Shown one piece after another: positions 1 through 64,000 of a DNA stretch of 64,000 nt (within the stretch, counting starts at the first letter, position 1; every line of letters starts with the position of its first letter). The notes beneath the pieces were generated by a model that ran no database searches, was not told the DNA's origin, and saw nothing but the letters and a program-made list of their open reading frames with translations. Made by a program: the position numbers and the translations under genes. This stretch comes from Desulfurobacterium atlanticum. GTDB taxonomy: Bacteria; Aquificota; Aquificia; Desulfurobacteriales; Desulfurobacteriaceae. The stretch is taken from NCBI RefSeq assembly GCF_900188395.1, contig NZ_FZOB01000004.1:1-64000 (forward strand). Reading direction: 5' to 3'.

Positions 1-279
1 GGTATGAATGGGAGAACGCCTTTTGAGGTTTTAAAGAGTAAGTGGGATTGTTTGTTTAATCTTAATGTTGCTTGTTTCCCTGTTGTGCTGCTTGAGGATG
101 TTTTTGTGGTGGCTAATAGGCTGGGGGTATTGGAAAAGGGTGGGGAGAATGTGCTCACCCCCTACCTATTAAAAAATTTTTCACCTTTTATAAGGTCTCC
201 AAAACTATCTCTGTCCCTTATAATTGAAAATCTATCTTCAAAAACAAGAACTTCTGCAGGCCTAAGTCTTGAATTGTAG
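1..279 (+). mobile_element. C-terminal fragment of an integrase-core (IS481-like) transposase
   Basis: The frame is open from the window edge and begins with a NGRTPFEVLKSK stretch. This resembles the end of DDE/integrase-core transposases, where a G-x-TP-x-E segment follows the last catalytic glutamate. The segment GGENVLTPY near residue 50 resembles the usual tail of IS481-like proteins. The DDE residues would lie left of the window. No stop occurs until 279, which is over 100 bases inside the convergent lysA, so the natural stop codon seems to be missing and the last 35-40 residues are probably antisense to lysA. The element's right boundary is probably near 150-165, but no inverted repeat or target duplication could be checked. 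It could instead be a solitary remnant. Confidence 0.5.
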
Positions 280-1424
280 TTTGAAGCCATTGTAAATCCG
301 TAAGCTCCCGCACTTAAAATAGCAAGGTAGTCTCCTTTTTTACACTTTCCTATCTTTCTGTCAAAAGCAAAAACATCTCCTGTCTCACAAACAGGACCAA
401 CTATATCAACTATCTCTTTAGAATCTCCTCTAACAACAGGAACTATATGGTGATAAGCGTTATAAAGGGAAGGTCTCATACAATCATTCATCCCGGCATC
501 AACAATATAAAAAGTTTTTCTATCATTACGTTTTACATAAAGCAGTTTTGTTAAAAGAATACCACTATTTCCTGAAATTCTCCTTCCTGGTTCGGTTATA
601 AGCTTACATCCAAGCTCCTTTACATACGGAACAATCTTTTCAGCAAGGGATTTTGCAGAAGGAACCTCTTCATCGGGTTTATAGTTTATTCCAAGACCAC
701 CACCAGCATCAAAATACTCTATCTCAATGCCTTTATCTCTCAAAACTTTAACAAGGTCTGCTACTTTTCCAGCTGCTTCATCAAAAGGAGAAACATCAGT
801 AATTTGAGAACCTATATGAAAATGCACACCAACAGGTTCTACAAATTTAAGGTTTTTTGCCTTTAAATAGATATCGTAAGCCCTTTCAATATCCACTCCA
901 AATTTACTGGTTTTTAAGCCGGTAGAAATGTAAGGATGAGTTTTAGGATCAACATCAGGATTAACCCTTAAAGCAATCCTTGCAACCTTTCCAAGTTTCT
1001 CTGCAACACTGTTTAAAACATCAAGCTCATCTTCAGACTCAACATTGAACATCAAAATACCGCAGGAAAGTGCATATTCCATCTCATCTTCTCTTTTTCC
1101 AACACCTGCAAAAACGATTTTTTCAGAAGGTATTCCGGCAGTAATAGTCCTGAATATCTCTCCAGCTGAAACAGTATCAGCACCGGCTCCAAGTTCTGAC
1201 AGAAGTCTTAAAATAGCAAGATTTGAACAGGATTTAACAGCAAAAGCCGTGATTCTTTCCACCTCATCAAAAGCACCGTCAAACTCTTTAAACCAGTATT
1301 CAAACGCAGCTTTACTGTAAATATAAACAGGAGTCCCCACACTATTTCCAATATCTTTTACAGCACACTCTTCAACATAAAGCTCATCATTTCTATATCC
1401 TATGAAAGGGAAAAGAAGTTCCAA
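162..1424 (-). CDS. lysA: Diaminopimelate decarboxylase
   Basis: This is a cytoplasmic PLP enzyme that decarboxylates meso-diaminopimelate to L-lysine, the last step of lysine synthesis. The 420 residues match the family length. The PLP lysine lies in FAVKSCSNL near residue 63. GVHFHIGSQI, EPGRR, CETGDVFAFDR and AGAYGFTMASNYNSR near the C-terminus are family motifs, so the protein looks intact. The start is TTG at 1424. It is chosen because GGAGGT ends six bases upstream and the protein then begins at the expected N-terminus. It follows comEC after about 40 bases and may be cotranscribed. Its 3' end meets the transposase fragment head-on. Confidence 0.95.
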   Translation of the reverse strand: MELLFPFIGYRNDELYVEECAVKDIGNSVGTPVYIYSKAAFEYWFKEFDGAFDEVERITAFAVKSCSNLAILRLLSELGAGADTVSAGEIFRTITAGIPSEKIVFAGVGKREDEMEYALSCGILMFNVESEDELDVLNSVAEKLGKVARIALRVNPDVDPKTHPYISTGLKTSKFGVDIERAYDIYLKAKNLKFVEPVGVHFHIGSQITDVSPFDEAAGKVADLVKVLRDKGIEIEYFDAGGGLGINYKPDEEVPSAKSLAEKIVPYVKELGCKLITEPGRRISGNSGILLTKLLYVKRNDRKTFYIVDAGMNDCMRPSLYNAYHHIVPVVRGDSKEIVDIVGPVCETGDVFAFDRKIGKCKKGDYLAILSAGAYGFTMASNYNSRLRPAEVLVFEDRFSIIRDRDSFGDLIKGEKFFNR

Positions 1425-1463
1425 CTTAAAACCTCCAGATAGTAGTTGAGGTTTAATTTTAAA

Positions 1464-2858
1464 CTATTTTTCTATAATAATCCTGTTTCCTTTCATTTCT
1501 AAAACGTTCTCAGCAAAGGGAAAAACATAATCTGTTTTAATCAAACAATTCCTTAACTGCTGTCCATCACCGGCAATAAAATAGGCACTATTTAAACTCT
1601 TCCCTTTAATTGTTAGAACTTCTCCTGATTTAAACTCTCTAAACAATGGCAAACTTAAAAGGAAAATAGAAAGAGCAACAAATATAAACTCTTTTTTAAT
1701 TGCAAAAACCACCAGTATAAAGACTGTAAAAGTAATTAGAAAAATCCACCCTGAAGGAGGAGCAGAATAAACAACTCCAGCAGAAAACGGAACAAATAGC
1801 TTCTTCACCCCAAGAATAAAAAGCTCACCCAGCTTAAAGGTCAGGCTGTTTATCAATTCAATTTTAAAAAAAGTTATCTCTGAAAGAAAAGAGAAAAGTA
1901 AAAAAGCTGAGAAGAGCAAAGACAGAAGAAAAATAGAAACAGGAGCAAAAAGATTAATCACTTTAAACTTATAGACAACATACGGAGCTGTAAAAAGAAA
2001 CGGAAATGTCCCGGCAAAAATTCTTCCTTTAATTCCTTTATCCATTCCGATAGCTATCCCGGCGACAGCAAGAAAAGAGAGAATAAATCCAGTGGAAATT
2101 TCAGAAAAAGATAAAAGAAAAGCTGTTAAAAGCAAAACATACAGATAATCAACTTTTCTACCGTAAAGTTTTAGAAAACCGACAAAAACGATAAAAAAAT
2201 AAGCCCTTAAAACAGAGACAGGTAAACCTGTAAACGGAAGTAGAACGGTTAAAACCGCAGCAGAAAGAGTAAACCTTTTCTCTTTTGATAACGGAAAAAA
2301 AAGAAGCATAAGCAGTCCAAACACAATTCCAGTATGAAGTCCTGATACAGCTATAAAAGGATATGTACCTGTTAAAAGCATATAGGTTTTTAAACCCTCT
2401 GGTAGATTATACCTTACCCCAAGGGTAACCGCCTCTATTAGAGAGGAAACCGGATATTCAAACTCTTCCTCTATCTTTTTTGCAATCTCAAATCTTTCTC
2501 TTTCAAAGAAAGAAAAGATACCACCTGAAGAGATTTTTTCTCCAGAAGGAGATATCACGTCACCCACAAAGATCCCATCATCAACCTGAACATACCTGCC
2601 GTTTGAAAGAAGAGCAATCCTATTATCAGAATCAAATATCCACTTAACTTTGAAAGAGTCTTTATGCCACTTTAAACCACTAAAGAGAAAAACAGCTACA
2701 GCAACGCAAACAGCAGAAAAAAAGAGATCCCTAAAGGAGAATCTAACTGTGTAAACAAACACAGAGAAAACCAGAAATGGGAGAAGAAATAACGTTTTTA
2801 ACTTTAAAAAAGCAGAAAGAAACAAAAGCGTTAAGACAAAAAGACTATGCCTTTCCAT
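1464..2858 (-). CDS. comEC: ComEC/Rec2-type DNA-uptake channel protein, competence domain only
   Basis: This is a predicted inner-membrane channel for single-stranded DNA import. It has many hydrophobic segments, and the competence-domain signature AVSGLHTGIVFGL lies near residue 175 after a soluble stretch of about residues 70-140. The protein is 464 residues and stops soon after the membrane domain. The metallo-beta-lactamase-like domain that ends longer ComEC proteins (700-800 residues) is not seen, and only about 45 residues of non-membrane sequence remain. Short ComEC forms are known in several lineages. The start overlaps the methyltransferase-like gene by 14 bases, suggesting translational coupling. 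Confidence 0.8.
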   Translation of the reverse strand: MERHSLFVLTLLFLSAFLKLKTLFLLPFLVFSVFVYTVRFSFRDLFFSAVCVAVAVFLFSGLKWHKDSFKVKWIFDSDNRIALLSNGRYVQVDDGIFVGDVISPSGEKISSGGIFSFFERERFEIAKKIEEEFEYPVSSLIEAVTLGVRYNLPEGLKTYMLLTGTYPFIAVSGLHTGIVFGLLMLLFFPLSKEKRFTLSAAVLTVLLPFTGLPVSVLRAYFFIVFVGFLKLYGRKVDYLYVLLLTAFLLSFSEISTGFILSFLAVAGIAIGMDKGIKGRIFAGTFPFLFTAPYVVYKFKVINLFAPVSIFLLSLLFSAFLLFSFLSEITFFKIELINSLTFKLGELFILGVKKLFVPFSAGVVYSAPPSGWIFLITFTVFILVVFAIKKEFIFVALSIFLLSLPLFREFKSGEVLTIKGKSLNSAYFIAGDGQQLRNCLIKTDYVFPFAENVLEMKGNRIIIEK

Positions 2859-3606
2859 CCTTATTAAAAAAATTCCTGTATTTCTCTACCATTTCATCTG
2901 TATAAACACGACTTTCTCTGTTCCTATAAATTACAAGTGGCGGAAGAACCTTAAGCCCCTTACCTCCCCTTTTACGGGCTTCAAGAAGGAAAAGATTAGC
3001 ATTCTCATCAGGGAACGGTTGAACAAATCTTACCGTTTTCGGCTCTAAAAAATTCTGCCTGCAAAAACATAAAGCATCAGCAAATCTTTCAACAGGACAA
3101 ACCATATAGAATCTTCCTTTACATCTTAAAAGATAAGCTGCTGCATCTATAAAATCCTTTAAAGTCCCTTCTATCTCATGCCTTGCAATAGCTTTCATAT
3201 TATCAGGATTTATAAAACCTCTGAAACACTCTTTAAAAGGGGGATTTGTAATAGCCACATCAAAGGTTTCTGGTTTAAAAGTTTTCTTCACATCCTTAAC
3301 ATTAAGACAAATTACTTTTAGTTTTTCCGACACACCGTTAACTTCAGCATTTAATCTGGAAAGCTCAACACATTCAGGAAGAACGTCTAAAGCAACTCCC
3401 ACCAGAGATTGAAACCTTTTAAGAAGAAGAACAGGAATAATTCCGCTTCCTGTCCCAAGGTCTATAAATTTTTCTCCAGAATGGCACTTTACAAAGTCGG
3501 CAAGAAGAAAAGTATCCGTCCCAAACCTAAATCCTTTCTTCTTTTGATAAATAACAATATCTTCTTTTAAAAATGTGCTTTTATCAAGCTCATTTGCATC
3601 AATCAC
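2845..3606 (-). CDS. SAM-dependent methyltransferase, tRNA1(Val) adenine-N6 methyltransferase (TrmN6/YfiC) like
   Basis: This is a class I Rossmann methyltransferase. SAM motif I is DLGTGSGIIPVLLL near residue 45, and the N6-adenine catalytic motif NPPF lies near residue 120. The sequence after NPPF, with a conserved ARHE segment, is typical of TrmN6/YfiC, which methylates A37 of tRNA-Val in E. coli. The true substrate here is inferred. The start is GTG at 3606, just after the stop of the upstream small membrane-protein gene, with only a weak GGGTTAGAT ribosome site. The end overlaps comEC, so this is part of the leftward aspartate aminotransferase-lysA run. Confidence 0.75.
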   Translation of the reverse strand: MIDANELDKSTFLKEDIVIYQKKKGFRFGTDTFLLADFVKCHSGEKFIDLGTGSGIIPVLLLKRFQSLVGVALDVLPECVELSRLNAEVNGVSEKLKVICLNVKDVKKTFKPETFDVAITNPPFKECFRGFINPDNMKAIARHEIEGTLKDFIDAAAYLLRCKGRFYMVCPVERFADALCFCRQNFLEPKTVRFVQPFPDENANLFLLEARKRGGKGLKVLPPLVIYRNRESRVYTDEMVEKYRNFFNKDGKA

Positions 3607-3608
3607 AT

Positions 3609-4121
3609 CTAACCCATAAAAGATTTAAAAACAACGTAAAGAATAACCAAAATTGCAAGTAAGACAAGAAAAATTCCGCTTCTTGAAGGTTTATACGAGG
3701 AAACCGCTTCTTCCCAGTTTTCAGGTAATCTATCTTTAGGAACATGTTTTTCAATTTCCTTTAAAATATCCTCAAACCCTTCTACATTATCATCAATAAG
3801 AAAAGCTCCTCCATCTTTTAAGGAAAGTATCAAAAATATCTTTCTTCTCATTGAAATACCAACAGAGTCAATATCACTCCACCTAACAAAACCACTTTTA
3901 AAAATATCTTCTATTTCTATACCATTATCGGAAATCTGTATTTTCTTTTTAATCAGAGAGTAAACCCTGATAAGAATCGGGAGCATCAACAAAACAAGAA
4001 CAAAAAAGTTAAGATTTATTCCATATTTAAAAGCAACAACAGCAAGAAACAGCACATACAGACACGAAAGCACCAAATAAGACAGCAGATAAACTTTATC
4101 CGTTTTAAATTCCTTCATCAT
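3609..4121 (-). CDS. Small membrane protein with a PH-like domain
   Basis: I do not recognise a named family. The 170 residues have two hydrophobic helices at about 12-32 and 36-54. A soluble segment at about 60-140 has the pattern of the bacterial PH-like domains found after paired helices, with WSDIDSV and a strand-rich core. A third hydrophobic helix lies at the C-terminus. It overlaps the aspartate aminotransferase stop codon as ATGA, with GGAGAA as ribosome site, so it is translationally coupled. A protein of similar layout but without the last helix is encoded at 22381-22842. The function is unknown. Confidence 0.6.
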   Translation of the reverse strand: MMKEFKTDKVYLLSYLVLSCLYVLFLAVVAFKYGINLNFFVLVLLMLPILIRVYSLIKKKIQISDNGIEIEDIFKSGFVRWSDIDSVGISMRRKIFLILSLKDGGAFLIDDNVEGFEDILKEIEKHVPKDRLPENWEEAVSSYKPSRSGIFLVLLAILVILYVVFKSFMG

Positions 4122-5308
4122 TTCTCCATTATCAGTCTAACAGCCGCTTCAAATCTATCAAGACCTTTCTTTATATTTTCCATTGATGTAGCATAAGAGA
4201 ATCTCATGTAGCCTGGATATCCAAAAGCAGAACCGGGAACAGCTGCTACTTTTGCATTTTCAATAAGAAAATCTGCAAACTCAAAATCATCCTTAAATCC
4301 GCCTCTCTCTAAAACCTTCTTTATGTTGGGAAAGGCGTAAAAAGCTCCTTTCGGAACAGTGCATGAAACTCCAGGAATAGAGTTAAATCTTTCCACCATA
4401 TAACGTCTTCTTTCATCAAAAGCTTTAAGCCAATCTTTCAAAAACTCCTGAGGGCCTGTCAAAGCAGCAACCGCAGCTTTTTGAGCAATAGAGTTTACAT
4501 TTGAAACAGACTGAGAATTTATCTTTATCATTGAAGATATAATCTCAGAAGGTCCGGCAGCATAACCTACTCTCCATCCTGTCATTGAATAAGCCTTTGA
4601 AAGGGCATTAATTGTAATTGTTATCTCTTTTAACTCATCAGATATTGAAGCTATGCTAACATGCTTCTCACCTTCATAAACAAGCTTTTCATAACATTCA
4701 TCAGAAGCTATAAGAATACCCTTTTCAGCACAAAACTCCCCTATCCTTTTTAGTTCATCTTCAGGAATAACAGCACCGGTCGGATTACTTGGAGAGCAAA
4801 GTATTAAAAGCTTTGTTCTTTCGGTTACAACCTTTTCTAAAAGCTCCAGAGTAAATATGAACCCATTTTCCTCTGATGTATTTACAAAAACTGGCTTTCC
4901 ACCAGCAAACTTAACCTGTTCAGGATAGGTAACCCAGTAAGGGGCAGGAATAATTACCTCATCTCCTTCATCTATTACAGAAAGCATTAAAGAAAAAAGG
5001 GCAAATTTTGCTCCATCTGTAACAACAATCTGAGATGAAGAATACTCTATCCCGTTCTCTCTTAAAAGTTTTTGTGCTATTACTTCCCTTAATTCAGGAA
5101 TACCCGCCGCAGGAGTGTATTTTGTAAATCCTTCTTCTATAGCTTTTATAGCTGCCTCTTTCACATGAGAAGGTGTATCAAAGTCAGGCTCTCCAGCACC
5201 AAAACCTATCACATCTATTCCCTTTGCCCTCATCTCCTTTGCTTTTGAAGTTATAGCCATTGTAGGAGATGGAGCCATGTTTCTCACTCTATGAGAAAGT
5301 AAAGGCAT
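4118..5308 (-). CDS. aspC: Class I aspartate aminotransferase
   Basis: This PLP aminotransferase interconverts aspartate and oxaloacetate. It links the C4 acids made by malate dehydrogenase and fumarase (the next genes upstream) to aspartate-family amino acids, including the lysine made by lysA. The 396 residues match subgroup I-gamma enzymes. SPSNPTGA holds the aspartate-binding segment. NALSKAYSMTGWRVGY near residue 235 contains the PLP-binding lysine, and the substrate-binding arginine lies in RFSYAT near the end. ATG at 5308 follows GGAGG by six bases. A TATAAT-like box on the minus strand (5339-5344) suggests its own promoter after the fumA terminator. Confidence 0.92.
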   Translation of the reverse strand: MPLLSHRVRNMAPSPTMAITSKAKEMRAKGIDVIGFGAGEPDFDTPSHVKEAAIKAIEEGFTKYTPAAGIPELREVIAQKLLRENGIEYSSSQIVVTDGAKFALFSLMLSVIDEGDEVIIPAPYWVTYPEQVKFAGGKPVFVNTSEENGFIFTLELLEKVVTERTKLLILCSPSNPTGAVIPEDELKRIGEFCAEKGILIASDECYEKLVYEGEKHVSIASISDELKEITITINALSKAYSMTGWRVGYAAGPSEIISSMIKINSQSVSNVNSIAQKAAVAALTGPQEFLKDWLKAFDERRRYMVERFNSIPGVSCTVPKGAFYAFPNIKKVLERGGFKDDFEFADFLIENAKVAAVPGSAFGYPGYMRFSYATSMENIKKGLDRFEAAVRLIMEK

Positions 5309-5338
5309 AGTAATCCTCCGGAAAATAGTTATAAGAGA

Positions 5339-5367
5339 ATTATAACCTATGGAAGTTTTGTTGAAAA
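5339..5367 (-). promoter_or_regulatory. Candidate promoter for the aspartate aminotransferase operon
   Basis: Read on the minus strand, TTTTCA is followed by 17 bases and then TATAAT (5339-5344), about 30 bases before the aspC start. The -10 is perfect, the -35 matches at four of six positions and partly overlaps the T-run of the fumA terminator. This was judged by eye only. Confidence 0.4.
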
Positions 5368-5390
5368 AAGCAGGAGGGAAATCCTCCCGA
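5363..5390 (-). terminator. Intrinsic terminator after fumA
   Basis: On the minus strand a GC-rich stem of about seven pairs (GGAGG with CCTCC plus flanking pairs, loop ATTTC) is followed by CTTTTTTC. It lies directly downstream of the fumA stop codon and separates fumA from aspC. Confidence 0.65.
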
Positions 5391-5392
5391 AA

Positions 5393-6238
5393 CTAAAGTT
5401 CTATCTCTTTATGTCTTGAAGCGTGACATTGAATATTAACAGCCACAGGTAAAGATGCTATATGGCAGGGATACCATTCTATTTTCACGTCAAGAGCTGT
5501 AACTTTCCCGCCAAACCCTGCAGGTCCTATACCAAGTTTATTTATCTTTTCAAGTAGTTCTTCCTCAAGAGCTGCATATCGCGGGTCTTTATTCCTATCT
5601 CCAATAGGACGCATCAGAGATTTTTTAGCAAGATATGCAACCTTTTCAAAAGTTCCACCTATTCCGATACCAACAATTATTGGAGGGCAGGGATTTGGAC
5701 CAGCTTCACTTACAGTTTCAAGAACAAACTTTTTCACCCCTTCAACACCATCGGCAGGTTTGAGCATAGCAAGACGGCTCATATTCTCACTACCACCACC
5801 TTTTGCCGCCATTTTGATTTTAAGTCTATCTCCAGGAACAACGTTGTAATGAATTATCGGTGGAGTGTTATTCCCGGTGTTTCTCCTGTCAAAAAGAGGG
5901 TCACTTACTATGGACTTTCTCAAATATCCTTCTGTATAACCTTCAGCCACACCTTCCTCTATAGCTTCATTTATATCACCACCAACTACCTGAACATCCT
6001 GCCCTATCTCAACAAAAAACACAGCAAACCCGGTATCCTGACAGTAAGGCACCTGATTACTGGCAGCTATTGAAGCGTTCTCCTTTAAAATCTCAAGAAC
6101 ATTCTTGCCAACAGGAGACACTTCCTTATCTATACCTTTATCAAAAGCGGAAAGTACATCTTCAGGCAGATAATAGTTTGCTTCCATACAGAGTCTCTTA
6201 ACAGCTTCTTTTATCTCTTTTACATCTATCTTTCTCAT
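5393..6238 (-). CDS. fumA: Fumarate hydratase class I, alpha (N-terminal) subunit
   Basis: This is an oxygen-sensitive [4Fe-4S] hydratase subunit that interconverts malate and fumarate, acting in the (probably reductive) TCA cycle with the adjacent malate dehydrogenase. The 281 residues are the usual length of the alpha subunit of two-subunit fumarases. Cluster-ligand cysteines are visible at C66 (YCQDTG), C184 (GPNPCPP) and C258 (WYPCHIAS), with the GGGSENMS substrate loop near 148-154. The beta subunit is not adjacent, since the next gene is the aminotransferase. The gene starts 11 bases after mdh, so the two are cotranscribed. ATG has only a weak GGGGAATCGGA ribosome site. Confidence 0.92.
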   Translation of the reverse strand: MRKIDVKEIKEAVKRLCMEANYYLPEDVLSAFDKGIDKEVSPVGKNVLEILKENASIAASNQVPYCQDTGFAVFFVEIGQDVQVVGGDINEAIEEGVAEGYTEGYLRKSIVSDPLFDRRNTGNNTPPIIHYNVVPGDRLKIKMAAKGGGSENMSRLAMLKPADGVEGVKKFVLETVSEAGPNPCPPIIVGIGIGGTFEKVAYLAKKSLMRPIGDRNKDPRYAALEEELLEKINKLGIGPAGFGGKVTALDVKIEWYPCHIASLPVAVNIQCHASRHKEIEL

Positions 6239-6249
6239 TCCGATTCCCC

Positions 6250-7191
6250 TTAAAGAGGTAGTTTATCAACAAGCTTTTTCACAGACTCAACAGACTTTCT
6301 CCACTGTGTCCACTCATCATCAGAAAGCTCAAGCTTTATAACTTTCTCAATTCCATCTTTACCAAGAACAACCGGAACACCAACACAAAGGCCCTCTGCT
6401 CCATAATACTCTCCAGCTTCTCCTTCAAGATAAACACTACAGGAGATAATCTTTCTCTTATTCCAGAGAATTGATACAGCCATATCAAGAATGGAAGCAG
6501 CAGGAGCGTAAAAGGCACTTCCATGTTTTAAAAGAGAAACAATCTCTCCACCGGCAAAACGTGTTCTCTCTATAAGCTTTTCAAGTTCCTCATCAGAAAG
6601 AAAATATCTAACAGGAATACCGCTTATTGTGGTGTAATTTTTAAGTGGCACCATATCATCACCGTGACTTCCTATAACAAAAGCCCTTATGTTTTCCACA
6701 GAGATACCTGTCTTTTCAGAAAGGAAATAAGCAAACCTTGCAGCATCAAGAGCACCTGCCATACCCATCACTCTGTTTGTCGGAAAACCTGAAACTTTCA
6801 AGGCTGTATAGGTCATGGCATCAAGAGGATTTGTAACAACAATGATGAAAGCTTCAGGTGAATACTTTTTTACCTGTTCAGTTACACTTTTCACAATTTC
6901 AAAGTTTTTAAACAGAAGGTCATCCCTGCTCATCCCCGGTTTTCTGGGAAACCCTGCAGTTATAACAACAAGGTCAGAGTTTGCAGTATCTTCATAATTT
7001 CCTGTCCCGTAAACCCTTGAGTTAAAACCAAGAATAGGGGAAGCTTCCATAATATCAAGAGCTTTTCCTTTTGCTATTCCCTCGTCAATGTCAATAAGAT
7101 AAACATCCGCAACTTCCCTTCTTGCAAGAAGAAGTGCAAGTGTAGCTCCAATATTCCCGGCACCAACTATTGTTATTTTTTTCCTTTCCAA
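6250..7191 (-). CDS. mdh: NAD-dependent malate dehydrogenase (LDH-like type)
   Basis: This enzyme interconverts oxaloacetate and malate. The 313 residues begin with the Rossmann motif VGAGNIGAT. They contain the mobile-loop arginines in AGFPRKPGMSRDDLL, the VTNPLDAMTY segment and the catalytic histidine in GSHGDDMVPL near residue 175. The arginines in the loop, rather than glutamine, fit malate over lactate. The start is TTG at 7191, with AGGAGG seven bases upstream. Its neighbour fumA catalyses the next step. lspA ends about 50 bases upstream, so mdh could have its own promoter or be read through. Confidence 0.93.
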   Translation of the reverse strand: MERKKITIVGAGNIGATLALLLARREVADVYLIDIDEGIAKGKALDIMEASPILGFNSRVYGTGNYEDTANSDLVVITAGFPRKPGMSRDDLLFKNFEIVKSVTEQVKKYSPEAFIIVVTNPLDAMTYTALKVSGFPTNRVMGMAGALDAARFAYFLSEKTGISVENIRAFVIGSHGDDMVPLKNYTTISGIPVRYFLSDEELEKLIERTRFAGGEIVSLLKHGSAFYAPAASILDMAVSILWNKRKIISCSVYLEGEAGEYYGAEGLCVGVPVVLGKDGIEKVIKLELSDDEWTQWRKSVESVKKLVDKLPL

Positions 7192-7238
7192 TTTTTGCCT
7201 CCTGAAAGTCGTTTTTTAAATGAGAAAAGGCAGGGTAA

Positions 7239-7718
7239 TTATTGTATCACATTATCTTCCCTGGATGATTTTAAGAAATAGTAAAGAAACAGAGCTACCG
7301 TACCTAAAAACACAGCAATATCCGCAACATTAAACGCAGGCCAGTGATACTTTCCTATATAAAAATCAAGAAAATCTATCACTTTACCGTAAACCACCCT
7401 GTCATACAGGTTCCCCGCAGCACCACCAAGTATGAGAGAAAAAGAGATTCTCTCAATAAAAGAAAGTTCCTTTCTGTAAATTAAAACGTAAATTATTCCA
7501 GCTATCACAATAAGTGGAACAAGAATCAGAAAAACAAACCTTCCGATACCTGAAAAGGAAGAGAAAAGGCTGAAAGCCGCACCTTTATTTTCAGCATAGA
7601 TAAGTCTAAAAAAACCTGGAACAACTTCAATAACATTTCCCTTCAGGTATTTGAGGGCAAGGAGTTTGGTCATCCTATCAAGAACAAAAACAAAAACTGC
7701 AACCAAAAAAACAAGCAA
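7239..7718 (-). CDS. lspA: Lipoprotein signal peptidase II
   Basis: This inner-membrane aspartic protease removes signal peptides from prolipoproteins. Several lipoproteins in this window (for example 28554-30854 and 40240-40935) would be substrates. The protein has 159 residues and four hydrophobic segments. The family motifs are NKGAAFS (44-50), GGAAGNLYDR with N103, and the two catalytic aspartates D115 (VIDFL) and D133 (FNVADI). The start is TTG at 7718, with GGAGG six bases upstream. The CPBP-like gene ends 19 bases before it, so they form a pair. Confidence 0.94.
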   Translation of the reverse strand: MLVFLVAVFVFVLDRMTKLLALKYLKGNVIEVVPGFFRLIYAENKGAAFSLFSSFSGIGRFVFLILVPLIVIAGIIYVLIYRKELSFIERISFSLILGGAAGNLYDRVVYGKVIDFLDFYIGKYHWPAFNVADIAVFLGTVALFLYYFLKSSREDNVIQ

Positions 7719-7737
7719 CAGTCACCTCCATAAATAT

Positions 7738-8241
7738 CTATAAAATCGCCGAAAGGGAAGAGAAAAGGAAAGCCACATGAAAAATTATCGGAGAGACTAT
7801 AGAACCGCTCTCTTCATAAAGCAGCCCTGAAATAAAAGAAACTGCAAAAAAACTTAAAGCATAAAAAGAGCCGCCACTAACAGCAAAGAACACAAGAAAA
7901 TAGAGAAAACTTGAAATTAAGTTTAAGCGGGAAACTTTCGGAAACAGCATCTCATTTTCAAAAACAGAATAAAAAAAACCCTTGAAAAACACAGCCTGAG
8001 AAAAACCGTCTATAAAAGGTGCAGGAGAAGGTATAATTCTCAAAAAAGGCAGAAACATTAAAGCTGTAAGCCCGTATAAAAACCCTTTCCCAAAGTTTTT
8101 GAAACCAAGCTGTGCAGGTGTTTTCCTGTAAACAACTACAGGGATAAAAAGAAGAAAAAACGCATTAATAATCGGCTCAAGGAGCGGGAAAAGATAGAGA
8201 CTTAAACTTTCCCCTATAAAAAAACCGAAATATGGCTTCAT
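7738..8241 (-). CDS. CPBP-like intramembrane protein with degenerate active-site motifs
   Basis: This is a very hydrophobic protein of 167 residues with at least five predicted membrane helices. The end, SGLLYEESGSIVSPIIFHVAFL, is the length and pattern of the second and third conserved motifs of CPBP/Abi-type intramembrane proteases, including the histidine. The first motif, normally a Glu-Glu pair followed by F-R-G, appears as FSQAVFFKGFF and lacks the glutamates. It may therefore be an inactive relative or a short divergent member. It lies upstream of lspA and divergent from purS. The assignment is tentative. Confidence 0.5.
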   Translation of the reverse strand: MKPYFGFFIGESLSLYLFPLLEPIINAFFLLFIPVVVYRKTPAQLGFKNFGKGFLYGLTALMFLPFLRIIPSPAPFIDGFSQAVFFKGFFYSVFENEMLFPKVSRLNLISSFLYFLVFFAVSGGSFYALSFFAVSFISGLLYEESGSIVSPIIFHVAFLFSSLSAIL

Positions 8242-8328
8242 AAACTCACACCGAGAACATCGCTTTAAAATACCAAACCTCCTTTTATGCTAAAATTTCT
8301 TCTAAATTATGCAATAGAGGTGACGGTT

Positions 8329-8586
8329 ATGGCAACTTATAATGTTAAAGTTTTCATATCTTACAGAGAAGGTATCCTTGACCCTCAGGGAGTGGCAGTT
8401 GAGAAAGCTGCACACAGCCTCGGTTTTGAAAAAGTAAAAGATGTAAGGGTAGGAAAATATATTACTATGAAAATAGAAGCGGAAAATAAAGAAGAGGTGA
8501 AAAAAGAGATTGAAGAAATGGCACGTAAGTTTTTAGTAAATCCTGTGATAGAAGAATATACTTACACTATTGAGGGTGAAAAATGA
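8329..8586 (+). CDS. purS: Phosphoribosylformylglycinamidine synthase subunit PurS
   Basis: This is the small bridging subunit of the three-part FGAM synthase (PurS/PurQ/PurL) of purine synthesis. The 85 residues match the family. [15 protein letters not shown] is the characteristic N-terminal strand and turn. The ATG at 8329 is preferred over the in-frame ATG at 8287, because AGAGGTG lies six bases upstream and the protein then starts at the normal place. It overlaps purQ by an ATGA. purL is not in the window. Confidence 0.95.
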
Positions 8587-9281
8587 GATTTGGAATACCT
8601 GTTTATCCAGGAAGCAACTGTGACAGAGATATAGGCTGGGTAATTGAGAAAGTTCTGGGAAAAGAAGTTAAATACATCTGGCATGAAGAGAAAAGTGTCG
8701 GCAACGTAGACTGCATAATAGTTCCAGGCGGATTCTCATACGGAGATTATCTTCGTGCAGGTGCGATGGCAAAACTCTCCCCTATCTCAGAGGCCATATA
8801 TGAATTTGCCCAGAAAGGCGGTCTTGTAATGGGAATATGTAACGGTTTTCAGATACTCCTTGAAATGGGGCTTTTACCAGGAGCTATGATGCCGAATAAA
8901 AATCTTCAGTTTGTATGTAAATTTGTTCACCTTAAAGTTGAAAATAACAAAACACCATTCACAAATCTCTACTCAGAAGGAGAGGTTTTACATATTCCCA
9001 TAGCCCACGCCGAAGGCAATTATACCTGCGATGAAAAAACATTAAAAGAGATTGAAGATAACGGACAAGTTGTTGTTCGTTACTGCTCACCTTCTGGTGA
9101 AGTGGCAGAAGAGTTTAACCCGAATGGCTCCTTAAACAACATAGCAGGAATATGCAATAGGGAAGGCAACGTTTTCGGCCTTATGCCACACCCGGAAAGG
9201 GCATCGGAATCAATTTTAGGTAGCACCGACGGACTTAGAATGTTTAAATCTATACTTGAAAGTGTAGCAGGAAGTGTATGA
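8583..9281 (+). CDS. purQ: Phosphoribosylformylglycinamidine synthase subunit PurQ
   Basis: This glutaminase subunit supplies ammonia to PurL for FGAM synthesis in the cytoplasm. The 232 residues carry the class I amidotransferase triad: the cysteine in [10 protein letters not shown] near residue 88, and the histidine and glutamate in MPHPERA near residue 200. [15 protein letters not shown] is a PurQ-specific segment. It is coupled to purS by ATGA and overlaps the following deaminase gene by four bases, so purS, purQ and the deaminase form one operon. Confidence 0.96.
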
Positions 9282-9754
9282 AAAGACCATCATGGGAAGA
9301 TTATTTTCTTTCAATAGCCTATATGGTTTCAAGCCGCTCCACCTGCTTGAGAAGAAAGGTCGGAGCGGTGCTTGTTAAGGATAAAAGAATAATAGCAACA
9401 GGTTACAACGGTCCACCATCAGGATTGAAACACCCTGATGAAGTCGGATGTTTAAGAGAAAAACTCAATGTTCCAAGCGGTGAAAGGCATGAATTGTGCA
9501 GAGGATTACATGCAGAGCAAAACGCAATAATACAGGCCGCTTTACACGGCGTATCAACAAAAAATTCTATTCTCTACTGCACCCACTGCCCATGTAGCCT
9601 TTGCACAAAAATGATAATAAATGCGGGAATTAAAAAGGTTGTATATGTTGAAGGTTATCCAGACTGGCTTGCGAAAGAGCTTGCAAAAGAGGCAAAGCTT
9701 GAAGTTGTAAAAGCTGATAAATCCTTCAAAGTTATCGTTGAGGAAGAAACTTGA
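9278..9754 (+). CDS. Deoxycytidylate (dCMP) deaminase, ComEB family
   Basis: This is a zinc deaminase that converts dCMP to dUMP for dTMP synthesis. The 158 residues hold the zinc and proton-shuttle motif HAEQNAI and the second zinc motif CTHCPCSLC. The upstream [17 protein letters not shown] stretch is the insert typical of dCMP deaminases, which often bind an extra zinc there. The start codon overlaps purQ and the stop overlaps the response-regulator gene as TGATG. A thymidylate-synthase-like fragment sits elsewhere, at 52028. Confidence 0.92.
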
Positions 9755-10860
9755 TGGAGAAGATGATTATTGTTCTTATAGATGACCAGCCGTTTTTTCT
9801 CATATTTATGGAAGAGTTAATAAAGCAGATAGAATTTCCCATTCAAATAGAAACAAAATCTTTTCAAAACCCTGAAGATGCACTTGATTTCATAGAGGAA
9901 AATGATGTTGACATGGTTATTTCCGATTATGTAATGCCTGAAATGAGCGGTATAGAGCTTTTGAAAGAGATACGAAATCTTCCAGATAGAGAATCTGTTA
10001 TTTTTATAATGGTAACGGCAGAACATGCAAGAAACATTAAAAGGGAAGCTCTTCAGCTTGGGGCGACAGATTTTCTGACGAAACCGATAGACAAACTGGA
10101 ATTTCTTCCAAAAGTAAGAAATCTTTTGAGACTGCGCCTTAAGGAGAAACTTCTTCAAAATAAAGCAGAACTTTTAAAGTATGAGATAGAAAGAAACTTA
10201 AAAGAGATAAAAACGCGAGACAAAGAGATTATTCTTCGTCTTTCAATGGCTGCAGAGTTTAGGGATGAAATGACCGGAGACCACATAGAGAGAGTGGCTT
10301 CCTACTCAAAGTTGATAGCTCAAAAGCTCGGTTACAGTGAAAGTTTTGCAGAAGATATATACCTTGCCGCTCCTCTCCATGACATAGGAAAGATAGGAAT
10401 TCCGGATAATATACTTAAAAAGAAAGGAAAACTAACTCCAGAAGAGTTTGAAATTATGAAAAAGCATACAATATACGGTTACAGACTTCTTGCAAACAGC
10501 AAAGTTAAAGTGATTCAGATGGCAGCAAAAATAGCCCTTTTCCACCATGAAAACTGGGACGGAACGGGTTATCCTTACGGCCTGAAAGGAAAGGAAATCC
10601 CGGTTGAAGCAAGAATAGTATCTGTTGCCGATGTGTTTGATGCTTTACAGGAAGTTAGACCTTATAAAAAGGGATGGAAAACTGAAAAAGTATTTGAGTT
10701 TATAAGAGAGAATGCCGGGAAAAAATTTGACCCGAAAATCGTGGATGTATTCATAAAATCAAAAGATGAAATAATTAAAATAAAAGAGGAGCTATCAGTA
10801 GAACACCCCTACTTCTCCTCACTTCTTAACACAGAGATTGATAATCTACCTACTCCTTAG
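9754..10860 (+). CDS. Response regulator with HD-GYP output domain (c-di-GMP phosphodiesterase)
   Basis: The receiver domain (about 1-125) shows the acidic pair in VLIDDQ, the phospho-acceptor aspartate in VISDYVMPEMSG, the threonine in MVTAEHA and the lysine in TKPIDK. A helical linker follows. The HD-GYP domain (about 160-350) has HDIGKIGIPD, HHENWDGTGYP and VADVFDAL, so the metal site and the GYP motif are complete. The predicted role is phosphorylation-controlled hydrolysis of cyclic-di-GMP. The start is the ATG at 9754 overlapping the deaminase stop. A TTG one codon earlier is possible. The converging HPt gene overlaps its last 11 bases and may encode its phosphorelay partner. Confidence 0.92.
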   Translation: MEKMIIVLIDDQPFFLIFMEELIKQIEFPIQIETKSFQNPEDALDFIEENDVDMVISDYVMPEMSGIELLKEIRNLPDRESVIFIMVTAEHARNIKREALQLGATDFLTKPIDKLEFLPKVRNLLRLRLKEKLLQNKAELLKYEIERNLKEIKTRDKEIILRLSMAAEFRDEMTGDHIERVASYSKLIAQKLGYSESFAEDIYLAAPLHDIGKIGIPDNILKKKGKLTPEEFEIMKKHTIYGYRLLANSKVKVIQMAAKIALFHHENWDGTGYPYGLKGKEIPVEARIVSVADVFDALQEVRPYKKGWKTEKVFEFIRENAGKKFDPKIVDVFIKSKDEIIKIKEELSVEHPYFSSLLNTEIDNLPTP

Positions 10861-11200
10861 AAATAGTATCAAGAGCATCTTCTAAAAGCTGAACCACCTC
10901 TTCCACAGGCTTACCGTCAAGAATAGCAAGCTGAAGCTTTTTAAAAAGCATTCCCTCTTCCTGAAGTCCCATATTCCATAAAATACCCTTTACTGTATGA
11001 GCTGCATCAGCTGCCTTTTGAAGCTCTCCGCCGTTAAGCAGTTTAATAAGTTCTTCTATATTTTCTTTCAAATTATCAACACCTGTATTTGCTATCATAC
11101 AAGCTGTTTCATCATCAAAATCCATCCCTTTCAAGTAGGAAACGGTAGCATCTTTTAAACGTTTTTCATCAATTCTGCTTAAATCATACTCTATCTCCAT
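10850..11200 (-). CDS. Histidine phosphotransfer (HPt) domain protein
   Basis: This is a single-domain phosphorelay protein of 116 residues. AAHTVKGILWNMG near residue 65 is the HPt signature, with the phospho-accepting histidine followed two residues later by K-G. It is convergent with, and overlaps by 11 bases, the response-regulator/HD-GYP gene, which suggests they work together. No histidine kinase is adjacent. It overlaps the end of pncA by 17 bases, and GGAGGAGGTG precedes the ATG, so it belongs to the fabD-pncA-HPt leftward unit. Confidence 0.85.
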   Translation of the reverse strand: MEIEYDLSRIDEKRLKDATVSYLKGMDFDDETACMIANTGVDNLKENIEELIKLLNGGELQKAADAAHTVKGILWNMGLQEEGMLFKKLQLAILDGKPVEEVVQLLEDALDTISKE

Positions 11201-11780
11201 AAAACACCTCCTCCCTTACAATTCCCACGGCACCCTTTGAAAACATTTCCTTTAAAGCTCTGTCTCCATCACCAGGTTTAACCTCTACTGCTTTTACACC
11301 ATCAAGTAAAACAAAAACAGTAAATCCTAAATTCAAGCCTCCGATCACTGTATTTTTAACGCAGTAATCGGTAGCGAGTCCGCCCACAAAGATTCTTTTA
11401 ATCCCTCTTTCCTTTAATAAACTTTCAAGGAGAGTAGCTTGAAATCCAGAATAAGCCTCAAGTTCCGGTCTATCTCCCTTATTTATAATAAAAGTATCTG
11501 GTGGAAGTTTCAACCCATCATGAAATTTCGCTCCCTCACTATTTTGAAGGCAGTGAACAGGCCATAAACCTCCGTTAATGGTAAAAGAGATATGCTCTTC
11601 AGGATGCCAGTCTCTTGTTGCAAAAATTGGAAGACCGGCTGTTTTAAAAAGGTCAATATACCTATTCAGCGGTTCAACAACCTTATCTCCATCAGGAACG
11701 GCCAGAGCACCGCCAGGACAGAAATCTTTCTGAACATCAACAACAATAAGAGCGTCAAACGGAGTAAGCATCACTTTCAT
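11184..11780 (-). CDS. pncA: Nicotinamidase
   Basis: This enzyme hydrolyses nicotinamide to nicotinate for NAD salvage. The 198 residues belong to the isochorismatase-like fold, with the catalytic triad D15 (VVDVQKDF), K101 (INKGDRPE) and C140 (GGLATDYCVKNT). The metal ligands are D57, H59 and H63 (RDWHPEEH). The cis-peptide GLATD and the VDVQKDFCPGGAL start are typical of PncA rather than other isochorismatases. It starts directly after fabD. De novo NAD synthesis is represented by nadA at 21462. Confidence 0.92.
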   Translation of the reverse strand: MKVMLTPFDALIVVDVQKDFCPGGALAVPDGDKVVEPLNRYIDLFKTAGLPIFATRDWHPEEHISFTINGGLWPVHCLQNSEGAKFHDGLKLPPDTFIINKGDRPELEAYSGFQATLLESLLKERGIKRIFVGGLATDYCVKNTVIGGLNLGFTVFVLLDGVKAVEVKPGDGDRALKEMFSKGAVGIVREEVFYGDRV

Positions 11781-11781
11781 A

Positions 11782-12714
11782 TCAGATTTTCCCCTCTAAA
11801 ACCTTTTCTATATCTTTAGGTTTTTCAATATTTATAACCTTAATATTTCTCGTAATTCTTCTCATTAAGCCTTTTAAAACGTTTTTCGGCCCTATCTCAT
11901 AACAAACAGTTATACCTTCTCTTTCCATATAATTTATATCCTCAACCCATCTAACAGGCGAAAACATCTGTCTGTAAAAAGAATCTTTCAACTCATCAAC
12001 ATCAACAATCTCCTTTACATCTGCATTGTTAAGAAGGGGAATTTTTAAGGTATTAAACTTTATCTTCTCCATCTCCTCTCGCAGTTTATCAGCAGCAGGT
12101 TTCATAAGAGTAGAATGAAAAGGAGCGGAAACTGCAAGACGAACGATTCTTTTAGCCCCAGCTTTTTCAAAAAGAGATTCAGCCTCTTCAAGAGCTTTAA
12201 TTTCTCCGGAAATTACTGTTTGCTCAGGACTGTTGTAATTTGCTACCTGAACAAAACCACTTTTAATCTCTTTTAAAACCTTTTCTATCCTATCAGCAGG
12301 GAGACCTATAACAGCGGTCATTCCTCCCACTCCTTCTGGAACAGCTTCCTGCATAAACTCTCCCCTTTTTCTAACAAGGTAAGCTCCATCTCCCACGGAA
12401 AAACCGTAAGCAGCGCAGCAGGCAGAAAATTCACCTAAAGAGTGGCCAGCAACAAGACGGGGATTTACATCAAAACCGTTCTTTCTTAGGATGTTCAAAA
12501 CAGCCATACTTAAAGTGAGAATCGCAGGCTGTGCGTTGTAAGTTAGTGTTAACTCTTTATCTGAAGACTCAAAACATAGTTTTGCAATATCTATTCCTGC
12601 TCTATCAGACGCTTCCTCAAATACTTCTCTTGCTTCTTTGAAAGTTTCATACAGTTCTTTTCCCATTCCTGCATACTGAGAACCCTGGCCGGGAAATATA
12701 AAAGCAACTGACAT
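11782..12714 (-). CDS. fabD: Malonyl-CoA:ACP transacylase
   Basis: This enzyme transfers malonyl groups from CoA to acyl carrier protein to feed fatty-acid elongation. The 310 residues start with FIFPGQGSQYAGMG. The nucleophile S92 lies in AGHSLGEFSA, NYNSPEQTVISG is conserved, and the catalytic histidine lies in APFHSTLM near residue 200. The ATG follows GGAGG by six bases. It is the first gene of a leftward unit with pncA and the HPt gene. Other fab genes are not adjacent. Confidence 0.96.
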   Translation of the reverse strand: MSVAFIFPGQGSQYAGMGKELYETFKEAREVFEEASDRAGIDIAKLCFESSDKELTLTYNAQPAILTLSMAVLNILRKNGFDVNPRLVAGHSLGEFSACCAAYGFSVGDGAYLVRKRGEFMQEAVPEGVGGMTAVIGLPADRIEKVLKEIKSGFVQVANYNSPEQTVISGEIKALEEAESLFEKAGAKRIVRLAVSAPFHSTLMKPAADKLREEMEKIKFNTLKIPLLNNADVKEIVDVDELKDSFYRQMFSPVRWVEDINYMEREGITVCYEIGPKNVLKGLMRRITRNIKVINIEKPKDIEKVLEGKI

Positions 12715-12791
12715 GCTCAGCCTCCAAACAGTTTATTTACATTTAGTTTACCATTTTTAAAAGAGAAAATTAAAAATTTTTTACAAACACC

Positions 12792-12820
12792 TTGTCAGCC
12801 ACCGGCAGAGATCCTATATT
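12792..12820 (+). promoter_or_regulatory. Sigma-70 type promoter for the tRNA pair
   Basis: TTGTCA (12792-12797), a spacer of exactly 17 bases and TATATT (12815-12820) lie just ahead of the tRNA-Pro gene. Transcription would start near 12827, giving a leader of about eight bases. Confidence 0.75.
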
Positions 12821-12834
12821 TACCTCTGTCAATT

Positions 12835-12912
12835 CGGGGCATAGCTCAGCTTGGTTAGAGCGCGTGCCTTGGGAGCACGAGGCCGCCCGTTCAAATCGGG
12901 CTGCCCCGACCA
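12835..12912 (+). tRNA. tRNA-Pro (anticodon TGG)
   Basis: The full cloverleaf can be folded by eye. The acceptor stem is CGGGGCA with TGCCCCG, and the D arm is GCTC/GAGC. The anticodon stem is CGTGC/GCACG with loop CTTGGGA, placing TGG at 12870-12872. The T arm is GCCCG TTCAAAT CGGGC, and the CCA end is encoded. A 21-base spacer separates it from the next tRNA, so the two are probably one transcript. Confidence 0.97.
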
Positions 12913-12933
12913 TTTTATCCCGCCTTAATTAAA

Positions 12934-13010
<77 letters not shown>

Positions 13011-13084
13011 CAGTAAATTTTCCGCAAATTCCAGCAAACTTCCTGTAAAATTCCATTTCTCATTTAATTAAGTTATGGAAATCG

Positions 13085-13134
13085 CACCTCCAAAGTTGTA
13101 TTATTTTAAATGATAATAAATTACACTGGAGGTG
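13085..13134 (+). promoter_or_regulatory. Possible SD-masking hairpin before the octaheme cytochrome
   Basis: CACCTCCA (13085-13092) is a perfect inverted copy of TGGAGGTG (13127-13134), which is the ribosome-binding site of the cytochrome gene. The 34 bases between them are A/T-rich and could form the loop. Pairing would hide the Shine-Dalgarno. No minus-strand gene explains the CCTCC segment. Confidence 0.4.
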
Positions 13135-13136
13135 TG

Positions 13137-14669
13137 ATGAAGAAAAAAATCGGGCTTCTCCTTGCAGGTCTTATAATTTCTTCATGCCAACAAACAACAA
13201 AAGAAACGAAAGTAGAACCGGAAAAACCGAAAATAAGTAAAGCCACCCAGCAGTGTATAAACTGTCATAAAGTTGTTACACCTGGTATAGTTGCAGAGTG
13301 GGAGAAAAGTAAGCACGCCAAAATCACAATGGCTGAAGCACTAAAAAAAGACCCTGATAAAAGACTTGTTTCAGCCTCTTCTGTTCCTGCAGAACTTGAA
13401 AATGTGGTTGTTGGATGTGCAGAGTGTCACACTCAAAATCCGGAAGCACATAAAGACACGTTTGACCACAACGGATTTAAAGTGCATATAGTCGTTACTC
13501 CAAACGATTGTGCTAAATGTCATCCTGTTGAAGCAAAAGAATTCTCTCAGAGCCTTAAAGCAAATGCTTATGCAAATCTTATGAAAAACCCTGTGTATCA
13601 CACCCTTGCTTCCACAACAGTAACCTCAATTAAATACCACAACGGAAAAGCCATTCTTGAAGAACCCACCGAAAAGGATTTTGCTACTTCATGTTTAAAA
13701 TGTCACGGAACGGTTGTAAAAGTAAAAGGTTACGAAGAGAAAAATACTCCTTTCGGTAAAATGAAATTCCCGATACTTGAAGGCTGGCCAAATCACGGAG
13801 TTGGCAGAATCAATCCCGACGGCTCAAAAGGCTCATGTAGTGCATGCCACACAAGACACTCCTTCTCCATGGAAATGGCAAGGAAACCTGAAACATGTGG
13901 AGAATGCCACAAAGGACCAGATGTTCCAGCTTACAAAGTTTACATGACAAGTAAGCACGGAAGTATCTATAAATCTCTTGGTAACAAATGGAACTACGAA
14001 AATCCTGAATGGATAGCAGGGAAAGACTTTACAGCTCCAACATGTGCATCGTGCCATATAAGTCAGATAGTTGATGAAAATGGAAATGTAATAGCTAAAA
14101 GAACTCACAAATTAACAGATAGGCTACCGTATAGATTACTCGGTATTTACGCCGTTCCTCATATAAAATATTCAAAAACCTACACAGTTAAAAACAGTAT
14201 GGGACTTCCACTTCCGTATGAACTTGACGGTACTCCTGTAGAGTCAGCAGTAATAGACAGTAATGAAGTTGCTAAAAGACTTAACACAATGAAAAAAGTG
14301 TGCAGTGCATGCCACGCTCAAACATTAATAGACAATCATTTCAAAGAGATGGATGAAATGATAGCCTACTCCAATAAACAGATACTCCAGGCAACAGGAC
14401 TTCTTGTTGATGTATGGAAGAAAAATATTGAAAAAGGCCTACCGCAAGGTGAAAATCCGTTTGATGAACCGATAGAAAGACTCTGGACACAAAGCTGGCT
14501 GTTCTACGGCACTTCTATAAGATACGGAGCTGCCATGGGAAGCGCGGACTACACAACATTTGCAAACGGTAAGTGGCAACTTGGAAAAACTATAAAAGAG
14601 ATGGAAATGCTCAAAAACTTAAAGGAAAAAAACAAAATAGAAGGGGGAAATTCTCCCCCTCTGTTATAA
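13137..14669 (+). CDS. Octaheme c-type cytochrome lipoprotein, hydroxylamine oxidoreductase (Hao) family
   Basis: This is a secreted multiheme cytochrome with eight CxxCH heme sites, at C40, C94, C125, C186, C234, C254, C303 and C389 counted from the chosen ATG. It has about 510 residues, a lipoprotein-type signal peptide ending ISSC (C17) and a non-heme helical tail with MGSADYTTF near residue 470. The number and spacing of hemes and the tail fit the Hao/octaheme family. In Epsilonproteobacteria and Aquificota, Hao-like proteins are thought to work in the reductive direction of nitrite/hydroxylamine conversion, and that is an inference here. ATG 13137 is preferred over ATG 13110 because GGAGG precedes it. 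A rhodanese lipoprotein follows. Confidence 0.8.
   Translation: MKKKIGLLLAGLIISSCQQTTKETKVEPEKPKISKATQQCINCHKVVTPGIVAEWEKSKHAKITMAEALKKDPDKRLVSASSVPAELENVVVGCAECHTQNPEAHKDTFDHNGFKVHIVVTPNDCAKCHPVEAKEFSQSLKANAYANLMKNPVYHTLASTTVTSIKYHNGKAILEEPTEKDFATSCLKCHGTVVKVKGYEEKNTPFGKMKFPILEGWPNHGVGRINPDGSKGSCSACHTRHSFSMEMARKPETCGECHKGPDVPAYKVYMTSKHGSIYKSLGNKWNYENPEWIAGKDFTAPTCASCHISQIVDENGNVIAKRTHKLTDRLPYRLLGIYAVPHIKYSKTYTVKNSMGLPLPYELDGTPVESAVIDSNEVAKRLNTMKKVCSACHAQTLIDNHFKEMDEMIAYSNKQILQATGLLVDVWKKNIEKGLPQGENPFDEPIERLWTQSWLFYGTSIRYGAAMGSADYTTFANGKWQLGKTIKEMEMLKNLKEKNKIEGGNSPPLL
14641..14663 (+). terminator. Weak hairpin at the end of the cytochrome gene
   Basis: GGGGGA and TCCCCC pair around a five-base loop, with extra flanking pairs, inside the last codons and stop region. 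No T-run follows, so termination is uncertain. Confidence 0.3.
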
Positions 14670-14697
14670 TCCTCCTTGAAACATAAAATGGGAGGAT
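14669..14697 (+). promoter_or_regulatory. Possible SD-masking hairpin before the rhodanese gene
   Basis: ATCCTCC (14669-14675) is a perfect inverted copy of GGAGGAT (14691-14697), which contains the ribosome site of the next gene. The loop is 15 bases. It parallels the arrangement in front of the cytochrome gene. Confidence 0.4.
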
Positions 14698-14700
14698 AGG

Positions 14701-15108
14701 TTGACAGGTAAAAACTATATAAAACTTTTCTCATTTCTTACGATTATTCTTTTTCTCTTCTCATGCTCTGGAAAAAACGAAAACAACTCATTTACAACCA
14801 TTACTCCGCAAAAGGCAGCATCCCTTATAAAGAAGGGAGTAACCGTTCTTGATGTAAGAACACCGGAAGAGTTTACACTTGGACACATAAAAGGAGCAAA
14901 AAATTACAATTTTATGTCAAGAGATTTTTTTGAAAAGATAAAAAATCTTGACAGAGACAAACCTTACATAATCTGTTCACGAGATGGGAGAACCGGAAAA
15001 GTTGTTTCAAGAGTTCTTATAGCCGAAGGATTTAAAAAAATATATAACCTTGAAAACGGCATAGTAGGCTGGAGTGAAGCAGGATATAAATTAGTTAAAG
15101 AACAGTAA
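14701..15108 (+). CDS. Rhodanese-domain lipoprotein
   Basis: This 135-residue protein has a lipoprotein signal ending LFLFSC and a single rhodanese domain. LDVRTPEEFTLGHIKGA and the active-site loop ICSRDGRTG, with its cysteine, are complete, so sulfur transfer or persulfide carriage in the periplasm is plausible. The start is TTG at 14701, with GGAGG five bases upstream. It sits between the octaheme cytochrome and pepA. In sulfur- or nitrogen-respiring organisms such lipoproteins often carry sulfane sulfur, but the substrate here is unknown. Confidence 0.8.
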   Translation: MTGKNYIKLFSFLTIILFLFSCSGKNENNSFTTITPQKAASLIKKGVTVLDVRTPEEFTLGHIKGAKNYNFMSRDFFEKIKNLDRDKPYIICSRDGRTGKVVSRVLIAEGFKKIYNLENGIVGWSEAGYKLVKEQ

Positions 15109-15121
15109 TAAGGAGAAGGTT

Positions 15122-16576
15122 ATGAAGATAAACTATGTGGAGAAGAAAGTAGCACTTAAAAAAGGAGAAAACGCGATAATATGCTGCTTTGAAAACAACA
15201 GAATATCTACGGAAATTGCGGAAATAATGAAAAAAGAGGGAATAACATCAGAACAGCTTAAAAGTCTTGGATTTAAAGGTAAAGAAGGGGAAACAGCTTT
15301 AATTCCTTCATCAGGGGGAAAGGTTTTTATATTTACAGGAGCAGGCAAAAAAAGTGAAATAAACGAAGAAAAGATAAGGAAAGCAATAGGGAAAGGGATT
15401 TTTGAGGCGCTAAACAGAAAGCTAAAAAAAGTAGCTGTATTAAACTTTAACATTGAAAAAAAGGGAGAAGATTTACAGAAAGCCCTCGCCGAAGGAATAC
15501 TCCTTTCAGCTTACAGATTCAACAAATACCTGAAAGAAAAAATCAATATTGAAGAGATAACTGTTTACGGCAAAGAAAATCTAAAAGAAGAGTTTTTCAG
15601 AGGTCAGATTCTCGGAGAAGCTGCAAACCTTACAAGAGACCTTGTGAATGAGCCGGGAAATGTGATAACCCCTCAGACTCTTGCTGAAACAGCAAAATCA
15701 CTATCAAAGAAGTATGGATTTAAATGCAAAATATTTACAGAAAAAGAACTTGAAAAAAATCGTATGAACGGAATCCTGACAGTTGGAAAGGGAAGTAAAA
15801 ATCCTCCCTGCTTTATCCACATTAAATACAAACCTGAAAATCCGACCAAAAAAGTTGTGCTTGTCGGAAAAGGAGTAACCTTTGACAGTGGCGGACTAAA
15901 CCTTAAACCGGAACAGTATATGAAAAGGATGAAAATGGATAAGGCAGGAGCCTGCGCAGTTTTAGGAATCATGAAGGCAATCGGTGAAATAAAACCAGAT
16001 ATTGAAGTTCATGCCCTTATCCCGGCTGTTGAAAATATGCCTGATGGAAAAGCTTACCGCCCTGATGACATAATAGAATACAAAAATGGAGTAACTGTTG
16101 AAATCCACAGTACAGACGCTGAAGGAAGATTGATTCTTGCTGACGCTCTCATCTACGGCAGTGAACTTAAACCGGACCTGATGATAGATATGGCAACTCT
16201 TACAGGAGCCTGTGTGGTAGCCCTTGGAAACTATACAACCGGTCTTTTCTCAAAAGACACAGCACTTGCCCACTCACTACAAAAACTCTCCCAGAAAACC
16301 GGTGAGAAAATGTGGCATTTACCGCTTGACGAAGACCTTAAAGAAGAGATTAAAGGAACTCAAAGTGATATTCAAAATGTCGGGAAAACTCGCTTTGGAG
16401 GAGCAATAACAGCCGCTCTGTTCCTTCAAAATTTCGTAGAAGAAAACGTTAAAAGCTGGATACACCTTGACATAGCAGGTCCCGCTTTTATAGAGAAAGA
16501 ATGGAAATATTACTCTTTCGGAGCCACAGGTCAACCTGTTAGAACAATTACAGAGTTTATAACTAAAAACAGATAA
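15122..16576 (+). CDS. pepA: Leucyl (cytosol) aminopeptidase, M17 family
   Basis: This is a cytoplasmic two-metal aminopeptidase for peptide turnover. The 484 residues comprise a divergent N-terminal domain (about 1-160) and the M17 catalytic domain. VGKGVTFDSGGLNLKP holds the metal-binding lysine and aspartate, and STDAEGRLILADAL is the M17 signature with its Asp, Glu and Arg. DMATLTGA follows. ATG 15122 comes six bases after GGAGAAGG. It ends one base before the stop of the convergent KamA-family gene, with no spacer between them. Confidence 0.94.
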   Translation: MKINYVEKKVALKKGENAIICCFENNRISTEIAEIMKKEGITSEQLKSLGFKGKEGETALIPSSGGKVFIFTGAGKKSEINEEKIRKAIGKGIFEALNRKLKKVAVLNFNIEKKGEDLQKALAEGILLSAYRFNKYLKEKINIEEITVYGKENLKEEFFRGQILGEAANLTRDLVNEPGNVITPQTLAETAKSLSKKYGFKCKIFTEKELEKNRMNGILTVGKGSKNPPCFIHIKYKPENPTKKVVLVGKGVTFDSGGLNLKPEQYMKRMKMDKAGACAVLGIMKAIGEIKPDIEVHALIPAVENMPDGKAYRPDDIIEYKNGVTVEIHSTDAEGRLILADALIYGSELKPDLMIDMATLTGACVVALGNYTTGLFSKDTALAHSLQKLSQKTGEKMWHLPLDEDLKEEIKGTQSDIQNVGKTRFGGAITAALFLQNFVEENVKSWIHLDIAGPAFIEKEWKYYSFGATGQPVRTITEFITKNR

Positions 16577-17584
16577 TCAAGGCAGGTGGATATCTGTTCC
16601 GTTTACATTAAACAGGTATCCATCCTTAGCTTTTTTATACTCTGCACCTTCAGGAAAAAGAATAACCTTCCCTTTAAATGTATCAACCGCATAGTAGGGA
16701 AGTGCAAGGGGAGAAAGCTTTTTTTTCAGAGTTCTCATTATTTCCAACCCTTTTTCAACAGATGTGGCAAAGTGGAAAACACCTTTCACAGGGTCACATC
16801 TAAAAAGATAGTAGGGACGCACCTTTATCTTCTGAAGTAGAGAAAAAAGTTTTTCAAGGGTTTCAGCATCATCATTAACACCTTTTAGAAGCACTGTTTG
16901 ATTATTTACAGGAACGCCGGCTTTAAGAAGTTTTCTTACAGCTTCACAAGAATAGTTGTTTATTTCAACAGGATGATTAAAGTGGGTGTTAACCCAGACC
17001 TTCTCTGCTTTCTCAAGAAGAGACACAATTCTATCTGTTAAAAGATAAGGAGCAACAACAGGAAGCTTTGTTCCAATTCTTATAACATCAACCGTATCAA
17101 TCTCTTTTAATTTCAAAAGCAAGTATTCAAGAATCTGGAAATCCACAGATAAAGGTTCACCTCCTGAAATAAGAACATCCCGTATTCTTTTCTCTTTCAC
17201 ATAGTTAACAATCTCATCTGTCTCTTTTTGACCGATTACAAAGGTGGATCTTTTCCAGTTTCGCTTCCTCATACAGTATCTGCATAAAACAGGACAGTAG
17301 TTTGTAATAATCACTAAAACCCTATCTGGATATTTATGAGTTAAAAAGGGAACGGGAGATTGCTCTTCTTCTTTGAAAGGATCCTCTGAAACAAACTGGG
17401 AAAGTTCAGAAAGAGAAGGAAAAACCATCCTTTTTATAGGATCAAGTGGATTATTCCTGTCCGCAAGGGAAGCATAATACTCGGTGCTTCTTACAGGATA
17501 CTCACTGCATACCCTCTCACCGTCATCAATCTCCTTTCGGTTTAAAGAGAAAAAAGGAAGAAAATCGGAAGGAGAACCAAGCAT
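16577..17584 (-). CDS. KamA-family radical SAM protein (lysine 2,3-aminomutase / EpmB-like)
   Basis: The radical SAM cluster motif CPVLCRYCMRK (C-x3-C-x2-C) lies near residue 110. ISGGEPLS binds SAM, and LPYYAVDTFKGK near residue 305 corresponds to the PLP-lysine region of lysine 2,3-aminomutases. At 335 residues it is nearer EpmB length (about 340) than classical lysine 2,3-aminomutase (about 415). It could make beta-lysine for EF-P modification or as a solute; no EpmA or beta-lysine acetyltransferase gene is in the window. The ATG at 17584 overlaps the upstream coiled-coil gene stop as TGATG. A TTG one codon earlier, six bases after GGAG, is equally possible. Confidence 0.82.
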   Translation of the reverse strand: MLGSPSDFLPFFSLNRKEIDDGERVCSEYPVRSTEYYASLADRNNPLDPIKRMVFPSLSELSQFVSEDPFKEEEQSPVPFLTHKYPDRVLVIITNYCPVLCRYCMRKRNWKRSTFVIGQKETDEIVNYVKEKRIRDVLISGGEPLSVDFQILEYLLLKLKEIDTVDVIRIGTKLPVVAPYLLTDRIVSLLEKAEKVWVNTHFNHPVEINNYSCEAVRKLLKAGVPVNNQTVLLKGVNDDAETLEKLFSLLQKIKVRPYYLFRCDPVKGVFHFATSVEKGLEIMRTLKKKLSPLALPYYAVDTFKGKVILFPEGAEYKKAKDGYLFNVNGTDIHLP

Positions 17585-18318
17585 CAATCAAAACTCCATC
17601 CACAGGCATCAAGCTCACTGTATATGGAATCTCTCTGACCGAACCTCTGAAACTTTACAGTATCTTTATCAAGCTTTGTATAGATAGCCCTGTATTCACC
17701 GTAAGGGGAAGTAACCCTTATCCTGTAAATCTCCTGCTTGTCTCTTCTTAAAAGTCTTGATGTGGTTTCACACCTTGAAAGAGCCGATATAAAGTTTTCA
17801 AAAAGAAACGGCCTGCAGGAAATCTCCTTTACAATATCCTTTCTGAACCTTTTGGAAAAGAGAATTTTCATCCCGTTTTTAAGAGCTACTGAAGAAGCCA
17901 CACTGTTTAAAGCCACCTCTATAAAAAGCTCTACCCTTGATTTTGGCATTTCGGATGATTGAAGTGCCTCTATCTTTCTCTCTTTTTCAACAATATCCGC
18001 TTTAAGAGTTGCCACTTCCTTTTTTAAGGTCTCTATCTGCTCTTTATATTTTTCAAGCAACTCCCTGTTTTCTCTAAATTTAGCAAGCTCCCTGTTTTCC
18101 TCCTCAAGCTTTGAAACTTTTTCCCTTAAAACAGTTAACTGAGCAAAAAGCTCTTTTATTTTCGCGTCTTTTCCTTTTAACTTCTCGTTTAAATGCCTTA
18201 TCCTTTTAGAGTAATCCACCTGACGTTTCTGTTTCACCTTTACCTGTTTTTCAACTTTCTCATTCTGCTGGGCAACAGAAAGAAAGTAATTCTCTATATC
18301 TTTAAATCCTTTCTCCAT
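17584..18318 (-). CDS. Coiled-coil protein with RelE-like C-terminal region
   Basis: I know no named family for this 244-residue protein. Residues about 1-135 are Lys/Glu-rich heptads and should form a long coiled coil. Residues about 145-244 have the order typical of RelE/ParE-fold toxins. A helical KRFRKDI segment comes first, then the strand pair YRIRV and YRAIYTK, a DTVKFQRFGQ strand and a terminal RDSIY. If that is right, it is a fusion of a coiled coil to a RelE-like fold without an adjacent antitoxin gene. It is translationally coupled to the KamA-family radical SAM gene. The function is not known. Confidence 0.6.
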   Translation of the reverse strand: MEKGFKDIENYFLSVAQQNEKVEKQVKVKQKRQVDYSKRIRHLNEKLKGKDAKIKELFAQLTVLREKVSKLEEENRELAKFRENRELLEKYKEQIETLKKEVATLKADIVEKERKIEALQSSEMPKSRVELFIEVALNSVASSVALKNGMKILFSKRFRKDIVKEISCRPFLFENFISALSRCETTSRLLRRDKQEIYRIRVTSPYGEYRAIYTKLDKDTVKFQRFGQRDSIYSELDACGWSFD

Positions 18319-18478
18319 GACTTTGCTCCTTGATGAAATTGTTTTTTAGGAACGGTTATTAATTTAGGGGAATTTTTTATCCAAGTAAAGGTTAAAGTGT
18401 AAAACAGAAATAGAGGGAAAAGCTATCTTATTTATGGTAAACTTCCTTTTAAATCCTTAGAAAGTCAGGGAGGAACCT

Positions 18479-19780
18479 ATGTCAGTGGAGAAGTCAAAAG
18501 CCCTTTTTGAAGAGGCTAAAAAATATATACCCGGAGGAGTTAACAGCCCTGTTAGAGCTTTTAAGTCCGTAGGTGATATTCCAAGATTTATAGAAAAAGC
18601 AAAAGGTTCACATATATGGGATGTTGATGGAAATGAGTATATAGACTACGTCTGCTCATGGGGGCCTATGATTTTAGGACATGCTCATCCGGAAGTTGTA
18701 AACGCTATTAAAGAACAGGCAGAAAAAGGAACAAGTTACGGTGCTCCTACAGAGCTTGAGGTAAAACTTGCAAAAATGATAGTTGATATGGTTCCCGGCG
18801 TTGAAAAAGTTAGAATGGTAAATTCAGGAACCGAAGCAACGATGAGTGCCATAAGACTTGCAAGAGGATACACAAAGAGAGACAAAGTTATAAAATTTGA
18901 AGGTTGCTACCACGGACACGTTGACTCACTTCTTGTTAAGGCAGGTTCTGGACTTGCAACTTTTGGAGTGCCTACAAGCCCAGGAATACCTGAAGATTTC
19001 GCAAAACATACAATAACTGTCCCGTATAACAACATTGATGCCCTTAAAAAAGTTGTAGATGAAATAGGGGATGAAATAGCCTGCGTAATAATGGAACCTG
19101 TCATGGCAAACGCAGGTCTTATAATGCCTGAAGACGGTTTTCTTGAGAAGGTGAGAGAAATAACAGCAGAAAAAGGTATTCTATTAATTTTTGATGAAGT
19201 AATTACAGGGTTTAGACTTGCACCGGGAGGAGCACAGGAGTATTTCGGTATAACTCCAGACCTATCCTGCTTTGGGAAAATAATCGGCGGAGGGCTTCCT
19301 GTTGGAGCTTTCGGAGGAAAAGCCGAAATAATGGATTATCTCGCACCTGAAGGACCTGTGTATCAGGCAGGAACCCTTTCAGGAAACCCTCTCGCAATGG
19401 TTGCTGGAATAAAAACCCTTGAGATTCTTAAAAAGCCAGGAACTTATGAAACTTTAAGAGAAAAAGGTAAAAAATTTGCCGAAGGCGTAAAATCTGCCGC
19501 AGAAAAAGCCGGAGTTGCCGATAAACTTTGCTTTAAAAACCTTGAATCTTTATCCTGTGTGTTCTTCACAGATAAAGAGGTGAAAGATTTTTCAACAGCC
19601 GCAACCTCAAACACAGAAGCCTATGCGGCATTTTTCAAAGAGATGATAAAAAGAGGAGTCTATCTTGCCCCTTCCCAGTTTGAAGTTGCTTTCGTATCTA
19701 TAGCCCACACAGAAGAGGACATTGAAAAGAGTATTCAGGCTGCCGAGGAATCGTTTAAAGCGATAAAGGAAATTCTATAA
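18479..19780 (+). CDS. hemL: Glutamate-1-semialdehyde 2,1-aminomutase
   Basis: This PLP enzyme makes 5-aminolevulinate in the C5 route to heme and corrinoids, which fits the multiheme cytochrome in the window. The 433 residues include YIPGGVNSPVRAF, VNSGTEATMSAIRLARG, FDEVITGFR and the PLP lysine in CFGKIIGGGLPVGAFGG near residue 265. ATG 18479 is preceded by GGAGGAACCT. It stands alone, with a promoter presumably in the 160-base gap upstream and a hairpin downstream. Confidence 0.97.
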   Translation: MSVEKSKALFEEAKKYIPGGVNSPVRAFKSVGDIPRFIEKAKGSHIWDVDGNEYIDYVCSWGPMILGHAHPEVVNAIKEQAEKGTSYGAPTELEVKLAKMIVDMVPGVEKVRMVNSGTEATMSAIRLARGYTKRDKVIKFEGCYHGHVDSLLVKAGSGLATFGVPTSPGIPEDFAKHTITVPYNNIDALKKVVDEIGDEIACVIMEPVMANAGLIMPEDGFLEKVREITAEKGILLIFDEVITGFRLAPGGAQEYFGITPDLSCFGKIIGGGLPVGAFGGKAEIMDYLAPEGPVYQAGTLSGNPLAMVAGIKTLEILKKPGTYETLREKGKKFAEGVKSAAEKAGVADKLCFKNLESLSCVFFTDKEVKDFSTAATSNTEAYAAFFKEMIKRGVYLAPSQFEVAFVSIAHTEEDIEKSIQAAEESFKAIKEIL

Positions 19781-19794
19781 AACCATACTTTACA

Positions 19795-19825
19795 GAGCGG
19801 CTCTCCGCCGCTCCTTTCTTCATTT
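19795..19825 (+). terminator. Intrinsic terminator after hemL
   Basis: GAGCGGC (19795-19801) pairs with GCCGCTC (19807-19813) around a five-base loop. A pyrimidine-rich CTTTCTTCATTTT tract follows. Confidence 0.6.
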
Positions 19826-19832
19826 TCCTATC

Positions 19833-19859
19833 TTGCACAAACAGTAAAGGTAGTATAAT
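19833..19859 (+). promoter_or_regulatory. Candidate promoter for guaA
   Basis: TTGCAC (19833-19838) is followed after 15 bases by a perfect TATAAT (19854-19859). The spacer is short. It is the only good -10 in the hemL-guaA gap, and the start codon is 44 bases downstream. Confidence 0.5.
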
Positions 19860-19903
19860 TTCTCTGTATTAATTCATTCCAAATTTAAAAACGGAGTTTT
19901 GTT

Positions 19904-21457
19904 ATGGCAAAAGATATCCATGAAAGTAAAATTCTGATTCTTGATTTTGGATCCCAATATACACAGCTTATAGCAAGAAGGCTCAGAGAAAAGCATATCT
20001 ACTGTGAAATTCACCCTTTCAATATCTCTCTTGAAAAGATAAAAGAGTTTGCACCTAAAGGAATTATACTTTCCGGTGGTCCTGCAAGTGTCTATACAGA
20101 AGGGTCTCCAAAAATAAGTAAAGAAATTTTTGAACTTGGAGTTCCTGTCCTTGGAATATGCTATGGGATGCAGCTTATTACTTATCTTTTTGGTGGTAAA
20201 GTTATAAAAGCGGAAAAGCATGAGTATGGAAAAGCAACTTTAGAAGTGCTTGACAGAAATGACCTGTTTCAAAATCTTCCAGAAACATTTAATGTGTGGA
20301 TGAGTCATGGAGACAGAGTCCTTGAAATTCCCGAAGGATTTGAACCTATAGCCAGGACTGATAATGCACCTTTTGCAAGTATAAGAAACAAAGAGAAAAA
20401 AATTTTTGGAGTTCAGTTTCATCCAGAAGTTAAACATACAGAGTATGGCAGTGAAATCCTTGAAAATTTTGCATTAAAAATCTGTGGCTGCGAGCCTTCA
20501 TGGACAATGAAAAACTTTATTGAGTATGAAATAGAAAAAATTAGAGAAACAGTTAAAGATAAAAATGTTATCTGTGCCCTTTCAGGTGGAGTTGACTCCT
20601 CTGTAGTTGCAGCTCTTCTTCATAAGGCCATAGGAGACCAGCTTTATCCTATATTTGTTGATACAGGTCTTTTGAGGAAAGGTGAAAGGGAAAGTGTGGA
20701 GAGAACCTTTAAAGAAAAATTTCATATGAAAAATTTTAAAACTGTTGATGCATCAGATCTTTTCCTTGAAAGGTTAAAAGGGGTAACAGACCCTGAAAAG
20801 AAAAGAAAAATTATCGGCCATACGTTTATAGAAGTTTTTGAAAAAGCGGCAAAAGAGATACCTGACGCTGAATTTTTGGCTCAAGGAACGTTGTATCCTG
20901 ATGTTATAGAAAGTGTCTCTGTAAAAGGACCATCTGCAACCATCAAATCCCATCACAACGTTGGTGGTCTTCCTGAAAGACTGAACTTTAAACTTATAGA
21001 ACCTTTAAGAGAGCTCTTTAAAGATGAAGTAAGAGAACTTGGTAAAGAACTTGGCCTGCCTGATGAAATAATAAAAAGGCAACCGTTCCCCGGCCCCGGA
21101 CTTGCCATAAGGATAATTGATGAAGTCAAACCTGAATATTTAGAGATACTTAGAGAAGCTGATGCAATAGTTCTTGAAGAGATAAAGAAAGCAGGGCTTT
21201 ACGATAAGATATGGCAATCGTTCGCAGTCTTTCTTCCGCTTAAAACCGTTGGAGTTATGGGAGATGAAAGAACTTACGACTATGTTATAGCCATCCGTGC
21301 TGTTGAAAGTACAGACGGAATGACAGCAGACTGGGTAAAGCTGCCCTTTAAACTTCTTGAAAGGATATCAAACAGAATAATCAATGAAGTTAAAGGAGTA
21401 AACAGAGTAGTTTATGACATAACATCAAAACCGCCTGGCACTATAGAGTGGGAGTGA
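19904..21457 (+). CDS. guaA: GMP synthase (glutamine-hydrolysing)
   Basis: This enzyme converts XMP to GMP using glutamine and ATP. The 517 residues are a normal two-domain enzyme. The amidotransferase (about 1-200) has [15 protein letters not shown], the nucleophile in GICYGMQL and the FHPEV histidine. The ATP pyrophosphatase domain starts with the P-loop [14 protein letters not shown] near residue 228. The C-terminal dimerization domain ends KPPGTIEWE. It is followed after four bases by nadA, so the two are cotranscribed. Confidence 0.97.
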
Positions 21458-21461
21458 AAAA

Positions 21462-22370
21462 ATGAGAAAAGATGTTATAGAAAAAATTTTGACTTTAAAA
21501 AATGAGAAAAATGCTGTAATACTTGCCCACTTTTATCAGGAAGCGGAAATCCAGGAAGCAGCTGATTTTGTTGGTGACTCCCTTGAACTTGCAAGAAAAG
21601 CCACGGAAATTGAAGCAGATATCATTGTAATGTGCGGTGTTTATTTCATGGCAGAAACGGTAAAAATTCTAAATCCTGATAAAAAGGTTTTAATCCCATA
21701 TCCGAAAGCCGGATGCCTCATGGCAGACATGGTCTTAGAAGATGAGCTAAAAAAATTCAAGGAAGAAAATCCTGATTATGCAGTTGTTACCTATGTAAAC
21801 AGTACAGCTGAAGTAAAAGCACTATCAGATATATGTTGCACATCTGCAAACGCAGTTAAAGTGGTAAACTCCCTTGACACCGATAAAATTTTGTTTACTC
21901 CTGACAGGAATCTTGGAGAGTTTATTGCAGAACAGGTTGAAGGTAAAGAGATAAAATTGTGGCAGGGATACTGTCCCGTTCACGAAAAAGTTCCTGTAGA
22001 AAGTGTAAGATTGCTTAAAAAAATGCATCCTGAAGCTGCAGTTCTTGTTCATCCAGAATGCAAAAAAGAGATAAGAGAACTTGCAGACTTTGTAGGCAGC
22101 ACATCAAAAATTATTAACTTTGTAAAAGAAACTAAAAAGGAAGAGTTTATAATTGGAACAGAAATGGGAATTATTCATCAACTAAAAAAGGCAAAACCGG
22201 AGGGGAAGTTTTATCCTGCATACCAGCAGTTTATATGCGACCAGATGAAAATGATAACAGCCGAAAGGCTCATAAACTGTTTAGAAGAAGAGAAGTATGA
22301 AGTTGATGTAGATAGAGAAATAGCTGAAAAGGCAAAGATAGCTATAGATAAAATGCTGTCAATAAAGTAG
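21462..22370 (+). CDS. nadA: Quinolinate synthase A
   Basis: This [4Fe-4S] enzyme condenses iminoaspartate with DHAP to quinolinate, an early step of de novo NAD synthesis. The 302 residues match the short NadA type. Candidate cluster cysteines lie in VMCGVYFMAET, in VHPECKKE and in FICDQMK near the end, matching the three-cysteine pattern. AHFYQEAEIQEAADFVGDS is the N-terminal signature. It lies between guaA and a small membrane-protein gene. nadB and nadC are not in the window. Confidence 0.95.
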   Translation: MRKDVIEKILTLKNEKNAVILAHFYQEAEIQEAADFVGDSLELARKATEIEADIIVMCGVYFMAETVKILNPDKKVLIPYPKAGCLMADMVLEDELKKFKEENPDYAVVTYVNSTAEVKALSDICCTSANAVKVVNSLDTDKILFTPDRNLGEFIAEQVEGKEIKLWQGYCPVHEKVPVESVRLLKKMHPEAAVLVHPECKKEIRELADFVGSTSKIINFVKETKKEEFIIGTEMGIIHQLKKAKPEGKFYPAYQQFICDQMKMITAERLINCLEEEKYEVDVDREIAEKAKIAIDKMLSIK

Positions 22371-22380
22371 AGGAGGCAAT

Positions 22381-22842
22381 ATGCCGTCAGATAAAAGATT
22401 TGAAGTGAAACAGAGCTTACTATTTATGGCGATACCTGTAACGATTGACACTGCAATTCTTATAGGAGCTATAATTTCTCACGGAATATTGAGATTCCTG
22501 CTTCTTGGAATTCTTGTTGCCCTCCTATACCTTCTATATAAACAACTAAAACCGACCCTTACCAATTTTAAATTTATAATGACTCCAAAATTCATCAGAA
22601 TAGAAAACTTTAAGGGAGATACAGTAAGAGAGGTTGACTGGAAAAAGGTTGAAGCTGCAGCCGCAGGTTATAAAGTGGCATTTAAAAAAATCTACTTCTA
22701 CAATTTCTACTTCAGGATTAAGAAAGAGGAAGACCTTATTTTTGCGGTAACTTCAACCCAGCCTGACCTTGCTGCAAAGTTTCAACAGTTTATAAAAGTT
22801 TTTGTAAGGAAAAAGATACCTATACAGATAGTAAAGCCGTAA
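22381..22842 (+). CDS. Two-helix membrane protein with a PH-like domain
   Basis: The 153 residues begin with two hydrophobic helices (about 10-32 and 34-52). A strand-rich cytoplasmic part follows in which VDWKKVEAA resembles the conserved W-x-D/K-I segment of bacterial PH-like domains. The layout matches the product of 3609-4121, though the sequences are not clearly alike by eye. It sits between nadA and the NIL ferredoxin with normal ribosome sites, so it is probably in the same operon. The function is unknown. Confidence 0.55.
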   Translation: MPSDKRFEVKQSLLFMAIPVTIDTAILIGAIISHGILRFLLLGILVALLYLLYKQLKPTLTNFKFIMTPKFIRIENFKGDTVREVDWKKVEAAAAGYKVAFKKIYFYNFYFRIKKEEDLIFAVTSTQPDLAAKFQQFIKVFVRKKIPIQIVKP

Positions 22843-22857
22843 GCAGGGAGAAAATAA

Positions 22858-23274
22858 ATGAAAGAATCCTCTGTAAAAATTGTTCTTACATTACCGAAAG
22901 AAACATGGGATAAACCTGTAATATATAAATTGATTAAAGACTACGACCTTGTGGTTAATATTTTAAGGGCTGAAATCCTGCCGAAAATGGAGGGCTCTGC
23001 TGTCCTTGAACTTAATGGAACTCCTGAAAAGATTCAGAAAGGCATAAACTTTCTAAAAAGCATCAATGTAAAAATAAGACCTTTAGAGCTTGATATAATA
23101 AGGGAGGATGAAAAGTGTATCCACTGCGGTGCATGTATAGCCCCGTGCCCGACAAACGCTTTTCATCTTAATATCGAAACGTTTAAGGTGGAGTTTGACA
23201 AATCAAAATGTGTCGGATGTGGCCACTGTATATCCGCATGTCCGACAAGGATAATATACTCACCAGATTTTTAG
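22858..23274 (+). CDS. NIL-domain ferredoxin with two [4Fe-4S] clusters
   Basis: The N-terminal half (about 1-75) looks like an NIL domain, the small substrate-binding domain also found at the end of MetN. The C-terminal half has two CxxCxxCxxxCP sites, CIHCGACIAPCP and CVGCGHCISACP, so it should bind two [4Fe-4S] clusters. Proteins of this layout assist a reductive homocysteine synthesis from aspartate semialdehyde in some anaerobes, together with a DUF39 protein. No DUF39 gene is in the window, so that role is only a possibility. Confidence 0.8.
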   Translation: MKESSVKIVLTLPKETWDKPVIYKLIKDYDLVVNILRAEILPKMEGSAVLELNGTPEKIQKGINFLKSINVKIRPLELDIIREDEKCIHCGACIAPCPTNAFHLNIETFKVEFDKSKCVGCGHCISACPTRIIYSPDF

Positions 23275-23282
23275 GAGGTAGA

Positions 23283-23510
23283 GTGTTTCAACTTCTGCTC
23301 GTTTCTCTTTTAATCTTAATAGTTATGCTGTTCCTCTTTTCTCTCAAACTTTACTTTTTAATTGATGGATTTTCTACAAAACTGAAAGAGATAGATACAA
23401 GGCTTTTAAAGATAGAAAAGGAACACTTTGAAGTTAAAACCCGTCTTGAACAGATGGACAACCAGTTTAAAATGACACTGCAAAAACTTAAACAGTTACA
23501 GGGAGACTAA
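23283..23510 (+). CDS. Small membrane-anchored coiled-coil protein
   Basis: This is a 75-residue protein with one hydrophobic N-terminal helix (about 3-28) followed by a charged coiled-coil tail. The GTG at 23283 is preferred to earlier in-frame starts, which would lie inside the ferredoxin gene, because AGGAGG lies four to five bases upstream. It is packed between the ferredoxin and argF. No family or function is recognised. Confidence 0.6.
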   Translation: MFQLLLVSLLILIVMLFLFSLKLYFLIDGFSTKLKEIDTRLLKIEKEHFEVKTRLEQMDNQFKMTLQKLKQLQGD

Positions 23511-23513
23511 GTA

Positions 23514-24431
23514 ATGAGGGACTTTATTTCTATGCTTGATATTACAAAAGAGGAGTTAAAAGATCTTCTAAAACTTACAGAGACTCTAAAAGAAAAACAG
23601 AAAAAAGGTGAAATATTTGAGCCTTTAAAGGGAAAGACTCTTGCACTTATTTTTGAAAAACCTTCTACAAGAACAAGAGTTTCCTTTGAGGTTGGAGTAA
23701 TTCAGCTTGGAGGCCACGGAATCTACATGGATACAAGAAGCTCTCAGCTTGGTAGAGGAGAGCCGATAAAAGATACTGCAAGGGTTCTTTCAAGGTATGT
23801 GGACGGTATAGTGATAAGAACATTTAAACAGGAAAGAATTGTTGAACTTGGAAGATATTCAAAGGTTCCCGTAATCAATGCACTTTCAAACGAAGAACAT
23901 CCCTGCCAGATTCTTGCAGACCTTTTCACAATTAAAGAATACTGCAGGGATTTTAAAGGACTTAAAGTTGCATTTTTAGGAGACGGAAACAACGTCTGCA
24001 ACTCCTGGCTTATAGGTGCAGCGATGACAGGAATTAACTTTTACGCAGCAACACCACAAGGGTATGAACCGTCCGAATTTTACATAAAAAAGGCAGAAGA
24101 GATTGCAAAAACAACAAGTGCAGAAATAGTAATAACAAACGACCCTGTTGAAGCGGTTAAAGAGGCTAACATCGTTTACACAGATGTTTGGGCAAGTATG
24201 GGACAGGAGGAAGAAACCGAAAAAAGAAGAGAGATATTTATGCCGTATCAGGTTAACAGTGAACTGTTAAAACATGCAAAACCGGACGTCCTATTTATGC
24301 ACTGTCTCCCAGCTCACAGAGGAGAAGAGGTAACAGAAGATGTGATAGAAAGCTGCCGCTCCATCGTGTGGGATCAGGCAGAAAATAGACTTCACACACA
24401 GAAAGCACTTCTTACAATGCTTATAAGATAG
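23514..24431 (+). CDS. argF: Ornithine carbamoyltransferase
   Basis: This enzyme makes citrulline from ornithine and carbamoyl phosphate in arginine synthesis. The 305 residues include the carbamoyl-phosphate loop EKPSTRTRVSFEV near residue 45, EHPCQILAD, and the catalytic cysteine with HCLPAHRGEE near residue 262. The ornithine-binding loop distinguishes it from aspartate carbamoyltransferase. It starts four bases after the small coiled-coil gene and is followed by DHQ synthase II after nine bases. Confidence 0.96.
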   Translation: MRDFISMLDITKEELKDLLKLTETLKEKQKKGEIFEPLKGKTLALIFEKPSTRTRVSFEVGVIQLGGHGIYMDTRSSQLGRGEPIKDTARVLSRYVDGIVIRTFKQERIVELGRYSKVPVINALSNEEHPCQILADLFTIKEYCRDFKGLKVAFLGDGNNVCNSWLIGAAMTGINFYAATPQGYEPSEFYIKKAEEIAKTTSAEIVITNDPVEAVKEANIVYTDVWASMGQEEETEKRREIFMPYQVNSELLKHAKPDVLFMHCLPAHRGEEVTEDVIESCRSIVWDQAENRLHTQKALLTMLIR

Positions 24432-24440
24432 GGGGAGAAA

Positions 24441-25445
24441 ATGGGAAAAGAGCTTATTGTTAACATAAAAAGTCCTGACCAGAAAACGGTAATAACAACA
24501 GCACTTGAATCTGGAGTGACAGCGCTTTTACTTGAAAAGGGTGGAAGTAAAACTGTTAAGAAGTTAGCAAAAATTAAAACGATTGCACCAGACGGAGACT
24601 ATAAGCTTGGTGAAGATTTTGTAATAGTTGAAATAAAAAACAAAGCCGACGAAGAGGAAGCTGCAAAACTTCTAAAACAGGGAAGAAATGTAATAGTTAA
24701 AACAACTGACTGGACAATTATCCCGATAGAAAACCTGCTCGCCCAGGGAGAGAATCTTTACGCATGGGTAAGAAATAGTGAAGAAGCAAAAACAGCGATA
24801 ACAATACTTGAAAAGGGAACAAAGGGAGTTGTTCTTGATACAGAAAATATAAACGAAATAAAGAAAACAGGAGAAGTCATAAGACTTGCCGGCGAAAAAG
24901 TAAATCTTAAAAAGGCAAAAATAGTGAGAGTAAAACCTATCGGTATGTGCGACCGTGTATGTATAGACACAGCATCCCTGATGGAAAGGGGAGAAGGAGC
25001 ACTTGTCGGTAACTCTTCAGCCGGAATGTTTCTCGTTCATGCTGAAACAGAGTCAAACCCTTATGTTGCAGCAAGACCTTTCAGGGTTAATGCAGGTGCT
25101 GTTCATATGTATGTAAGATTACCTGGTGGAAAAACAAAATACCTATCAGAAATTGAAAGCGGTGATGAGATAATGATATACAACTACAAAGGAGAAGGCA
25201 GAATAGCTTACGTTGGAAGGGCAAAGGTTGAAAGAAGACCTATGCTTCTTATAGAGGCTGAAACAGAAGACGGAAAGAAAGTTGCAGGAATTCTCCAGAA
25301 CGCTGAAACCATAAGGTTAACCACACCAGAAGGAAAACCGATATCTGTTGTTGAACTAAAACCTGGTGATGAGGTTTTAGTATATACAGAAAAACCGGGA
25401 AGGCACTTTGGAATGAAGGTTGAAGAAACGATAATTGAAAAGTAG
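24441..25445 (+). CDS. aroB': 3-Dehydroquinate synthase II (archaeal type)
   Basis: This enzyme oxidatively deaminates and cyclizes ADTH to 3-dehydroquinate with NAD, the second step of the archaeal-type entry to aromatic amino acids. The 334 residues match the family. VKPIGMCDRVCIDTASLM, GEGALVGNSSAGMFLVHAE, NAGAVHMYV and the final PGRHFG are characteristic segments. It is unrelated to bacterial AroB. The partner ADTH synthase is encoded 21 kb away at 46451-47248 on the other strand. The gene lies in a run with argF and hldD. Confidence 0.93.
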   Translation: MGKELIVNIKSPDQKTVITTALESGVTALLLEKGGSKTVKKLAKIKTIAPDGDYKLGEDFVIVEIKNKADEEEAAKLLKQGRNVIVKTTDWTIIPIENLLAQGENLYAWVRNSEEAKTAITILEKGTKGVVLDTENINEIKKTGEVIRLAGEKVNLKKAKIVRVKPIGMCDRVCIDTASLMERGEGALVGNSSAGMFLVHAETESNPYVAARPFRVNAGAVHMYVRLPGGKTKYLSEIESGDEIMIYNYKGEGRIAYVGRAKVERRPMLLIEAETEDGKKVAGILQNAETIRLTTPEGKPISVVELKPGDEVLVYTEKPGRHFGMKVEETIIEK

Positions 25446-25453
25446 GAGGAAAG

Positions 25454-25738
25454 ATGGACTTTTTTAAAGAGTTCCTTGCAGATGTTCCAGACAGCGGATT
25501 TTCAGAAGATAAACTTTGTGATATATATGTTCAAAGAATATTTGAAAACCCTGAAGATACAAAAAGGTTTAAATGGGGCGTATCAGTAATGAGATTTACA
25601 GGGGATAATCTGGAGGAAGCAAAAACCCTTGCAACCTTTAACAACTACAAACTCGCCCTTGACTTCGCAAAAAAAGTAAAAGAAGTCTTTTCAAATAAAG
25701 GATATGAAACATACCTGAAAGGAGAGATTGACGAATGA
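25454..25738 (+). CDS. Small hypothetical protein
   Basis: This is a 94-residue soluble protein rich in Phe, Lys and Glu, without a signal peptide, membrane segment or cysteine pattern of note. It overlaps the following hldD gene by an ATGA and has AGGAGG before its ATG, so it is certainly translated in this operon. I recognise no family. Confidence 0.65.
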   Translation: MDFFKEFLADVPDSGFSEDKLCDIYVQRIFENPEDTKRFKWGVSVMRFTGDNLEEAKTLATFNNYKLALDFAKKVKEVFSNKGYETYLKGEIDE

Positions 25739-26682
25739 AAAGATTCCTTGTAACAGGCGGCGCCGGTTTCATAGGTTCAAACCTTGCATTGGAATTAAGG
25801 AAAAGATATCCGGATGCTGAAGTTGTGGTTCTTGACGATTTCTCTTCTGGCCACTTTAAAAATCTTATAGGGTTTGACGGCGAAATCATAACAGGTTCAA
25901 TAACAGACCCTGAAACTGTAAAAAAAATAGAAGAAAGAAACTTTGATGTTATATTTCATCAGGCGGCAAACGTTGACACAACAGATACAAGACAGAAAGA
26001 GATGATGGAAGTGAATTGCGAAGCGTTCAAAACTATCCTCCAAACCGCTCTTAAAAACAACTCCTCTATAATATACGCTTCTTCTGCTGCTGTTTATGGA
26101 AACGGCGAAGTTCCTATGAAAGTCAACCAGAAGCTGCTTCCTGAAAACGTTTACGGCTTTTCAAAGTATGCAATGGATATGGTCGCTTATAAGTTCATAA
26201 AAGAACACCCTGAGATTCATATAGTGGGACTCAGATACTTTAACGTTTACGGTCCCAGAGAAACCTTTAAAGGAAAGATGGCAAGTATGGTTTTAAAACT
26301 TGCAGTTCAGATAATGAAAGGGAAAAAGCCCAGACTTTTTAAGTGGGGAGAGCAAAAGAGAGACTTTGTTTACGTAATGGACTGTGTAGAGGCGAACATA
26401 AAGGGAATGGAATCTGAGAAAAGTGGCATTGTAAACGTCGGAACAGGAAAGGCAAGAACATTTAACGATGTGGTTAAAATAATAAAAGAGAGTCTTGGAA
26501 TAGAGGTTGAAACCGAATATTTTGACAATCCTTATAAATTTTATCAAAACTATACCGAAGCAGACCTCACAGAAACAGAACAGATACTCGGATGGACTCC
26601 AGAGACACCAATAGAGAAAGGAATCCCTGAATACATAGAATGGATAAGGGAAAACGTTGATTTAGATGAAATCGATTTTTAG
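25735..26682 (+). CDS. hldD: ADP-L-glycero-D-manno-heptose 6-epimerase
   Basis: This short-chain dehydrogenase-fold enzyme completes ADP-L-glycero-manno-heptose for the LPS core. The 315 residues start with the NAD motif VTGGAGFIGSNLALEL. SSAAVYG and YGFSKYAMD hold the catalytic Ser/Tyr-x3-Lys set. The C-terminal FDNPYKFYQNYTEAD segment is typical of HldD rather than GalE. The first enzyme of the heptose pathway, gmhA, lies at 47326-47907. The gene ends in a hairpin shared with the converging GAF-HD-GYP gene. Confidence 0.88.
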   Translation: MKRFLVTGGAGFIGSNLALELRKRYPDAEVVVLDDFSSGHFKNLIGFDGEIITGSITDPETVKKIEERNFDVIFHQAANVDTTDTRQKEMMEVNCEAFKTILQTALKNNSSIIYASSAAVYGNGEVPMKVNQKLLPENVYGFSKYAMDMVAYKFIKEHPEIHIVGLRYFNVYGPRETFKGKMASMVLKLAVQIMKGKKPRLFKWGEQKRDFVYVMDCVEANIKGMESEKSGIVNVGTGKARTFNDVVKIIKESLGIEVETEYFDNPYKFYQNYTEADLTETEQILGWTPETPIEKGIPEYIEWIRENVDLDEIDF

Positions 26683-26702
26683 AAGGGGATTTAATCCCCT
26701 TC
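26682..26702. terminator. Hairpin between convergent hldD and GAF-HD-GYP genes
   Basis: GAAGGGGAT and ATCCCCTTC form a perfect nine-pair stem around TTA. No long T-run follows on either strand, so it may stabilise 3' ends or be a weak bidirectional terminator. Confidence 0.4.
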
Positions 26703-27782
26703 ATACTCGTCTTTAAATTCTCTTTTTATTCTGAGTAACTTATCTTTTCTTTTAAAAACAGCATTTACTACATCCTCATCAAACATCTTTCCTATGTTCT
26801 CTTTCAGAAATGCAAAAACTTTTTCTTCTGGCCACGCTTTTTTATAGGGTCTATCAGAAATTAAAGCATCAAACACATCTACAACACATGCTATACGCCC
26901 GTATATGGAAATCTCTTCTCCCTTTTTCCCATAAGGATAACCTGAACCATCCACCTTCTCATGATGCTCAAGAGCTATCAGTGCGGCAATCTGCAAAAGT
27001 TTGCTTTTACTTCCCTTTAAAATTTCATAACCGATAATTGTATGCTGCTCCATAATTTTTCTTTCTTCATCTGTAAGCTTACCTGGTTTGAGAAGAATGG
27101 AATCGGGAATACCTATCTTTCCTATATCGTGCATCTGTGTGGCGAGAAAAACTGTTTCAAGTTCCTCATCAAGACCGAGATACTCTGCTATCTCCCTTGC
27201 ATAAAGTCCCGTTCTTAAAATGTGATTTTTTGTCTCCCTGTCCTTAAACTCAGCAGCATGGGAAAGTCTTAAGACCGTATCTTTATAAGCGTTATTAAGC
27301 TCTATATAAAGAGCGGCATTTTCTATCGCAGAGGCAGCATACCCGCTTAAAAGGGTTAAAAGGTCTTCATCCTCCTCAGTAAAATCACCCTTTAACTTAT
27401 TTATAGCCTGAAAAACTCCTATAACTTCCCCTTTTCTATTTATAAGTGGCACTGCAAGGATATTTCTTGTTCTGTAACCTGTCTTTGCATCAACACTTTT
27501 TTCAAACCGGGAGTCAGAATAGGCATCGTTAACTATCAAAGATTTACCGTTTCTAAAAACCCATCCTGCTATTCCCTTATCCCAGGGAATCTCTATCTTT
27601 TTAACACCGTGAGCCACTATAGTCCAGAGCGTTTTGTTCTCAGGATTTGAAAGAAACAAACTGCATCTGTCAACCTCCAGAATATCCCTTGCAACATCAG
27701 AAAGAAGTGAAAGAAGACAGTTTAAATCCTTCTCCCGAATAATTTCCTCTGCAAATTTAAGAAGTATCTGAAGCTTATTCAT
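26691..27782 (-). CDS. GAF - HD-GYP protein, predicted c-di-GMP phosphodiesterase
   Basis: This is a cytoplasmic protein of 363 residues without membrane segments. The GAF domain (about 20-165) has GIAGWVFRNG and ILAVPLINRKGEVIGV, so it may bind a cyclic nucleotide or another small ligand. The HD-GYP domain (about 175-350) has the full set: HDIGKIGIPDSIL, HHEKVDGSGYP and VVDVFDAL. It is coupled by ATGA to the upstream metallo-beta-lactamase phosphodiesterase-like gene. In a cluster with an adenylate cyclase, the GAF domain is a natural candidate cAMP sensor that would link cAMP to c-di-GMP, but this is inference. Confidence 0.9.
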   Translation of the reverse strand: MNKLQILLKFAEEIIREKDLNCLLSLLSDVARDILEVDRCSLFLSNPENKTLWTIVAHGVKKIEIPWDKGIAGWVFRNGKSLIVNDAYSDSRFEKSVDAKTGYRTRNILAVPLINRKGEVIGVFQAINKLKGDFTEEDEDLLTLLSGYAASAIENAALYIELNNAYKDTVLRLSHAAEFKDRETKNHILRTGLYAREIAEYLGLDEELETVFLATQMHDIGKIGIPDSILLKPGKLTDEERKIMEQHTIIGYEILKGSKSKLLQIAALIALEHHEKVDGSGYPYGKKGEEISIYGRIACVVDVFDALISDRPYKKAWPEEKVFAFLKENIGKMFDEDVVNAVFKRKDKLLRIKREFKDEYEGD

Positions 27783-28540
27783 ACCTTTATCCTTTGTCCA
27801 TCATAAAGAGAAAAAATTCCACTTTTTTCCAGCTCAACCTTTATTTCATCAGCAAACGGATATTTAAGATGGTATGCGTATATATTCAATTTCTCTTTTG
27901 CCGAAAACCTTTCAATATCTTTGATAAGCTCATCAGAATTGTAATGAAGGGCAATTGATGAAAGCTCTCTCCTCTCAGACGGATAGGAAACATCAACAAA
28001 AAACGCTTTTATCTCTTTTTCTGCCAGTAAAAACCTCCACATTTCATCACATCTATATGTGTCTCCTGAAATCATTACCCCTTTCCCGTTTCTAAAAATA
28101 GCATATCCGTTCGTTTTCACAGTATGGTTTGCCGGAGTTGGGATAACGGTATAATCCTCAAATTTAAACGGGCAAAACAACTTAACCTCTCTTAAAACAA
28201 CAGCAGGAGCATCATTCTCAAGTTTTAATTTATCAATTTCAGGCCATACCTTCCCATTAAAAAGATGTCTGTTTAAAACATCAATCACCTCATCATTACC
28301 AAAAACTGTCAAAGGCTCTTTTCTAAAATCCTCAAAGGGAAAGACATCAATAAAAAATGGTAAATCTTTTATATGGTCAGCGTGACAGTGAGTCAGAAAA
28401 ACAGCTTTTACTTTATCAAGTTTCACATCACCTGAAAAAAGAGCTCCACAATCAATCACAACAATATCATCAATAACAAATGTTGACAGATTCATTCCAG
28501 GACGTCTTGAACCAAAAGCTCCCGCCACATACACTTCCAT
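27779..28540 (-). CDS. Metallo-beta-lactamase-fold phosphodiesterase-like protein
   Basis: This 253-residue protein has the MBL metal site THCHADHIKDLP near residue 50, a second-site histidine in PANHTVKTNG, SGDTY with the bridging aspartate, and a late histidine near residue 240. The N-terminal GSRRPGMNLSTFVIDD and the DLPFF region resemble class II cyclic-nucleotide phosphodiesterases. A role in hydrolysing cAMP made by the cyclase at 32867-34921 is attractive, but MBL-fold substrates cannot be read from sequence alone. It sits between the big lipoprotein gene and the GAF-HD-GYP gene, with coupled translation downstream. Confidence 0.75.
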   Translation of the reverse strand: MEVYVAGAFGSRRPGMNLSTFVIDDIVVIDCGALFSGDVKLDKVKAVFLTHCHADHIKDLPFFIDVFPFEDFRKEPLTVFGNDEVIDVLNRHLFNGKVWPEIDKLKLENDAPAVVLREVKLFCPFKFEDYTVIPTPANHTVKTNGYAIFRNGKGVMISGDTYRCDEMWRFLLAEKEIKAFFVDVSYPSERRELSSIALHYNSDELIKDIERFSAKEKLNIYAYHLKYPFADEIKVELEKSGIFSLYDGQRIKV

Positions 28541-28553
28541 AAATTAAACCTCT

Positions 28554-30854
28554 TTACTGCACTTTATAGAGATAGTAATTCAAAGTATAGTTTCCACTAT
28601 CATTACAAAACTCCACTGCGTATATAAAATCTGGCTTATAAGGTTCCACATACTCGTAGTAAGGTAAATTAACGTCAATGCTCCAGGTGTCGTTCTGAGA
28701 ACCGTAATAGGAATCAAGAATGTTAAAGCTACAGGTTCCATTTCCATTAAACAAAATCGGATCCCATGTTAAATATCCTGTCCAGTTACCACCAACAAGA
28801 TCAAGAGTAACATTTTCTACACCAAGTTTGTTAACCGTCAGGGCTGTTTGTTTCTTTACACCGCTTTTATAATCAACAGCTGTTAAAGTTACGCTGCCGC
28901 TCATATTTAATAGCCTTACAATCGGAATTCTTCCTTCAGTCCCGTTTACCAGAAAACGCTCAAGTTTCTTGCCATCCGTAGCAAATCCATCAGCAACAGC
29001 ACCACTCCAGGACGCAACAATTTCAAAAGAATCAACGCTTAAAGGAAGAGAACCTCCATCTGTAATTGAATCGGGAAACTTAAACAACTGCTCAAAAGCA
29101 CCGTTAGAATATCTGTAAACCTTACCAACCCCGTAAGTGTCATTATAACAGTAAATCTTTAAAAGGGACTCTTCAGGCGGTAGCTCTCCTTTTATAAAAA
29201 CAACGTCAGATGCCACTTTCCTGTAAACCTTCAATGGCTGCTTTAACCCTTTAAATATCAGATACTCTTCCAGCGGAGACCCTGAAGAAACAGGTGCAAA
29301 AAACTTTCTATTCTCATTTTTTAAAAACTCAACATCGCAGAAATCAAAAGCATAATCAGCATTAACCTGCAGAACAAAGCTATTACTGTCAATCCTGTAA
29401 TCAATCCAAACATCAGGTATACCAGATATATCCTGAAAATCAACATTACCAGAAACGGTAACTGGAGACTGAACTCTTACAAACTTTCCGTCTGAAGTAA
29501 CTCCCTCAAAAACACTTCTGTCTCCTGTTTCTGGAAGATAACTGGAAGAGTAACTTAAATAACCGTCCACAGTTTTAAAAGGAGCAGTTAACCCAACCTT
29601 ACCTGTTAAAGAAGTTAAACCGTCAACATTATAAGTATCAAAAAGAGCTACAGGATATAAAGAAGTGGCTTCTCTCAAAGCGGAAAAATAGGTTGCATTA
29701 AGATTAAGCTTATTAACTCCGAAAAACGAAAGATAGAACGGCTCTGGCAAACTTTCCGAAAAAGAAAGTCCAAGCTCTGTTAAAGAAGAAGAGGTTTTAT
29801 TAAAACCAAAAGAGGTAAATATTAAATTTCCATTGTCAATAAAACCGCCTTCAGGGAAAAATAGAACATCTGAAAGATTCTCACTGATTGAAAAGTTTCC
29901 TGTAAAGCTGTAAAAAATAAAAGGAGCTGGATAAAGATTCCCCCTGTAAACACCTGTTATAGCAACTGTTCTGTTTGTAAACTCCAGAAGGGATATAATT
30001 TCCCGGGTATCATTATAAACTCCTTCAGAGACTGTTATCAACGTATCATTTTCTGTTCTTTCAATAGAAACATCATAAGTATACATTCCCTCAAGGTGCT
30101 TTGTAAAAAGAACCATACGATAACCTGTAGTGCCATCAAAATCGTAAAGTGAAGATGTAAATCCGTAAAGACCAAACGGAGCAGATAGATACTCAGAGGA
30201 TTTATCAAGGTCTGAATAATAGAGATTTAAATCAACCTTTTCCTTCTTTCCGAAAATGGAGAAACTTTTATCTCCGTATGAGAGAAACTCTTTCCAGATA
30301 ACTTTTGTAACATTTTGATACTCATTATCTACCGGAACATCAAGAATATAACGGGTTGTAACGGTAAAATTATCATCTACAGGCTTAACTCCATCACCGT
30401 TTATCTCATAAACTGCATCTCTAATCAAAGGATACTCTCCAGTAGTTATACCACCAGAAACCCCGGAAATGTTAAAGAGAGGGGAGAGAGAAAGATTTAT
30501 TGCAGTATTTTCTGTTACCTCAGCCAGGCTATAACCTGAGTAAACAGGATAAAGAGTGCCTTCAACATCCCTGTAAACAACAAGCTCAACCACCTTTTTA
30601 CCTTCAGGCACAGTAAGAGAAAAGGTATGTTCTCCAGCAGAAAGACCACTCCACTCCTTCATAATAGGAGTATCAAGGTCAACGCCATCAACCACAACCC
30701 TGACCGTATAAAAAAAAGTCCCCTTTTTCACAGGTATTTGCGCAGTAATAAAAAGATTAGCGCTAACCTTTTCAGACTCATAGCTACCTGAAAACCAGCA
30801 TCCTGAAACTATCAGAAGGGAAATAATTAAAAAAGTCAACAAAACTTTTCTCAT
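28554..30854 (-). CDS. Large beta-rich lipoprotein of unknown function
   Basis: This is a 766-residue protein with a lipoprotein signal ending LLIVSGC (C18) and no cytoplasmic domain. The mature part is rich in Tyr, Ser, Asn and Thr with strand-like alternation. It starts with an Ig-like stretch (about 30-125) and looks like a chain of beta-sandwich modules. I recognise no enzyme motif. It is two bases from the FecR gene and follows the TPR/beta-barrel gene, so it may be a surface-exposed or periplasmic lipoprotein handled by that barrel. Base composition is not unlike its neighbours. Confidence 0.7.
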   Translation of the reverse strand: MRKVLLTFLIISLLIVSGCWFSGSYESEKVSANLFITAQIPVKKGTFFYTVRVVVDGVDLDTPIMKEWSGLSAGEHTFSLTVPEGKKVVELVVYRDVEGTLYPVYSGYSLAEVTENTAINLSLSPLFNISGVSGGITTGEYPLIRDAVYEINGDGVKPVDDNFTVTTRYILDVPVDNEYQNVTKVIWKEFLSYGDKSFSIFGKKEKVDLNLYYSDLDKSSEYLSAPFGLYGFTSSLYDFDGTTGYRMVLFTKHLEGMYTYDVSIERTENDTLITVSEGVYNDTREIISLLEFTNRTVAITGVYRGNLYPAPFIFYSFTGNFSISENLSDVLFFPEGGFIDNGNLIFTSFGFNKTSSSLTELGLSFSESLPEPFYLSFFGVNKLNLNATYFSALREATSLYPVALFDTYNVDGLTSLTGKVGLTAPFKTVDGYLSYSSSYLPETGDRSVFEGVTSDGKFVRVQSPVTVSGNVDFQDISGIPDVWIDYRIDSNSFVLQVNADYAFDFCDVEFLKNENRKFFAPVSSGSPLEEYLIFKGLKQPLKVYRKVASDVVFIKGELPPEESLLKIYCYNDTYGVGKVYRYSNGAFEQLFKFPDSITDGGSLPLSVDSFEIVASWSGAVADGFATDGKKLERFLVNGTEGRIPIVRLLNMSGSVTLTAVDYKSGVKKQTALTVNKLGVENVTLDLVGGNWTGYLTWDPILFNGNGTCSFNILDSYYGSQNDTWSIDVNLPYYEYVEPYKPDFIYAVEFCNDSGNYTLNYYLYKVQ

Positions 30855-30856
30855 GG

Positions 30857-31597
30857 CTACATCCCTTCTATAGAGGTTTCAGGGATTTCTACTTGAACAT
30901 TAAGATTATCTTCTTTCTCTTTTACCTCTATACTCTGAATCACGTCTTCAGCAACATCAGCAGAAACCACAGGATAATCAACAACGGTATAAGTTTCTAC
31001 TTTCTTCCCGTCCATCGTGGAACTTTCAACAATATTCTTTACATTATCAACTCCTACGTGTTCAGGAGTTGTTTTCTCCTTTCCCTCTATCCTCACAATA
31101 GAACCACTGCCAAGAATTACTCTTTCCCCTGTAAAGAAGTTTTTCACTTCCACAACACCTTTTAAAACAGCAACTAAAACCCTTTCAAAATTAACGTCAA
31201 CGAGAAATTCAGTTCCCTTCACACCTATAAGAGCTATAGGAGTTTTAACATTAAAAGCGCCGGCGGTCCTTCCAGAAACCCTGTAAATCACCCTGCCAAA
31301 AGGAAGAGACATGTTAGCTTCTCTTTCAGGAATATACTTTTCAACTATAAGGCGGGTTCTCTCTGCAAGAAACACCTCAGTATTGTCAATAAACTTTATC
31401 TGTGCCTCACTCTTCCTTTTTGTCCTTACAATATCACCAACGTCAACTTCTCCGTTTAAAGTTTTCCAGGAAACTCCCTTAAATCGCCCCTTTTTAACTA
31501 TATCAACCTTTCCTTTAGCATAAGTTACTCTTCCAACTGCAGCAAAGGAAATAGAAGGAACAAGTATAGATAAAAGAATCAAAAACCACCCTTTCAT
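30857..31597 (-). CDS. FecR-domain periplasmic protein
   Basis: The protein has a signal peptide (to about FA at residue 20) and a FecR domain of about 90 residues. GDIVRTKRKSEAQIKFIDNT and the FNVKTPIALIGVKGTEF segment are characteristic of it. About 70 acidic residues form the tail. There is no anti-sigma cytoplasmic part, so this is the stand-alone secreted type that is often found near CHASE2 proteins or autotransporter-like genes. The ATG at 31597 is preferred to one nine bases earlier, because AAGGA is then eight bases upstream. It lies between the beta-barrel gene and the large lipoprotein gene. Confidence 0.85.
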   Translation of the reverse strand: MKGWFLILLSILVPSISFAAVGRVTYAKGKVDIVKKGRFKGVSWKTLNGEVDVGDIVRTKRKSEAQIKFIDNTEVFLAERTRLIVEKYIPEREANMSLPFGRVIYRVSGRTAGAFNVKTPIALIGVKGTEFLVDVNFERVLVAVLKGVVEVKNFFTGERVILGSGSIVRIEGKEKTTPEHVGVDNVKNIVESSTMDGKKVETYTVVDYPVVSADVAEDVIQSIEVKEKEDNLNVQVEIPETSIEGM

Positions 31598-31609
31598 GTT
31601 CCACATCCT

Positions 31610-32815
31610 TTAAAACAGTTTCTTTAAACCTGCACTTAAAACGTATCTCGTATAATCGTTTTCAAGATTTCCATCGGCAAAACTCTTCTCAAATTTAACA
31701 CCACAAACAAAATCAACCAGCTTAAACCTGTAAATACTCTCCATATACACCCCGGGAACAGCAGACTTTGAACCTTCTGAGTAAAACTTAACCTTTAAAT
31801 AAGGAAATCCCTGAAAAACAGCTTTGCCAATCTTCCTTTTAAATTTGATCTCTCCCTTAATCTTAAATCTCTTAACATCGTCCCCATACCACTTGAACTC
31901 AGAAAATAAGTTCCAGGAAGACTTTTCAAAAAGTCCTTTCAAGACAAATGCACTTTTCTCTACATCAGCAAAATTTCTCTCATATCCACCACTCCATCTG
32001 AAATAACTGTGAAGAAACGGTTTAGCAAAGCCCAAATCTGCCCCCAGAAGGTATGAAGCTTTATCGGTATAAACGTAGTAAACCTCACCGGTTCCTGTAA
32101 ACCGGTTTATCTTCCTTCCAAAGAATCCCCTAACCATATAAAAATCAAACCTGTCGTTATTTCTGTCATTCTGAACAAGAGAATAGACCTTTAAACCTGT
32201 ATAACCTGAAGGAAAAAAGAAAGTTGTACCAATATCAATCTCAGAAACAAAACCTGAAATTGAATACGGCTCAGCATCAAGGTCTTCTGGAAGTAACAAA
32301 ATATTGGAATCATATTTCTGGGTAAAAGATACAACTGTTTTCAACATTTTAAGTCCAGATAAAGCTGCCACCTGCTCGGAATTTTCAAACGTTGACAACA
32401 GTTCGTCTGGATTCTCCCCCTCTTTAATCATTGACCTGATAACAAGAATTTTTAGATTTCCAGAAAGTTCAATACCTCTTTTCCGAAGCTCCTTATAGAC
32501 CGCTATAACATCTCTATACTTTCCCAAACCATAAAAAAGCCTTATAAGAACTTTCCCTTTTTCAGTAGAAGGAGAGAGAAAAAAAGATTTTTTGATAAGC
32601 TCCGTTCCCCTGGCATACTCACCAACCATAACATAGGAGTAACCAAGATAATATAGAGAATCTGCGTCAAGGATTTCCAGAGGTTTATCTTTTAAAATCC
32701 CAACTATCTCATCGTAATCTTCGTTTAAGAACATCTCTTTCACAGAAGCAAAAGAAATTTTCGGAATAAGGAGAATTAAAAGAACAGCAATAAAACGTTT
32801 TGCCACACCCCTCAT
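31610..32815 (-). CDS. TPR plus outer-membrane beta-barrel protein
   Basis: About 400 residues. A signal peptide ends near ISFA, followed by TPR-like helices (about 25-165, with YYLGYSYVMVGEYARGTELI) and a C-terminal half (about 170-400) of amphipathic aromatic strands ending in phenylalanine, the usual outer-membrane barrel end. The order TPR then barrel resembles Slam/DUF560 proteins that display surface lipoproteins, and a large lipoprotein gene follows two genes downstream. The ATG at 32815 is chosen over TTG at 32827 because GGGTGAT precedes it. The barrel assignment is good, the Slam link is tentative. Confidence 0.65.
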   Translation of the reverse strand: MRGVAKRFIAVLLILLIPKISFASVKEMFLNEDYDEIVGILKDKPLEILDADSLYYLGYSYVMVGEYARGTELIKKSFFLSPSTEKGKVLIRLFYGLGKYRDVIAVYKELRKRGIELSGNLKILVIRSMIKEGENPDELLSTFENSEQVAALSGLKMLKTVVSFTQKYDSNILLLPEDLDAEPYSISGFVSEIDIGTTFFFPSGYTGLKVYSLVQNDRNNDRFDFYMVRGFFGRKINRFTGTGEVYYVYTDKASYLLGADLGFAKPFLHSYFRWSGGYERNFADVEKSAFVLKGLFEKSSWNLFSEFKWYGDDVKRFKIKGEIKFKRKIGKAVFQGFPYLKVKFYSEGSKSAVPGVYMESIYRFKLVDFVCGVKFEKSFADGNLENDYTRYVLSAGLKKLF

Positions 32816-32866
32816 GAAATCACCCAAAATAAATTTTATAATTATTTCATTATTGATTATAACATA

Positions 32867-34921
32867 CTATTTCTTGTAATAGGTTACAACCCCTTCCCAA
32901 TTTTCAGGAGGAGAAACCATAAAGTTTTTACATCTTTCAATCATAATTCCAGCAGGCGGAAAATCTGCCACCTTTTCAAAAATAGCAAGTGCTTCTTTAA
33001 ACCTGCCCATCCTGTAAAGAGATAAAGCCTTTTCATAAAACTCTTTTATCTCCTCACTACCATCTCTATCAAGAAATGTGAAAATTCTTACAGGATGTTC
33101 CTTTCCCTTTACCCTGACACTATCAATCTCTACAAACCTGAAAGGAAACTTATCCTCATCCACCCTAAAACGTGTAAACTGAGATACAAGAACCTGTGTT
33201 CTGTAAACCTTGTTAAGCCCTTCAAGCCTTGATGCAAGATTAACCGTATCTCCCATAGCGGTGTAATCAAACCTTTTCTTTGAACCCATATTACCCACAA
33301 CAGCCTTACCGCTATTTATTCCAATCCCTATACCTATTTCCGGAAATCCCCTCCTTCTTAAATCTTTATTTAAACGTTTCATCTCTTTAAGCATTCTGTA
33401 AGCAGCAAGAACTGCCATTTCTGGATGATTTTTAACCGAAATTGGAGCGTTCCAGACAGCCATAATCGCATCGCCTATATATTTATCAAGTGTTCCCTTA
33501 CTGTTAAGAATAATCTCTGTAAGAGGAGTAAAGATAAAATTTATAAGCTCAACCAGTTTCTCCGGTTCCATCTTTTCAGAAAGAGAAGTGAAATTTCTTA
33601 TATCTGCAAAAAGCACCGTTATGTCTCTTTTTTCACCGCCTAACTTTAACCTTTCAGGATGCTTTACCATTATCTCAAGAAGTTCCCTGGAAACGTATGT
33701 ACCAAACATACTTTTAATAAATCTTGCTTCTCTTGTTTTGCTGGCGATAGAGTAAATTTCAATAAAAAATACAGAGAGAAAAAGGAAAAGGTATATGAAA
33801 AAGAGCCAGGGAAAAGATATCTTCAGCACATACAGAAAAATAGAAATAAGAAAAACAGCTATCCCAACCAACCCATAAAGAAAAAACCTTAGATATACAC
33901 TTCCAACATAAAAGAAGAGAAAAAGAATTAATAGTGCAAAAATAACAGATAAAGCAACATCAATCTTTATATCGGGAAATACAAAATCACCGTTAACAAA
34001 ATTTGAAATAAACGTAAGATGAAAGTATGTACCCGGGATAAATCCAATAGGCGATGGCTTTATATCGGTAATTCCAGCTTCAGAAATCCCAAGAAGAACA
34101 ATTTTTCCGTTTATTCTGTCAGGCGGAACCTTTCCATCATAAAGATCAACAAATGAATAAACATTTTCTCTGTAATTTTCAAATTTATAAAAATTAAGTA
34201 AAACACCTTCTCTGTCAAAAGCCACTTTTCTATCACCGATTGAAATAACACCTTCTTTTGAAATAACAGCATCTTTTCCATAATAAACCCTTAAAACCTG
34301 AAGCCCCAGAGAAGGATAAACCTCTCCATTAAAGATAAAAACAGGTTGATAATGCCTTATTATCTTGTCCCTATCACTTAAAACATTAAGAGTCCCAGAG
34401 AGAAAACAACTCTCTGTAATAGACAGAATGTTGGCCTCTACGTATTTAAAAACTCCAGCATCTATCACATCAGGCACATTTAAAAGAGCTGAATCGGAAA
34501 GAGTATCCAGAATCTCATCGTCAGGATTTTCCGAAGCTTCAGGTCTCAAAAAAAACCCGCACACCACATTACCGTTTGAGGCTACAGCTTCAGAAAGCTT
34601 CCTGTCATTTTCTTCATCTGTGGTTTCAGAAAACACCATATCAAGCCCAACAACCTTTGCTCCTTTAAGCTTTCTTATTCCATCAGCAACGATTTTCCTA
34701 TTCCAAGGCCACCTTCCAAAGCGGTTAACACTTTTCTCATCAACCAGAATTAAAGTAATATCATCTGAAGGTTTATTTTTATTAAAAGAATAAAATACAT
34801 CTCCTGTTTTAAGTGCAAACTCATAAAAAGGAGAGATTTTAAAGAAAAAAACAGCTCCTGTTATAAAAGCACTTAAACAGAAAAGAATAAGTACAGGCAG
34901 GAGCTCCTTTTTAAGAGACAT
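32867..34921 (-). CDS. CHASE2-domain adenylate cyclase (class III), membrane-bound
   Basis: The 684 residues have an N-terminal membrane helix (about 8-28) and a periplasmic CHASE2 sensor (about 35-310, with GRWPWNRKIVADGI and GKIVLLGISEAG). A bundle of about three helices (about 318-395) and a class III cyclase domain (about 420-600) follow. FADIRNFTSL and KYIGDAIMAVW supply the two metal aspartates and the purine-binding lysine. YTAMGDTVNLASRLE supplies the aspartate, asparagine and arginine expected of an active adenylate cyclase. A short TPR-like tail ends the protein. It starts 23 bases after dnaB. It probably makes cAMP in response to a periplasmic signal, perhaps through the FecR protein. 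Confidence 0.92.
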   Translation of the reverse strand: MSLKKELLPVLILFCLSAFITGAVFFFKISPFYEFALKTGDVFYSFNKNKPSDDITLILVDEKSVNRFGRWPWNRKIVADGIRKLKGAKVVGLDMVFSETTDEENDRKLSEAVASNGNVVCGFFLRPEASENPDDEILDTLSDSALLNVPDVIDAGVFKYVEANILSITESCFLSGTLNVLSDRDKIIRHYQPVFIFNGEVYPSLGLQVLRVYYGKDAVISKEGVISIGDRKVAFDREGVLLNFYKFENYRENVYSFVDLYDGKVPPDRINGKIVLLGISEAGITDIKPSPIGFIPGTYFHLTFISNFVNGDFVFPDIKIDVALSVIFALLILFLFFYVGSVYLRFFLYGLVGIAVFLISIFLYVLKISFPWLFFIYLFLFLSVFFIEIYSIASKTREARFIKSMFGTYVSRELLEIMVKHPERLKLGGEKRDITVLFADIRNFTSLSEKMEPEKLVELINFIFTPLTEIILNSKGTLDKYIGDAIMAVWNAPISVKNHPEMAVLAAYRMLKEMKRLNKDLRRRGFPEIGIGIGINSGKAVVGNMGSKKRFDYTAMGDTVNLASRLEGLNKVYRTQVLVSQFTRFRVDEDKFPFRFVEIDSVRVKGKEHPVRIFTFLDRDGSEEIKEFYEKALSLYRMGRFKEALAIFEKVADFPPAGIMIERCKNFMVSPPENWEGVVTYYKK

Positions 34922-34944
34922 CTCAAACTCTCTACATAAAAGTT

Positions 34945-36405
34945 TTAAAACTCAAAATCATAGTCATCATCCCCCTCATCAAAAGTGAAATCTGGAGGGG
35001 AGGAACTTTCCTTATCTTCCATCTCCATAATGATAGGAGCTTCTTCTTTAAAAGGCTCTTCCCTATCTTTGTCATTTACCATAGGAATCTCTTGAAGATT
35101 CTCAAACCTTGTAAGCTCTTTAATAAAGGAAAGAGTAACTGTTCCTGTAGGTCCGTTCCTCTGCTTGGCTATTATAATCTCGGCAATTCCCCGCTCCTCT
35201 GGAGGTGGTTCTTTTTTATAAACCTCAGGCCGATGAATAAACATTACAATATCAGCATCCTGCTCAATACTTCCACTCTCTCTTAAGTCGGCAAGCTGAG
35301 GTCTTTTATCTGAACGGTGCTCCACCTGTCTTGAAAGCTGAGAAAGTGCAATTACAGGAATGTTAAGCTCTTTTGCAAGAGCCTTTAAAGACCTTGATAT
35401 CTCAGAAACTTCCTGCTGACGATTCTCTGTTTTCTTTATTCCCCTCATAAGCTGAAGATAATCAATAATCACAAGGTCAAGACCGTTTTCACTCTGCAGT
35501 CTTCTTGCCTTAGCCCTTAAATCAAGAACAGAAATACCTGGTGTATCATCAATATAGATAGGAGCTTCCTTAAGAGAATCATAAGCCTCAAGAATTTTAT
35601 CAAGGTCGGCAGGTGAGAGAAATCCTGAACGTATCTTATTCAGGGGAACTCCTGCAGCCTGAGCTGCAAGCCTTTTAACAAGCTGGTCTTTTGACATTTC
35701 AAGAGAAAATATGGCAACCGATTTTCCCCGCTCAACGGCAATGTTATATGCAAGGGAAAGTGCAAAAGCAGTTTTCCCCATAGAAGGTCTTGCTGCTATT
35801 ATTATCAAGTCAGAATCGTGCAGTCCCGATGTTTTCTGGTCAAGGTCTGTAAACCCGGTCGGTATTCCAGTTACCATAGATTTCCTTACAGCAAGTTCTT
35901 CCATCTCCTTCACAACTTCAGGAATAATTTCAGATATTGGAACAAGAGAGTTGGTTAACCTTTCTTCGGAAACAGCAAAAACCCTCTTCTCCATATAATC
36001 TATCAAAACGTCCGGGTCGGGAGTCTCCTCCATTTTCTCTTTCACATCCTCCACTATCTCATCTATTCTGCGAAGAATGGCTTTATCCTTTACAACCTTA
36101 CAGGCAGATTCAAACTTTTCGTAATTATCAAGGGCAAACTCAACCATGTGAGCAAGGTATTCTTCCCCACCTATCTTCTCAAGAAGACCTCTCTTTTCAA
36201 GTTCATCCTTATAGGAAATCTCATTAAGGTCCGTTTCACTGTAACCTTCTGCAATAAGCAGTCTCAAAAACTTAAAAAACACCTTATGTTCATTTTTAAA
36301 AAAATCGTCCGGCTCAAGAAGCTCAACAGCACGAAATGCAAAAGCCGGTTGAACTATCACTGTTCCAAGAACTGAAAGCTCAGCTTCAATATCAAAAAAT
36401 TTCAT
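34945..36405 (-). CDS. dnaB: Replicative DNA helicase DnaB
   Basis: This is the hexameric helicase of the replication fork. The 486 residues have the N-terminal DnaG-interacting domain (about 1-150, with AELSVLGTVI) and a RecA-like domain with Walker A ARPSMGKTAFAL near residue 210. DLVIIDYLQLMRG is Walker B, and QLSRQVEHRSDKRPQLADLRESG is motif H3/H4. The acidic tail is longer than usual. No intein is present. It lies 16 bases after trpE and 23 before the cyclase gene, so it shares their transcript at least in part. Confidence 0.96.
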   Translation of the reverse strand: MKFFDIEAELSVLGTVIVQPAFAFRAVELLEPDDFFKNEHKVFFKFLRLLIAEGYSETDLNEISYKDELEKRGLLEKIGGEEYLAHMVEFALDNYEKFESACKVVKDKAILRRIDEIVEDVKEKMEETPDPDVLIDYMEKRVFAVSEERLTNSLVPISEIIPEVVKEMEELAVRKSMVTGIPTGFTDLDQKTSGLHDSDLIIIAARPSMGKTAFALSLAYNIAVERGKSVAIFSLEMSKDQLVKRLAAQAAGVPLNKIRSGFLSPADLDKILEAYDSLKEAPIYIDDTPGISVLDLRAKARRLQSENGLDLVIIDYLQLMRGIKKTENRQQEVSEISRSLKALAKELNIPVIALSQLSRQVEHRSDKRPQLADLRESGSIEQDADIVMFIHRPEVYKKEPPPEERGIAEIIIAKQRNGPTGTVTLSFIKELTRFENLQEIPMVNDKDREEPFKEEAPIIMEMEDKESSSPPDFTFDEGDDDYDFEF

Positions 36406-36421
36406 AACAGTCTCCCTTTAC

Positions 36422-37924
36422 TTACTGCTGGTCATCAAATCTAAGACCCTTTTCAGCAAACTCAACCGCCCTAAAAATAGCTCTGGCTTTATTCTTAGTT
36501 TCTTTTACCTCAAGATCTGGATCTGAATCAGCAACTATCCCCGCACCAGCCTGAACATAAACCTTATCCCTTCTGACAATTGCTGTTCTTATCGCTATAG
36601 CCGTATCCATATTCCCATCAAAGGAAAAATAACCAACAGCACCGGCATAAACCCCTCTTTTTGAAGGTTCAATCTCCTCAATAATCTCCATTGCCCTAAC
36701 TTTTGGAGCACCTGAAACCGTTCCAGCAGGAAAACACGCCTTCAAAACATCAAAAGCATCAAATCTCTCCTTCAATCTTCCAACCACATTTGAAACTATA
36801 TGCATAACATGGGAGTATCTTTCTATCACCATCAGGTCTGTAACTTTCACACTGCCTTCTTTCGCAACTCTGCCAACATCATTTCTCGCAAGGTCAACAA
36901 GCATTATATGTTCAGCCCTTTCCTTCTCATCAGAAATAAGCTCTTTTTCCATTGCAATATCTTCTTCCTGCGTTTTTCCCCTTTTTCTTGTTCCTGCTAT
37001 AGGTCTTGTTTCTATTACTCCATCTGTCACCCTAACAAGAACTTCAGGAGAAGCGCCAACAATCTGAAAATCGCCGTAATCAAGATAATACATATAAGGA
37101 GAAGGATTGATGAACCTTAAAGCTCTGTAAAGAGTGAGAGCATCACTTTTAAACGATTTTTCAAATCTTCGTGAAAGAACAACCTGAATAATATCTCCGG
37201 CTTTTATATACTCCTTCGCCTTCTCAACAGCTTCTGCAAAATCCTCATCAGAAAAATTCACACTCCAGTTAGCCACTGAATAAGATACAGAAGGCGGATT
37301 ATTCAAAATTTTATCGTTTAAAAGAGAATCCTCTATATCATCAAGAAAACAGTTAACCTCTCTATAAATCTCTTCTAACGAAGAATAATCCCGCACAATC
37401 AAATAACCTATCAACTTCACCGTTTTTGAAACATTATCAAAAATCACCAAAGCACGGGGTATTGAGAAAACCATATCATAAAGCATTGAATCTTCTTTAT
37501 TTTTTTCCTCCACCATACCCACTCTCGGCTCAAAAAATTTTACAGTATCATAACCAAGATAACCGAAAAACCCTCCCCACATCCTCGGGAGACCTTCCAT
37601 TTTAAAAGGGATATACCTTTTAAACTCATTCCTTAAAACTTCAAGAGGGTCTGTTTCTATCTCTTTAACCTCTATTCTTCCGTTTCTATTTATCTCAACA
37701 AACCTTTCCTTACTTTTCACCGTAACAAGGCTTCCTATCCCTATAACAGAATACCTGCCCCACTTCTCCCCACCTTCAACACTTTCAAGCAGAATATTTG
37801 CTCCAAGTTTTTTAAGCTTAATAAAACTTGAAAGTGGCGTTTCAGTATCAACAAGAAGCTCTCGGTATATAGGGATAAGGTTATACCCTTTATCAACTAT
37901 TCTCTTTATCTCCTTCACAGTCAT
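36422..37924 (-). CDS. trpE: Anthranilate synthase component I
   Basis: This chorismate-using enzyme begins tryptophan synthesis. About 500 residues. LLESVEGGEKWGRYS near the N-terminus contains the tryptophan feedback-binding LLES motif. The C-terminal chorismate-binding domain has SPEVLVRV, RPIAGTRKRG, MLVDLARND, FPAGTVSGAPKVRAMEII and GAGIVADSDP. The ATG at 37924 (GGGGTAGAT upstream) is preferred, because the TTG at 37954 lies directly after a TATAAT-like box. The longer start cannot be excluded. trpA lies far off at 50347, so the trp genes are scattered. It is divergent from rpoZ. Confidence 0.94.
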   Translation of the reverse strand: MTVKEIKRIVDKGYNLIPIYRELLVDTETPLSSFIKLKKLGANILLESVEGGEKWGRYSVIGIGSLVTVKSKERFVEINRNGRIEVKEIETDPLEVLRNEFKRYIPFKMEGLPRMWGGFFGYLGYDTVKFFEPRVGMVEEKNKEDSMLYDMVFSIPRALVIFDNVSKTVKLIGYLIVRDYSSLEEIYREVNCFLDDIEDSLLNDKILNNPPSVSYSVANWSVNFSDEDFAEAVEKAKEYIKAGDIIQVVLSRRFEKSFKSDALTLYRALRFINPSPYMYYLDYGDFQIVGASPEVLVRVTDGVIETRPIAGTRKRGKTQEEDIAMEKELISDEKERAEHIMLVDLARNDVGRVAKEGSVKVTDLMVIERYSHVMHIVSNVVGRLKERFDAFDVLKACFPAGTVSGAPKVRAMEIIEEIEPSKRGVYAGAVGYFSFDGNMDTAIAIRTAIVRRDKVYVQAGAGIVADSDPDLEVKETKNKARAIFRAVEFAEKGLRFDDQQ

Positions 37925-38035
37925 ATCTACCCCGTTAAAGTTTAATTCTTTCAAAATTATACCTTTTAAAGGTAGAATTATTTTCCCAATTTCTATAAAT
38001 TACTATCTACACAAAAGCTAATCGGAGGCTTTAAA

Positions 38036-38242
38036 ATGTCTAAAAGGATTCCACTTGAAAAGGTTGTTGAGAAGGTCGGCAACTACTATGAAACCGTTCA
38101 CGTTGCAGCAAAAAGGGCAAGGTTTCTCTATGAACAGGATTCTTACACTTTTGGTGTTGACGTAAAAGGCGAGAAACATAAAAAAACTGTTATTGCTCTC
38201 CTGGAAATAATGGAAGGAAAAATCTGTCCAAAAAGGGACTGA
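38036..38242 (+). CDS. rpoZ: RNA polymerase omega subunit
   Basis: This is the small assembly subunit of RNA polymerase. The 68 residues include the signature VEKVGNYYETVHVAAKRAR, in which the conserved A-A-K-R-A-R packs on beta-prime. ATG follows CGGAGGC by about six bases. It heads a rightward group with pyrK and the glcF-like gene, and shares its 111-base upstream region with the divergent trpE. Confidence 0.92.
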   Translation: MSKRIPLEKVVEKVGNYYETVHVAAKRARFLYEQDSYTFGVDVKGEKHKKTVIALLEIMEGKICPKRD

Positions 38243-38247
38243 TATAG

Positions 38248-38988
38248 ATGAAAGGAAAAATCGTTGAAAACAGACCTTTAACAGGTAAAGATTTTCTTCT
38301 TACCATAGAAATTTGCCCTGAGATAGTTGAAAAGGTAAAACCCGGACAGTTTGCAATGATTGATGTCAAAAAACCGCTACAAACAGACCCTCTTCTTAAA
38401 AGACCTCTTGGCATATTTGATACTGATAAAAACAGAGTAAGCTTCATCTACAGAGTTGTCGGGCGGGGAACTAAACTTTTAACGGAAATGAAAGACGAAG
38501 TAGATGTTCTGCTACCGCTCGGGAACCATTTTAAAGATGAAAGAGAGAAATATCTATTTATTGCCGGCGGTATAGGCATTGGTGGTATTTTTTTAGCTGC
38601 AAAAACGTTTCACAGAAAAGGGAAAACGGTAAAAGTTATCTACGGCGGCAGAACAAAAGATGACCTATCTGCATTACCGTTTCTTGAAAAGTACCACATA
38701 CCCTTTATCCCTGTTACAGAAGACGGTAGTTTTGGAGAAAAGGGACTCGTTACAGATTTCTTAAAAAGTTATAAAAATTTCAGATGGATAGCGTGCGGAC
38801 CTAAAGGAATGCTTAATGCTGTAAAAAAAATTGCCGAAAAAGAGAATATTGAATGCTATCTCTCTATAGACACAAGAATGGCATGTGGTGTTGGAAGCTG
38901 TCTTGGATGCGTCATCAAAACTCCGGAAGGATATAAAAGAACGTGTGTAGAAGGCCCAATATTTAAAGCAAGTGAAATAGACCTTTAA
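38248..38988 (+). CDS. pyrK: Dihydroorotate dehydrogenase electron-transfer subunit
   Basis: This FAD/[2Fe-2S] subunit passes electrons from PyrD to NAD in pyrimidine synthesis. The 246 residues have the FAD segment LLKRPLGIFD, an NAD-binding AGGIGIGG near residue 105, and a C-terminal cluster motif MACGVGSCLGCVIK plus a later cysteine in KRTCVEGP. PyrD is not in the window. The fold is shared with other flavin reductases, but the 2Fe-2S pattern with the RPLGI segment favours PyrK. It lies between rpoZ and the glcF-like gene. Confidence 0.88.
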   Translation: MKGKIVENRPLTGKDFLLTIEICPEIVEKVKPGQFAMIDVKKPLQTDPLLKRPLGIFDTDKNRVSFIYRVVGRGTKLLTEMKDEVDVLLPLGNHFKDEREKYLFIAGGIGIGGIFLAAKTFHRKGKTVKVIYGGRTKDDLSALPFLEKYHIPFIPVTEDGSFGEKGLVTDFLKSYKNFRWIACGPKGMLNAVKKIAEKENIECYLSIDTRMACGVGSCLGCVIKTPEGYKRTCVEGPIFKASEIDL

Positions 38989-38997
38989 GAGGTTTAG

Positions 38998-40224
38998 ATG
39001 TCAGATATTTTCAAAAAAATAAAACAGGAATGGCTTAATAGATGTGTAAGGTGCGGCTCCTGTAGAAATGTTTGTCCTGTATTTAATGCTACTTTTGAAG
39101 AACCATCTGTATCAAGAGGAAAAATCTCTCTCATAGATTTAATCAAGAAAGGACACGGGAAACTTGATAGAGAAGCAGCTTTAATATTTAAAAAATGCAC
39201 CACATGCTTAAGATGTAACGAAATATGCGCAATGGATGTTCCTTACGAAGATATAATCATCACAGCAAGAGAGATAGCAACAGAAAAATTTGGACTCTTT
39301 AAAGAAGAAATTGCAGCAACTACCGCTTTAAAAAATGAAAATCTCCTTGACACAGCAGGAAATTTCTCACGGCTTGCATATTTACTGTTTAAAAAATCAA
39401 AAAGTCCGGGTAACCTTGTTTCAAAGTTTCCTATACCTGGAAAAGGAACAGCAGCGCTGCCAGAAATTAAGCCGGGAAAATTCAACTATAAAGACAGAAC
39501 ATTCAAGCCTGCACGTGAAAAAACAGGAAAACTTATATACTTTCCCGGTTGTATGTTCAGTAGAGCTTATGTTGACACATCTAAAAATCTTGTGAGAGTT
39601 TTAACAACTCTCGGATATGAAATATTTGTCCCTTCAAACATAAACTGCTGCGGTGCCCCTTCTCTTCATGCTGGAGATAGAAAAAGTTTTGAAGAGCTTA
39701 AAAATAAAAATGTAGAGATTCTCAACAGTATTAACGCTGATGGGATTGTAACAGGCTGTGCTACATGCTGCCACAACTTCAAACACAATTATAAAGAACT
39801 AAACAAGCCGGTTTACCAGTTTATTGAAGTAATTGAAAGACACCTTGATGAAATTTCAAAGTGGAAAACAGAGAAACCTATAAACATAACATGGCATCAT
39901 CCCTGCCATATAGTAAGAGGGCAAAACCTACCAAAAGACCTTCCAGAAAGAATTTTCACCTCCATAAAAGGAATCACTTTTGTTAAAATGGATGAAGCTG
40001 ATAACTGCTGCGGAATGGGAGGTTCTTTTAAGATGGTTCACCCGGCGGTTTCAGACAGAATTCAGGAAAGAAAAGCACTAAACATAATAGCCACAGGTGC
40101 CGATAATGTAGTTACAGAGTGTCCCGGCTGTATAATGAACATTACAGAAGGTCTTGAAAAGAAAAGGGCAAATACAATATGCACACACACTGCAGACATT
40201 CTTGCAATGTGCATAGAAAAATAA
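38998..40224 (+). CDS. Glycolate oxidase iron-sulfur subunit (GlcF) / heterodisulfide reductase B-like protein
   Basis: The 408 residues have two [4Fe-4S] ferredoxin sites at the N-terminus (CVRCGSCRNVCP and CTTCLRCNEICA) and two CCG domains (CCGAPSLHAGD near 215 and DNCCGMGGSFK near 340, with HHPCHIVRG). This is the layout of GlcF, LutA/GlpC and related subunits that hand electrons from a flavoprotein dehydrogenase to quinone or another carrier. No GlcD-type flavoprotein gene is adjacent, so the substrate is open. It follows pyrK after nine bases. Confidence 0.85.
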   Translation: MSDIFKKIKQEWLNRCVRCGSCRNVCPVFNATFEEPSVSRGKISLIDLIKKGHGKLDREAALIFKKCTTCLRCNEICAMDVPYEDIIITAREIATEKFGLFKEEIAATTALKNENLLDTAGNFSRLAYLLFKKSKSPGNLVSKFPIPGKGTAALPEIKPGKFNYKDRTFKPAREKTGKLIYFPGCMFSRAYVDTSKNLVRVLTTLGYEIFVPSNINCCGAPSLHAGDRKSFEELKNKNVEILNSINADGIVTGCATCCHNFKHNYKELNKPVYQFIEVIERHLDEISKWKTEKPINITWHHPCHIVRGQNLPKDLPERIFTSIKGITFVKMDEADNCCGMGGSFKMVHPAVSDRIQERKALNIIATGADNVVTECPGCIMNITEGLEKKRANTICTHTADILAMCIEK

Positions 40225-40239
40225 CTTTAAAAGGTGCTT

Positions 40240-40935
40240 ATGGATTGGAAAAGACTTATCGTTTTCTTATTTATATTGCTGCTAACTTTAAGCGGATGTA
40301 AGAAAAATGAAGAAATAAATATCCTTTCAGATGAAAAATACCTTTTGCTTCCATTTTATATAGAGAAAACTTACGGTAAACTACAAATTGAAAATACACC
40401 TATAAACCTTTTTTCCACATCAAACAGTGCTAACTTTATTAAGCTTTTAAACCTGAGCAAATATAATGTGATAATTACTGACAATATAACTTTTGACTTT
40501 ATTAAATCAAACGACCATTCCTGGATAAAAATATGCGAAATTGCAGTTAAAAAACCTGCTGTTTATAAGCTTGTAAGAAATAAAACCGAAAAGTTTAACG
40601 ATAAAACATACGCCCTCAACACTCCGCTTTACAGGAAATTTGCAGACAAGAATACAATCTTCATTGATACTACAGATGAATTGTTCACAAAAAATAAAAT
40701 TTATTTCAAAAAGATTAAAAAAGGGTTTATACCGGTAGAGAAAATTGGAAGAGTAAAGTATTACTTGTGTGTGAGAGAAAATTCTGTTGCTTTCAAAAGC
40801 AAAAATCTCAAAAATTTATTAATTTTATATAAAGACGGATTAATTTACACAAAAGATCCGGCAGTAGTAAAATACGTAACCCAAACAAGCAATATAAAAA
40901 CCCTAAAAGAAATAGATTTTATAAACTGTATTTAG
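40240..40935 (+). CDS. Lipoprotein resembling a periplasmic solute-binding protein
   Basis: The 231 residues have a lipoprotein signal ending TLSGC. The mature part has the alternating pattern of NMT1/SsuA-type binding proteins, including YNVIITDNITFDFI, but it is shorter than most of them. No ABC permease or ATPase genes are nearby. The next gene, 18 bases on, is a membrane sensor with a periplasmic domain, so this protein may present a ligand to it. The ATG at 40240 is chosen because AAAAGG lies five bases upstream. The family call is tentative. Confidence 0.55.
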   Translation: MDWKRLIVFLFILLLTLSGCKKNEEINILSDEKYLLLPFYIEKTYGKLQIENTPINLFSTSNSANFIKLLNLSKYNVIITDNITFDFIKSNDHSWIKICEIAVKKPAVYKLVRNKTEKFNDKTYALNTPLYRKFADKNTIFIDTTDELFTKNKIYFKKIKKGFIPVEKIGRVKYYLCVRENSVAFKSKNLKNLLILYKDGLIYTKDPAVVKYVTQTSNIKTLKEIDFINCI

Positions 40936-40953
40936 CAGAGGATAGTTTGCTTT

Positions 40954-43119
40954 ATGAAAAAGAAACTGAACATAGAGATAACAAAATTCTGGCTGTTACT
41001 TTTAACATCAATTACAGTATCAGGACTCATAACACTCTTTTCCTATTTTCTGGTTAAAGCTGGTGTAAAACCTTTCATAAAAAATAATGTTATTAATCTC
41101 GTTAAAAAAGATCTTGAATCAAATGCAATTCTGGCAAAAGACAAAGACGATTTAAAATCTTATCTTTTAGAGCAACTACCCTATGTAAAGAAAGTTTACA
41201 TAGAAAATATTCCTTTTAACATACCTGAAAATTCTACAAAAACAGTAATAAAGACTTTAAATTGCACAGTAATTTACAAAAAATTCATATTTCCAGATGG
41301 AACTCTTCCTGTAGCAGTTAAGGTTGACTGTGAAAAAATAGAAAAAGAAGCTTCCTATTTTGCAGGAAAAATAAGTGCCTTTGAATTTTTCATCGTTCTT
41401 ATGCTTCAAATTTCTCTACTTTTCGCTATACGAGATCTTTATCTTAACCCCCTACGAAAAATAAAAAAAGATATAGAAAAAATATCAGCTGGAAAACTGA
41501 CATTTCTCCCTGTAAAAGGTAATGATGAATTTGAAAATATAAGAAAAACAATCAATAAAATGATAAAAAACATAAAAGACAAAAATGTTAAAGAAGACAT
41601 AATGTATCAGTTTATACATTTATTAACTGCTGGAAAAGGTTTTAACGGGGAATTTATAAGCCTTATAAAAAAGCTGTTAGAAGCAAATAGAATTGACGGA
41701 ACTATAATAGGTATAGCCAGGCGTCCTGACAAAATGGAAATAAGAATTATTACCCACGACATAAAGGAAACAAAGCTCATTTCAACAAACGAGCTTGATG
41801 GAATTCAAAGCTACATGAATACATCCCAGAAAGAGATAGAATTAACGGAAGATAAACTTTCCTATCTTAGCAAAGAGGAAAAAGCTCTGGGAATAAAGTA
41901 TCTCTTCGGTGTTCCACTTTCAATTTTTTCAAAAAACAACGGCTACGTAATATTTTTCAGAAAAGAAAATACACCTTTTAGTGAAGAAGAAAAAACATAC
42001 TTAAGAAATATCGCAAAATCTATTGCAGTAGCAGCAGAACTTAAAGAACTTATAGAATCATTGGAAGAGAAAATCAAAGAAGAAAAGGAACTTCTCCAAT
42101 CAACCATTAAATCCATGATAAGAGGTATAGAAATAAGGGATTCCTACACAAAGGGACATTCTGAAAGGGTTGCCTATCTTTCAAAAGAGATAGCCAAAAA
42201 CATGGGTTTTCCTGAGAAAGAGTGTGAAAAAATTTATCTTGCTGCACTTCTCCACGATATAGGAAAAATAGGAATTCCTGACAGTATTCTCCTTAAACCG
42301 GGAAGATTAACAAAGCAGGAGTTTGAAATAATCAAACTTCACCCTGTTTTAAGCTATAAGCTCCTAAAAGATATTAAACCTCTGGAAGACATACTGGAAA
42401 ACATAAAGTTTCACCATGAAAGAATTGATGGAACAGGATATCCTGAAGGACTAAAAGGGAACAAAATTCCTCTTGGTGCAAGGATAATTGCCGTTGCTGA
42501 TTCCTTTGATGCAATGACAAGTGACAGAATCTACAAAAAAGGAACGGAAAAAGAAAAAGCCATACAGGAAATAGCAAAACTTGCTGGAACTAAATATGAC
42601 CCGGAAGTTGTACACGCTGCCATTCCTGTCCTTAAAAAGGATATTCCTTTTGAAATAAAAGGACAACTATTTAAAGAGTTTTCAGAACTTGAGAAAAGAA
42701 GGCTTGATTATTTCTTTAGAGACGCGCTTACCGATGCCTACAATAGAAACTATCTGCCTATAATTTTCAACTCTCTAAAAGAGAAAAATAAAGAATTTAA
42801 AGTAGCAAGTGTTGATATTTTAGGATTAAGAAAGATAAATCTTGAAAAGGGGTGGGAATATGGGGATAGTATCCTTAAAAAAGTTAAAACCGCCCTTGAA
42901 GAAGCTCTAAACCCGCTGGCAATAATACGGTATTCCGGTGATAATTTTGTCCTGTTCCTTGACAAAAAGCTAAAAGATACAGAAGTAAAAGAGAAATTGG
43001 AAGCACTGGAAGAGCACTTAAAAGCGATACTGAGTGTTCATATATTAAAAGAGGAAGAAATAGAAACACTTGATAGTTTAATAGAAACAATTACCCGTAT
43101 AGAAACAAAAGGTTATTAA
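40954..43119 (+). CDS. Membrane sensor: HAMP - GAF - HD-GYP - degenerate GGDEF
   Basis: The 721 residues have membrane helices at about 12-35 and 146-168, with a periplasmic sensor of about 110 residues between them. A HAMP domain (about 170-215), a GAF-like domain (about 220-365) and a complete HD-GYP domain (about 385-560; HDIGKIGIPDSILLKPGR, HHERIDGTGYP, VADSFDAM) follow. A C-terminal GGDEF-like domain (about 585-715) has SGDNF where GGDEF is expected. It should hydrolyse c-di-GMP and probably not make it. The order HD-GYP before GGDEF is unusual. It is cotranscribed with the solute-binding-like lipoprotein gene. Confidence 0.88.
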   Translation: MKKKLNIEITKFWLLLLTSITVSGLITLFSYFLVKAGVKPFIKNNVINLVKKDLESNAILAKDKDDLKSYLLEQLPYVKKVYIENIPFNIPENSTKTVIKTLNCTVIYKKFIFPDGTLPVAVKVDCEKIEKEASYFAGKISAFEFFIVLMLQISLLFAIRDLYLNPLRKIKKDIEKISAGKLTFLPVKGNDEFENIRKTINKMIKNIKDKNVKEDIMYQFIHLLTAGKGFNGEFISLIKKLLEANRIDGTIIGIARRPDKMEIRIITHDIKETKLISTNELDGIQSYMNTSQKEIELTEDKLSYLSKEEKALGIKYLFGVPLSIFSKNNGYVIFFRKENTPFSEEEKTYLRNIAKSIAVAAELKELIESLEEKIKEEKELLQSTIKSMIRGIEIRDSYTKGHSERVAYLSKEIAKNMGFPEKECEKIYLAALLHDIGKIGIPDSILLKPGRLTKQEFEIIKLHPVLSYKLLKDIKPLEDILENIKFHHERIDGTGYPEGLKGNKIPLGARIIAVADSFDAMTSDRIYKKGTEKEKAIQEIAKLAGTKYDPEVVHAAIPVLKKDIPFEIKGQLFKEFSELEKRRLDYFFRDALTDAYNRNYLPIIFNSLKEKNKEFKVASVDILGLRKINLEKGWEYGDSILKKVKTALEEALNPLAIIRYSGDNFVLFLDKKLKDTEVKEKLEALEEHLKAILSVHILKEEEIETLDSLIETITRIETKGY

Positions 43120-43187
43120 CTCTAAATCTTGAAAAATCACTTTTGTGTTTTAATTTATCACTAAAATTGTTCAGGTATGGAGGAAAA

Positions 43188-44307
43188 ATGCTTATAGAAA
43201 GGCTGCAGGAATTAAAAGAAGAGTTCAGCAAAGTTAAAGATAAATTTGAAGAACTTCGGGGGTATTTTTGACTTAGAGCAGGAGGAAAAAAAACTACAAG
43301 AACTTGAAAAAGAGATGTCTTCTCCTGACTTCTGGAACGACAGAGAAAAAGCCCAAAAAATATCTCAGGAGAGAAACCGCATAGAATCCGAAATTAAACT
43401 GTGGGAATCTCTTAAAAACTGCCTTGAAGAAGTTGAAGTTCTGTTTGAAATGGCTGAAGAGGAAAATGACGAATCAATACTTGATGAAGCAGAAACAACA
43501 TTAAAAAATCTTAGAAAAGAACTTAAAAAAGTTGAAATCAAAACACTTCTGTCTGGAGAGATGGATAAAAACAACGCCATCATAACAATCCACGCCGGAG
43601 CAGGCGGAACAGAAAGCTGCGACTGGGCAGGAATGTTGATGAGAATGTATTTAAGATGGGCTGAAAAGAAAGGTTTTGAAACGGAAATTATAGACCTTCA
43701 GGAAAATGAAGAGGCAGGAATAAAAAGTGCAACAATAGAGATAAAAGGACCTTACGCATACGGACTTTTAAAAGCAGAACACGGAACCCACAGGCTTGTT
43801 AGAATCTCTCCGTTTGATTCAAATGCAAGAAGACACACATCTTTCTGCGGTGTAATAGTTGTGCCTGAAATTGAAGATGAAATTGAAATAGAAATAAAAG
43901 ATGAAGATTTAAGAGTAGATACATACAGAGCTTCTGGAGCCGGCGGACAGCACGTAAACAAAACAGATTCAGCTGTAAGAATAACTCACATTCCCACAGG
44001 TATAGTTGTCACCTGTCAGAGTGAACGCTCTCAGATTCAAAATAGAATGAGAGCCATGAAAATACTGAAAGCAAGACTTTACGAACTTGAAATGAGAAAA
44101 CGGGAAGAAAAACTTGCACAGGCAAAGGGAGAACACAAAGAGATATCCTGGGGAAATCAGATACGCTCCTATGTGTTTCAACCGTATCAGATGGTAAAAG
44201 ACCACAGAACGGGTATTGAAACATCAAACATCAATGCAGTAATGGATGGTGACATAGACCAGTTTATAGAAGGATACCTGAAACAGAAAGCAGAAACAGC
44301 AAAATAA
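43188..44307 (+). CDS. prfB: Peptide chain release factor 2 with programmed +1 frameshift
   Basis: This factor terminates translation at TGA and TAA. The first frame runs from ATG 43188 (GGAGG upstream) for 27 codons to an in-frame TGA at 43269-43271. A run of five G at 43258-43262 precedes TAT TTT TGA C, the classic autoregulatory frameshift site, here with TTT rather than CTT as the slippery codon. After skipping one base the second frame continues from GAC at 43270 to 44307. The GGQ catalytic motif lies in [11 protein letters not shown]. The start of the second frame alone would give a protein without its normal N-terminus. It is followed by cysS. Confidence 0.95.
43258..43272 (+). promoter_or_regulatory. 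prfB +1 frameshift signal
   Basis: The internal SD-like GGGGG is followed by TAT TTT TGA C. When RF2 is scarce the ribosome slips from TTT by +1 and avoids the TGA, which gives feedback control of RF2. Confidence 0.93.
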
Positions 44308-44318
44308 AGAGGTTGCAG

Positions 44319-45740
44319 ATGATAAAGGTTTACAACACACTAACCGGAAAGAAAGAGGAGTTTAAACCTCTTGAAGGAAAAAGTATAAAAATGTATGTGT
44401 GCGGCCCAACAGTTTACGACGATGCACACATAGGCCATGCAAGAAGTGCTGTTGTATTTGATGTAATAAGAAGATGGCTTGAAGAAAGGGGATATAAAGT
44501 TACGGTTGTTAGAAATTACACAGACATAGATGACAAAATTATAAAGCGAGCAAAAGAGAGAAATCTCACATGGAAGGAGATAGCAGAAAGATACATAAAA
44601 TCCTTTGAAGCGGATATGAAAGCCCTTAATGTTAAAGAACCTACATTTAAACCTAAAGTGACAGAACACATTCCTGACATAATAAAAATGATAGAAGGTT
44701 TGATAGAGAAAGGGTATGCCTACGAATCTGATGGAGACGTTTATTTTTCCGTAGAAAAGTTTCCACAATACGGAAAACTATCAAAAAGGAAAAAAGAGGA
44801 ACTTCTTGCAGGAGCAAGAATTCTTCCGGGAGAGAAAAAGAAAAATCCCCTTGACTTTGCCCTGTGGAAAAAATCAAAAGAGGGAGAGCCGGGCTGGGAT
44901 TCACCCTGGGGGAAGGGAAGACCAGGATGGCATATTGAATGTTCTGCAATGTCTATGAAATATCTTGGAGAAACTATGGACATCCATGGTGGAGGGCTTG
45001 ACCTTATATTCCCCCACCATGAAAATGAAATTGCACAATCTGAAAGTTTTACAGGAAAACCTTTCGTCAAATACTGGCTGCACAACGGATTTGTTATGGT
45101 AAATAGTGAAAAGATGAGCAAATCTCTCGGAAACTTTTTCACAATAAAAGAGATTTTAAAAGAGTTCCCACCGGATGTTTTGAGACTCTTCCTGCTTTTA
45201 ACTCATTACAGAAGTCCGATAGACTTCTCCTTTGAACGGCTGAAAGAAAGCAAAAACGCCCTTGAAAGACTTAAAAACATTATCCTCTCAAAACAAGCGA
45301 TAGAAAAAATACCTGTTGCAGAAAATTCAACCGAAACGATAAACATCTCAAAATTCAAAGAAGAATTTGAGAAAGCGATGGATGACGATTTTAACACGGC
45401 AAAAGCTATAGGAGTTCTTTTTGAACTTGGAAAAGAAATCAATATAAGAAAAGATAAAGCTCTTAAAGAGGGAAAAATTTCTGCAGATGAAAAAGAATCC
45501 CTTATAGAAAGCATCTCTTTCATTGAAGAAGCCCTCAAAATCCTCGGGTTTAAACTTTCACAGGAAAAAAGCAGCGGAGAGCTTGAAGATAAACTTATAC
45601 AACTCCTTATAGACATAAGGCAGGATTTACGAAAAGAGAAAAACTTTAAACTTGCCGATAAAATTCGTGATAAACTTAAGGAACTTGGCATAACCCTTGA
45701 AGACCTGCCAACAGGAACCGTATTTAAAAAGGGGGAATAA
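44319..45740 (+). CDS. cysS: Cysteinyl-tRNA synthetase
   Basis: This class I synthetase charges tRNA-Cys. The 473 residues have the zinc cysteine in MYVCGPTVYD, HIGHAR as the HIGH motif near residue 37, the zinc ligands in WHIECSAMS and FPHHENE, and KMSKSLGNF near residue 267. A helical anticodon domain follows. The ATG at 44319 is preferred to the TTG at 44313 because AGAGG lies six bases upstream. It follows prfB after 11 bases. Confidence 0.97.
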   Translation: MIKVYNTLTGKKEEFKPLEGKSIKMYVCGPTVYDDAHIGHARSAVVFDVIRRWLEERGYKVTVVRNYTDIDDKIIKRAKERNLTWKEIAERYIKSFEADMKALNVKEPTFKPKVTEHIPDIIKMIEGLIEKGYAYESDGDVYFSVEKFPQYGKLSKRKKEELLAGARILPGEKKKNPLDFALWKKSKEGEPGWDSPWGKGRPGWHIECSAMSMKYLGETMDIHGGGLDLIFPHHENEIAQSESFTGKPFVKYWLHNGFVMVNSEKMSKSLGNFFTIKEILKEFPPDVLRLFLLLTHYRSPIDFSFERLKESKNALERLKNIILSKQAIEKIPVAENSTETINISKFKEEFEKAMDDDFNTAKAIGVLFELGKEINIRKDKALKEGKISADEKESLIESISFIEEALKILGFKLSQEKSSGELEDKLIQLLIDIRQDLRKEKNFKLADKIRDKLKELGITLEDLPTGTVFKKGE

Positions 45741-45920
45741 ATGAGCATCTATGATAGGGATTATTACAAAGAAAAAGTGAAAAAAGAGGAAGACCCTGCC
45801 GTTGTAAGATATAAGAAGTTTGCTGTTTTTATGAAATGGCTACTGATAATCTCCGCCATCTTTTCATTTATCGTATGGCTTTTAGCCGTATTTACAAGGG
45901 GAAATGGCTACGGAGGATAG
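45741..45920 (+). CDS. Small single-helix membrane protein (59 residues)
   Basis: ATG at 45741 directly follows the cysS stop codon, with GGGGGA as ribosome site. The product starts with a charged segment (MSIYDRDYYKEKVKKEE) and then has one hydrophobic helix (about 33-52, MKWLLIISAIFSFIVWLLAV). It ends with a short glycine-rich tail. The next gene's ribosome site overlaps its last codons. I recognise no family, but the spacing strongly supports translation. Confidence 0.7.
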   Translation: MSIYDRDYYKEKVKKEEDPAVVRYKKFAVFMKWLLIISAIFSFIVWLLAVFTRGNGYGG

Positions 45921-45922
45921 TT

Positions 45923-46441
45923 GTGATTATTAAAAAGTATAAAGAAAAAGAACCTCTAATAGGAAAGAATGTATTTATAGCAGAAGATGCTACAATCATC
46001 GGAGATGTAGAGATAGGTGACGACAGCAGTATCTGGTATAAAGTTGTGATAAGGGGAGATGTGAATTTCATAAAAATAGGAAAGGCGACCTCTGTTCAGG
46101 ACGGCACCGTTATACATGTAACGAACAGAACTGCCCCGACAACTGTTGGAGATTATGTAACGATAGGGCACGGAGTGAAGCTTCACGGTTGCACGATAAA
46201 GAACAACTGTTTAATAGGTATAGGAGCAATAATACTTGACAACGCTGTTATAAACGAAAACTCAATAGTTGCTGCAGGGACACTTATTCCCCCTGGAAAA
46301 GAGTTTCCTGCAGGAAGTCTTATAATGGGTTTCCCTGGAAAAGTTGTCAGAAAATTAACAGAAGAAGAGATAGAAGGACTTAAAGAACATGCACTAAGAT
46401 ATGTGAACTATAAAGATGAATATCTGAAAATGGGGAGATAA
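45923..46441 (+). CDS. Gamma-class carbonic anhydrase family protein
   Basis: This is a left-handed beta-helix hexapeptide-repeat protein of 172 residues. The three metal-binding histidines appear in VIHVT, IGHGV and KLHGC, and RGDVNFIKIG supplies the catalytic arginine/aspartate region. Family members (YrdA, PaaY, CcmM-like) are metal enzymes or carbonic anhydrases, and in an autotroph a CO2/bicarbonate role is plausible. The start is GTG at 45923, six bases after GGAGG, rather than earlier codons inside the upstream small gene. It ends in the hairpin shared with the convergent ADTH synthase gene. Confidence 0.85.
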   Translation: MIIKKYKEKEPLIGKNVFIAEDATIIGDVEIGDDSSIWYKVVIRGDVNFIKIGKATSVQDGTVIHVTNRTAPTTVGDYVTIGHGVKLHGCTIKNNCLIGIGAIILDNAVINENSIVAAGTLIPPGKEFPAGSLIMGFPGKVVRKLTEEEIEGLKEHALRYVNYKDEYLKMGR

Positions 46442-46452
46442 CTCCCCATTTT
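46428..46452. terminator. Bidirectional terminator between gamma-carbonic anhydrase and ADTH synthase genes
   Basis: AAATGGGGAG (46428-46437) pairs perfectly with CTCCCCATTT (46442-46451) around ATAA. It ends in T on the plus strand and in T-rich sequence on the minus strand. It includes the end of the plus-strand gene. Confidence 0.7.
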
Positions 46453-47248
46453 AGCCTTCAAGGATTTCAGCAGCTTCTTTTGCAGTTTTACCTTCGTGAA
46501 CTATCATTGAGATAGCTCTAACAATCCTCTCCGGACTCTCATGCTGGAAAGCATTCCTTCCTATGGAAACTCCGGCTCCTCCTGCTTTCATAGCACCTTC
46601 AACCATCTCAAGAATTTCAAGATCACTACCCATCTTTGGACCACCAGCTATAACAACAGGAATAGGACATCCTTCAACAACCTTTCTGAAAGAATCGGTA
46701 TCACCTGTATATGCAACTTTAACAATATCAGCTCCAAGCTCAGCAGCTACCCTTGCACAATGTGCAACAACATCAGGATCAAAAGGATTCTCTATATGTT
46801 CTCCCCTTGCATACATCATCGCTATAAGAGGCATTCCCCACTCAAGACAGCTTTCAGCCACCATACCAAAATCTTCAAGCATCTTATCTTCATTCATATC
46901 ACCTAAATTAACATGAACAGAAACACCGTCAGCACCTATTTTTATAGCTTCTTCAACAGAACACACTATAACTTTTGAGTTGGGTTTTGGAGAGAGAGAA
47001 GTACTTGCAGAAAGGTGGATTATGAGTCCAACATCCTTTCCTCTTTTCCTGTGTCCGTGTCTCACAAGACCTTTATGAATAATAATTGCATTGGCACCAC
47101 CGTTGGCAACTCTATCTATAGACTCCCTAATATTTATAATCCCGGGAATCGGACCCATAGAAACACCGTGGTCCATCGGAATAATAACCGTTTTCCCTGT
47201 TTCCCTGTCAATTATTCTCTCAAGCCTTATCGCCTTACCTATTTTCAT
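46451..47248 (-). CDS. aroA': 2-Amino-3,7-dideoxy-D-threo-hept-6-ulosonate (ADTH) synthase
   Basis: This is a class I aldolase-type TIM barrel of 265 residues. [15 protein letters not shown] near residue 22 and the Schiff-base lysine in [10 protein letters not shown] match the archaeal FBA-type ADTH synthase, which condenses aspartate semialdehyde with a deoxyketohexose phosphate. [16 protein letters not shown] and [14 protein letters not shown] bind phosphate. Classical archaeal-type class I FBP aldolase is close in sequence. The presence of DHQ synthase II at 24441 favours the aromatic-pathway role, so this is the first step of DHQ formation. Confidence 0.85.
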
Positions 47249-47325
47249 TTCAAATCCTCCACCAGTAGATACGGTTTTGTGAAAGAAAATTATAGCACTT
47301 GAACGAAATTTTTTGTAAAAGTTAT

Positions 47326-47907
47326 TTACTCCCCTTTTCCTTCAAACAGGAATCTTTCTATAAAATCGCACATAACATGCCCGAGAGTAAGGTGAACTTC
47401 CTGAATTCTTGGTGTTGAAAACGACTTAACCACAACCGGAAAATCAACAATGCCTTTTAATTTCCCTCCATCCCTGCCGAGAAAAGCAACGGTTAAAAGC
47501 CCTTTCTCCTTTGCTTTCAACACAGCTTTAATAACATTTTCTGAATTTCCGCTTGTGCTTATTCCAAGAAGAACATCACCTTTCCTTCCAAGAGCTTCTA
47601 TCTGTCTTTCAAAAACTGTATCAAATCCAAAATCGTTGCCCACCGCCGTTAAAATTGAAGTATCCGTTGTTAAAGCAACTGCAGGCACAGGCTTTCTATC
47701 CATAAGAAATCTTCCCACAAGCTCTGCCGCTATATGCTGAGCATCAGCTGCAGAACCTCCGTTCCCGCATATAAAAAGTGTTCCTCCAGAAAGTAAAACT
47801 TCTGCAACCTTTTTGAAAACATCAAAGAGAAAATCACGATTTTCCTGAATAAAGGTTTTTTTAAGGTCGGCACTTTCTATAAAAGAGTAGTATATAAGCT
47901 CCCTCAT
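47326..47907 (-). CDS. gmhA: Phosphoheptose isomerase
   Basis: This SIS-domain enzyme converts sedoheptulose 7-phosphate to D-glycero-manno-heptose 7-phosphate, the first step of LPS core heptose. The 193 residues include [37 protein letters not shown] and [16 protein letters not shown]. The catalytic histidine lies in [14 protein letters not shown]. It lies between rho and the ADTH synthase gene. hldD, the last enzyme of the pathway, is at 25735. Confidence 0.95.
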
Positions 47908-47921
47908 AATTTACCTTCACA

Positions 47922-49193
47922 TTAAGCGTTCATAGCTTTTAGAAACTCTTCATTGGTTTTATACTTTCTTAATTTCTCAAGTAAAAACTCCATAGCATCA
48001 ACAGGCTGCATACTGGTTAGTAATCTTCTTAAAATCCACACTCTGTTAAGCTCCCATTCAGATAGTAGAAGTTCCTCTTTTCTGGTGCCAGATTTATGAA
48101 TGTTTATAGCAGGGAAAATTCTTCTTTCAACAAGTTGCCTGTCAAGAACAATCTCCATATTTCCTGTTCCCTTAAACTCTTCAAAAATAACATCATCCAT
48201 TCTGCTACCTGTCTCAATCAAAGCGGTAGCTATTATTGTTAAACTTCCACCCTCTTCTATATTCCTTGCAGCACCGAAAAATCTTTTAGGCTTATGAAAA
48301 GCGTGAGCGTCTATACCACCTGAAAGAATCTTACCACTTGGAGGAGTTAAAGTGTTATAGGCTCTTGCAAGTCTTGTAAGACTGTCAAGAAGGATAACCA
48401 CATCCCTCTTATGTTCCACAAGTCTTTTAGCTTTTTCTATAACTATTTCAGCAACCTGTGCATGTCTTTCAGGCGGTTCATCAAATGTTGAACTTATAAC
48501 CTCATCAGCAAGTGTGTTTCTTTTCATATCTGTAACTTCTTCAGGTCTCTCATCTATTAAAAGGATAATAAGATAGGTATCAGGATCGTTTGTTTTTATG
48601 GCATTTGCTATTTTTTGAAGCAAAACAGTTTTTCCAGCCCTTGGAGGAGCAACTATAAGTCCCCTCTGCCCTTTTCCAACAGGAGTTATTAAATCTATTA
48701 CCCGTGTAGGAAGCTCCTCTGGAACTGTTTCAAGTCTAAACCTTTCAGTCGGATGAAGCGGAGTAAGATTATCAAATTGCGGCCTTAATTTAGCTTTCTC
48801 AAGAGGTTCCCAGTTAACAGCATCCACTTTAAGAAGGGCAAAATACTTCTCTCCCTCTTTAGGCGGCCTTACTTCACCTGCTATCGTATCACCTGTTCTA
48901 AGCCCAAACTTTCTTATTTGAGAAGGAGAAACATAAATATCGGTAGAGTTTGGAAGGTAATTGTTTTCTGGAGACCTTAAAAATCCAAAACCGTCAGGTA
49001 AAACCTCAAGAACACCTATTCTATAAATGGCACCTCTTTTTCTCGCACTTTCTTCAAGAATTTTAAATATAAGGTCCTGCTTTTTTACAGATTTAACATC
49101 AATTCCAAGACTTTTAGCAATCTTTCGCAAGTCAAATATGCTCATATTTTGAAGCTGCTCCAGAGTGAGTGCTTCAGATGTCTCCTGTGCCAT
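47922..49193 (-). CDS. rho: Transcription termination factor Rho
   Basis: This is a hexameric RNA-dependent ATPase. The 423 residues have the N-terminal helical part ([20 protein letters not shown]), an RNA-binding cold-shock-like domain (about 55-130, [14 protein letters not shown]) and a RecA-type domain. [17 protein letters not shown] is Walker A, and [17 protein letters not shown] is Walker B. The Q and R loops follow. It stands 147 bases from the tatC end with an A/T-rich spacer, so it likely has its own promoter. Confidence 0.97.
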
Positions 49194-49340
49194 TACCGAT
49201 TTTCCTCCATAAAAGAAAATTTATAAATCTAAAATAAAATCCCATCTACAGGCCAACTTTATAAACTTTAAGAACATCTAACATCAAAACACTATTCTGG
49301 ATTTATAACAGATAAGCCCTTTTGAGATAAATCAAAGAAA

Positions 49341-50081
49341 TTAGCTCTTTTTACCAAGAACCCTCGCCACAATTATACTTAATTCATACAAAAATATCAG
49401 AGGAACAGCCATCATTGTCTGAGAAACAACATCAGGTGGCGTTAGTATTGCCGCCACTACGAATATTATAAGTATAGCAAACTTTCTATTCTTTTCAAGA
49501 ATTTTATGATTTATAACTCCAAGCTTTGCAAGTAAGCCAACAACAACCGGTAAAAGAAAAACAAATCCGAAAGCAAGTGTTAGTTGAATAATAAAAGAGA
49601 TATAGTTTCCGATACCTATCTGCGGAACCAGAAGGTCTCCCATAAATCCAAGCAAAAACTTAAGGGCAAAAGGAATCATTATAAAGTATGCAAAAGATGC
49701 CCCTAAAAGAAAGAAAAGTATTGAAAAGAAAATAAAAGGCACAGCAAATTTTTTCTCGTGAGGAAGCAATCCCGGCTCTATAAATTTCCAGACCTGATAT
49801 AGAATAAAAGGAAGGGCTAAAAGTATTCCACCAAAAAAGCAGATTTTAAGAGCGGTAAAAAACGCTTCTGGAGGAGAGAAAAAAACAAGCTTTCCTCTTA
49901 ATTCCGGCGGAAGCGGTGTTTCAAGAAACAGCAGAAGCTTTTTCCTGAACGGCCAGCATACTAAAAAACCTACAAATACAGCTATAAGCGACCTGAAAAG
50001 CCTTACTCTCAGCTCCTCAATATGATAGGTTACCGGTGCTTCTTCCGGATTATAATTGTTTAAAGGCATCTTTTCTGACAT
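49341..50081 (-). CDS. tatC: Sec-independent protein translocase TatC
   Basis: This is the substrate-binding core of the twin-arginine translocase. The 246 residues have six predicted membrane helices. HIEELRVRLFRSL at the start and FSPPEAFFTALKI are TatC signatures, and GLLPHEKKFAVPF follows. It lies just after tatA, giving a tatA-tatC pair. The export of folded cofactor proteins fits an anaerobic respiratory lifestyle. Confidence 0.96.
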   Translation of the reverse strand: MSEKMPLNNYNPEEAPVTYHIEELRVRLFRSLIAVFVGFLVCWPFRKKLLLFLETPLPPELRGKLVFFSPPEAFFTALKICFFGGILLALPFILYQVWKFIEPGLLPHEKKFAVPFIFFSILFFLLGASFAYFIMIPFALKFLLGFMGDLLVPQIGIGNYISFIIQLTLAFGFVFLLPVVVGLLAKLGVINHKILEKNRKFAILIIFVVAAILTPPDVVSQTMMAVPLIFLYELSIIVARVLGKKS

Positions 50082-50103
50082 AAACTCACCTTAAAATGAA
50101 GAA

Positions 50104-50331
50104 TTATACTTCGTTATCCTTCTTTACCTTTATCTTTTCAAGCTCCTCTTCTCTTGTAACCTTTTTCTCCTCTTTTTTCTCCTCTTCATCAAGGATACCT
50201 GAAGATGCCTTTCTAAACTCACTTATCGCCTTGCCCATTGATTTTGCAAGGTCTGGCAGCTTTGAAGGACCAAAAATTAAAAGAGTAATAATTAAAATAA
50301 GAATCAGTTCATTGGTTCCAATTCCAAACAT
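50104..50331 (-). CDS. tatA: Sec-independent protein translocase TatA
   Basis: This 75-residue protein has one membrane helix followed by the conserved FGPSKLPDLAKSMGKAI amphipathic helix and a highly charged tail. A single TatA-type protein without TatB in the same locus fits the minimal Tat system. It follows trpA after 15 bases and precedes tatC by 22. Confidence 0.94.
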   Translation of the reverse strand: MFGIGTNELILILIITLLIFGPSKLPDLAKSMGKAISEFRKASSGILDEEEKKEEKKVTREEELEKIKVKKDNEV

Positions 50332-50346
50332 TTCTCCTCCAGAATA

Positions 50347-51144
50347 CTATTTTTCTGCTGCTTCCTTTATAGCATTTTTAAGCTCAAAAAGTAAACTCTC
50401 AAGTCCTTTTAAATCCTCATTTTCTATTCTGTTTACCACAGCACTGCCAACTACAAAACCATCTGAAGATTTATACAACTTAAATATATGCTCTTTTCTT
50501 GATATACCAAATCCTACAACAACTTTCTTTCCTGTAACAGATTTCACTCTTTCAATATCCCTGCAGATTCTTTCATACTGAAGCTCCTCTCTCATTCCTG
50601 TTGTTCCTGTAAGAGAAACATAGTAAATGAAGTTGCCAGAAGCTTCCCCTATAAGCTTGAGCCTTTCATCTGTGCTTGTGGGAGCGGCAAGGAAGACAGG
50701 CTCAAGTCCTTCCTTTTTAGCTTTCTTTGAAAACTCCATTCCCTCTTCAGGGGGTAAATCAGGGACGATAAAACCATCGACACCAGCTTCTTTTGAATCT
50801 TTTATAAACTTATCTTCCCCATAAACAAAAATCGGATTGTAGTAACCCATAAGAACGATACCTTTTTCTGGAAACTCATTCCTTAAAATAGATGCAATTT
50901 CAATAATTTTCTTTAAAGTTGCTCCTGATTTTAAAGCTCTCTCGTGAGCTTTTTGAATGGTTGGCCCATCAGCAAGAGGGTCAGAAAACGGAATCCCTAT
51001 CTCAACTATATCCGCATACTTAAATATCAGTCTAAAATAGTTAAGGGAAGTTTCAAAATCGGGGTCACAACCTGTAGCATAAATTATAAGAGGCTTTTCT
51101 CCCTTCTCTTCAAGCTTTCCAAATAGAGATTTTATCCTTTCCAT
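50347..51144 (-). CDS. trpA: Tryptophan synthase alpha chain
   Basis: This enzyme cleaves indole-3-glycerol phosphate, passing indole to TrpB. The 265-residue TIM barrel contains the catalytic glutamate in ADIVEIGIPFSDPLADGP and the aspartate in GVDGFIVPDLPPEE. The phosphate-binding segments FGISRKEHI and GFVVGSAVV follow. The start overlaps the dedA-type gene by 35 bases, with GGAGAAGGT before the ATG. It is separated from trpE and no trpB is nearby. Confidence 0.96.
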   Translation of the reverse strand: MERIKSLFGKLEEKGEKPLIIYATGCDPDFETSLNYFRLIFKYADIVEIGIPFSDPLADGPTIQKAHERALKSGATLKKIIEIASILRNEFPEKGIVLMGYYNPIFVYGEDKFIKDSKEAGVDGFIVPDLPPEEGMEFSKKAKKEGLEPVFLAAPTSTDERLKLIGEASGNFIYYVSLTGTTGMREELQYERICRDIERVKSVTGKKVVVGFGISRKEHIFKLYKSSDGFVVGSAVVNRIENEDLKGLESLLFELKNAIKEAAEK

Positions 51145-51742
51145 ACCTTCTCCATAAATAATAGATAAAAACGATACCTGCAGCTACCACAGCTCCCAGA
51201 AACTTATGAGTAATGATAATGGATATAATCTTTCCTATCAACCCACCTAAAAATAGATAAAAAACAGCCCATAAAACAGCACCTATAAAGTTCCACAGCA
51301 GAAACGGAAGAAAAGGCATCTTAAACGCCCCGATTATCACAGGAAGTAAAGACCTGACAACGGCGATGAATCTTCCAAAGAGAAGGGTTATCTCACCTTT
51401 TTCAATAACAAATCTTTTCACCCTCTCATAATTTTCACCGTTCAATTTAAGAGAGGAAAGGAACTTCCTGACAGCAGGCTCACCAAGGTAAAAACCGAAA
51501 AGATAACTAACCGTATATCCCAGAAATGTCCCGAGAGACACAGAAAACACAAAATTTAAAGGGGAAATATACCCTTTAGCAGCAAGAATACTGCCAAGAA
51601 TCAAAACCTTTTCCGCAGGAATAATCAATCCAAAAAAAAGTGCCGTTTCAAGAAATGCCCATAAACCTATTATTAAACCTGCAACTTCAGGATTTGCTTC
51701 AATGTATCTGAGAGATTCATTAATTATACCTGATATATCCAC
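51110..51742 (-). CDS. DedA-family membrane protein
   Basis: The 210 residues have about four to five membrane segments. FLETALFFGLIIPAE and the conserved GRFIAVVRSLLPVIIGAFKMP segment, with its functional arginines, are DedA/VTT signatures. Members act as lipid (undecaprenyl phosphate or phosphatidylethanolamine) transporters or scramblases and help keep the proton gradient. The start is GTG at 51742, close to the divergent rpmE promoter. Its end overlaps trpA by 35 bases. Confidence 0.88.
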   Translation of the reverse strand: MDISGIINESLRYIEANPEVAGLIIGLWAFLETALFFGLIIPAEKVLILGSILAAKGYISPLNFVFSVSLGTFLGYTVSYLFGFYLGEPAVRKFLSSLKLNGENYERVKRFVIEKGEITLLFGRFIAVVRSLLPVIIGAFKMPFLPFLLWNFIGAVLWAVFYLFLGGLIGKIISIIITHKFLGAVVAAGIVFIYYLWRRYGKDKISIWKA

Positions 51743-51771
51743 TTGACACCTGCTATCCTCTAAAATAAACT
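51743..51771 (+). promoter_or_regulatory. Promoter for rpmE
   Basis: A perfect TTGACA (51743-51748), a 17-base spacer and TAAACT (51766-51771) lie about 53 bases upstream of the rpmE start codon. The -35 directly abuts the divergent DedA start. Confidence 0.65.
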
Positions 51772-51824
51772 TTCATACTGCAATTTATGAACCTGAATCT
51801 GAATTACAAAGGAGGTTTTTTAAT

Positions 51825-52031
51825 ATGAAGCAGGGAATTCATCCAGAATACAAAGAAACAAGAGTTATCTGTGCGTGCGGAAACACATGGATAACAAGGT
51901 CAACAAAGTTTCCTGAAATTAAAGTTGAAGTTTGTAACAAATGCCATCCATTCTTTACAGGTGCTCAGAGAAAAGTATCAATTACAGGTAGAGCTGAAAG
52001 ATTTAAGGCTAAATACGGAGACAAGTATTGA
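51825..52031 (+). CDS. rpmE: 50S ribosomal protein L31
   Basis: The 68 residues are full length for L31 of the zinc-binding type. The cysteines are in VICACGNTW and [19 protein letters not shown] precedes the ATG. Its stop codon overlaps the TTG start of the ThyX-like gene, and rho lies 2.6 kb away, which recalls the frequent rho-rpmE neighbourhood. Confidence 0.96.
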
Positions 52032-52408
52032 TAAAACTCATCTCTTCCACTGAAGAAATCCTTAAAACCGTTTCTATAGCAGCCAGAGTTTGTTACTCTG
52101 GCTCTTCCGTTGATAAGCTTATAGAAGAATTTTCCGAAGAGGAAAACAGAAAACTTATAAAGAAAGTAACATCTATGGGGCATCTCTCGGTTGTTGAACA
52201 TGCAGTATTCACCTTCTCCATTCCAAAACAGCTAAAAGAGGAGCTTTTTGAAATATTAAAGGAAAAACCTTTTTTAAACATCTCAGAAAGAGAGGAAGAT
52301 TTCATAGTTTCCCTAAACTTACGAACAATGAAGGAACTTCAAACTTTACTTCCCGATTTAACATTCACGAAAGAGGTTGCAAAACATATTCCCGATTGGC
52401 TTACCTGA
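52028..52408 (+). CDS. Shortened ThyX-like protein lacking the active-site motif
   Basis: This 126-residue protein resembles flavin-dependent thymidylate synthase at its start (AARVCYSG and [16 protein letters not shown]). The region that should follow, including the ThyX motif R-H-R-x7-S-x-R-Y, is absent. The sequence goes almost directly to a [12 protein letters not shown] segment like the later part of ThyX. Full ThyX proteins are about 215-250 residues. It may be a remnant or a non-catalytic relative kept for FAD, dUMP or RNA binding. The start is TTG overlapping the rpmE stop, and GGAG lies seven bases upstream. Confidence 0.6.
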
Positions 52409-53557
52409 CTATCCTTTTATGTTATATATTGGTTTCACAAATCTTTCAATCTCAACCGTTTCGGGCAAAAATTTTAAAATCTCATCCTTATTTTTATACG
52501 CCATGGGAGCCTCATCCACCGTTCTGGAAGAGATTGTGGAAGAAAACACTCCCGCACTCTTTACAACTTTGCTGAACTCTTTTACAGATATGGTTTCCTT
52601 CGCTTTCTTTCTGCTAAGTTTTCTCCCTGCACCGTGAGGAGCAGAAAAGTTAAGTTTCTCAACCCCTTTTCCTCTTCCTATTATCAGTCCATCAACAAGA
52701 TTAAAAGGAATAACAACCATTTCATCTTTGTGAGCGGAAATTGCTCCCTTCCTTACACAAAAGTCTCTATCAACATCTATGTAGTTATGAACACTTTTAA
52801 TTATCTTTTCTTCAGAAAACTCCTGCCTGAAAAACTGCTCCACTATGATGCGAAGAATCACTTTTCTGTTAATGTCGGCATACTTTTGAGCAAGTTTCAT
52901 CCCTTCAATGTAATCCTTACCCCCTTTCTCCATAGGCAGAAACGATAGGTCTTTCGGAAGCTGGGGCATAACTTTTTGAGAATAGTCAACAGCCTTTCTG
53001 TAAAAGTGATTACACACCTTTAAACCAAGATTCCTTGAGCCGGTGTGAACAGTTAGATAGTAGTTTCCATCTTCATCAATTCCAATCTCAATAAAATGGT
53101 TACCGCTACCCAGTGTTCCAATCTGTAAAACAGGGTCATTTATATTAACACCAAACTTTTTTATAAGAATCCTTTCAAGTTCTTTTAAGAATAGAATCTC
53201 ATCCCTTAAAAGGGGAAGGGTTTTCGCATCCTTTTTAGTTCTTGATGTAAGCCCTAAAGGAATTTTACCCTTTATAAAAGCATCAAGTTTCGAAAGATTT
53301 ATCTTTTTAATCCTGCCAAGAAAATAGGTGTAAACCCCGCAACCTATATCAACACCAACAATATTTGGAACAACAACATCATCAAAATAGCCTGTAAAAC
53401 CTATAACACACCCTTTTCCCACATGACAGTCAGGCATGATTACAATCTGCTTTCTGAAAAAAGGCAGATTTTTTATCCTCTCTACCTGGTCAATAACATC
53501 ACTTTCCGGATTTTCTGCATAAACATAAATGGGAACCCTACCTTCAATAATAACCAT
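52409..53557 (-). CDS. rtcB: RNA 3'-phosphate/5'-OH ligase RtcB
   Basis: This manganese/GTP-dependent ligase joins 2',3'-cyclic phosphate (or 3'-phosphate) to 5'-OH RNA ends and heals broken tRNA or rRNA. The 382 residues hold MPDCHVGKGCVIGFTG and the metal cysteine in VGVDIGCGVY. GSGNHFIEIG, VHTGSRNLG and the guanylated histidine in APHGAGRKLSRKKA are also present. The ATG at 53557 is chosen because AGGAGG precedes it, rather than an upstream in-frame codon. It is convergent with the ThyX-like gene with no gap. No RtcR or RtcA gene is adjacent. Confidence 0.93.
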   Translation of the reverse strand: MVIIEGRVPIYVYAENPESDVIDQVERIKNLPFFRKQIVIMPDCHVGKGCVIGFTGYFDDVVVPNIVGVDIGCGVYTYFLGRIKKINLSKLDAFIKGKIPLGLTSRTKKDAKTLPLLRDEILFLKELERILIKKFGVNINDPVLQIGTLGSGNHFIEIGIDEDGNYYLTVHTGSRNLGLKVCNHFYRKAVDYSQKVMPQLPKDLSFLPMEKGGKDYIEGMKLAQKYADINRKVILRIIVEQFFRQEFSEEKIIKSVHNYIDVDRDFCVRKGAISAHKDEMVVIPFNLVDGLIIGRGKGVEKLNFSAPHGAGRKLSRKKAKETISVKEFSKVVKSAGVFSSTISSRTVDEAPMAYKNKDEILKFLPETVEIERFVKPIYNIKG

Positions 53558-53725
53558 CCTTCCTCCTGCAGTTTTGCACAAAAATTTGCATCTATGCAAC
53601 GCTCTTACCAAAGAGTAAAAAAATTTTATACAACATTTACAAAGCCATAAACCAGAACACTCCCAGTTTTAACTCTAAAAATATTAAGATTATTTGATTA
53701 CAAAACAGCTTCAGAGCAGCAAAAA

Positions 53726-53755
53726 GTCATCCTTAGGGCTTCGCCTGAAGAATCC
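53726..53755 (+). repeat. Hairpin repeat, copy 1
   Basis: This copy begins GTCATCCTTAGG and ends CTGAAGAATCC, with a short TTC loop. It is the most degenerate full copy of the family, which has the form GTCATTCTGAGG-arm-loop-arm-CCGAAGAATC. Confidence 0.6.
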
Positions 53756-53915
53756 TTTAAAGTTTATAGTAGTTTCTCTGAACAGTTTAAACATCTATCA
53801 GCAACATCTGGCATAATCTTTGCTTTAATTTGAAAAGCAGAGATGCAACGTTAAATTTTTAATAAGGTTATCTGAACATGTTTGAAAATTTTTACTTGTC
53901 TTTAAAAGATATTGA

Positions 53916-53948
53916 GATTCTTCGGCTGCAAAGTAGCCTCAGAATGAC
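53916..53948 (-). repeat. Hairpin repeat, copy 2 (inverted)
   Basis: Read on the minus strand it has ATTCT-GA-GGCTAC, a TTT loop and GCAGCC-GA-AGAAT, flanked by GTC. The two GA pairs form the internal loop shared by all good copies. Confidence 0.7.
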
Positions 53949-53955
53949 GATGAAA

Positions 53956-53984
53956 GTCATCCTGAGGGCAAAGCCCGAAGGATC
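53956..53984 (+). repeat. Hairpin repeat, copy 3
   Basis: ATCCT-GA-GGGC, loop AAA, GCCC-GA-AGGAT (53959-53983) is a perfect stem apart from the paired GA internal loop. Both arms changed together relative to copy 2, so pairing is kept. Confidence 0.75.
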
Positions 53985-54072
53985 TCTTAAAGTTAATAGC
54001 ATTTTTCAAACAGCCTCTAAGGTTATCTTTACAAACTTTAGAGGAACTGTTAATATTGTTAAGAGTAGTTTC

Positions 54073-54102
54073 TTGACACTGCATAATGGAAAATGCTAAA
54101 TT
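54073..54102 (+). promoter_or_regulatory. Promoter for the porin gene
   Basis: A perfect TTGACA (54073-54078) is followed after 18 bases by TAAATT (54097-54102). Transcription would start near 54110, about 50 bases before the start codon. Confidence 0.6.
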
Positions 54103-54160
54103 TACTGAAGATAAAACTTGCACACTTTAAAACTTAAAGAACAAAGGGAGGTTTTTGAAG

Positions 54161-55186
54161 ATGAGAAAAGCATTAGTTGCAGTAACAGTAATGGGACTTG
54201 TTGCAGGGTTTGCAGCAACAGCAAGCGCTACAGAAGTAAATGTAGGTGGAAAAATTACAGTAACAGGAACAAAGGTGGAATCTGATGCTGCAAGTTATTA
54301 TGACACAACAACTGAAGTGAAAGTTGGTGTAGATGCGAAGATATCTGAAAATCTAACAGCAAAAGTGACTATTAAAGCTGACGATGATAGTGATAATGGT
54401 GGAAGCACTAACAAATGGGTAGAAATCGATGAAGGATACTTTAAACTTTCAAATATGTTTAATACTCCATTATGCGGTAAGTTTGGTTACTTTGGAGTGA
54501 ATGTTGGTGACAGCAAAATAGTTGATGAAAGCCTTGATGCTGCTATGTTAGGAGTAAAAACGGACTATGGTGTGGCTTATGCGGTTGTTGGAGAAGCAAG
54601 AGCAGATATTACAACTTACGTTGTTGGTGGATTTAAAGGAGACTTAAAACCTTTTGGCATCGGTGGTGCTTTCGAAATTGCAGATCTTTATCAGGATACT
54701 ATGGATAAAAATGTATTTTATGGAAAAGTTGCTCCTGAGTTTGAAGTAGATTTTGGAAAGGTTGGCGTTTCAGTTGAAGGTGCAGTTGACGATAACGGAA
54801 ACTTCTTCGGTGTAGGAGCTTCTCTTGATAATGAAATGTTCGGGGCAAAGATAGCTTACGATGTTTATAGTGATGGATTCGTATCTCCGCTCGAAGATTA
54901 TGATTATGCAGAAGTTCTTGATAACAGTAATTTTGTAAACCCAGCAATCATTACAGTTGAAGCAAGTGTTAAACCTACAGATAAGGTTAAATTAAGTGCC
55001 GCTTACGTAAACTTTGATGGAGACACTCCAAGTCCAGTTCAAAATAACAAATATGAAAGTGAAAGTGAAATAGACCTTAAAGCTTCTTACAAATACACAG
55101 ACAACCTTAAACTTTCTGCTGGTCTTTACCTTCCAAGTGCAGGAGTTGATTACCAGGCAGAAGTTAAAGTTGCACTCTCATTCTAA
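54161..55186 (+). CDS. Outer-membrane porin-like beta-barrel protein
   Basis: About 341 residues. A clear signal peptide ends ATASA, and a long series of amphipathic strands ends in phenylalanine (VKVALSF), as expected for an outer-membrane barrel. It is acidic, with short turns rich in Asp and Gly, like general porins of deep-branching bacteria. The ATG at 54161 is preferred over TTG 54155 because GGGAGG then has a nine-base spacing. It has its own promoter, a strong terminator and well-formed SD, so it is probably highly expressed. The transported solute cannot be told from sequence. Confidence 0.8.
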   Translation: MRKALVAVTVMGLVAGFAATASATEVNVGGKITVTGTKVESDAASYYDTTTEVKVGVDAKISENLTAKVTIKADDDSDNGGSTNKWVEIDEGYFKLSNMFNTPLCGKFGYFGVNVGDSKIVDESLDAAMLGVKTDYGVAYAVVGEARADITTYVVGGFKGDLKPFGIGGAFEIADLYQDTMDKNVFYGKVAPEFEVDFGKVGVSVEGAVDDNGNFFGVGASLDNEMFGAKIAYDVYSDGFVSPLEDYDYAEVLDNSNFVNPAIITVEASVKPTDKVKLSAAYVNFDGDTPSPVQNNKYESESEIDLKASYKYTDNLKLSAGLYLPSAGVDYQAEVKVALSF

Positions 55187-55210
55187 CTTAAACATTAAAG
55201 AAACCTAAAA

Positions 55211-55237
55211 AGGGAGGCTTTAAGCCTCCCTTTTTTT
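55211..55237 (+). terminator. Strong intrinsic terminator after the porin gene
   Basis: AGGGAGGC pairs with GCCTCCCT around TTTAA, followed by a run of seven T (55231-55237). This is a textbook rho-independent terminator. Confidence 0.93.
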
Positions 55238-55245
55238 ATGCTAAA

Positions 55246-55273
55246 ATTCTTCGGGTTCCGCCCTCAGAATGAC
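55246..55273 (-). repeat. Hairpin repeat, copy 4 (inverted)
   Basis: On the minus strand it reads GTC ATTCT-GA-GGG, loop, CCC-GA-AGAAT. It lies nine bases after the porin terminator T-run. Confidence 0.7.
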
Positions 55274-55330
55274 ACCAGTTATTACTATAATGCTGTTTTT
55301 ACATGGCTGTGTTAGATTGATTCGTTGCAT

Positions 55331-55413
55331 AAAGCCAATTTACTTCCTTCGTCATTACTGAGGCTTTTATTTTTTTTCGTCATTCTGAGGCTGTGAAACA
55401 GCCGAAGAATCCA
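55331..55413 (+). repeat. Left direct repeat flanking the Wzz-like gene, with hairpin copy 5
   Basis: It starts with AAAGCCAATTTACTT (55331-55345), then a half-site at 55350-55368, and then the full hairpin repeat at 55379-55412 (ATTCT-GA-GGCTGT, GAA, ACAGCC-GA-AGAAT). The same three parts in the same order occur at 56426-56542. The final 35 bases are identical in the two copies. Confidence 0.75.
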
Positions 55414-55433
55414 GATATCATATGAGGTGTTGT

Positions 55434-56297
55434 ATGAAGAAAAAAGAGATAGAAAACTATCCAGTTTACATAGAAGATGATGAAATAGATCTTTACGAGC
55501 TTTTTCTGACACTAAAAAGAAAAAGAAAAGTTGTTATTTTACTTACACTCTTTTTTACTTTCATCGCTGCCACCTATGCTTTTTTTGCAACTCCAGTATA
55601 TCTATCAAGCTCAATTGCCCTATTTCCAGAAAGCAACAATAAACAGCTTGTTTCAGCAGAAACTACAGCAAAACTTGTAAACGTTATTACAGAACATATA
55701 AAAGAGAGAAATTATAAAAAGATTTCACAACTTACAGGACTTACTGTTGACACAATAGAAACTCTAAAAGATATAACTGTTGAAAACCCAAGAAGAAGAG
55801 GTAAGGATAACACATTTGAGCTGAAAATTTACGGAACAAACAGAGAAAAACTGCTTAAAGCTTCTTACAAAATCGTGGACTATCTAAACAGCAACTCTTA
55901 TATCAGGAAAATCATAGAAGATGAAAAGTCTTTAAAGAAGGAAGAAATCAAAGAACTCCAGAATAAGCTTCCACAGCTTACAAAACTTGCAACCGAGATT
56001 GAAACAAAAATAAAAGCATCAAAAAAAATTAATATTCTATTTAACCCCCTTGATCTTCAAACTAAAATCCTGGGAATCAAAAACAGAATAAATAGTTTAA
56101 AGTTTACACTGGAGAACAAAATCCACGGCTACAAAATAATATCATCATACGTAACAGATAAACCTGTTAAACCGAAAAAAACACTTATAGTAGTTGTCGG
56201 TTTTGTTACAGGTCTTTTTACAGGTATATTTGCTGCATTCTTTAAGGAATGGCTTGAAAGTGTAAAAAACACACGACGCCGTGAAGAATCAGAATAA
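55434..56297 (+). CDS. Wzz-like polysaccharide chain-length determinant
   Basis: The 287 residues have an N-terminal cytoplasmic stretch with a LYELFLTLKRKRK segment and a membrane helix (about 36-58, AATYAFFATPVYLSSS after it). A periplasmic helical domain (about 60-245) precedes a second helix near the C-terminus (VVVGFVTGLFTGIFAAFF). The proline-rich KPVKPKKTLIV before the second helix is typical of Wzz/PCP proteins that set O-antigen or capsule chain length. No tyrosine-kinase domain is present. The ATG at 55434 is preferred over ATG 55422 because GAGGTG precedes it. It stands alone between two direct repeats, away from other polysaccharide genes. Confidence 0.82.
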   Translation: MKKKEIENYPVYIEDDEIDLYELFLTLKRKRKVVILLTLFFTFIAATYAFFATPVYLSSSIALFPESNNKQLVSAETTAKLVNVITEHIKERNYKKISQLTGLTVDTIETLKDITVENPRRRGKDNTFELKIYGTNREKLLKASYKIVDYLNSNSYIRKIIEDEKSLKKEEIKELQNKLPQLTKLATEIETKIKASKKINILFNPLDLQTKILGIKNRINSLKFTLENKIHGYKIISSYVTDKPVKPKKTLIVVVGFVTGLFTGIFAAFFKEWLESVKNTRRREESE

Positions 56298-56340
56298 GCT
56301 CATAGAGGTATTTAAAAGACAGACAACTATAAAGCTTTGA

Positions 56341-56369
56341 GATTCTTCGGACTTTGCCCTTAGAATGAC
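56341..56369 (-). repeat. Hairpin repeat, copy 6 (inverted)
   Basis: On the minus strand GTCATTCTAAGGGC, loop, then a degenerate return arm CCGAAGAATC. It is one of the weaker copies. Confidence 0.55.
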
Positions 56370-56425
56370 TTTTTTAATATTGTTTTATACCTTTGCTGGT
56401 TTTCTACATTGTTCATTGTTTTAAT

Positions 56426-56542
56426 AAAGCCAATTTACTTATTTTTCCGTCATTCCGAATCTTTTGTTATTTCTTTCTATCATCCTGAAGCTTTTATTCC
56501 TTTTTCCGTCATTCTGAGGCTGTGAAACAGCCGAAGAATCCA
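56426..56542 (+). repeat. Right direct repeat flanking the Wzz-like gene, with hairpin copy 7
   Basis: It shares AAAGCCAATTTACTT (56426-56440) and the terminal hairpin (56508-56541) with the left copy. It holds one extra half-site unit: two half-sites at about 56448-56464 and 56479-56493 instead of one. It may therefore grow by unit duplication. Confidence 0.7.
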
Positions 56543-56632
56543 ACCTTCATAAAAGTTAAGTCTGAAACTTACATTAAAAGGTTGACAGCATAAAATAAAG
56601 TTATAACTTTACAGTCAGGAAGTGAGAAGCAG

Positions 56633-56673
56633 AGCCCCGAAGGAGTGCCGTTTCTACCTTCGGGGCTTTTTTC
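56633..56673 (+). terminator. Leader hairpin/terminator upstream of the cold-shock gene
   Basis: AGCCCCGAAGG (56633-56643) pairs perfectly over 11 bases with CCTTCGGGGCT (56657-56667) and is followed by TTTTTC. The 13-base loop (56644-56656) contains GCCGTTTCTA, the exact complement of the loop of the hairpin at 56936-56978. It lies between a putative promoter and the cold-shock start codon, so it could work as an attenuator or end a short upstream RNA. Confidence 0.8.
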
Positions 56674-56710
56674 GTTTCCGCCAAATAAATTTTTAGAGAG
56701 GTTTTACAGT

Positions 56711-56917
56711 ATGGAAAGATTTACAGGAACAGTAAAGTGGTTTGATTCAAGTAAAGGATACGGTTTCATCACAACAGATGATGGACACGATGTATTCGTT
56801 CACTACACAGGAATCAGCGGTGAAGGTTTCAAAAGCATAGAAGAAGGCGAAAGAGTTATTTTTGACATCACAGAAAGCGATAAAGGTCTTAAAGCTATAA
56901 ATGTTGAAAAAGCATAA
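56711..56917 (+). CDS. csp: Cold-shock domain protein
   Basis: This is a single OB-fold RNA/DNA-binding protein of 68 residues. [16 protein letters not shown] contains RNP1 and VFVHYTGI contains RNP2, with all aromatic binding residues present. It would bind single-stranded RNA and act as an RNA chaperone. The ATG at 56711 (GAGAGG nine bases upstream) starts at the normal place; a longer frame would include the leader hairpin. It is monocistronic, with a terminator-like hairpin on each side. Confidence 0.95.
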
Positions 56918-56935
56918 ATAAAAATCTTATAGATT

Positions 56936-56978
56936 AAAGCCCGTAAAGGTAGAAACGGCCCTTTACGGGCTTTTTTTT
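56936..56978. terminator. Terminator between the cold-shock gene and smc
   Basis: AAAGCCCGTAAAGG (56936-56949) pairs perfectly over 14 bases with CCTTTACGGGCTTT (56960-56973), and the T-run continues. The loop TAGAAACGGC (56950-56959) is the exact complement of ten bases in the leader-hairpin loop. It serves the cold-shock gene and may also serve the convergent smc. Confidence 0.9.
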
Positions 56979-56980
56979 AT

Positions 56981-59900
56981 TTAAATTTCCGATAGTGCAA
57001 AGGAAACTCCTACCACCTTGGATATTCCCGGAACTTCCATCGTTACACCGTAAAGAACATCAGCAACTTCCATCGTAACCTTTTTATGGGTTATCACTAT
57101 AACCTGAGTTTTTTCAGATATACTTTTTAAAAGTTCTGTAAATCTCAAAATGTTTATCTCATCAAGAGCAGCATCTATCTCATCAAGAACAAGAAACGGT
57201 GCAGGATGAATAGAGTAAAGTGCATATAAAAGAGAAATAACAACAAGTGTTCTTTCTCCCCCGGATAAAAGATTTATATTGCTGTGCTTTTTTCCCGGCG
57301 GTTTTGCTTCTATTTCTATACCTGCTTCAGCAGGGTCTTCCGATGTTAATACAAGCCTTGCACTTCCGCCACCGAAAACTTTTTTAAAGGTATTTCTGAA
57401 TACCTTATTAACAGACTTAAACGTGGCAAAAAATCGTTTCTTTATCTCCTCATCTATCTTTTCTATCGCTTCCTTAAGGTCTTTTATGGATTTAATAAGA
57501 TCCTTCTCCTGCTCCACTATAAACTCATATCTGTCCTTTACCTTATCATACTCTTTTATAGCAAGAAGATTTACAGCTCCAATTTTTGATATCTTTTCTT
57601 TAACAGCAATAAGTTCCTTTTTTATCTCATCTTCACTTTCCACAGTAGCGGCAGCATTTACCGCTTCCTCAACAGTGGAATCTATTGCAAGTATTTTCTC
57701 AACTATCTCTTCCTCTTTGACATTAATCCTTGCAAGCTCTATCTCTATCTCTTTTATCTTTTTCTGTATCTCTTTAAGCTCTTTCTCCTTCTGTTTTAGT
57801 CCTTCTTCCCTTTCCTTTATAAGAGAAACAATTTCAGCTCTTCTTCTTTCAAGAGTTTCAAGTTCAACCTTTGCATCTTCTATAGCTTCGTCTATTCCTG
57901 AAAGAATATCTTCTGCAGAGTGTATACCATTTTCAGCTTCTTCATACTTTCTTTTTAGCTTTTCTCTTTTATCATTAAGATGAGAAAGCTCCCGCTTTAT
58001 AGCAGAGACCGTTTTTTCCTTTATTCCAAGCTTCTCGCTGACATGGCTAAGTTTCTCTTTTAAAACAGAAATAGATGACTTTTTCTCAGAAATCAAGCCG
58101 CGCACTTTATCTACTTCGGTTAAAATTTCGGAAAACCGCTTTTCTTTATCTCTCAGTTTATCTTCAAGGTCCTTTTTCCGCTCCACAAGTTCTTTCAGTT
58201 TCTCACTGTAAAGGTTATCTCTTTTTGAAAATCCTTCCACAAATTCTCTTGCAAGCTGTAGCTTCTCTGTTAAAGATTCTACATTTTTGGTAATTTCCTT
58301 TATCCTTCTCTCTGCTTCCCTGATTTTCCCTTCAACCTCTATCCTTTCCCCTTTTAAACCATTTGCTTTTTCCTGTAAAGAGAAAAGTTCATCGTCAACC
58401 TCAGAGAGGGCATCTATAAGAGGTTTAAGAGAAAGTTTTAAAGATTCAAGCTCCTTCTCAAGAGTTTCCCTACGAAGCTTTAAAGTTTCTATCTCTTTCT
58501 CTATTTCAAATATCCCTTTCCCTTTAAACTTACCTATATAAGAACCTTTTCCACTGTAAATATTCAAATCTTTATCTATAAAAACAGCATCAGGATACAT
58601 CTTTGCAAGTCTGGAAGCATCAGAAGAGGTATAAAAAACGTTTGAAAATATAACAGATACTAACTCTTTAACCCTTACATCTACCGGCTTTACATGGGAG
58701 ATTAAAGGAGTGGCTTCCTCTATGTATCTTCCCTTTAAAGGCACCACTTCTGCCGAAAGGAGCATAACCCTGCCGTTTCCCTTAATCCTTTCCCTGACCC
58801 AGTTTATATCATCAAAAGTCTTAAGCACAATCCCGGCGCCAAAAAGGGAAAGAAACGCTTCAACAATCTTTTCCCAACCCTCATCAACCTTTATAAGATT
58901 TGAGAGAAGACCTATATATCCTTTCACTTTCCCCTTTTTACCGCTCTCAACTATGCTGTTTTCAAGCTTTCCAAAGTCAATATTTTGAAGCAGTTTTTCC
59001 ATACTCTCTATTTTTGAACTTATAGAAACTATCTCCTTCTCCTTCTCCTGAATCTTTCTTTTAAGTTCTTCAACCTTTTCCTCACGATTTTCCCTGACAA
59101 CAGAAATGGCCTTCCTCTCTTCTTCCGTCTTCTCAATGGAAGAAAGAATCTCCTCAAGCTTTGTCTGTAAAATCTTTTTCTGCTCCTCATAGTAGGAAAG
59201 TTCCCTTTTTAAAGAGTCTATCTCTGCAGGAAACTTCTCAATCTGCCTTTTGTAGGAAACAACTTTCTCCTCTTCTCTTATCTTTTCAACCTCTATTTTT
59301 CTATATCTGCCAACAGCATCAGAAATCTGTCTCTTTATATCTGAAAGGGAAGTTTCAACATCCTCTTTCTCTTTTTTTAATGAATTGAACTGAGTGTTAA
59401 GCCTCTCTATCTCCTTTTCTAGACCTAATATAGATTCAACTAACTTCTCTTTCTCCTCTATAAGAAACTGTATTTCCTGCTCTACATTTTTTATCCTCTC
59501 TATCTTTTTAAGCTCTTCTCCATCTATCTCTTTAAGCTCCTCTTTAATCCGCTCTTTCTCTTTAAGGTAAAAATCTCTTTTGACAGAAGCTTCCTTCTTT
59601 GTTTTTTCAAGCTCATAAAGTTCAGCGGTTAATTCCTTTATCTCTTTTGCTAACTTTTCCGACTCATCTCTTAACTCTTCTACACTTACCTGAATTGAAG
59701 AAGCTTCTTTTTCAAGAGAATTTCTATCTTCCCTTAAAATCTCAAGTTCTCTCTCTTTAAGCTCTTTTGTAAGTTTTAAGTTTCTTATCTCACAACCGTA
59801 AAGTTTCTTCTCAAGCTCAAGCTCTTTCTCTTTCAAAGATTGAAACTTTTTTGCCTTTTCAGCCTGATTTTTCAAAGTTTTAAGATTTTTAGAAACCTCA

Positions 59901-60484
59901 TCTATAACCTTCCTGACATTCTCAAGATTGGTTTCAGCCTCAGCTAATTTCTTTAATGTTTCCTCTTTCTTTTCTTTAAAAGGAGCAACTCCGGCAGCAT
60001 CATCTATAAGAACTCTCCTCTCCTCAGGCTTTAATTTTAGAACCCTGTCTATCTGTCCCTGCTCAAAAAACACGTAATCCTTATGGCCAAGCCCAATGGA
60101 AAGGAAAAGTTCCTGAATATCTTTAAGGCGCACTTTCCTGTTATTTATCAGAAATTCCGAATCTCCATTTGCTTTTATTTTTCTTGTTATTACAACTTCA
60201 TTCTCTTTTATGGGAAGGAGTTCGTCTCTTGAAAGTGTTATTGAAACTTCGGCAGTTCGTGCAGCCCTGCGGCCAACTGCCCCCTTAAAAACCATATCTT
60301 TCATATTACTTGCCCTCATCCCTCTGGATGAGGTGTCTCCGGTAACCCATTTAAGGGCATCAACAACATTACTCTTTCCGCAGCCGTTGGGACCTACTAT
60401 ACAGTTAATACCCTTTGAAAATCTGATTTCCGTTTCATCAGCAAAGGATTTAAACCCTTTAAGAGTAAGAGATTTTATGTGCAT
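56981..60484 (-). CDS. smc: Chromosome segregation protein SMC
   Basis: This is the condensin ATPase. The 1167 residues start with the Walker A head GPNGCGKSNVVDALKW near residue 32. Two long Lys/Glu-rich coiled coils (about 165-490 and 670-1000) flank a hinge (about 510-650). The C-terminal head has the ABC signature LLSGGERTLVVISLLYALY and Walker B FLVLDEIDAALDE. It is full length, with ATG after CGGAGG. ScpA and ScpB genes are not in the window. It is divergent from nothing, and follows acs after a hairpin. Confidence 0.97.
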   Translation of the reverse strand: MHIKSLTLKGFKSFADETEIRFSKGINCIVGPNGCGKSNVVDALKWVTGDTSSRGMRASNMKDMVFKGAVGRRAARTAEVSITLSRDELLPIKENEVVITRKIKANGDSEFLINNRKVRLKDIQELFLSIGLGHKDYVFFEQGQIDRVLKLKPEERRVLIDDAAGVAPFKEKKEETLKKLAEAETNLENVRKVIDEVSKNLKTLKNQAEKAKKFQSLKEKELELEKKLYGCEIRNLKLTKELKERELEILREDRNSLEKEASSIQVSVEELRDESEKLAKEIKELTAELYELEKTKKEASVKRDFYLKEKERIKEELKEIDGEELKKIERIKNVEQEIQFLIEEKEKLVESILGLEKEIERLNTQFNSLKKEKEDVETSLSDIKRQISDAVGRYRKIEVEKIREEEKVVSYKRQIEKFPAEIDSLKRELSYYEEQKKILQTKLEEILSSIEKTEEERKAISVVRENREEKVEELKRKIQEKEKEIVSISSKIESMEKLLQNIDFGKLENSIVESGKKGKVKGYIGLLSNLIKVDEGWEKIVEAFLSLFGAGIVLKTFDDINWVRERIKGNGRVMLLSAEVVPLKGRYIEEATPLISHVKPVDVRVKELVSVIFSNVFYTSSDASRLAKMYPDAVFIDKDLNIYSGKGSYIGKFKGKGIFEIEKEIETLKLRRETLEKELESLKLSLKPLIDALSEVDDELFSLQEKANGLKGERIEVEGKIREAERRIKEITKNVESLTEKLQLAREFVEGFSKRDNLYSEKLKELVERKKDLEDKLRDKEKRFSEILTEVDKVRGLISEKKSSISVLKEKLSHVSEKLGIKEKTVSAIKRELSHLNDKREKLKRKYEEAENGIHSAEDILSGIDEAIEDAKVELETLERRRAEIVSLIKEREEGLKQKEKELKEIQKKIKEIEIELARINVKEEEIVEKILAIDSTVEEAVNAAATVESEDEIKKELIAVKEKISKIGAVNLLAIKEYDKVKDRYEFIVEQEKDLIKSIKDLKEAIEKIDEEIKKRFFATFKSVNKVFRNTFKKVFGGGSARLVLTSEDPAEAGIEIEAKPPGKKHSNINLLSGGERTLVVISLLYALYSIHPAPFLVLDEIDAALDEINILRFTELLKSISEKTQVIVITHKKVTMEVADVLYGVTMEVPGISKVVGVSFALSEI

Positions 60485-60522
60485 TTTTCCTCCGGGTTTT
60501 ACCTGTCCCGATAATTATAGCA

Positions 60523-60543
60523 GAGGAGGGAGTTTCCCTCCTC
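60523..60543. terminator. Hairpin between acs and smc
   Basis: GAGGAGGGA and TCCCTCCTC form a perfect nine-pair stem around GTT, just after the acs stop codon. There is no T-run on the minus strand, and a TATAAT-like box that may serve smc follows directly. Confidence 0.45.
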
Positions 60544-60549
60544 CAAAAT

Positions 60550-62445
60550 TTAATCTTCAAGAGTTGACAGGTCACCCGGATCCATTCCAAGCTCTTTAGC
60601 TTTAAGAACCCGACGCATTATCTTTCCACTGCGTGTTTTTGGAAGTTTATCAACAAACTCTATTTCAGACGGAACAGCAAGAGCTCCAAGTTCTGTTCTA
60701 ACATGCTTTTTAAGAGAGTTAACAAGCTCTTCCGATGGTGATTCTCCCTCCTTTAAAATAACGAAAGCTTTAATCCTTTCCCCTTTTACAGGGTCAGGTT
60801 TTCCTATTACAGCAGCTTCAGCAACTGATGGGTGGGAAACAAGGGCTGACTCAACTTCCATAGTTCCAATTCTGTGACCGGAAACATTTATAACATCATC
60901 AGCCCTTCCAAGAATCATGATATAACCATCTTCATCCTTTGTAGCCACATCTCCTGCAAAGTAGCAACCGGGAATAGTATTCCAGTAACTTTCATACTTC
61001 TCTTTATTTTTATGAATGGTTCTCATCATTGAAGGCCATGGATTTCTAACAACAAGAAATCCTCCCTTGTTTGGTTCTACAGGATTTCCTTCCTTATCAA
61101 CAACATCTGCTACAACACCTGGAACAGGCTTTCCAGCCCTTCCCGGTTTCATAGGAAGACCGTCTATGGTTGTTATCATCACAGCACCTGTTTCTGTCTG
61201 CCACCATGTATCAACTATCGGACATCTCTCCTTGCCGATAACTCTGAAATACCACATCCATGCTTCAGGATTTATAGGTTCACCAACAGAACCAAGAAGT
61301 CTTAAGGAAGAAAGGTCATACTTTTCCGGCCAGTGCTCGCCAGCCCTCATAAACATTCTTATGGCTGTCGGTGCTGTATAAAAAATTGTTACGCCATACT
61401 TTTCTATCAAACTCCACCATCTACCAAAATCAGGATAGTTTGGTGCTCCTTCAGCAAGAACCTGAGTAGCACCTGCTACAAGAGGACCATAAACTATATA
61501 GCTGTGACCTGTAATCCATCCCGGATCAGCAGTACACCAATAGATATCATCCTCTTTAAGGTCAAAAACGGTCTTCATTGAGTAGTAAGTCCCAACCATA
61601 TAACCACCAGTAGTGTGGATAACCCCCTTAGGCTTTCCGGTAGAACCTGAAGTGTAAAGCATAAAAAGTGGATCTTCAGAATCCATAACTTCAGGCTCAC
61701 AATAGGTATCAGCATCTTTAATAAATTCATAAAAATCAATTTCCTTCTCGCCTATAAGATCAACTTTTGGCTTAAGTCTTCTTAAAACTACCACTTTCTC
61801 AACATTATCAAGTCCTCTTACAGCTTCATCAACTATCTGCTTTAAAGGGATAGCCCTTCCCCTTCTTATGGTCATATCAGCAGTTATCACCATCTTCGCC
61901 TGAGCATCCTCTATTCTGTGTCTTAAAGCGGGAACACTGAATCCAGCATACACAACAGAATGAACAGCACCAATCCTTGCACAGGCAAGCATAGCAGCCA
62001 CCTGCTCAACAACGAGGGGCATATAGATAACCACTCTGTCTCCTTTTTTTATACCAGCATTCTTAAGAGCATTTGCAAGTTTATTTACCAGTGTATAAAG
62101 GCTACCGTAGGTTACAACCTTCTCATTACCGAACTCATCTTCCCAGAAAAAAGCAACTTTATTCTTTCTTCCATTTTTAACGTGTCTATCAAGGGCGTTT
62201 ACTGTTATGTTTGTTTTTCCGTTAACAAACCATTTTGCATAAGGAAGATTCCACTCAAGAACCTTGTCCCACTTCTCATACCAGAAAAGCTCATCTGCTA
62301 CTTTAGCCCAGAACTCTTCAGGATTGTCAAGAAATTTCTTATACTCTTCTTCATAGTTTTTTACATTTGCATTTCTTACAAACTCTTCTGGAGGCTTAAT
62401 AATAGTGCCAAGATGCAATAGGCTATCAAGCTTTTCTTCGCTCAT
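60550..62445 (-). CDS. acs: Acetyl-CoA synthetase (AMP-forming)
   Basis: This enzyme activates acetate to acetyl-CoA with ATP via acetyl-AMP. The 631 residues are full length. LYTSGSTGKPKGV is the P-loop, WWQTETGAVMIT is motif A5, and INVSGHRIGTMEVESAL is the hinge with the mobile domain. The lysine that is acetylated in regulation lies in KTRSGKIMRR near residue 610. In an autotroph it may reclaim acetate. ATG is preceded by GGAGGGTATACT. Confidence 0.96.
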   Translation of the reverse strand: MSEEKLDSLLHLGTIIKPPEEFVRNANVKNYEEEYKKFLDNPEEFWAKVADELFWYEKWDKVLEWNLPYAKWFVNGKTNITVNALDRHVKNGRKNKVAFFWEDEFGNEKVVTYGSLYTLVNKLANALKNAGIKKGDRVVIYMPLVVEQVAAMLACARIGAVHSVVYAGFSVPALRHRIEDAQAKMVITADMTIRRGRAIPLKQIVDEAVRGLDNVEKVVVLRRLKPKVDLIGEKEIDFYEFIKDADTYCEPEVMDSEDPLFMLYTSGSTGKPKGVIHTTGGYMVGTYYSMKTVFDLKEDDIYWCTADPGWITGHSYIVYGPLVAGATQVLAEGAPNYPDFGRWWSLIEKYGVTIFYTAPTAIRMFMRAGEHWPEKYDLSSLRLLGSVGEPINPEAWMWYFRVIGKERCPIVDTWWQTETGAVMITTIDGLPMKPGRAGKPVPGVVADVVDKEGNPVEPNKGGFLVVRNPWPSMMRTIHKNKEKYESYWNTIPGCYFAGDVATKDEDGYIMILGRADDVINVSGHRIGTMEVESALVSHPSVAEAAVIGKPDPVKGERIKAFVILKEGESPSEELVNSLKKHVRTELGALAVPSEIEFVDKLPKTRSGKIMRRVLKAKELGMDPGDLSTLED

Positions 62446-62520
62446 AGTATACCCTCCTTTCCATAATTTACATAAATTTTACAAGAAATTTAAACCAATT
62501 TCTACTATTAGGAGTTTATT

Positions 62521-63492
62521 ATGAAAACAATACTTATTACAGGCAGTGCAGGGTTTATCGGATTCAGAACTACACAGCTACTTCTTGAAAAGGGGTATGA
62601 TGTTATCGGTATAGACAATATGAATAACTATTATGATGTAAAACTCAAAGAGTACAGACTAAAAGAGCTTACAAAGTACCAAAATTTCAAATTTTTCAAA
62701 GTTGATATAGAAAACCTTGAAGCTCTTGAAATTCTTTTTAAGGAATATCCTTTTGACGGTGTTATAAATCTTGCTGCAAGAGCCGGAGTAAGATACAGTA
62801 TTGAAAATCCTTTTATTTACATTACAACAAACATATTAGGGACAACTAACCTTCTCGAGCTTTCAAAAAAATACGGTATTAGAAAATTTGTACTTGCATC
62901 AACATCATCCCTTTATGCCGGGCAAAAAATGCCTTTCAAAGAGAACTTACCTGTTAATACCCCAATATCCCCGTATGCTGCGAGTAAAAAAGGCGCGGAA
63001 GCCGTAGCATATACATACCACTATCTATACAACATTGACATTTCAGTCTTAAGATACTTTACAGTTTACGGTCCAGCAGGAAGACCAGATATGAGTATCT
63101 TTAGATTCATCAAGTGGATAGATGAAGAGAAACCTGTTGTGATTTATGGAGATGGTACACAGGAAAGGGATTTTACATATGTTGACGACATTGCGAAAGG
63201 AACCACAAAAGCACTTGAAACAGAAACAGGATATGAAATCATAAATCTTGGAGGCAACAAACCTTACAAACTAAAACGGGTGATAGAATTGATAGAACAG
63301 TATCTTGGAAAAAAGGCTAAAATAATCCACAAAGACTTTCATAAAGCAGACATGAGAGCAACGTGGGCAGATATTGAAAAGGCAAAAAAACTGCTGAAAT
63401 GGGAACCAAAAATCCCACTTGAGGAAGGTATAAAGAAAACAGTAAACTGGCATATAGAAAATAGAGAACTTATAAAAGAAATTCTTGTATAA
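62521..63492 (+). CDS. NAD-dependent nucleotide-sugar epimerase, UDP-glucuronate 4-epimerase-like
   Basis: This extended short-chain dehydrogenase of 323 residues has ITGSAGFIGFRTTQLLL as NAD motif, ASTSSLYAGQ with the catalytic serine/threonine and PYAASKKGAEA with tyrosine and lysine. DNMNNYYDVKLKEYRL near residue 38 is typical of UDP-glucuronate epimerases (CapI/LspL type), as is GRPDMSIFRFIKWI. It would make UDP-galacturonate for surface polysaccharide. It probably begins a polysaccharide gene group that runs off the right edge. Confidence 0.85.
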   Translation: MKTILITGSAGFIGFRTTQLLLEKGYDVIGIDNMNNYYDVKLKEYRLKELTKYQNFKFFKVDIENLEALEILFKEYPFDGVINLAARAGVRYSIENPFIYITTNILGTTNLLELSKKYGIRKFVLASTSSLYAGQKMPFKENLPVNTPISPYAASKKGAEAVAYTYHYLYNIDISVLRYFTVYGPAGRPDMSIFRFIKWIDEEKPVVIYGDGTQERDFTYVDDIAKGTTKALETETGYEIINLGGNKPYKLKRVIELIEQYLGKKAKIIHKDFHKADMRATWADIEKAKKLLKWEPKIPLEEGIKKTVNWHIENRELIKEILV

Positions 63493-63538
63493 TTTTATGT
63501 AATGTAATCATAGCTTTGAAAATTAAACGAGGAAAGAA

Positions 63539-64000
63539 TTGAATATTAGAGGAAAAGGTTTTGCATTCTTTATAATAACCTTTTACATACTACTTACCAT
63601 TATTAGACCTTCTTTAGCCACAGCTAAAGAAACTCCATACTACACTATTCAGCTTGCAAACACCAAAAGCTTTAATGAAGCAAAATCAATATTTGAAAAA
63701 GTAAAACATCTAAAAGATTCACGAATTGATAAAGTAAAGACAAGATACAAAGTAAGAGTAGGACTTTTTAAAACAAGAAAAGAGGCTCAGGAATTTTTAA
63801 AAAATCACCCGGAAATCAAGAAAATATCTCCCACTGCTTACATAACCCTTAACTATTACAACCCAAAAAGAACAATCTTAAAAGGCTATTCAAAGAAAAA
63901 AGATATAGCAAAAGAAGCAGCAAAGATAAACACAGAAAATAAGACCAAAAAAGAAGTACCCCCTGTTAAAATAAAAACACCAGCAAAACAGAACACCATC
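63539..64000 (+). CDS. Secreted SPOR-domain protein, N-terminal part (cut by window edge)
   Basis: The frame is open from TTG 63539 (GAGGAAAG six bases upstream) to the right edge, giving 154 residues. A signal peptide (hydrophobic about 6-26, ending near LATA) is followed by a SPOR-like domain (about 32-105), with YYTIQLANTKSFNEAK and YKVRVGLFKTRKEAQEFL. Then comes a Lys-rich, low-complexity linker. SPOR domains bind denuded peptidoglycan. It may be the start of a larger envelope or polysaccharide-export protein. The stop is beyond the window. Confidence 0.7.
   Translation, partial: MNIRGKGFAFFIITFYILLTIIRPSLATAKETPYYTIQLANTKSFNEAKSIFEKVKHLKDSRIDKVKTRYKVRVGLFKTRKEAQEFLKNHPEIKKISPTAYITLNYYNPKRTILKGYSKKKDIAKEAAKINTENKTKKEVPPVKIKTPAKQNTI

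Follow-up and report, generated by a model that had tools for sequence, protein, structure and literature searches.

The hairpin repeats around two envelope genes of Desulfurobacterium atlanticum are a GA-loop variant of the CGTC-tagged REP superfamily, and we propose, with a probability of roughly 0.7, that they are the cognate single-stranded DNA hairpin sites of Ssn-like GIY-YIG nucleases, spread secondarily by a MITE. The window that we analysed is a 64-kb stretch, positions 1-64,000 of the forward strand of contig NZ_FZOB01000004.1.

Hairpin copies in the window and their fold

All seven hairpin copies of the preliminary description were present and folded as it had claimed, with one small correction, as the copy placed at 55246 spans 55245-55273 on the minus strand. 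The hairpins and the genes between them are:

53726..53754, plus strand: 29-nt CGTC-type REP hairpin, degenerate, TA/GA loop (38 bits)
53916..53948, minus strand: 33-nt REP, TTC class, GA/GA loop; left half of the head-to-head dimer in the MITE
53956..53984, plus strand: 29-nt REP, TCC class, GA/GA loop; right half of the dimer, spacing 7 nt
54155..55186, plus strand: envelope protein ORF with an apparent signal peptide, porin-like by inspection
55207..55235, plus strand: perfect 14-bp inverted repeat followed by a T-run, intrinsic-terminator-like, of the preceding gene
55245..55273, minus strand: 29-nt REP, TTC class, GA/GA loop
55379..55411, plus strand: 33-nt REP, TTC class, stem GGCTGT/ACAGCC
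55422..56297, plus strand: Wzz chain-length-determinant family gene (PF02706)
56341..56369, minus strand: 29-nt REP, TTC class, AA/GA loop
56508..56540, plus strand: 33-nt REP, same sequence as 55379-55411

The porin-like ORF had no Pfam match. A structure scan that did not require GA recovered six of the hairpins, compared with 0-2 (mean 0.45) in dinucleotide-shuffled windows, and missed the degenerate copy at 53726-53754, which has one C-A mismatch in addition to its TA/GA loop. Window scans detected no copy outside the seven, as had been stated before; the claimed clustering around two envelope genes, however, holds inside the window but not genome-wide, where there are 70-90 copies, most of them at other loci. 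The whole-genome scan suggested earlier gave 93 matches to the hairpin model, and a stricter pattern gave 74. Most of the genome's copies lie in a polysaccharide locus (contig 1:133-166 kb) or are scattered within MITE copies, and those outside the MITE mostly form mosaic clusters at polysaccharide loci.

Each repeat carries GTC as its 5' tag, followed by an outer arm of five pairs, which a GA/GA internal loop separates from an inner hairpin that varies. In the window classes the split stem has 5 bp outside GA/GA and 4 or 6 bp inside it, closed by a loop of 3 nt. The matched stem changes reported earlier proved genuine, and the compensatory changes were significant in a covariation test: double changes were found at 4/9 pairs of the 29-nt class, whose covariation score exceeded all 500 shuffles, and at 4/11 pairs of the 33-nt class, while pairs 4-28 and 5-27, the complementary A-T pairs at the first two stem positions, were invariant. 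The view that fold rather than sequence is selected is too strong, because GTCATYCTGAG and CGAAGRATC are near-invariant as sequence; what stands of it is compensated drift, limited to the inner stem and a single outer pair. In the GA-blind scan of the window and two mosaic clusters, GA was retained on the 5' side in 37/38 copies and on the 3' side in 37/38. Constancy of this loop extends to the CT and TC classes of other genomes (59/66 and 18/20 of the repeats adjoining GIY-YIG genes, respectively) but not to the CC class, which has a continuous stem instead in 17/24 such repeats, or to the GC class, which has a GA/GAx loop in 15/24; GA/GA therefore marks some classes and not the whole family.

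A cis-acting RNA structure under selection at envelope genes, either a terminator or a stabiliser of mRNA 3' ends, would fit the several copies that lie 3' of gene ends and the good folding of both strands, of which the GTC strand is slightly more stable, more clearly so as RNA. We nevertheless regard this role as very improbable, since the repeats occur in both orientations, and within the MITE whatever the neighbouring genes. Moreover, the porin-like gene already has the hairpin at 55207-55235, an ordinary terminator-like structure separate from the REPs, and no Rfam family matched here at gathering score.

Family membership and the MITE carrier

Similar hairpins occur in many unrelated bacteria and match a published superfamily, which bears out the earlier impression of a widespread REP-like element. 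In the passages of the survey used here, CGTC-tagged REPs, which include Neisseria dRS3 and Rickettsia RPE-4/RPE-6, have an unpaired 5' CGTC (or TGTC/CCTC) tag, complementary A-T at the first two stem positions, an 8-9 bp stem, a 4-5 nt loop and a CCA-like unpaired 3' tail; they are mostly head-to-head dimers, often heterodimers, without associated transposase genes (Di Nocera, De Gregorio and Rocco, 2013; PMC3733652). Our hairpins share with them the unpaired 5' (C/T)GTC tag, the A-T then T-A first pairs, a length of 25-40 nt, head-to-head heterodimers (a 33-mer/29-mer pair), mosaic clusters in some genomes and the absence of a RAYT nearby, and dimers inside a longer palindrome have a precedent in H. 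neapolitanus (PMC3733652). GTC itself is invariant, preceded by C in three, T in one and A in three of the window copies and by C or T in almost every repeat adjoining a GIY-YIG gene, and the 3' tail is CCA at 55379 and 56508, with other bases in the MITE copies. The hairpins differ from the published ones in a stem split into 5 bp, GA/GA and 3-6 bp where the published stem runs unbroken for 8-9 bp and has a 4-5 nt loop, in a host phylum absent from the list given there, in their capture by a TIR/TSD-bearing MITE and in the GIY-YIG nuclease gene that accompanies the repeats and does not figure in the passages of PMC3733652. Since unusually structured repeats escaped the survey, according to its authors, we class the hairpins as a superfamily variant that is none of the four listed families (PMC3733652). 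Literature matches to the strings GTCATTCTGAG, GCGAAGAATC and GTCATTGCGAG were unrelated titles only.

Movement by a Y1 (HUH) tyrosine transposase, the RAYT-type partner raised in the preliminary description, would suit the REP-like anatomy with its 5' unpaired tag and head-to-head dimers, and two Y1 proteins are present in the D. atlanticum genome. Both, however, are identical IS200/IS605 TnpA proteins that adjoin TnpB and score 21.8 bits against a RAYT cut-off of 80. A same-genus genome (G001) holds 44 repeat copies and no Y1 protein, which refutes a REP/RAYT system for the genus, and no CGTC-REP was present closer than 300 bp to any of 30 Y1 genes from REP-bearing genomes, so that we find such a system hardly credible. 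The likeness to REP/RAYT systems of gamma-proteobacteria (REPtron, REPIN) lies in a 5'-tagged hairpin, inverted pairs and a nuclease gene bracketed by repeats, and the difference in the tag, GTC where theirs is GTAG, and in the enzyme, a GIY-YIG nuclease where theirs is a Y1 HUH transposase.

Part of the window copies belong to a MITE, which is represented as follows:

53655..53785, plus strand: decayed 145-bp MITE, MITE positions 11-141 (local alignment score 102, shuffled maximum 45)
53863..53873, plus strand: left target-site duplication TAAGGTTATCT, recurring at 54018-54028
53874..54017, plus strand: intact 144-bp MITE with terminal inverted repeats TGTTTGAAAA ... TTTTCAAACAGCCTC, 91% identity to the genomic consensus
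54018..54028, plus strand: right target-site duplication TAAGGTTATCT, pairing with the left duplication
56305..56375, minus strand: probable decayed MITE right half, reversed (alignment score 64, shuffled maximum 45)

REPs 53916 and 53956 are the two halves of the single intact MITE, 53726 sits within the decayed one and 56341 probably within the decayed half; the MITE probably brought at least two, and probably four, of the seven copies. The copies at 55379 and 56508 have 51 nt in common at 90%, and the condition of duplication from one block, named earlier as refuting, applies to some of the seven, namely this pair and the MITE members. About 19 MITEs are present in the genome, 18 at 91-100% identity to the consensus and one degenerate, and the core at these ~19 sites is a head-to-head REP pair, a minus-strand 33-mer and a plus-strand 29-mer 7 nt apart. 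The target duplications are of 10 bp, seven of them perfect, and of 11 bp at the window copy. An IS5-family IS at contig 13:12362-13341 (NF033579, 164.9 bits; 10-11 bp TSD) ends in GAAAGTGTTTGAAAAAT / GAGGGTGTTTGAAAATT, the same TIRs as those of the MITE, and its transposase probably moves the MITE in trans. A target duplication of 10-11 bp is longer than expected for IS5, and the IS5 name is therefore taken from the transposase model only. This IS and the MITE copies were the only qualifying TIR-bearing elements; other TIR-like sites, on contigs 4 and 6, were rejected as an IS source, as no inverted partner or transposase was seen. In its 145-bp length, TIRs from an autonomous IS, 10-bp duplications and near-identical copies the element resembles IS-derived MITEs, from which it differs in holding a head-to-head REP pair as its core. 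The transposase link concerns the carrier, not the repeat itself.

The dimer offers another explanation for GA/GA, its maintenance by pairing between the two members in a four-way junction and not in the monomer hairpin, and the best fold of the 69-nt MITE dimer is such a junction, with the GA bases Watson-Crick paired. We disfavour this explanation and judge it quite unlikely, because the change of the third outer pair from T:A to C:G keeps each monomer paired yet disrupts the junction that the TTC and TCC members of one dimer would form, and because GA/GA is also retained in unpaired copies.

A GIY-YIG nuclease gene beside the repeats

The genome encodes a GIY-YIG protein of ~100 aa (PF01541, E 1e-20; contig 1:138821-139096), whose gene is flanked on both sides by REPs in D. 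atlanticum, in G001 and in another genome, G175; none of the seven window copies is near it. Such a gene is encoded by 39/50 REP-bearing genomes, the other 11 being without a match, some perhaps because of incomplete assemblies. Among 62 GIY-YIG genes from REP-bearing genomes of many phyla, a sample chosen through the repeats, 47 had a CGTC-REP within 300 bp, 32 of them on both sides, and 15 had none inside that distance. Repeat density was 6.9/kb within 150 bp of the genes versus 0.24-0.32/kb at 1-6 kb, with about 0.25/kb at 2-6 kb, and other GIY-YIG subfamilies, serving as a negative control, had 0 CGTC-REPs within 150 bp. A REP was present in 74/114 spacers adjoining the GIY-YIG gene versus 45/241 others (p 2e-17; p 1e-14 after removal of the four loci that the repeat scan had supplied). 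Moreover, the stem class was the same upstream and downstream of the gene in 28/31 cases (11 when shuffled), though it was predicted only weakly by nuclease protein relatedness (p 0.02-0.04), and the tags of the flanking repeats most often pointed outward. By this positional association the GIY-YIG nuclease is the candidate for the binding protein that had been named as an alternative to a RAYT.

These data were weighed against the view that CGTC-REPs are partnerless, being inert or weakly useful hairpins that are spread by transposons and recombination and at which the GIY-YIG gene lands. No dedicated transposase was identified in the 2013 survey (PMC3733652), the MITE with its IS5-family transposase is enough for the dispersed copies here, and the nuclease gene is absent from G173 (completeness 99) with 268 pattern matches and G177 (completeness 82) with 223, as well as from G003 (completeness 85) with 14; the enzyme is thus dispensable for keeping repeats and may not spread them. 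The class agreement on the two sides argues for specific pairing, however, as does the distribution of the gene across the phylum, where it was found in 3/136 genomes, all among the six repeat-rich ones, and we consider partnerless repeats unlikely.

The same class agreement and genome restriction would be expected if a homing gene inserted at the site that it recognises, and the link between repeat and nuclease could reflect the target-site preference of the gene instead of recognition by its product.

Our comparison of the protein is with the Ssn enzymes, which, reportedly from work by Chenal et al. of about 2025, are GIY-YIG nucleases of Neisseria that cut single strands site-specifically and are accompanied by NTS repeats. 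As in Ssn, a ~100-aa protein with one GIY-YIG domain has its presumed active-site residues intact (Y8, Y19, R29, E66 and N85, kept in 96-100% of 64 proteins) and many homologues, and the presumed targets are repeated GTCAT-type palindromes; repeats of matching stem class lie at the gene borders, where the protein would recognise them. The stem class here differs, being CT with a GA/GA loop. A search of solved structures with the GIY-YIG protein gave no match, and a literature search found no open paper linking GIY-YIG to CGTC-type repeats.

Proposed role of the repeats

In the mechanism that we favour, the one-domain nuclease would recognise and nick the hairpin when the GTC strand is single-stranded, a state that lagging-strand synthesis or the uptake of DNA may bring about. 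The proposed substrate is single-stranded GTCATTCTGAG-hairpin-CGAAGAATC. A nuclease gene bracketed by its own repeats would amount to a homing-like cassette, and hairpin cutting followed by repair or recombination could seed and reshuffle repeats at hot spots of gene exchange such as the polysaccharide loci. A head-to-head pair has in addition been taken up by the 145-bp MITE, which the IS5-family transposase probably moves in trans, the MITE being a second, ordinary route by which hairpins reach new sites.

The contrast between 47/62 GIY-YIG and 0/30 Y1 genes in the same genomes provides a concrete candidate enzyme for CGTC-REPs, which the 2013 description left without one of their own. A single purified protein and some oligonucleotides would suffice to test it, and the work on Ssn nucleases may already cover part of the association. 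Somewhat short of an even chance, in our estimate, is the broader idea that CGTC-REPs overall provide a bacterial homing-like GIY-YIG superfamily with its cognate sites and its borders. Hairpins of its own class would bracket each nuclease gene, and stem class (CT, TC, GC, CC) would change along with nuclease specificity. If this is true, the long-orphaned CGTC-REPs would gain their enzyme across phyla.

Hairpins in the window and across the genome

All seven hairpins of the preliminary description, which lie around a porin-like gene and a Wzz gene, were found in their places, one shifted by a base (55245-55273). A structure scan of the 64 kb that required GTCAT, an arm of five pairs, two unspecified bases and an inner stem, but not GA, recovered six of them (shuffled windows, mean 0.45), the degenerate hairpin at 53726-53754 being the one outside. 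The proposed matched stem changes were borne out by double compensatory changes at four pairs in each size class, 29 and 33 nt, with covariation exceeding every shuffle in both classes, and GA was kept on each side in 37 of 38 elements from the window and two clusters in a scan blind to GA. The suggested clustering around two envelope genes held inside the window but not genome-wide, as 93 model matches occur in the 1.74-Mb genome; congeners gave 44 matches in one and 20 and 2 in the remaining two.

The genomic copies form two populations, one dispersed and one clustered. The dispersed one consists of head-to-head pairs of a 33-mer and a 29-mer with 7 nt between them, found at about 19 genomic places. 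Each pair is the core of a 145-bp MITE that carries terminal inverted repeats (GAGRSTGTTTGAAAA) and has target duplications of 10 bp; the majority of the MITE copies match the consensus at 91-100% identity. Copies in the window are:

53874-54017, MITE copy upstream of the porin-like gene
53655-53785, decayed MITE copy
56305-56375, probable half of a MITE

The MITE transposase probably comes from an IS5-family element at contig 13:12362-13341, whose ends are the same as those of the MITE and whose target duplication, AGATTTCAGG(G), is similar.

The clustered population consists of mosaics of dozens of hairpin copies and half-copies, lying both in and next to genes for polysaccharide synthesis (contig 1:133-166 kb); comparable mosaics occur in the congener G001. 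Throughout the clusters, for example at L018:3019-3510, hairpins of the GTCATYCT class alternate with those of a further class of arms, GTCACTCTGAGG...CCGAAGAGTC, which run in the opposite orientation. At window 55351-55390 and 56449-56517, and at another locus (L035:5417-5494), the 5' half alone (CGTCATYCTGAG and some 10 nt more) is repeated in tandem ahead of full hairpins, as if the arrays were growing by half units. Interleaved with the mosaics of loci L018 and L019 (contig 1:130-169 kb) are several pairs of an MNT/HEPN-type nucleotidyltransferase and a partner gene, type VII toxin-antitoxin-like and present in G001 too, for example:

L018:4614-5328, MNT/HEPN-type pair
L019:8056-8813, MNT/HEPN-type pair
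L019:9267-9960, MNT/HEPN-type pair
L019:10245-10942, MNT/HEPN-type pair

Relation to CGTC-tagged REPs and a GIY-YIG gene

CGTC-tagged REPs, as described in PMC3733652, have an unpaired GTC tag, A-T first pairs and head-to-head heterodimers; the D. atlanticum hairpins share this anatomy and differ from the REPs described there in a stem split by GA/GA. That the element is widespread was confirmed by a pattern scan of GTDB genomes, with matches across many phyla, those listed including Acidobacteria, Bacteroidetes, Chloroflexi, Firmicutes, Omnitrophota, Nitrospirae, Planctomycetes and others.

One small GIY-YIG gene, encoding a one-domain nuclease of about 100 aa, stands in the clusters of D. 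atlanticum and another in those of G001, where the association was spotted before being tested in other genomes. Among the matches listed, the gene is present in 4 of 119 loci of the GTDB repeat scan, all four with CGTC-REPs nearby (nearest per side 16 to about 260 bp), and homologues occur in 39 of 50 whole-searched genomes from that scan, which is not a population frequency because these genomes were picked for carrying the repeat. With GA not required for detection (352 matches versus 4 in reversed sequences), CGTC-REP density near 62 such genes was 6.9/kb within 150 bp versus 0.24-0.32/kb at 1-6 kb; a CGTC-REP lay within 300 bp of 47 of the 62, with repeats on either side in 32, and GIY-YIG genes of other subfamilies had none within 150 bp (0/14). 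A REP was held by 65% of spacers adjoining the gene versus 19% of others (p 2e-17; 1e-14 minus the four loci supplied by the repeat scan itself), p-values that are optimistic because some loci share a genome and the counts are not all independent. Where REPs lie on both sides of the gene, their tags face outward in 21 of 33 cases and the stem class is the same on both sides in 28 of 31, versus 11 expected; protein similarity is weakly linked to stem class (p 0.02-0.04, shared ancestry of genomes ignored).

A RAYT-type transposase found no support as partner: Y1 proteins of the genome are limited to two identical copies of IS200/IS605 TnpA, none was found in G001, and in the same test genomes 0 of 30 Y1 genes had a CGTC-REP within 300 bp (distances being approximate at the few loci clipped at contig ends). 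All three controls, by distance, spacers and Y1 genes, were drawn from within the repeat-bearing test genomes. Each tnpA lies beside a tnpB (locus L017:3540-5322 and 11018-12539), the second tnpB reading frame stopping sooner (379 versus 466 aa).

The GA loop and a possible cognate nuclease

Among repeats beside the GIY-YIG gene, the loop is usually GA/GA in the CT class (59 of 66) and the TC class (18 of 20) and GA/GAx in the GC class (15 of 24), while CC-class (dRS3-like) copies mostly have a continuous stem (17 of 24); since the loop differs by stem class, the GA loop is a class signature. Its contexts in the D. atlanticum hairpins, TGAG and CGAA, are both of the 5'-PyGAPu-3' type, which can form sheared tandem G-A pairs in DNA, and the loop is plausibly among the features by which the nuclease would recognise one strand.

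Hairpins and the GIY-YIG gene are associated and conserved, and together most likely constitute a cognate pair of the Ssn type. In Neisseria, repeated NTS palindromes are reportedly the sites at which Ssn enzymes cut single-stranded DNA, and the enzymes are also reported to modulate natural transformation. Gene association supplies a candidate for the binding protein sought earlier, the GIY-YIG nuclease, which would bind and cut the hairpins and may mediate their spread. The genome encodes a ComEC-type competence protein (window 1695-2426, minus strand; PF03772, E 2.6e-17), so DNA uptake is possible, and this homology suggests possible natural transformation in D. atlanticum.

Within the window's phylum, three of 136 genomes carry the gene, all within the six having more than ten repeats, absences being affected by MAG incompleteness. 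G173, from one genus of this phylum (completeness 99), has 268 repeat matches and lacks the gene; therefore repeats can persist without it. Two further genomes of that genus, G175 and G177, have 181 and 223 matches. In all three the counts cover both strands and the repeats often form 25-mer/30-mer pairs, and among them only G175 has the GIY-YIG gene. These three genomes lend themselves to comparing how the enzyme was gained or lost.
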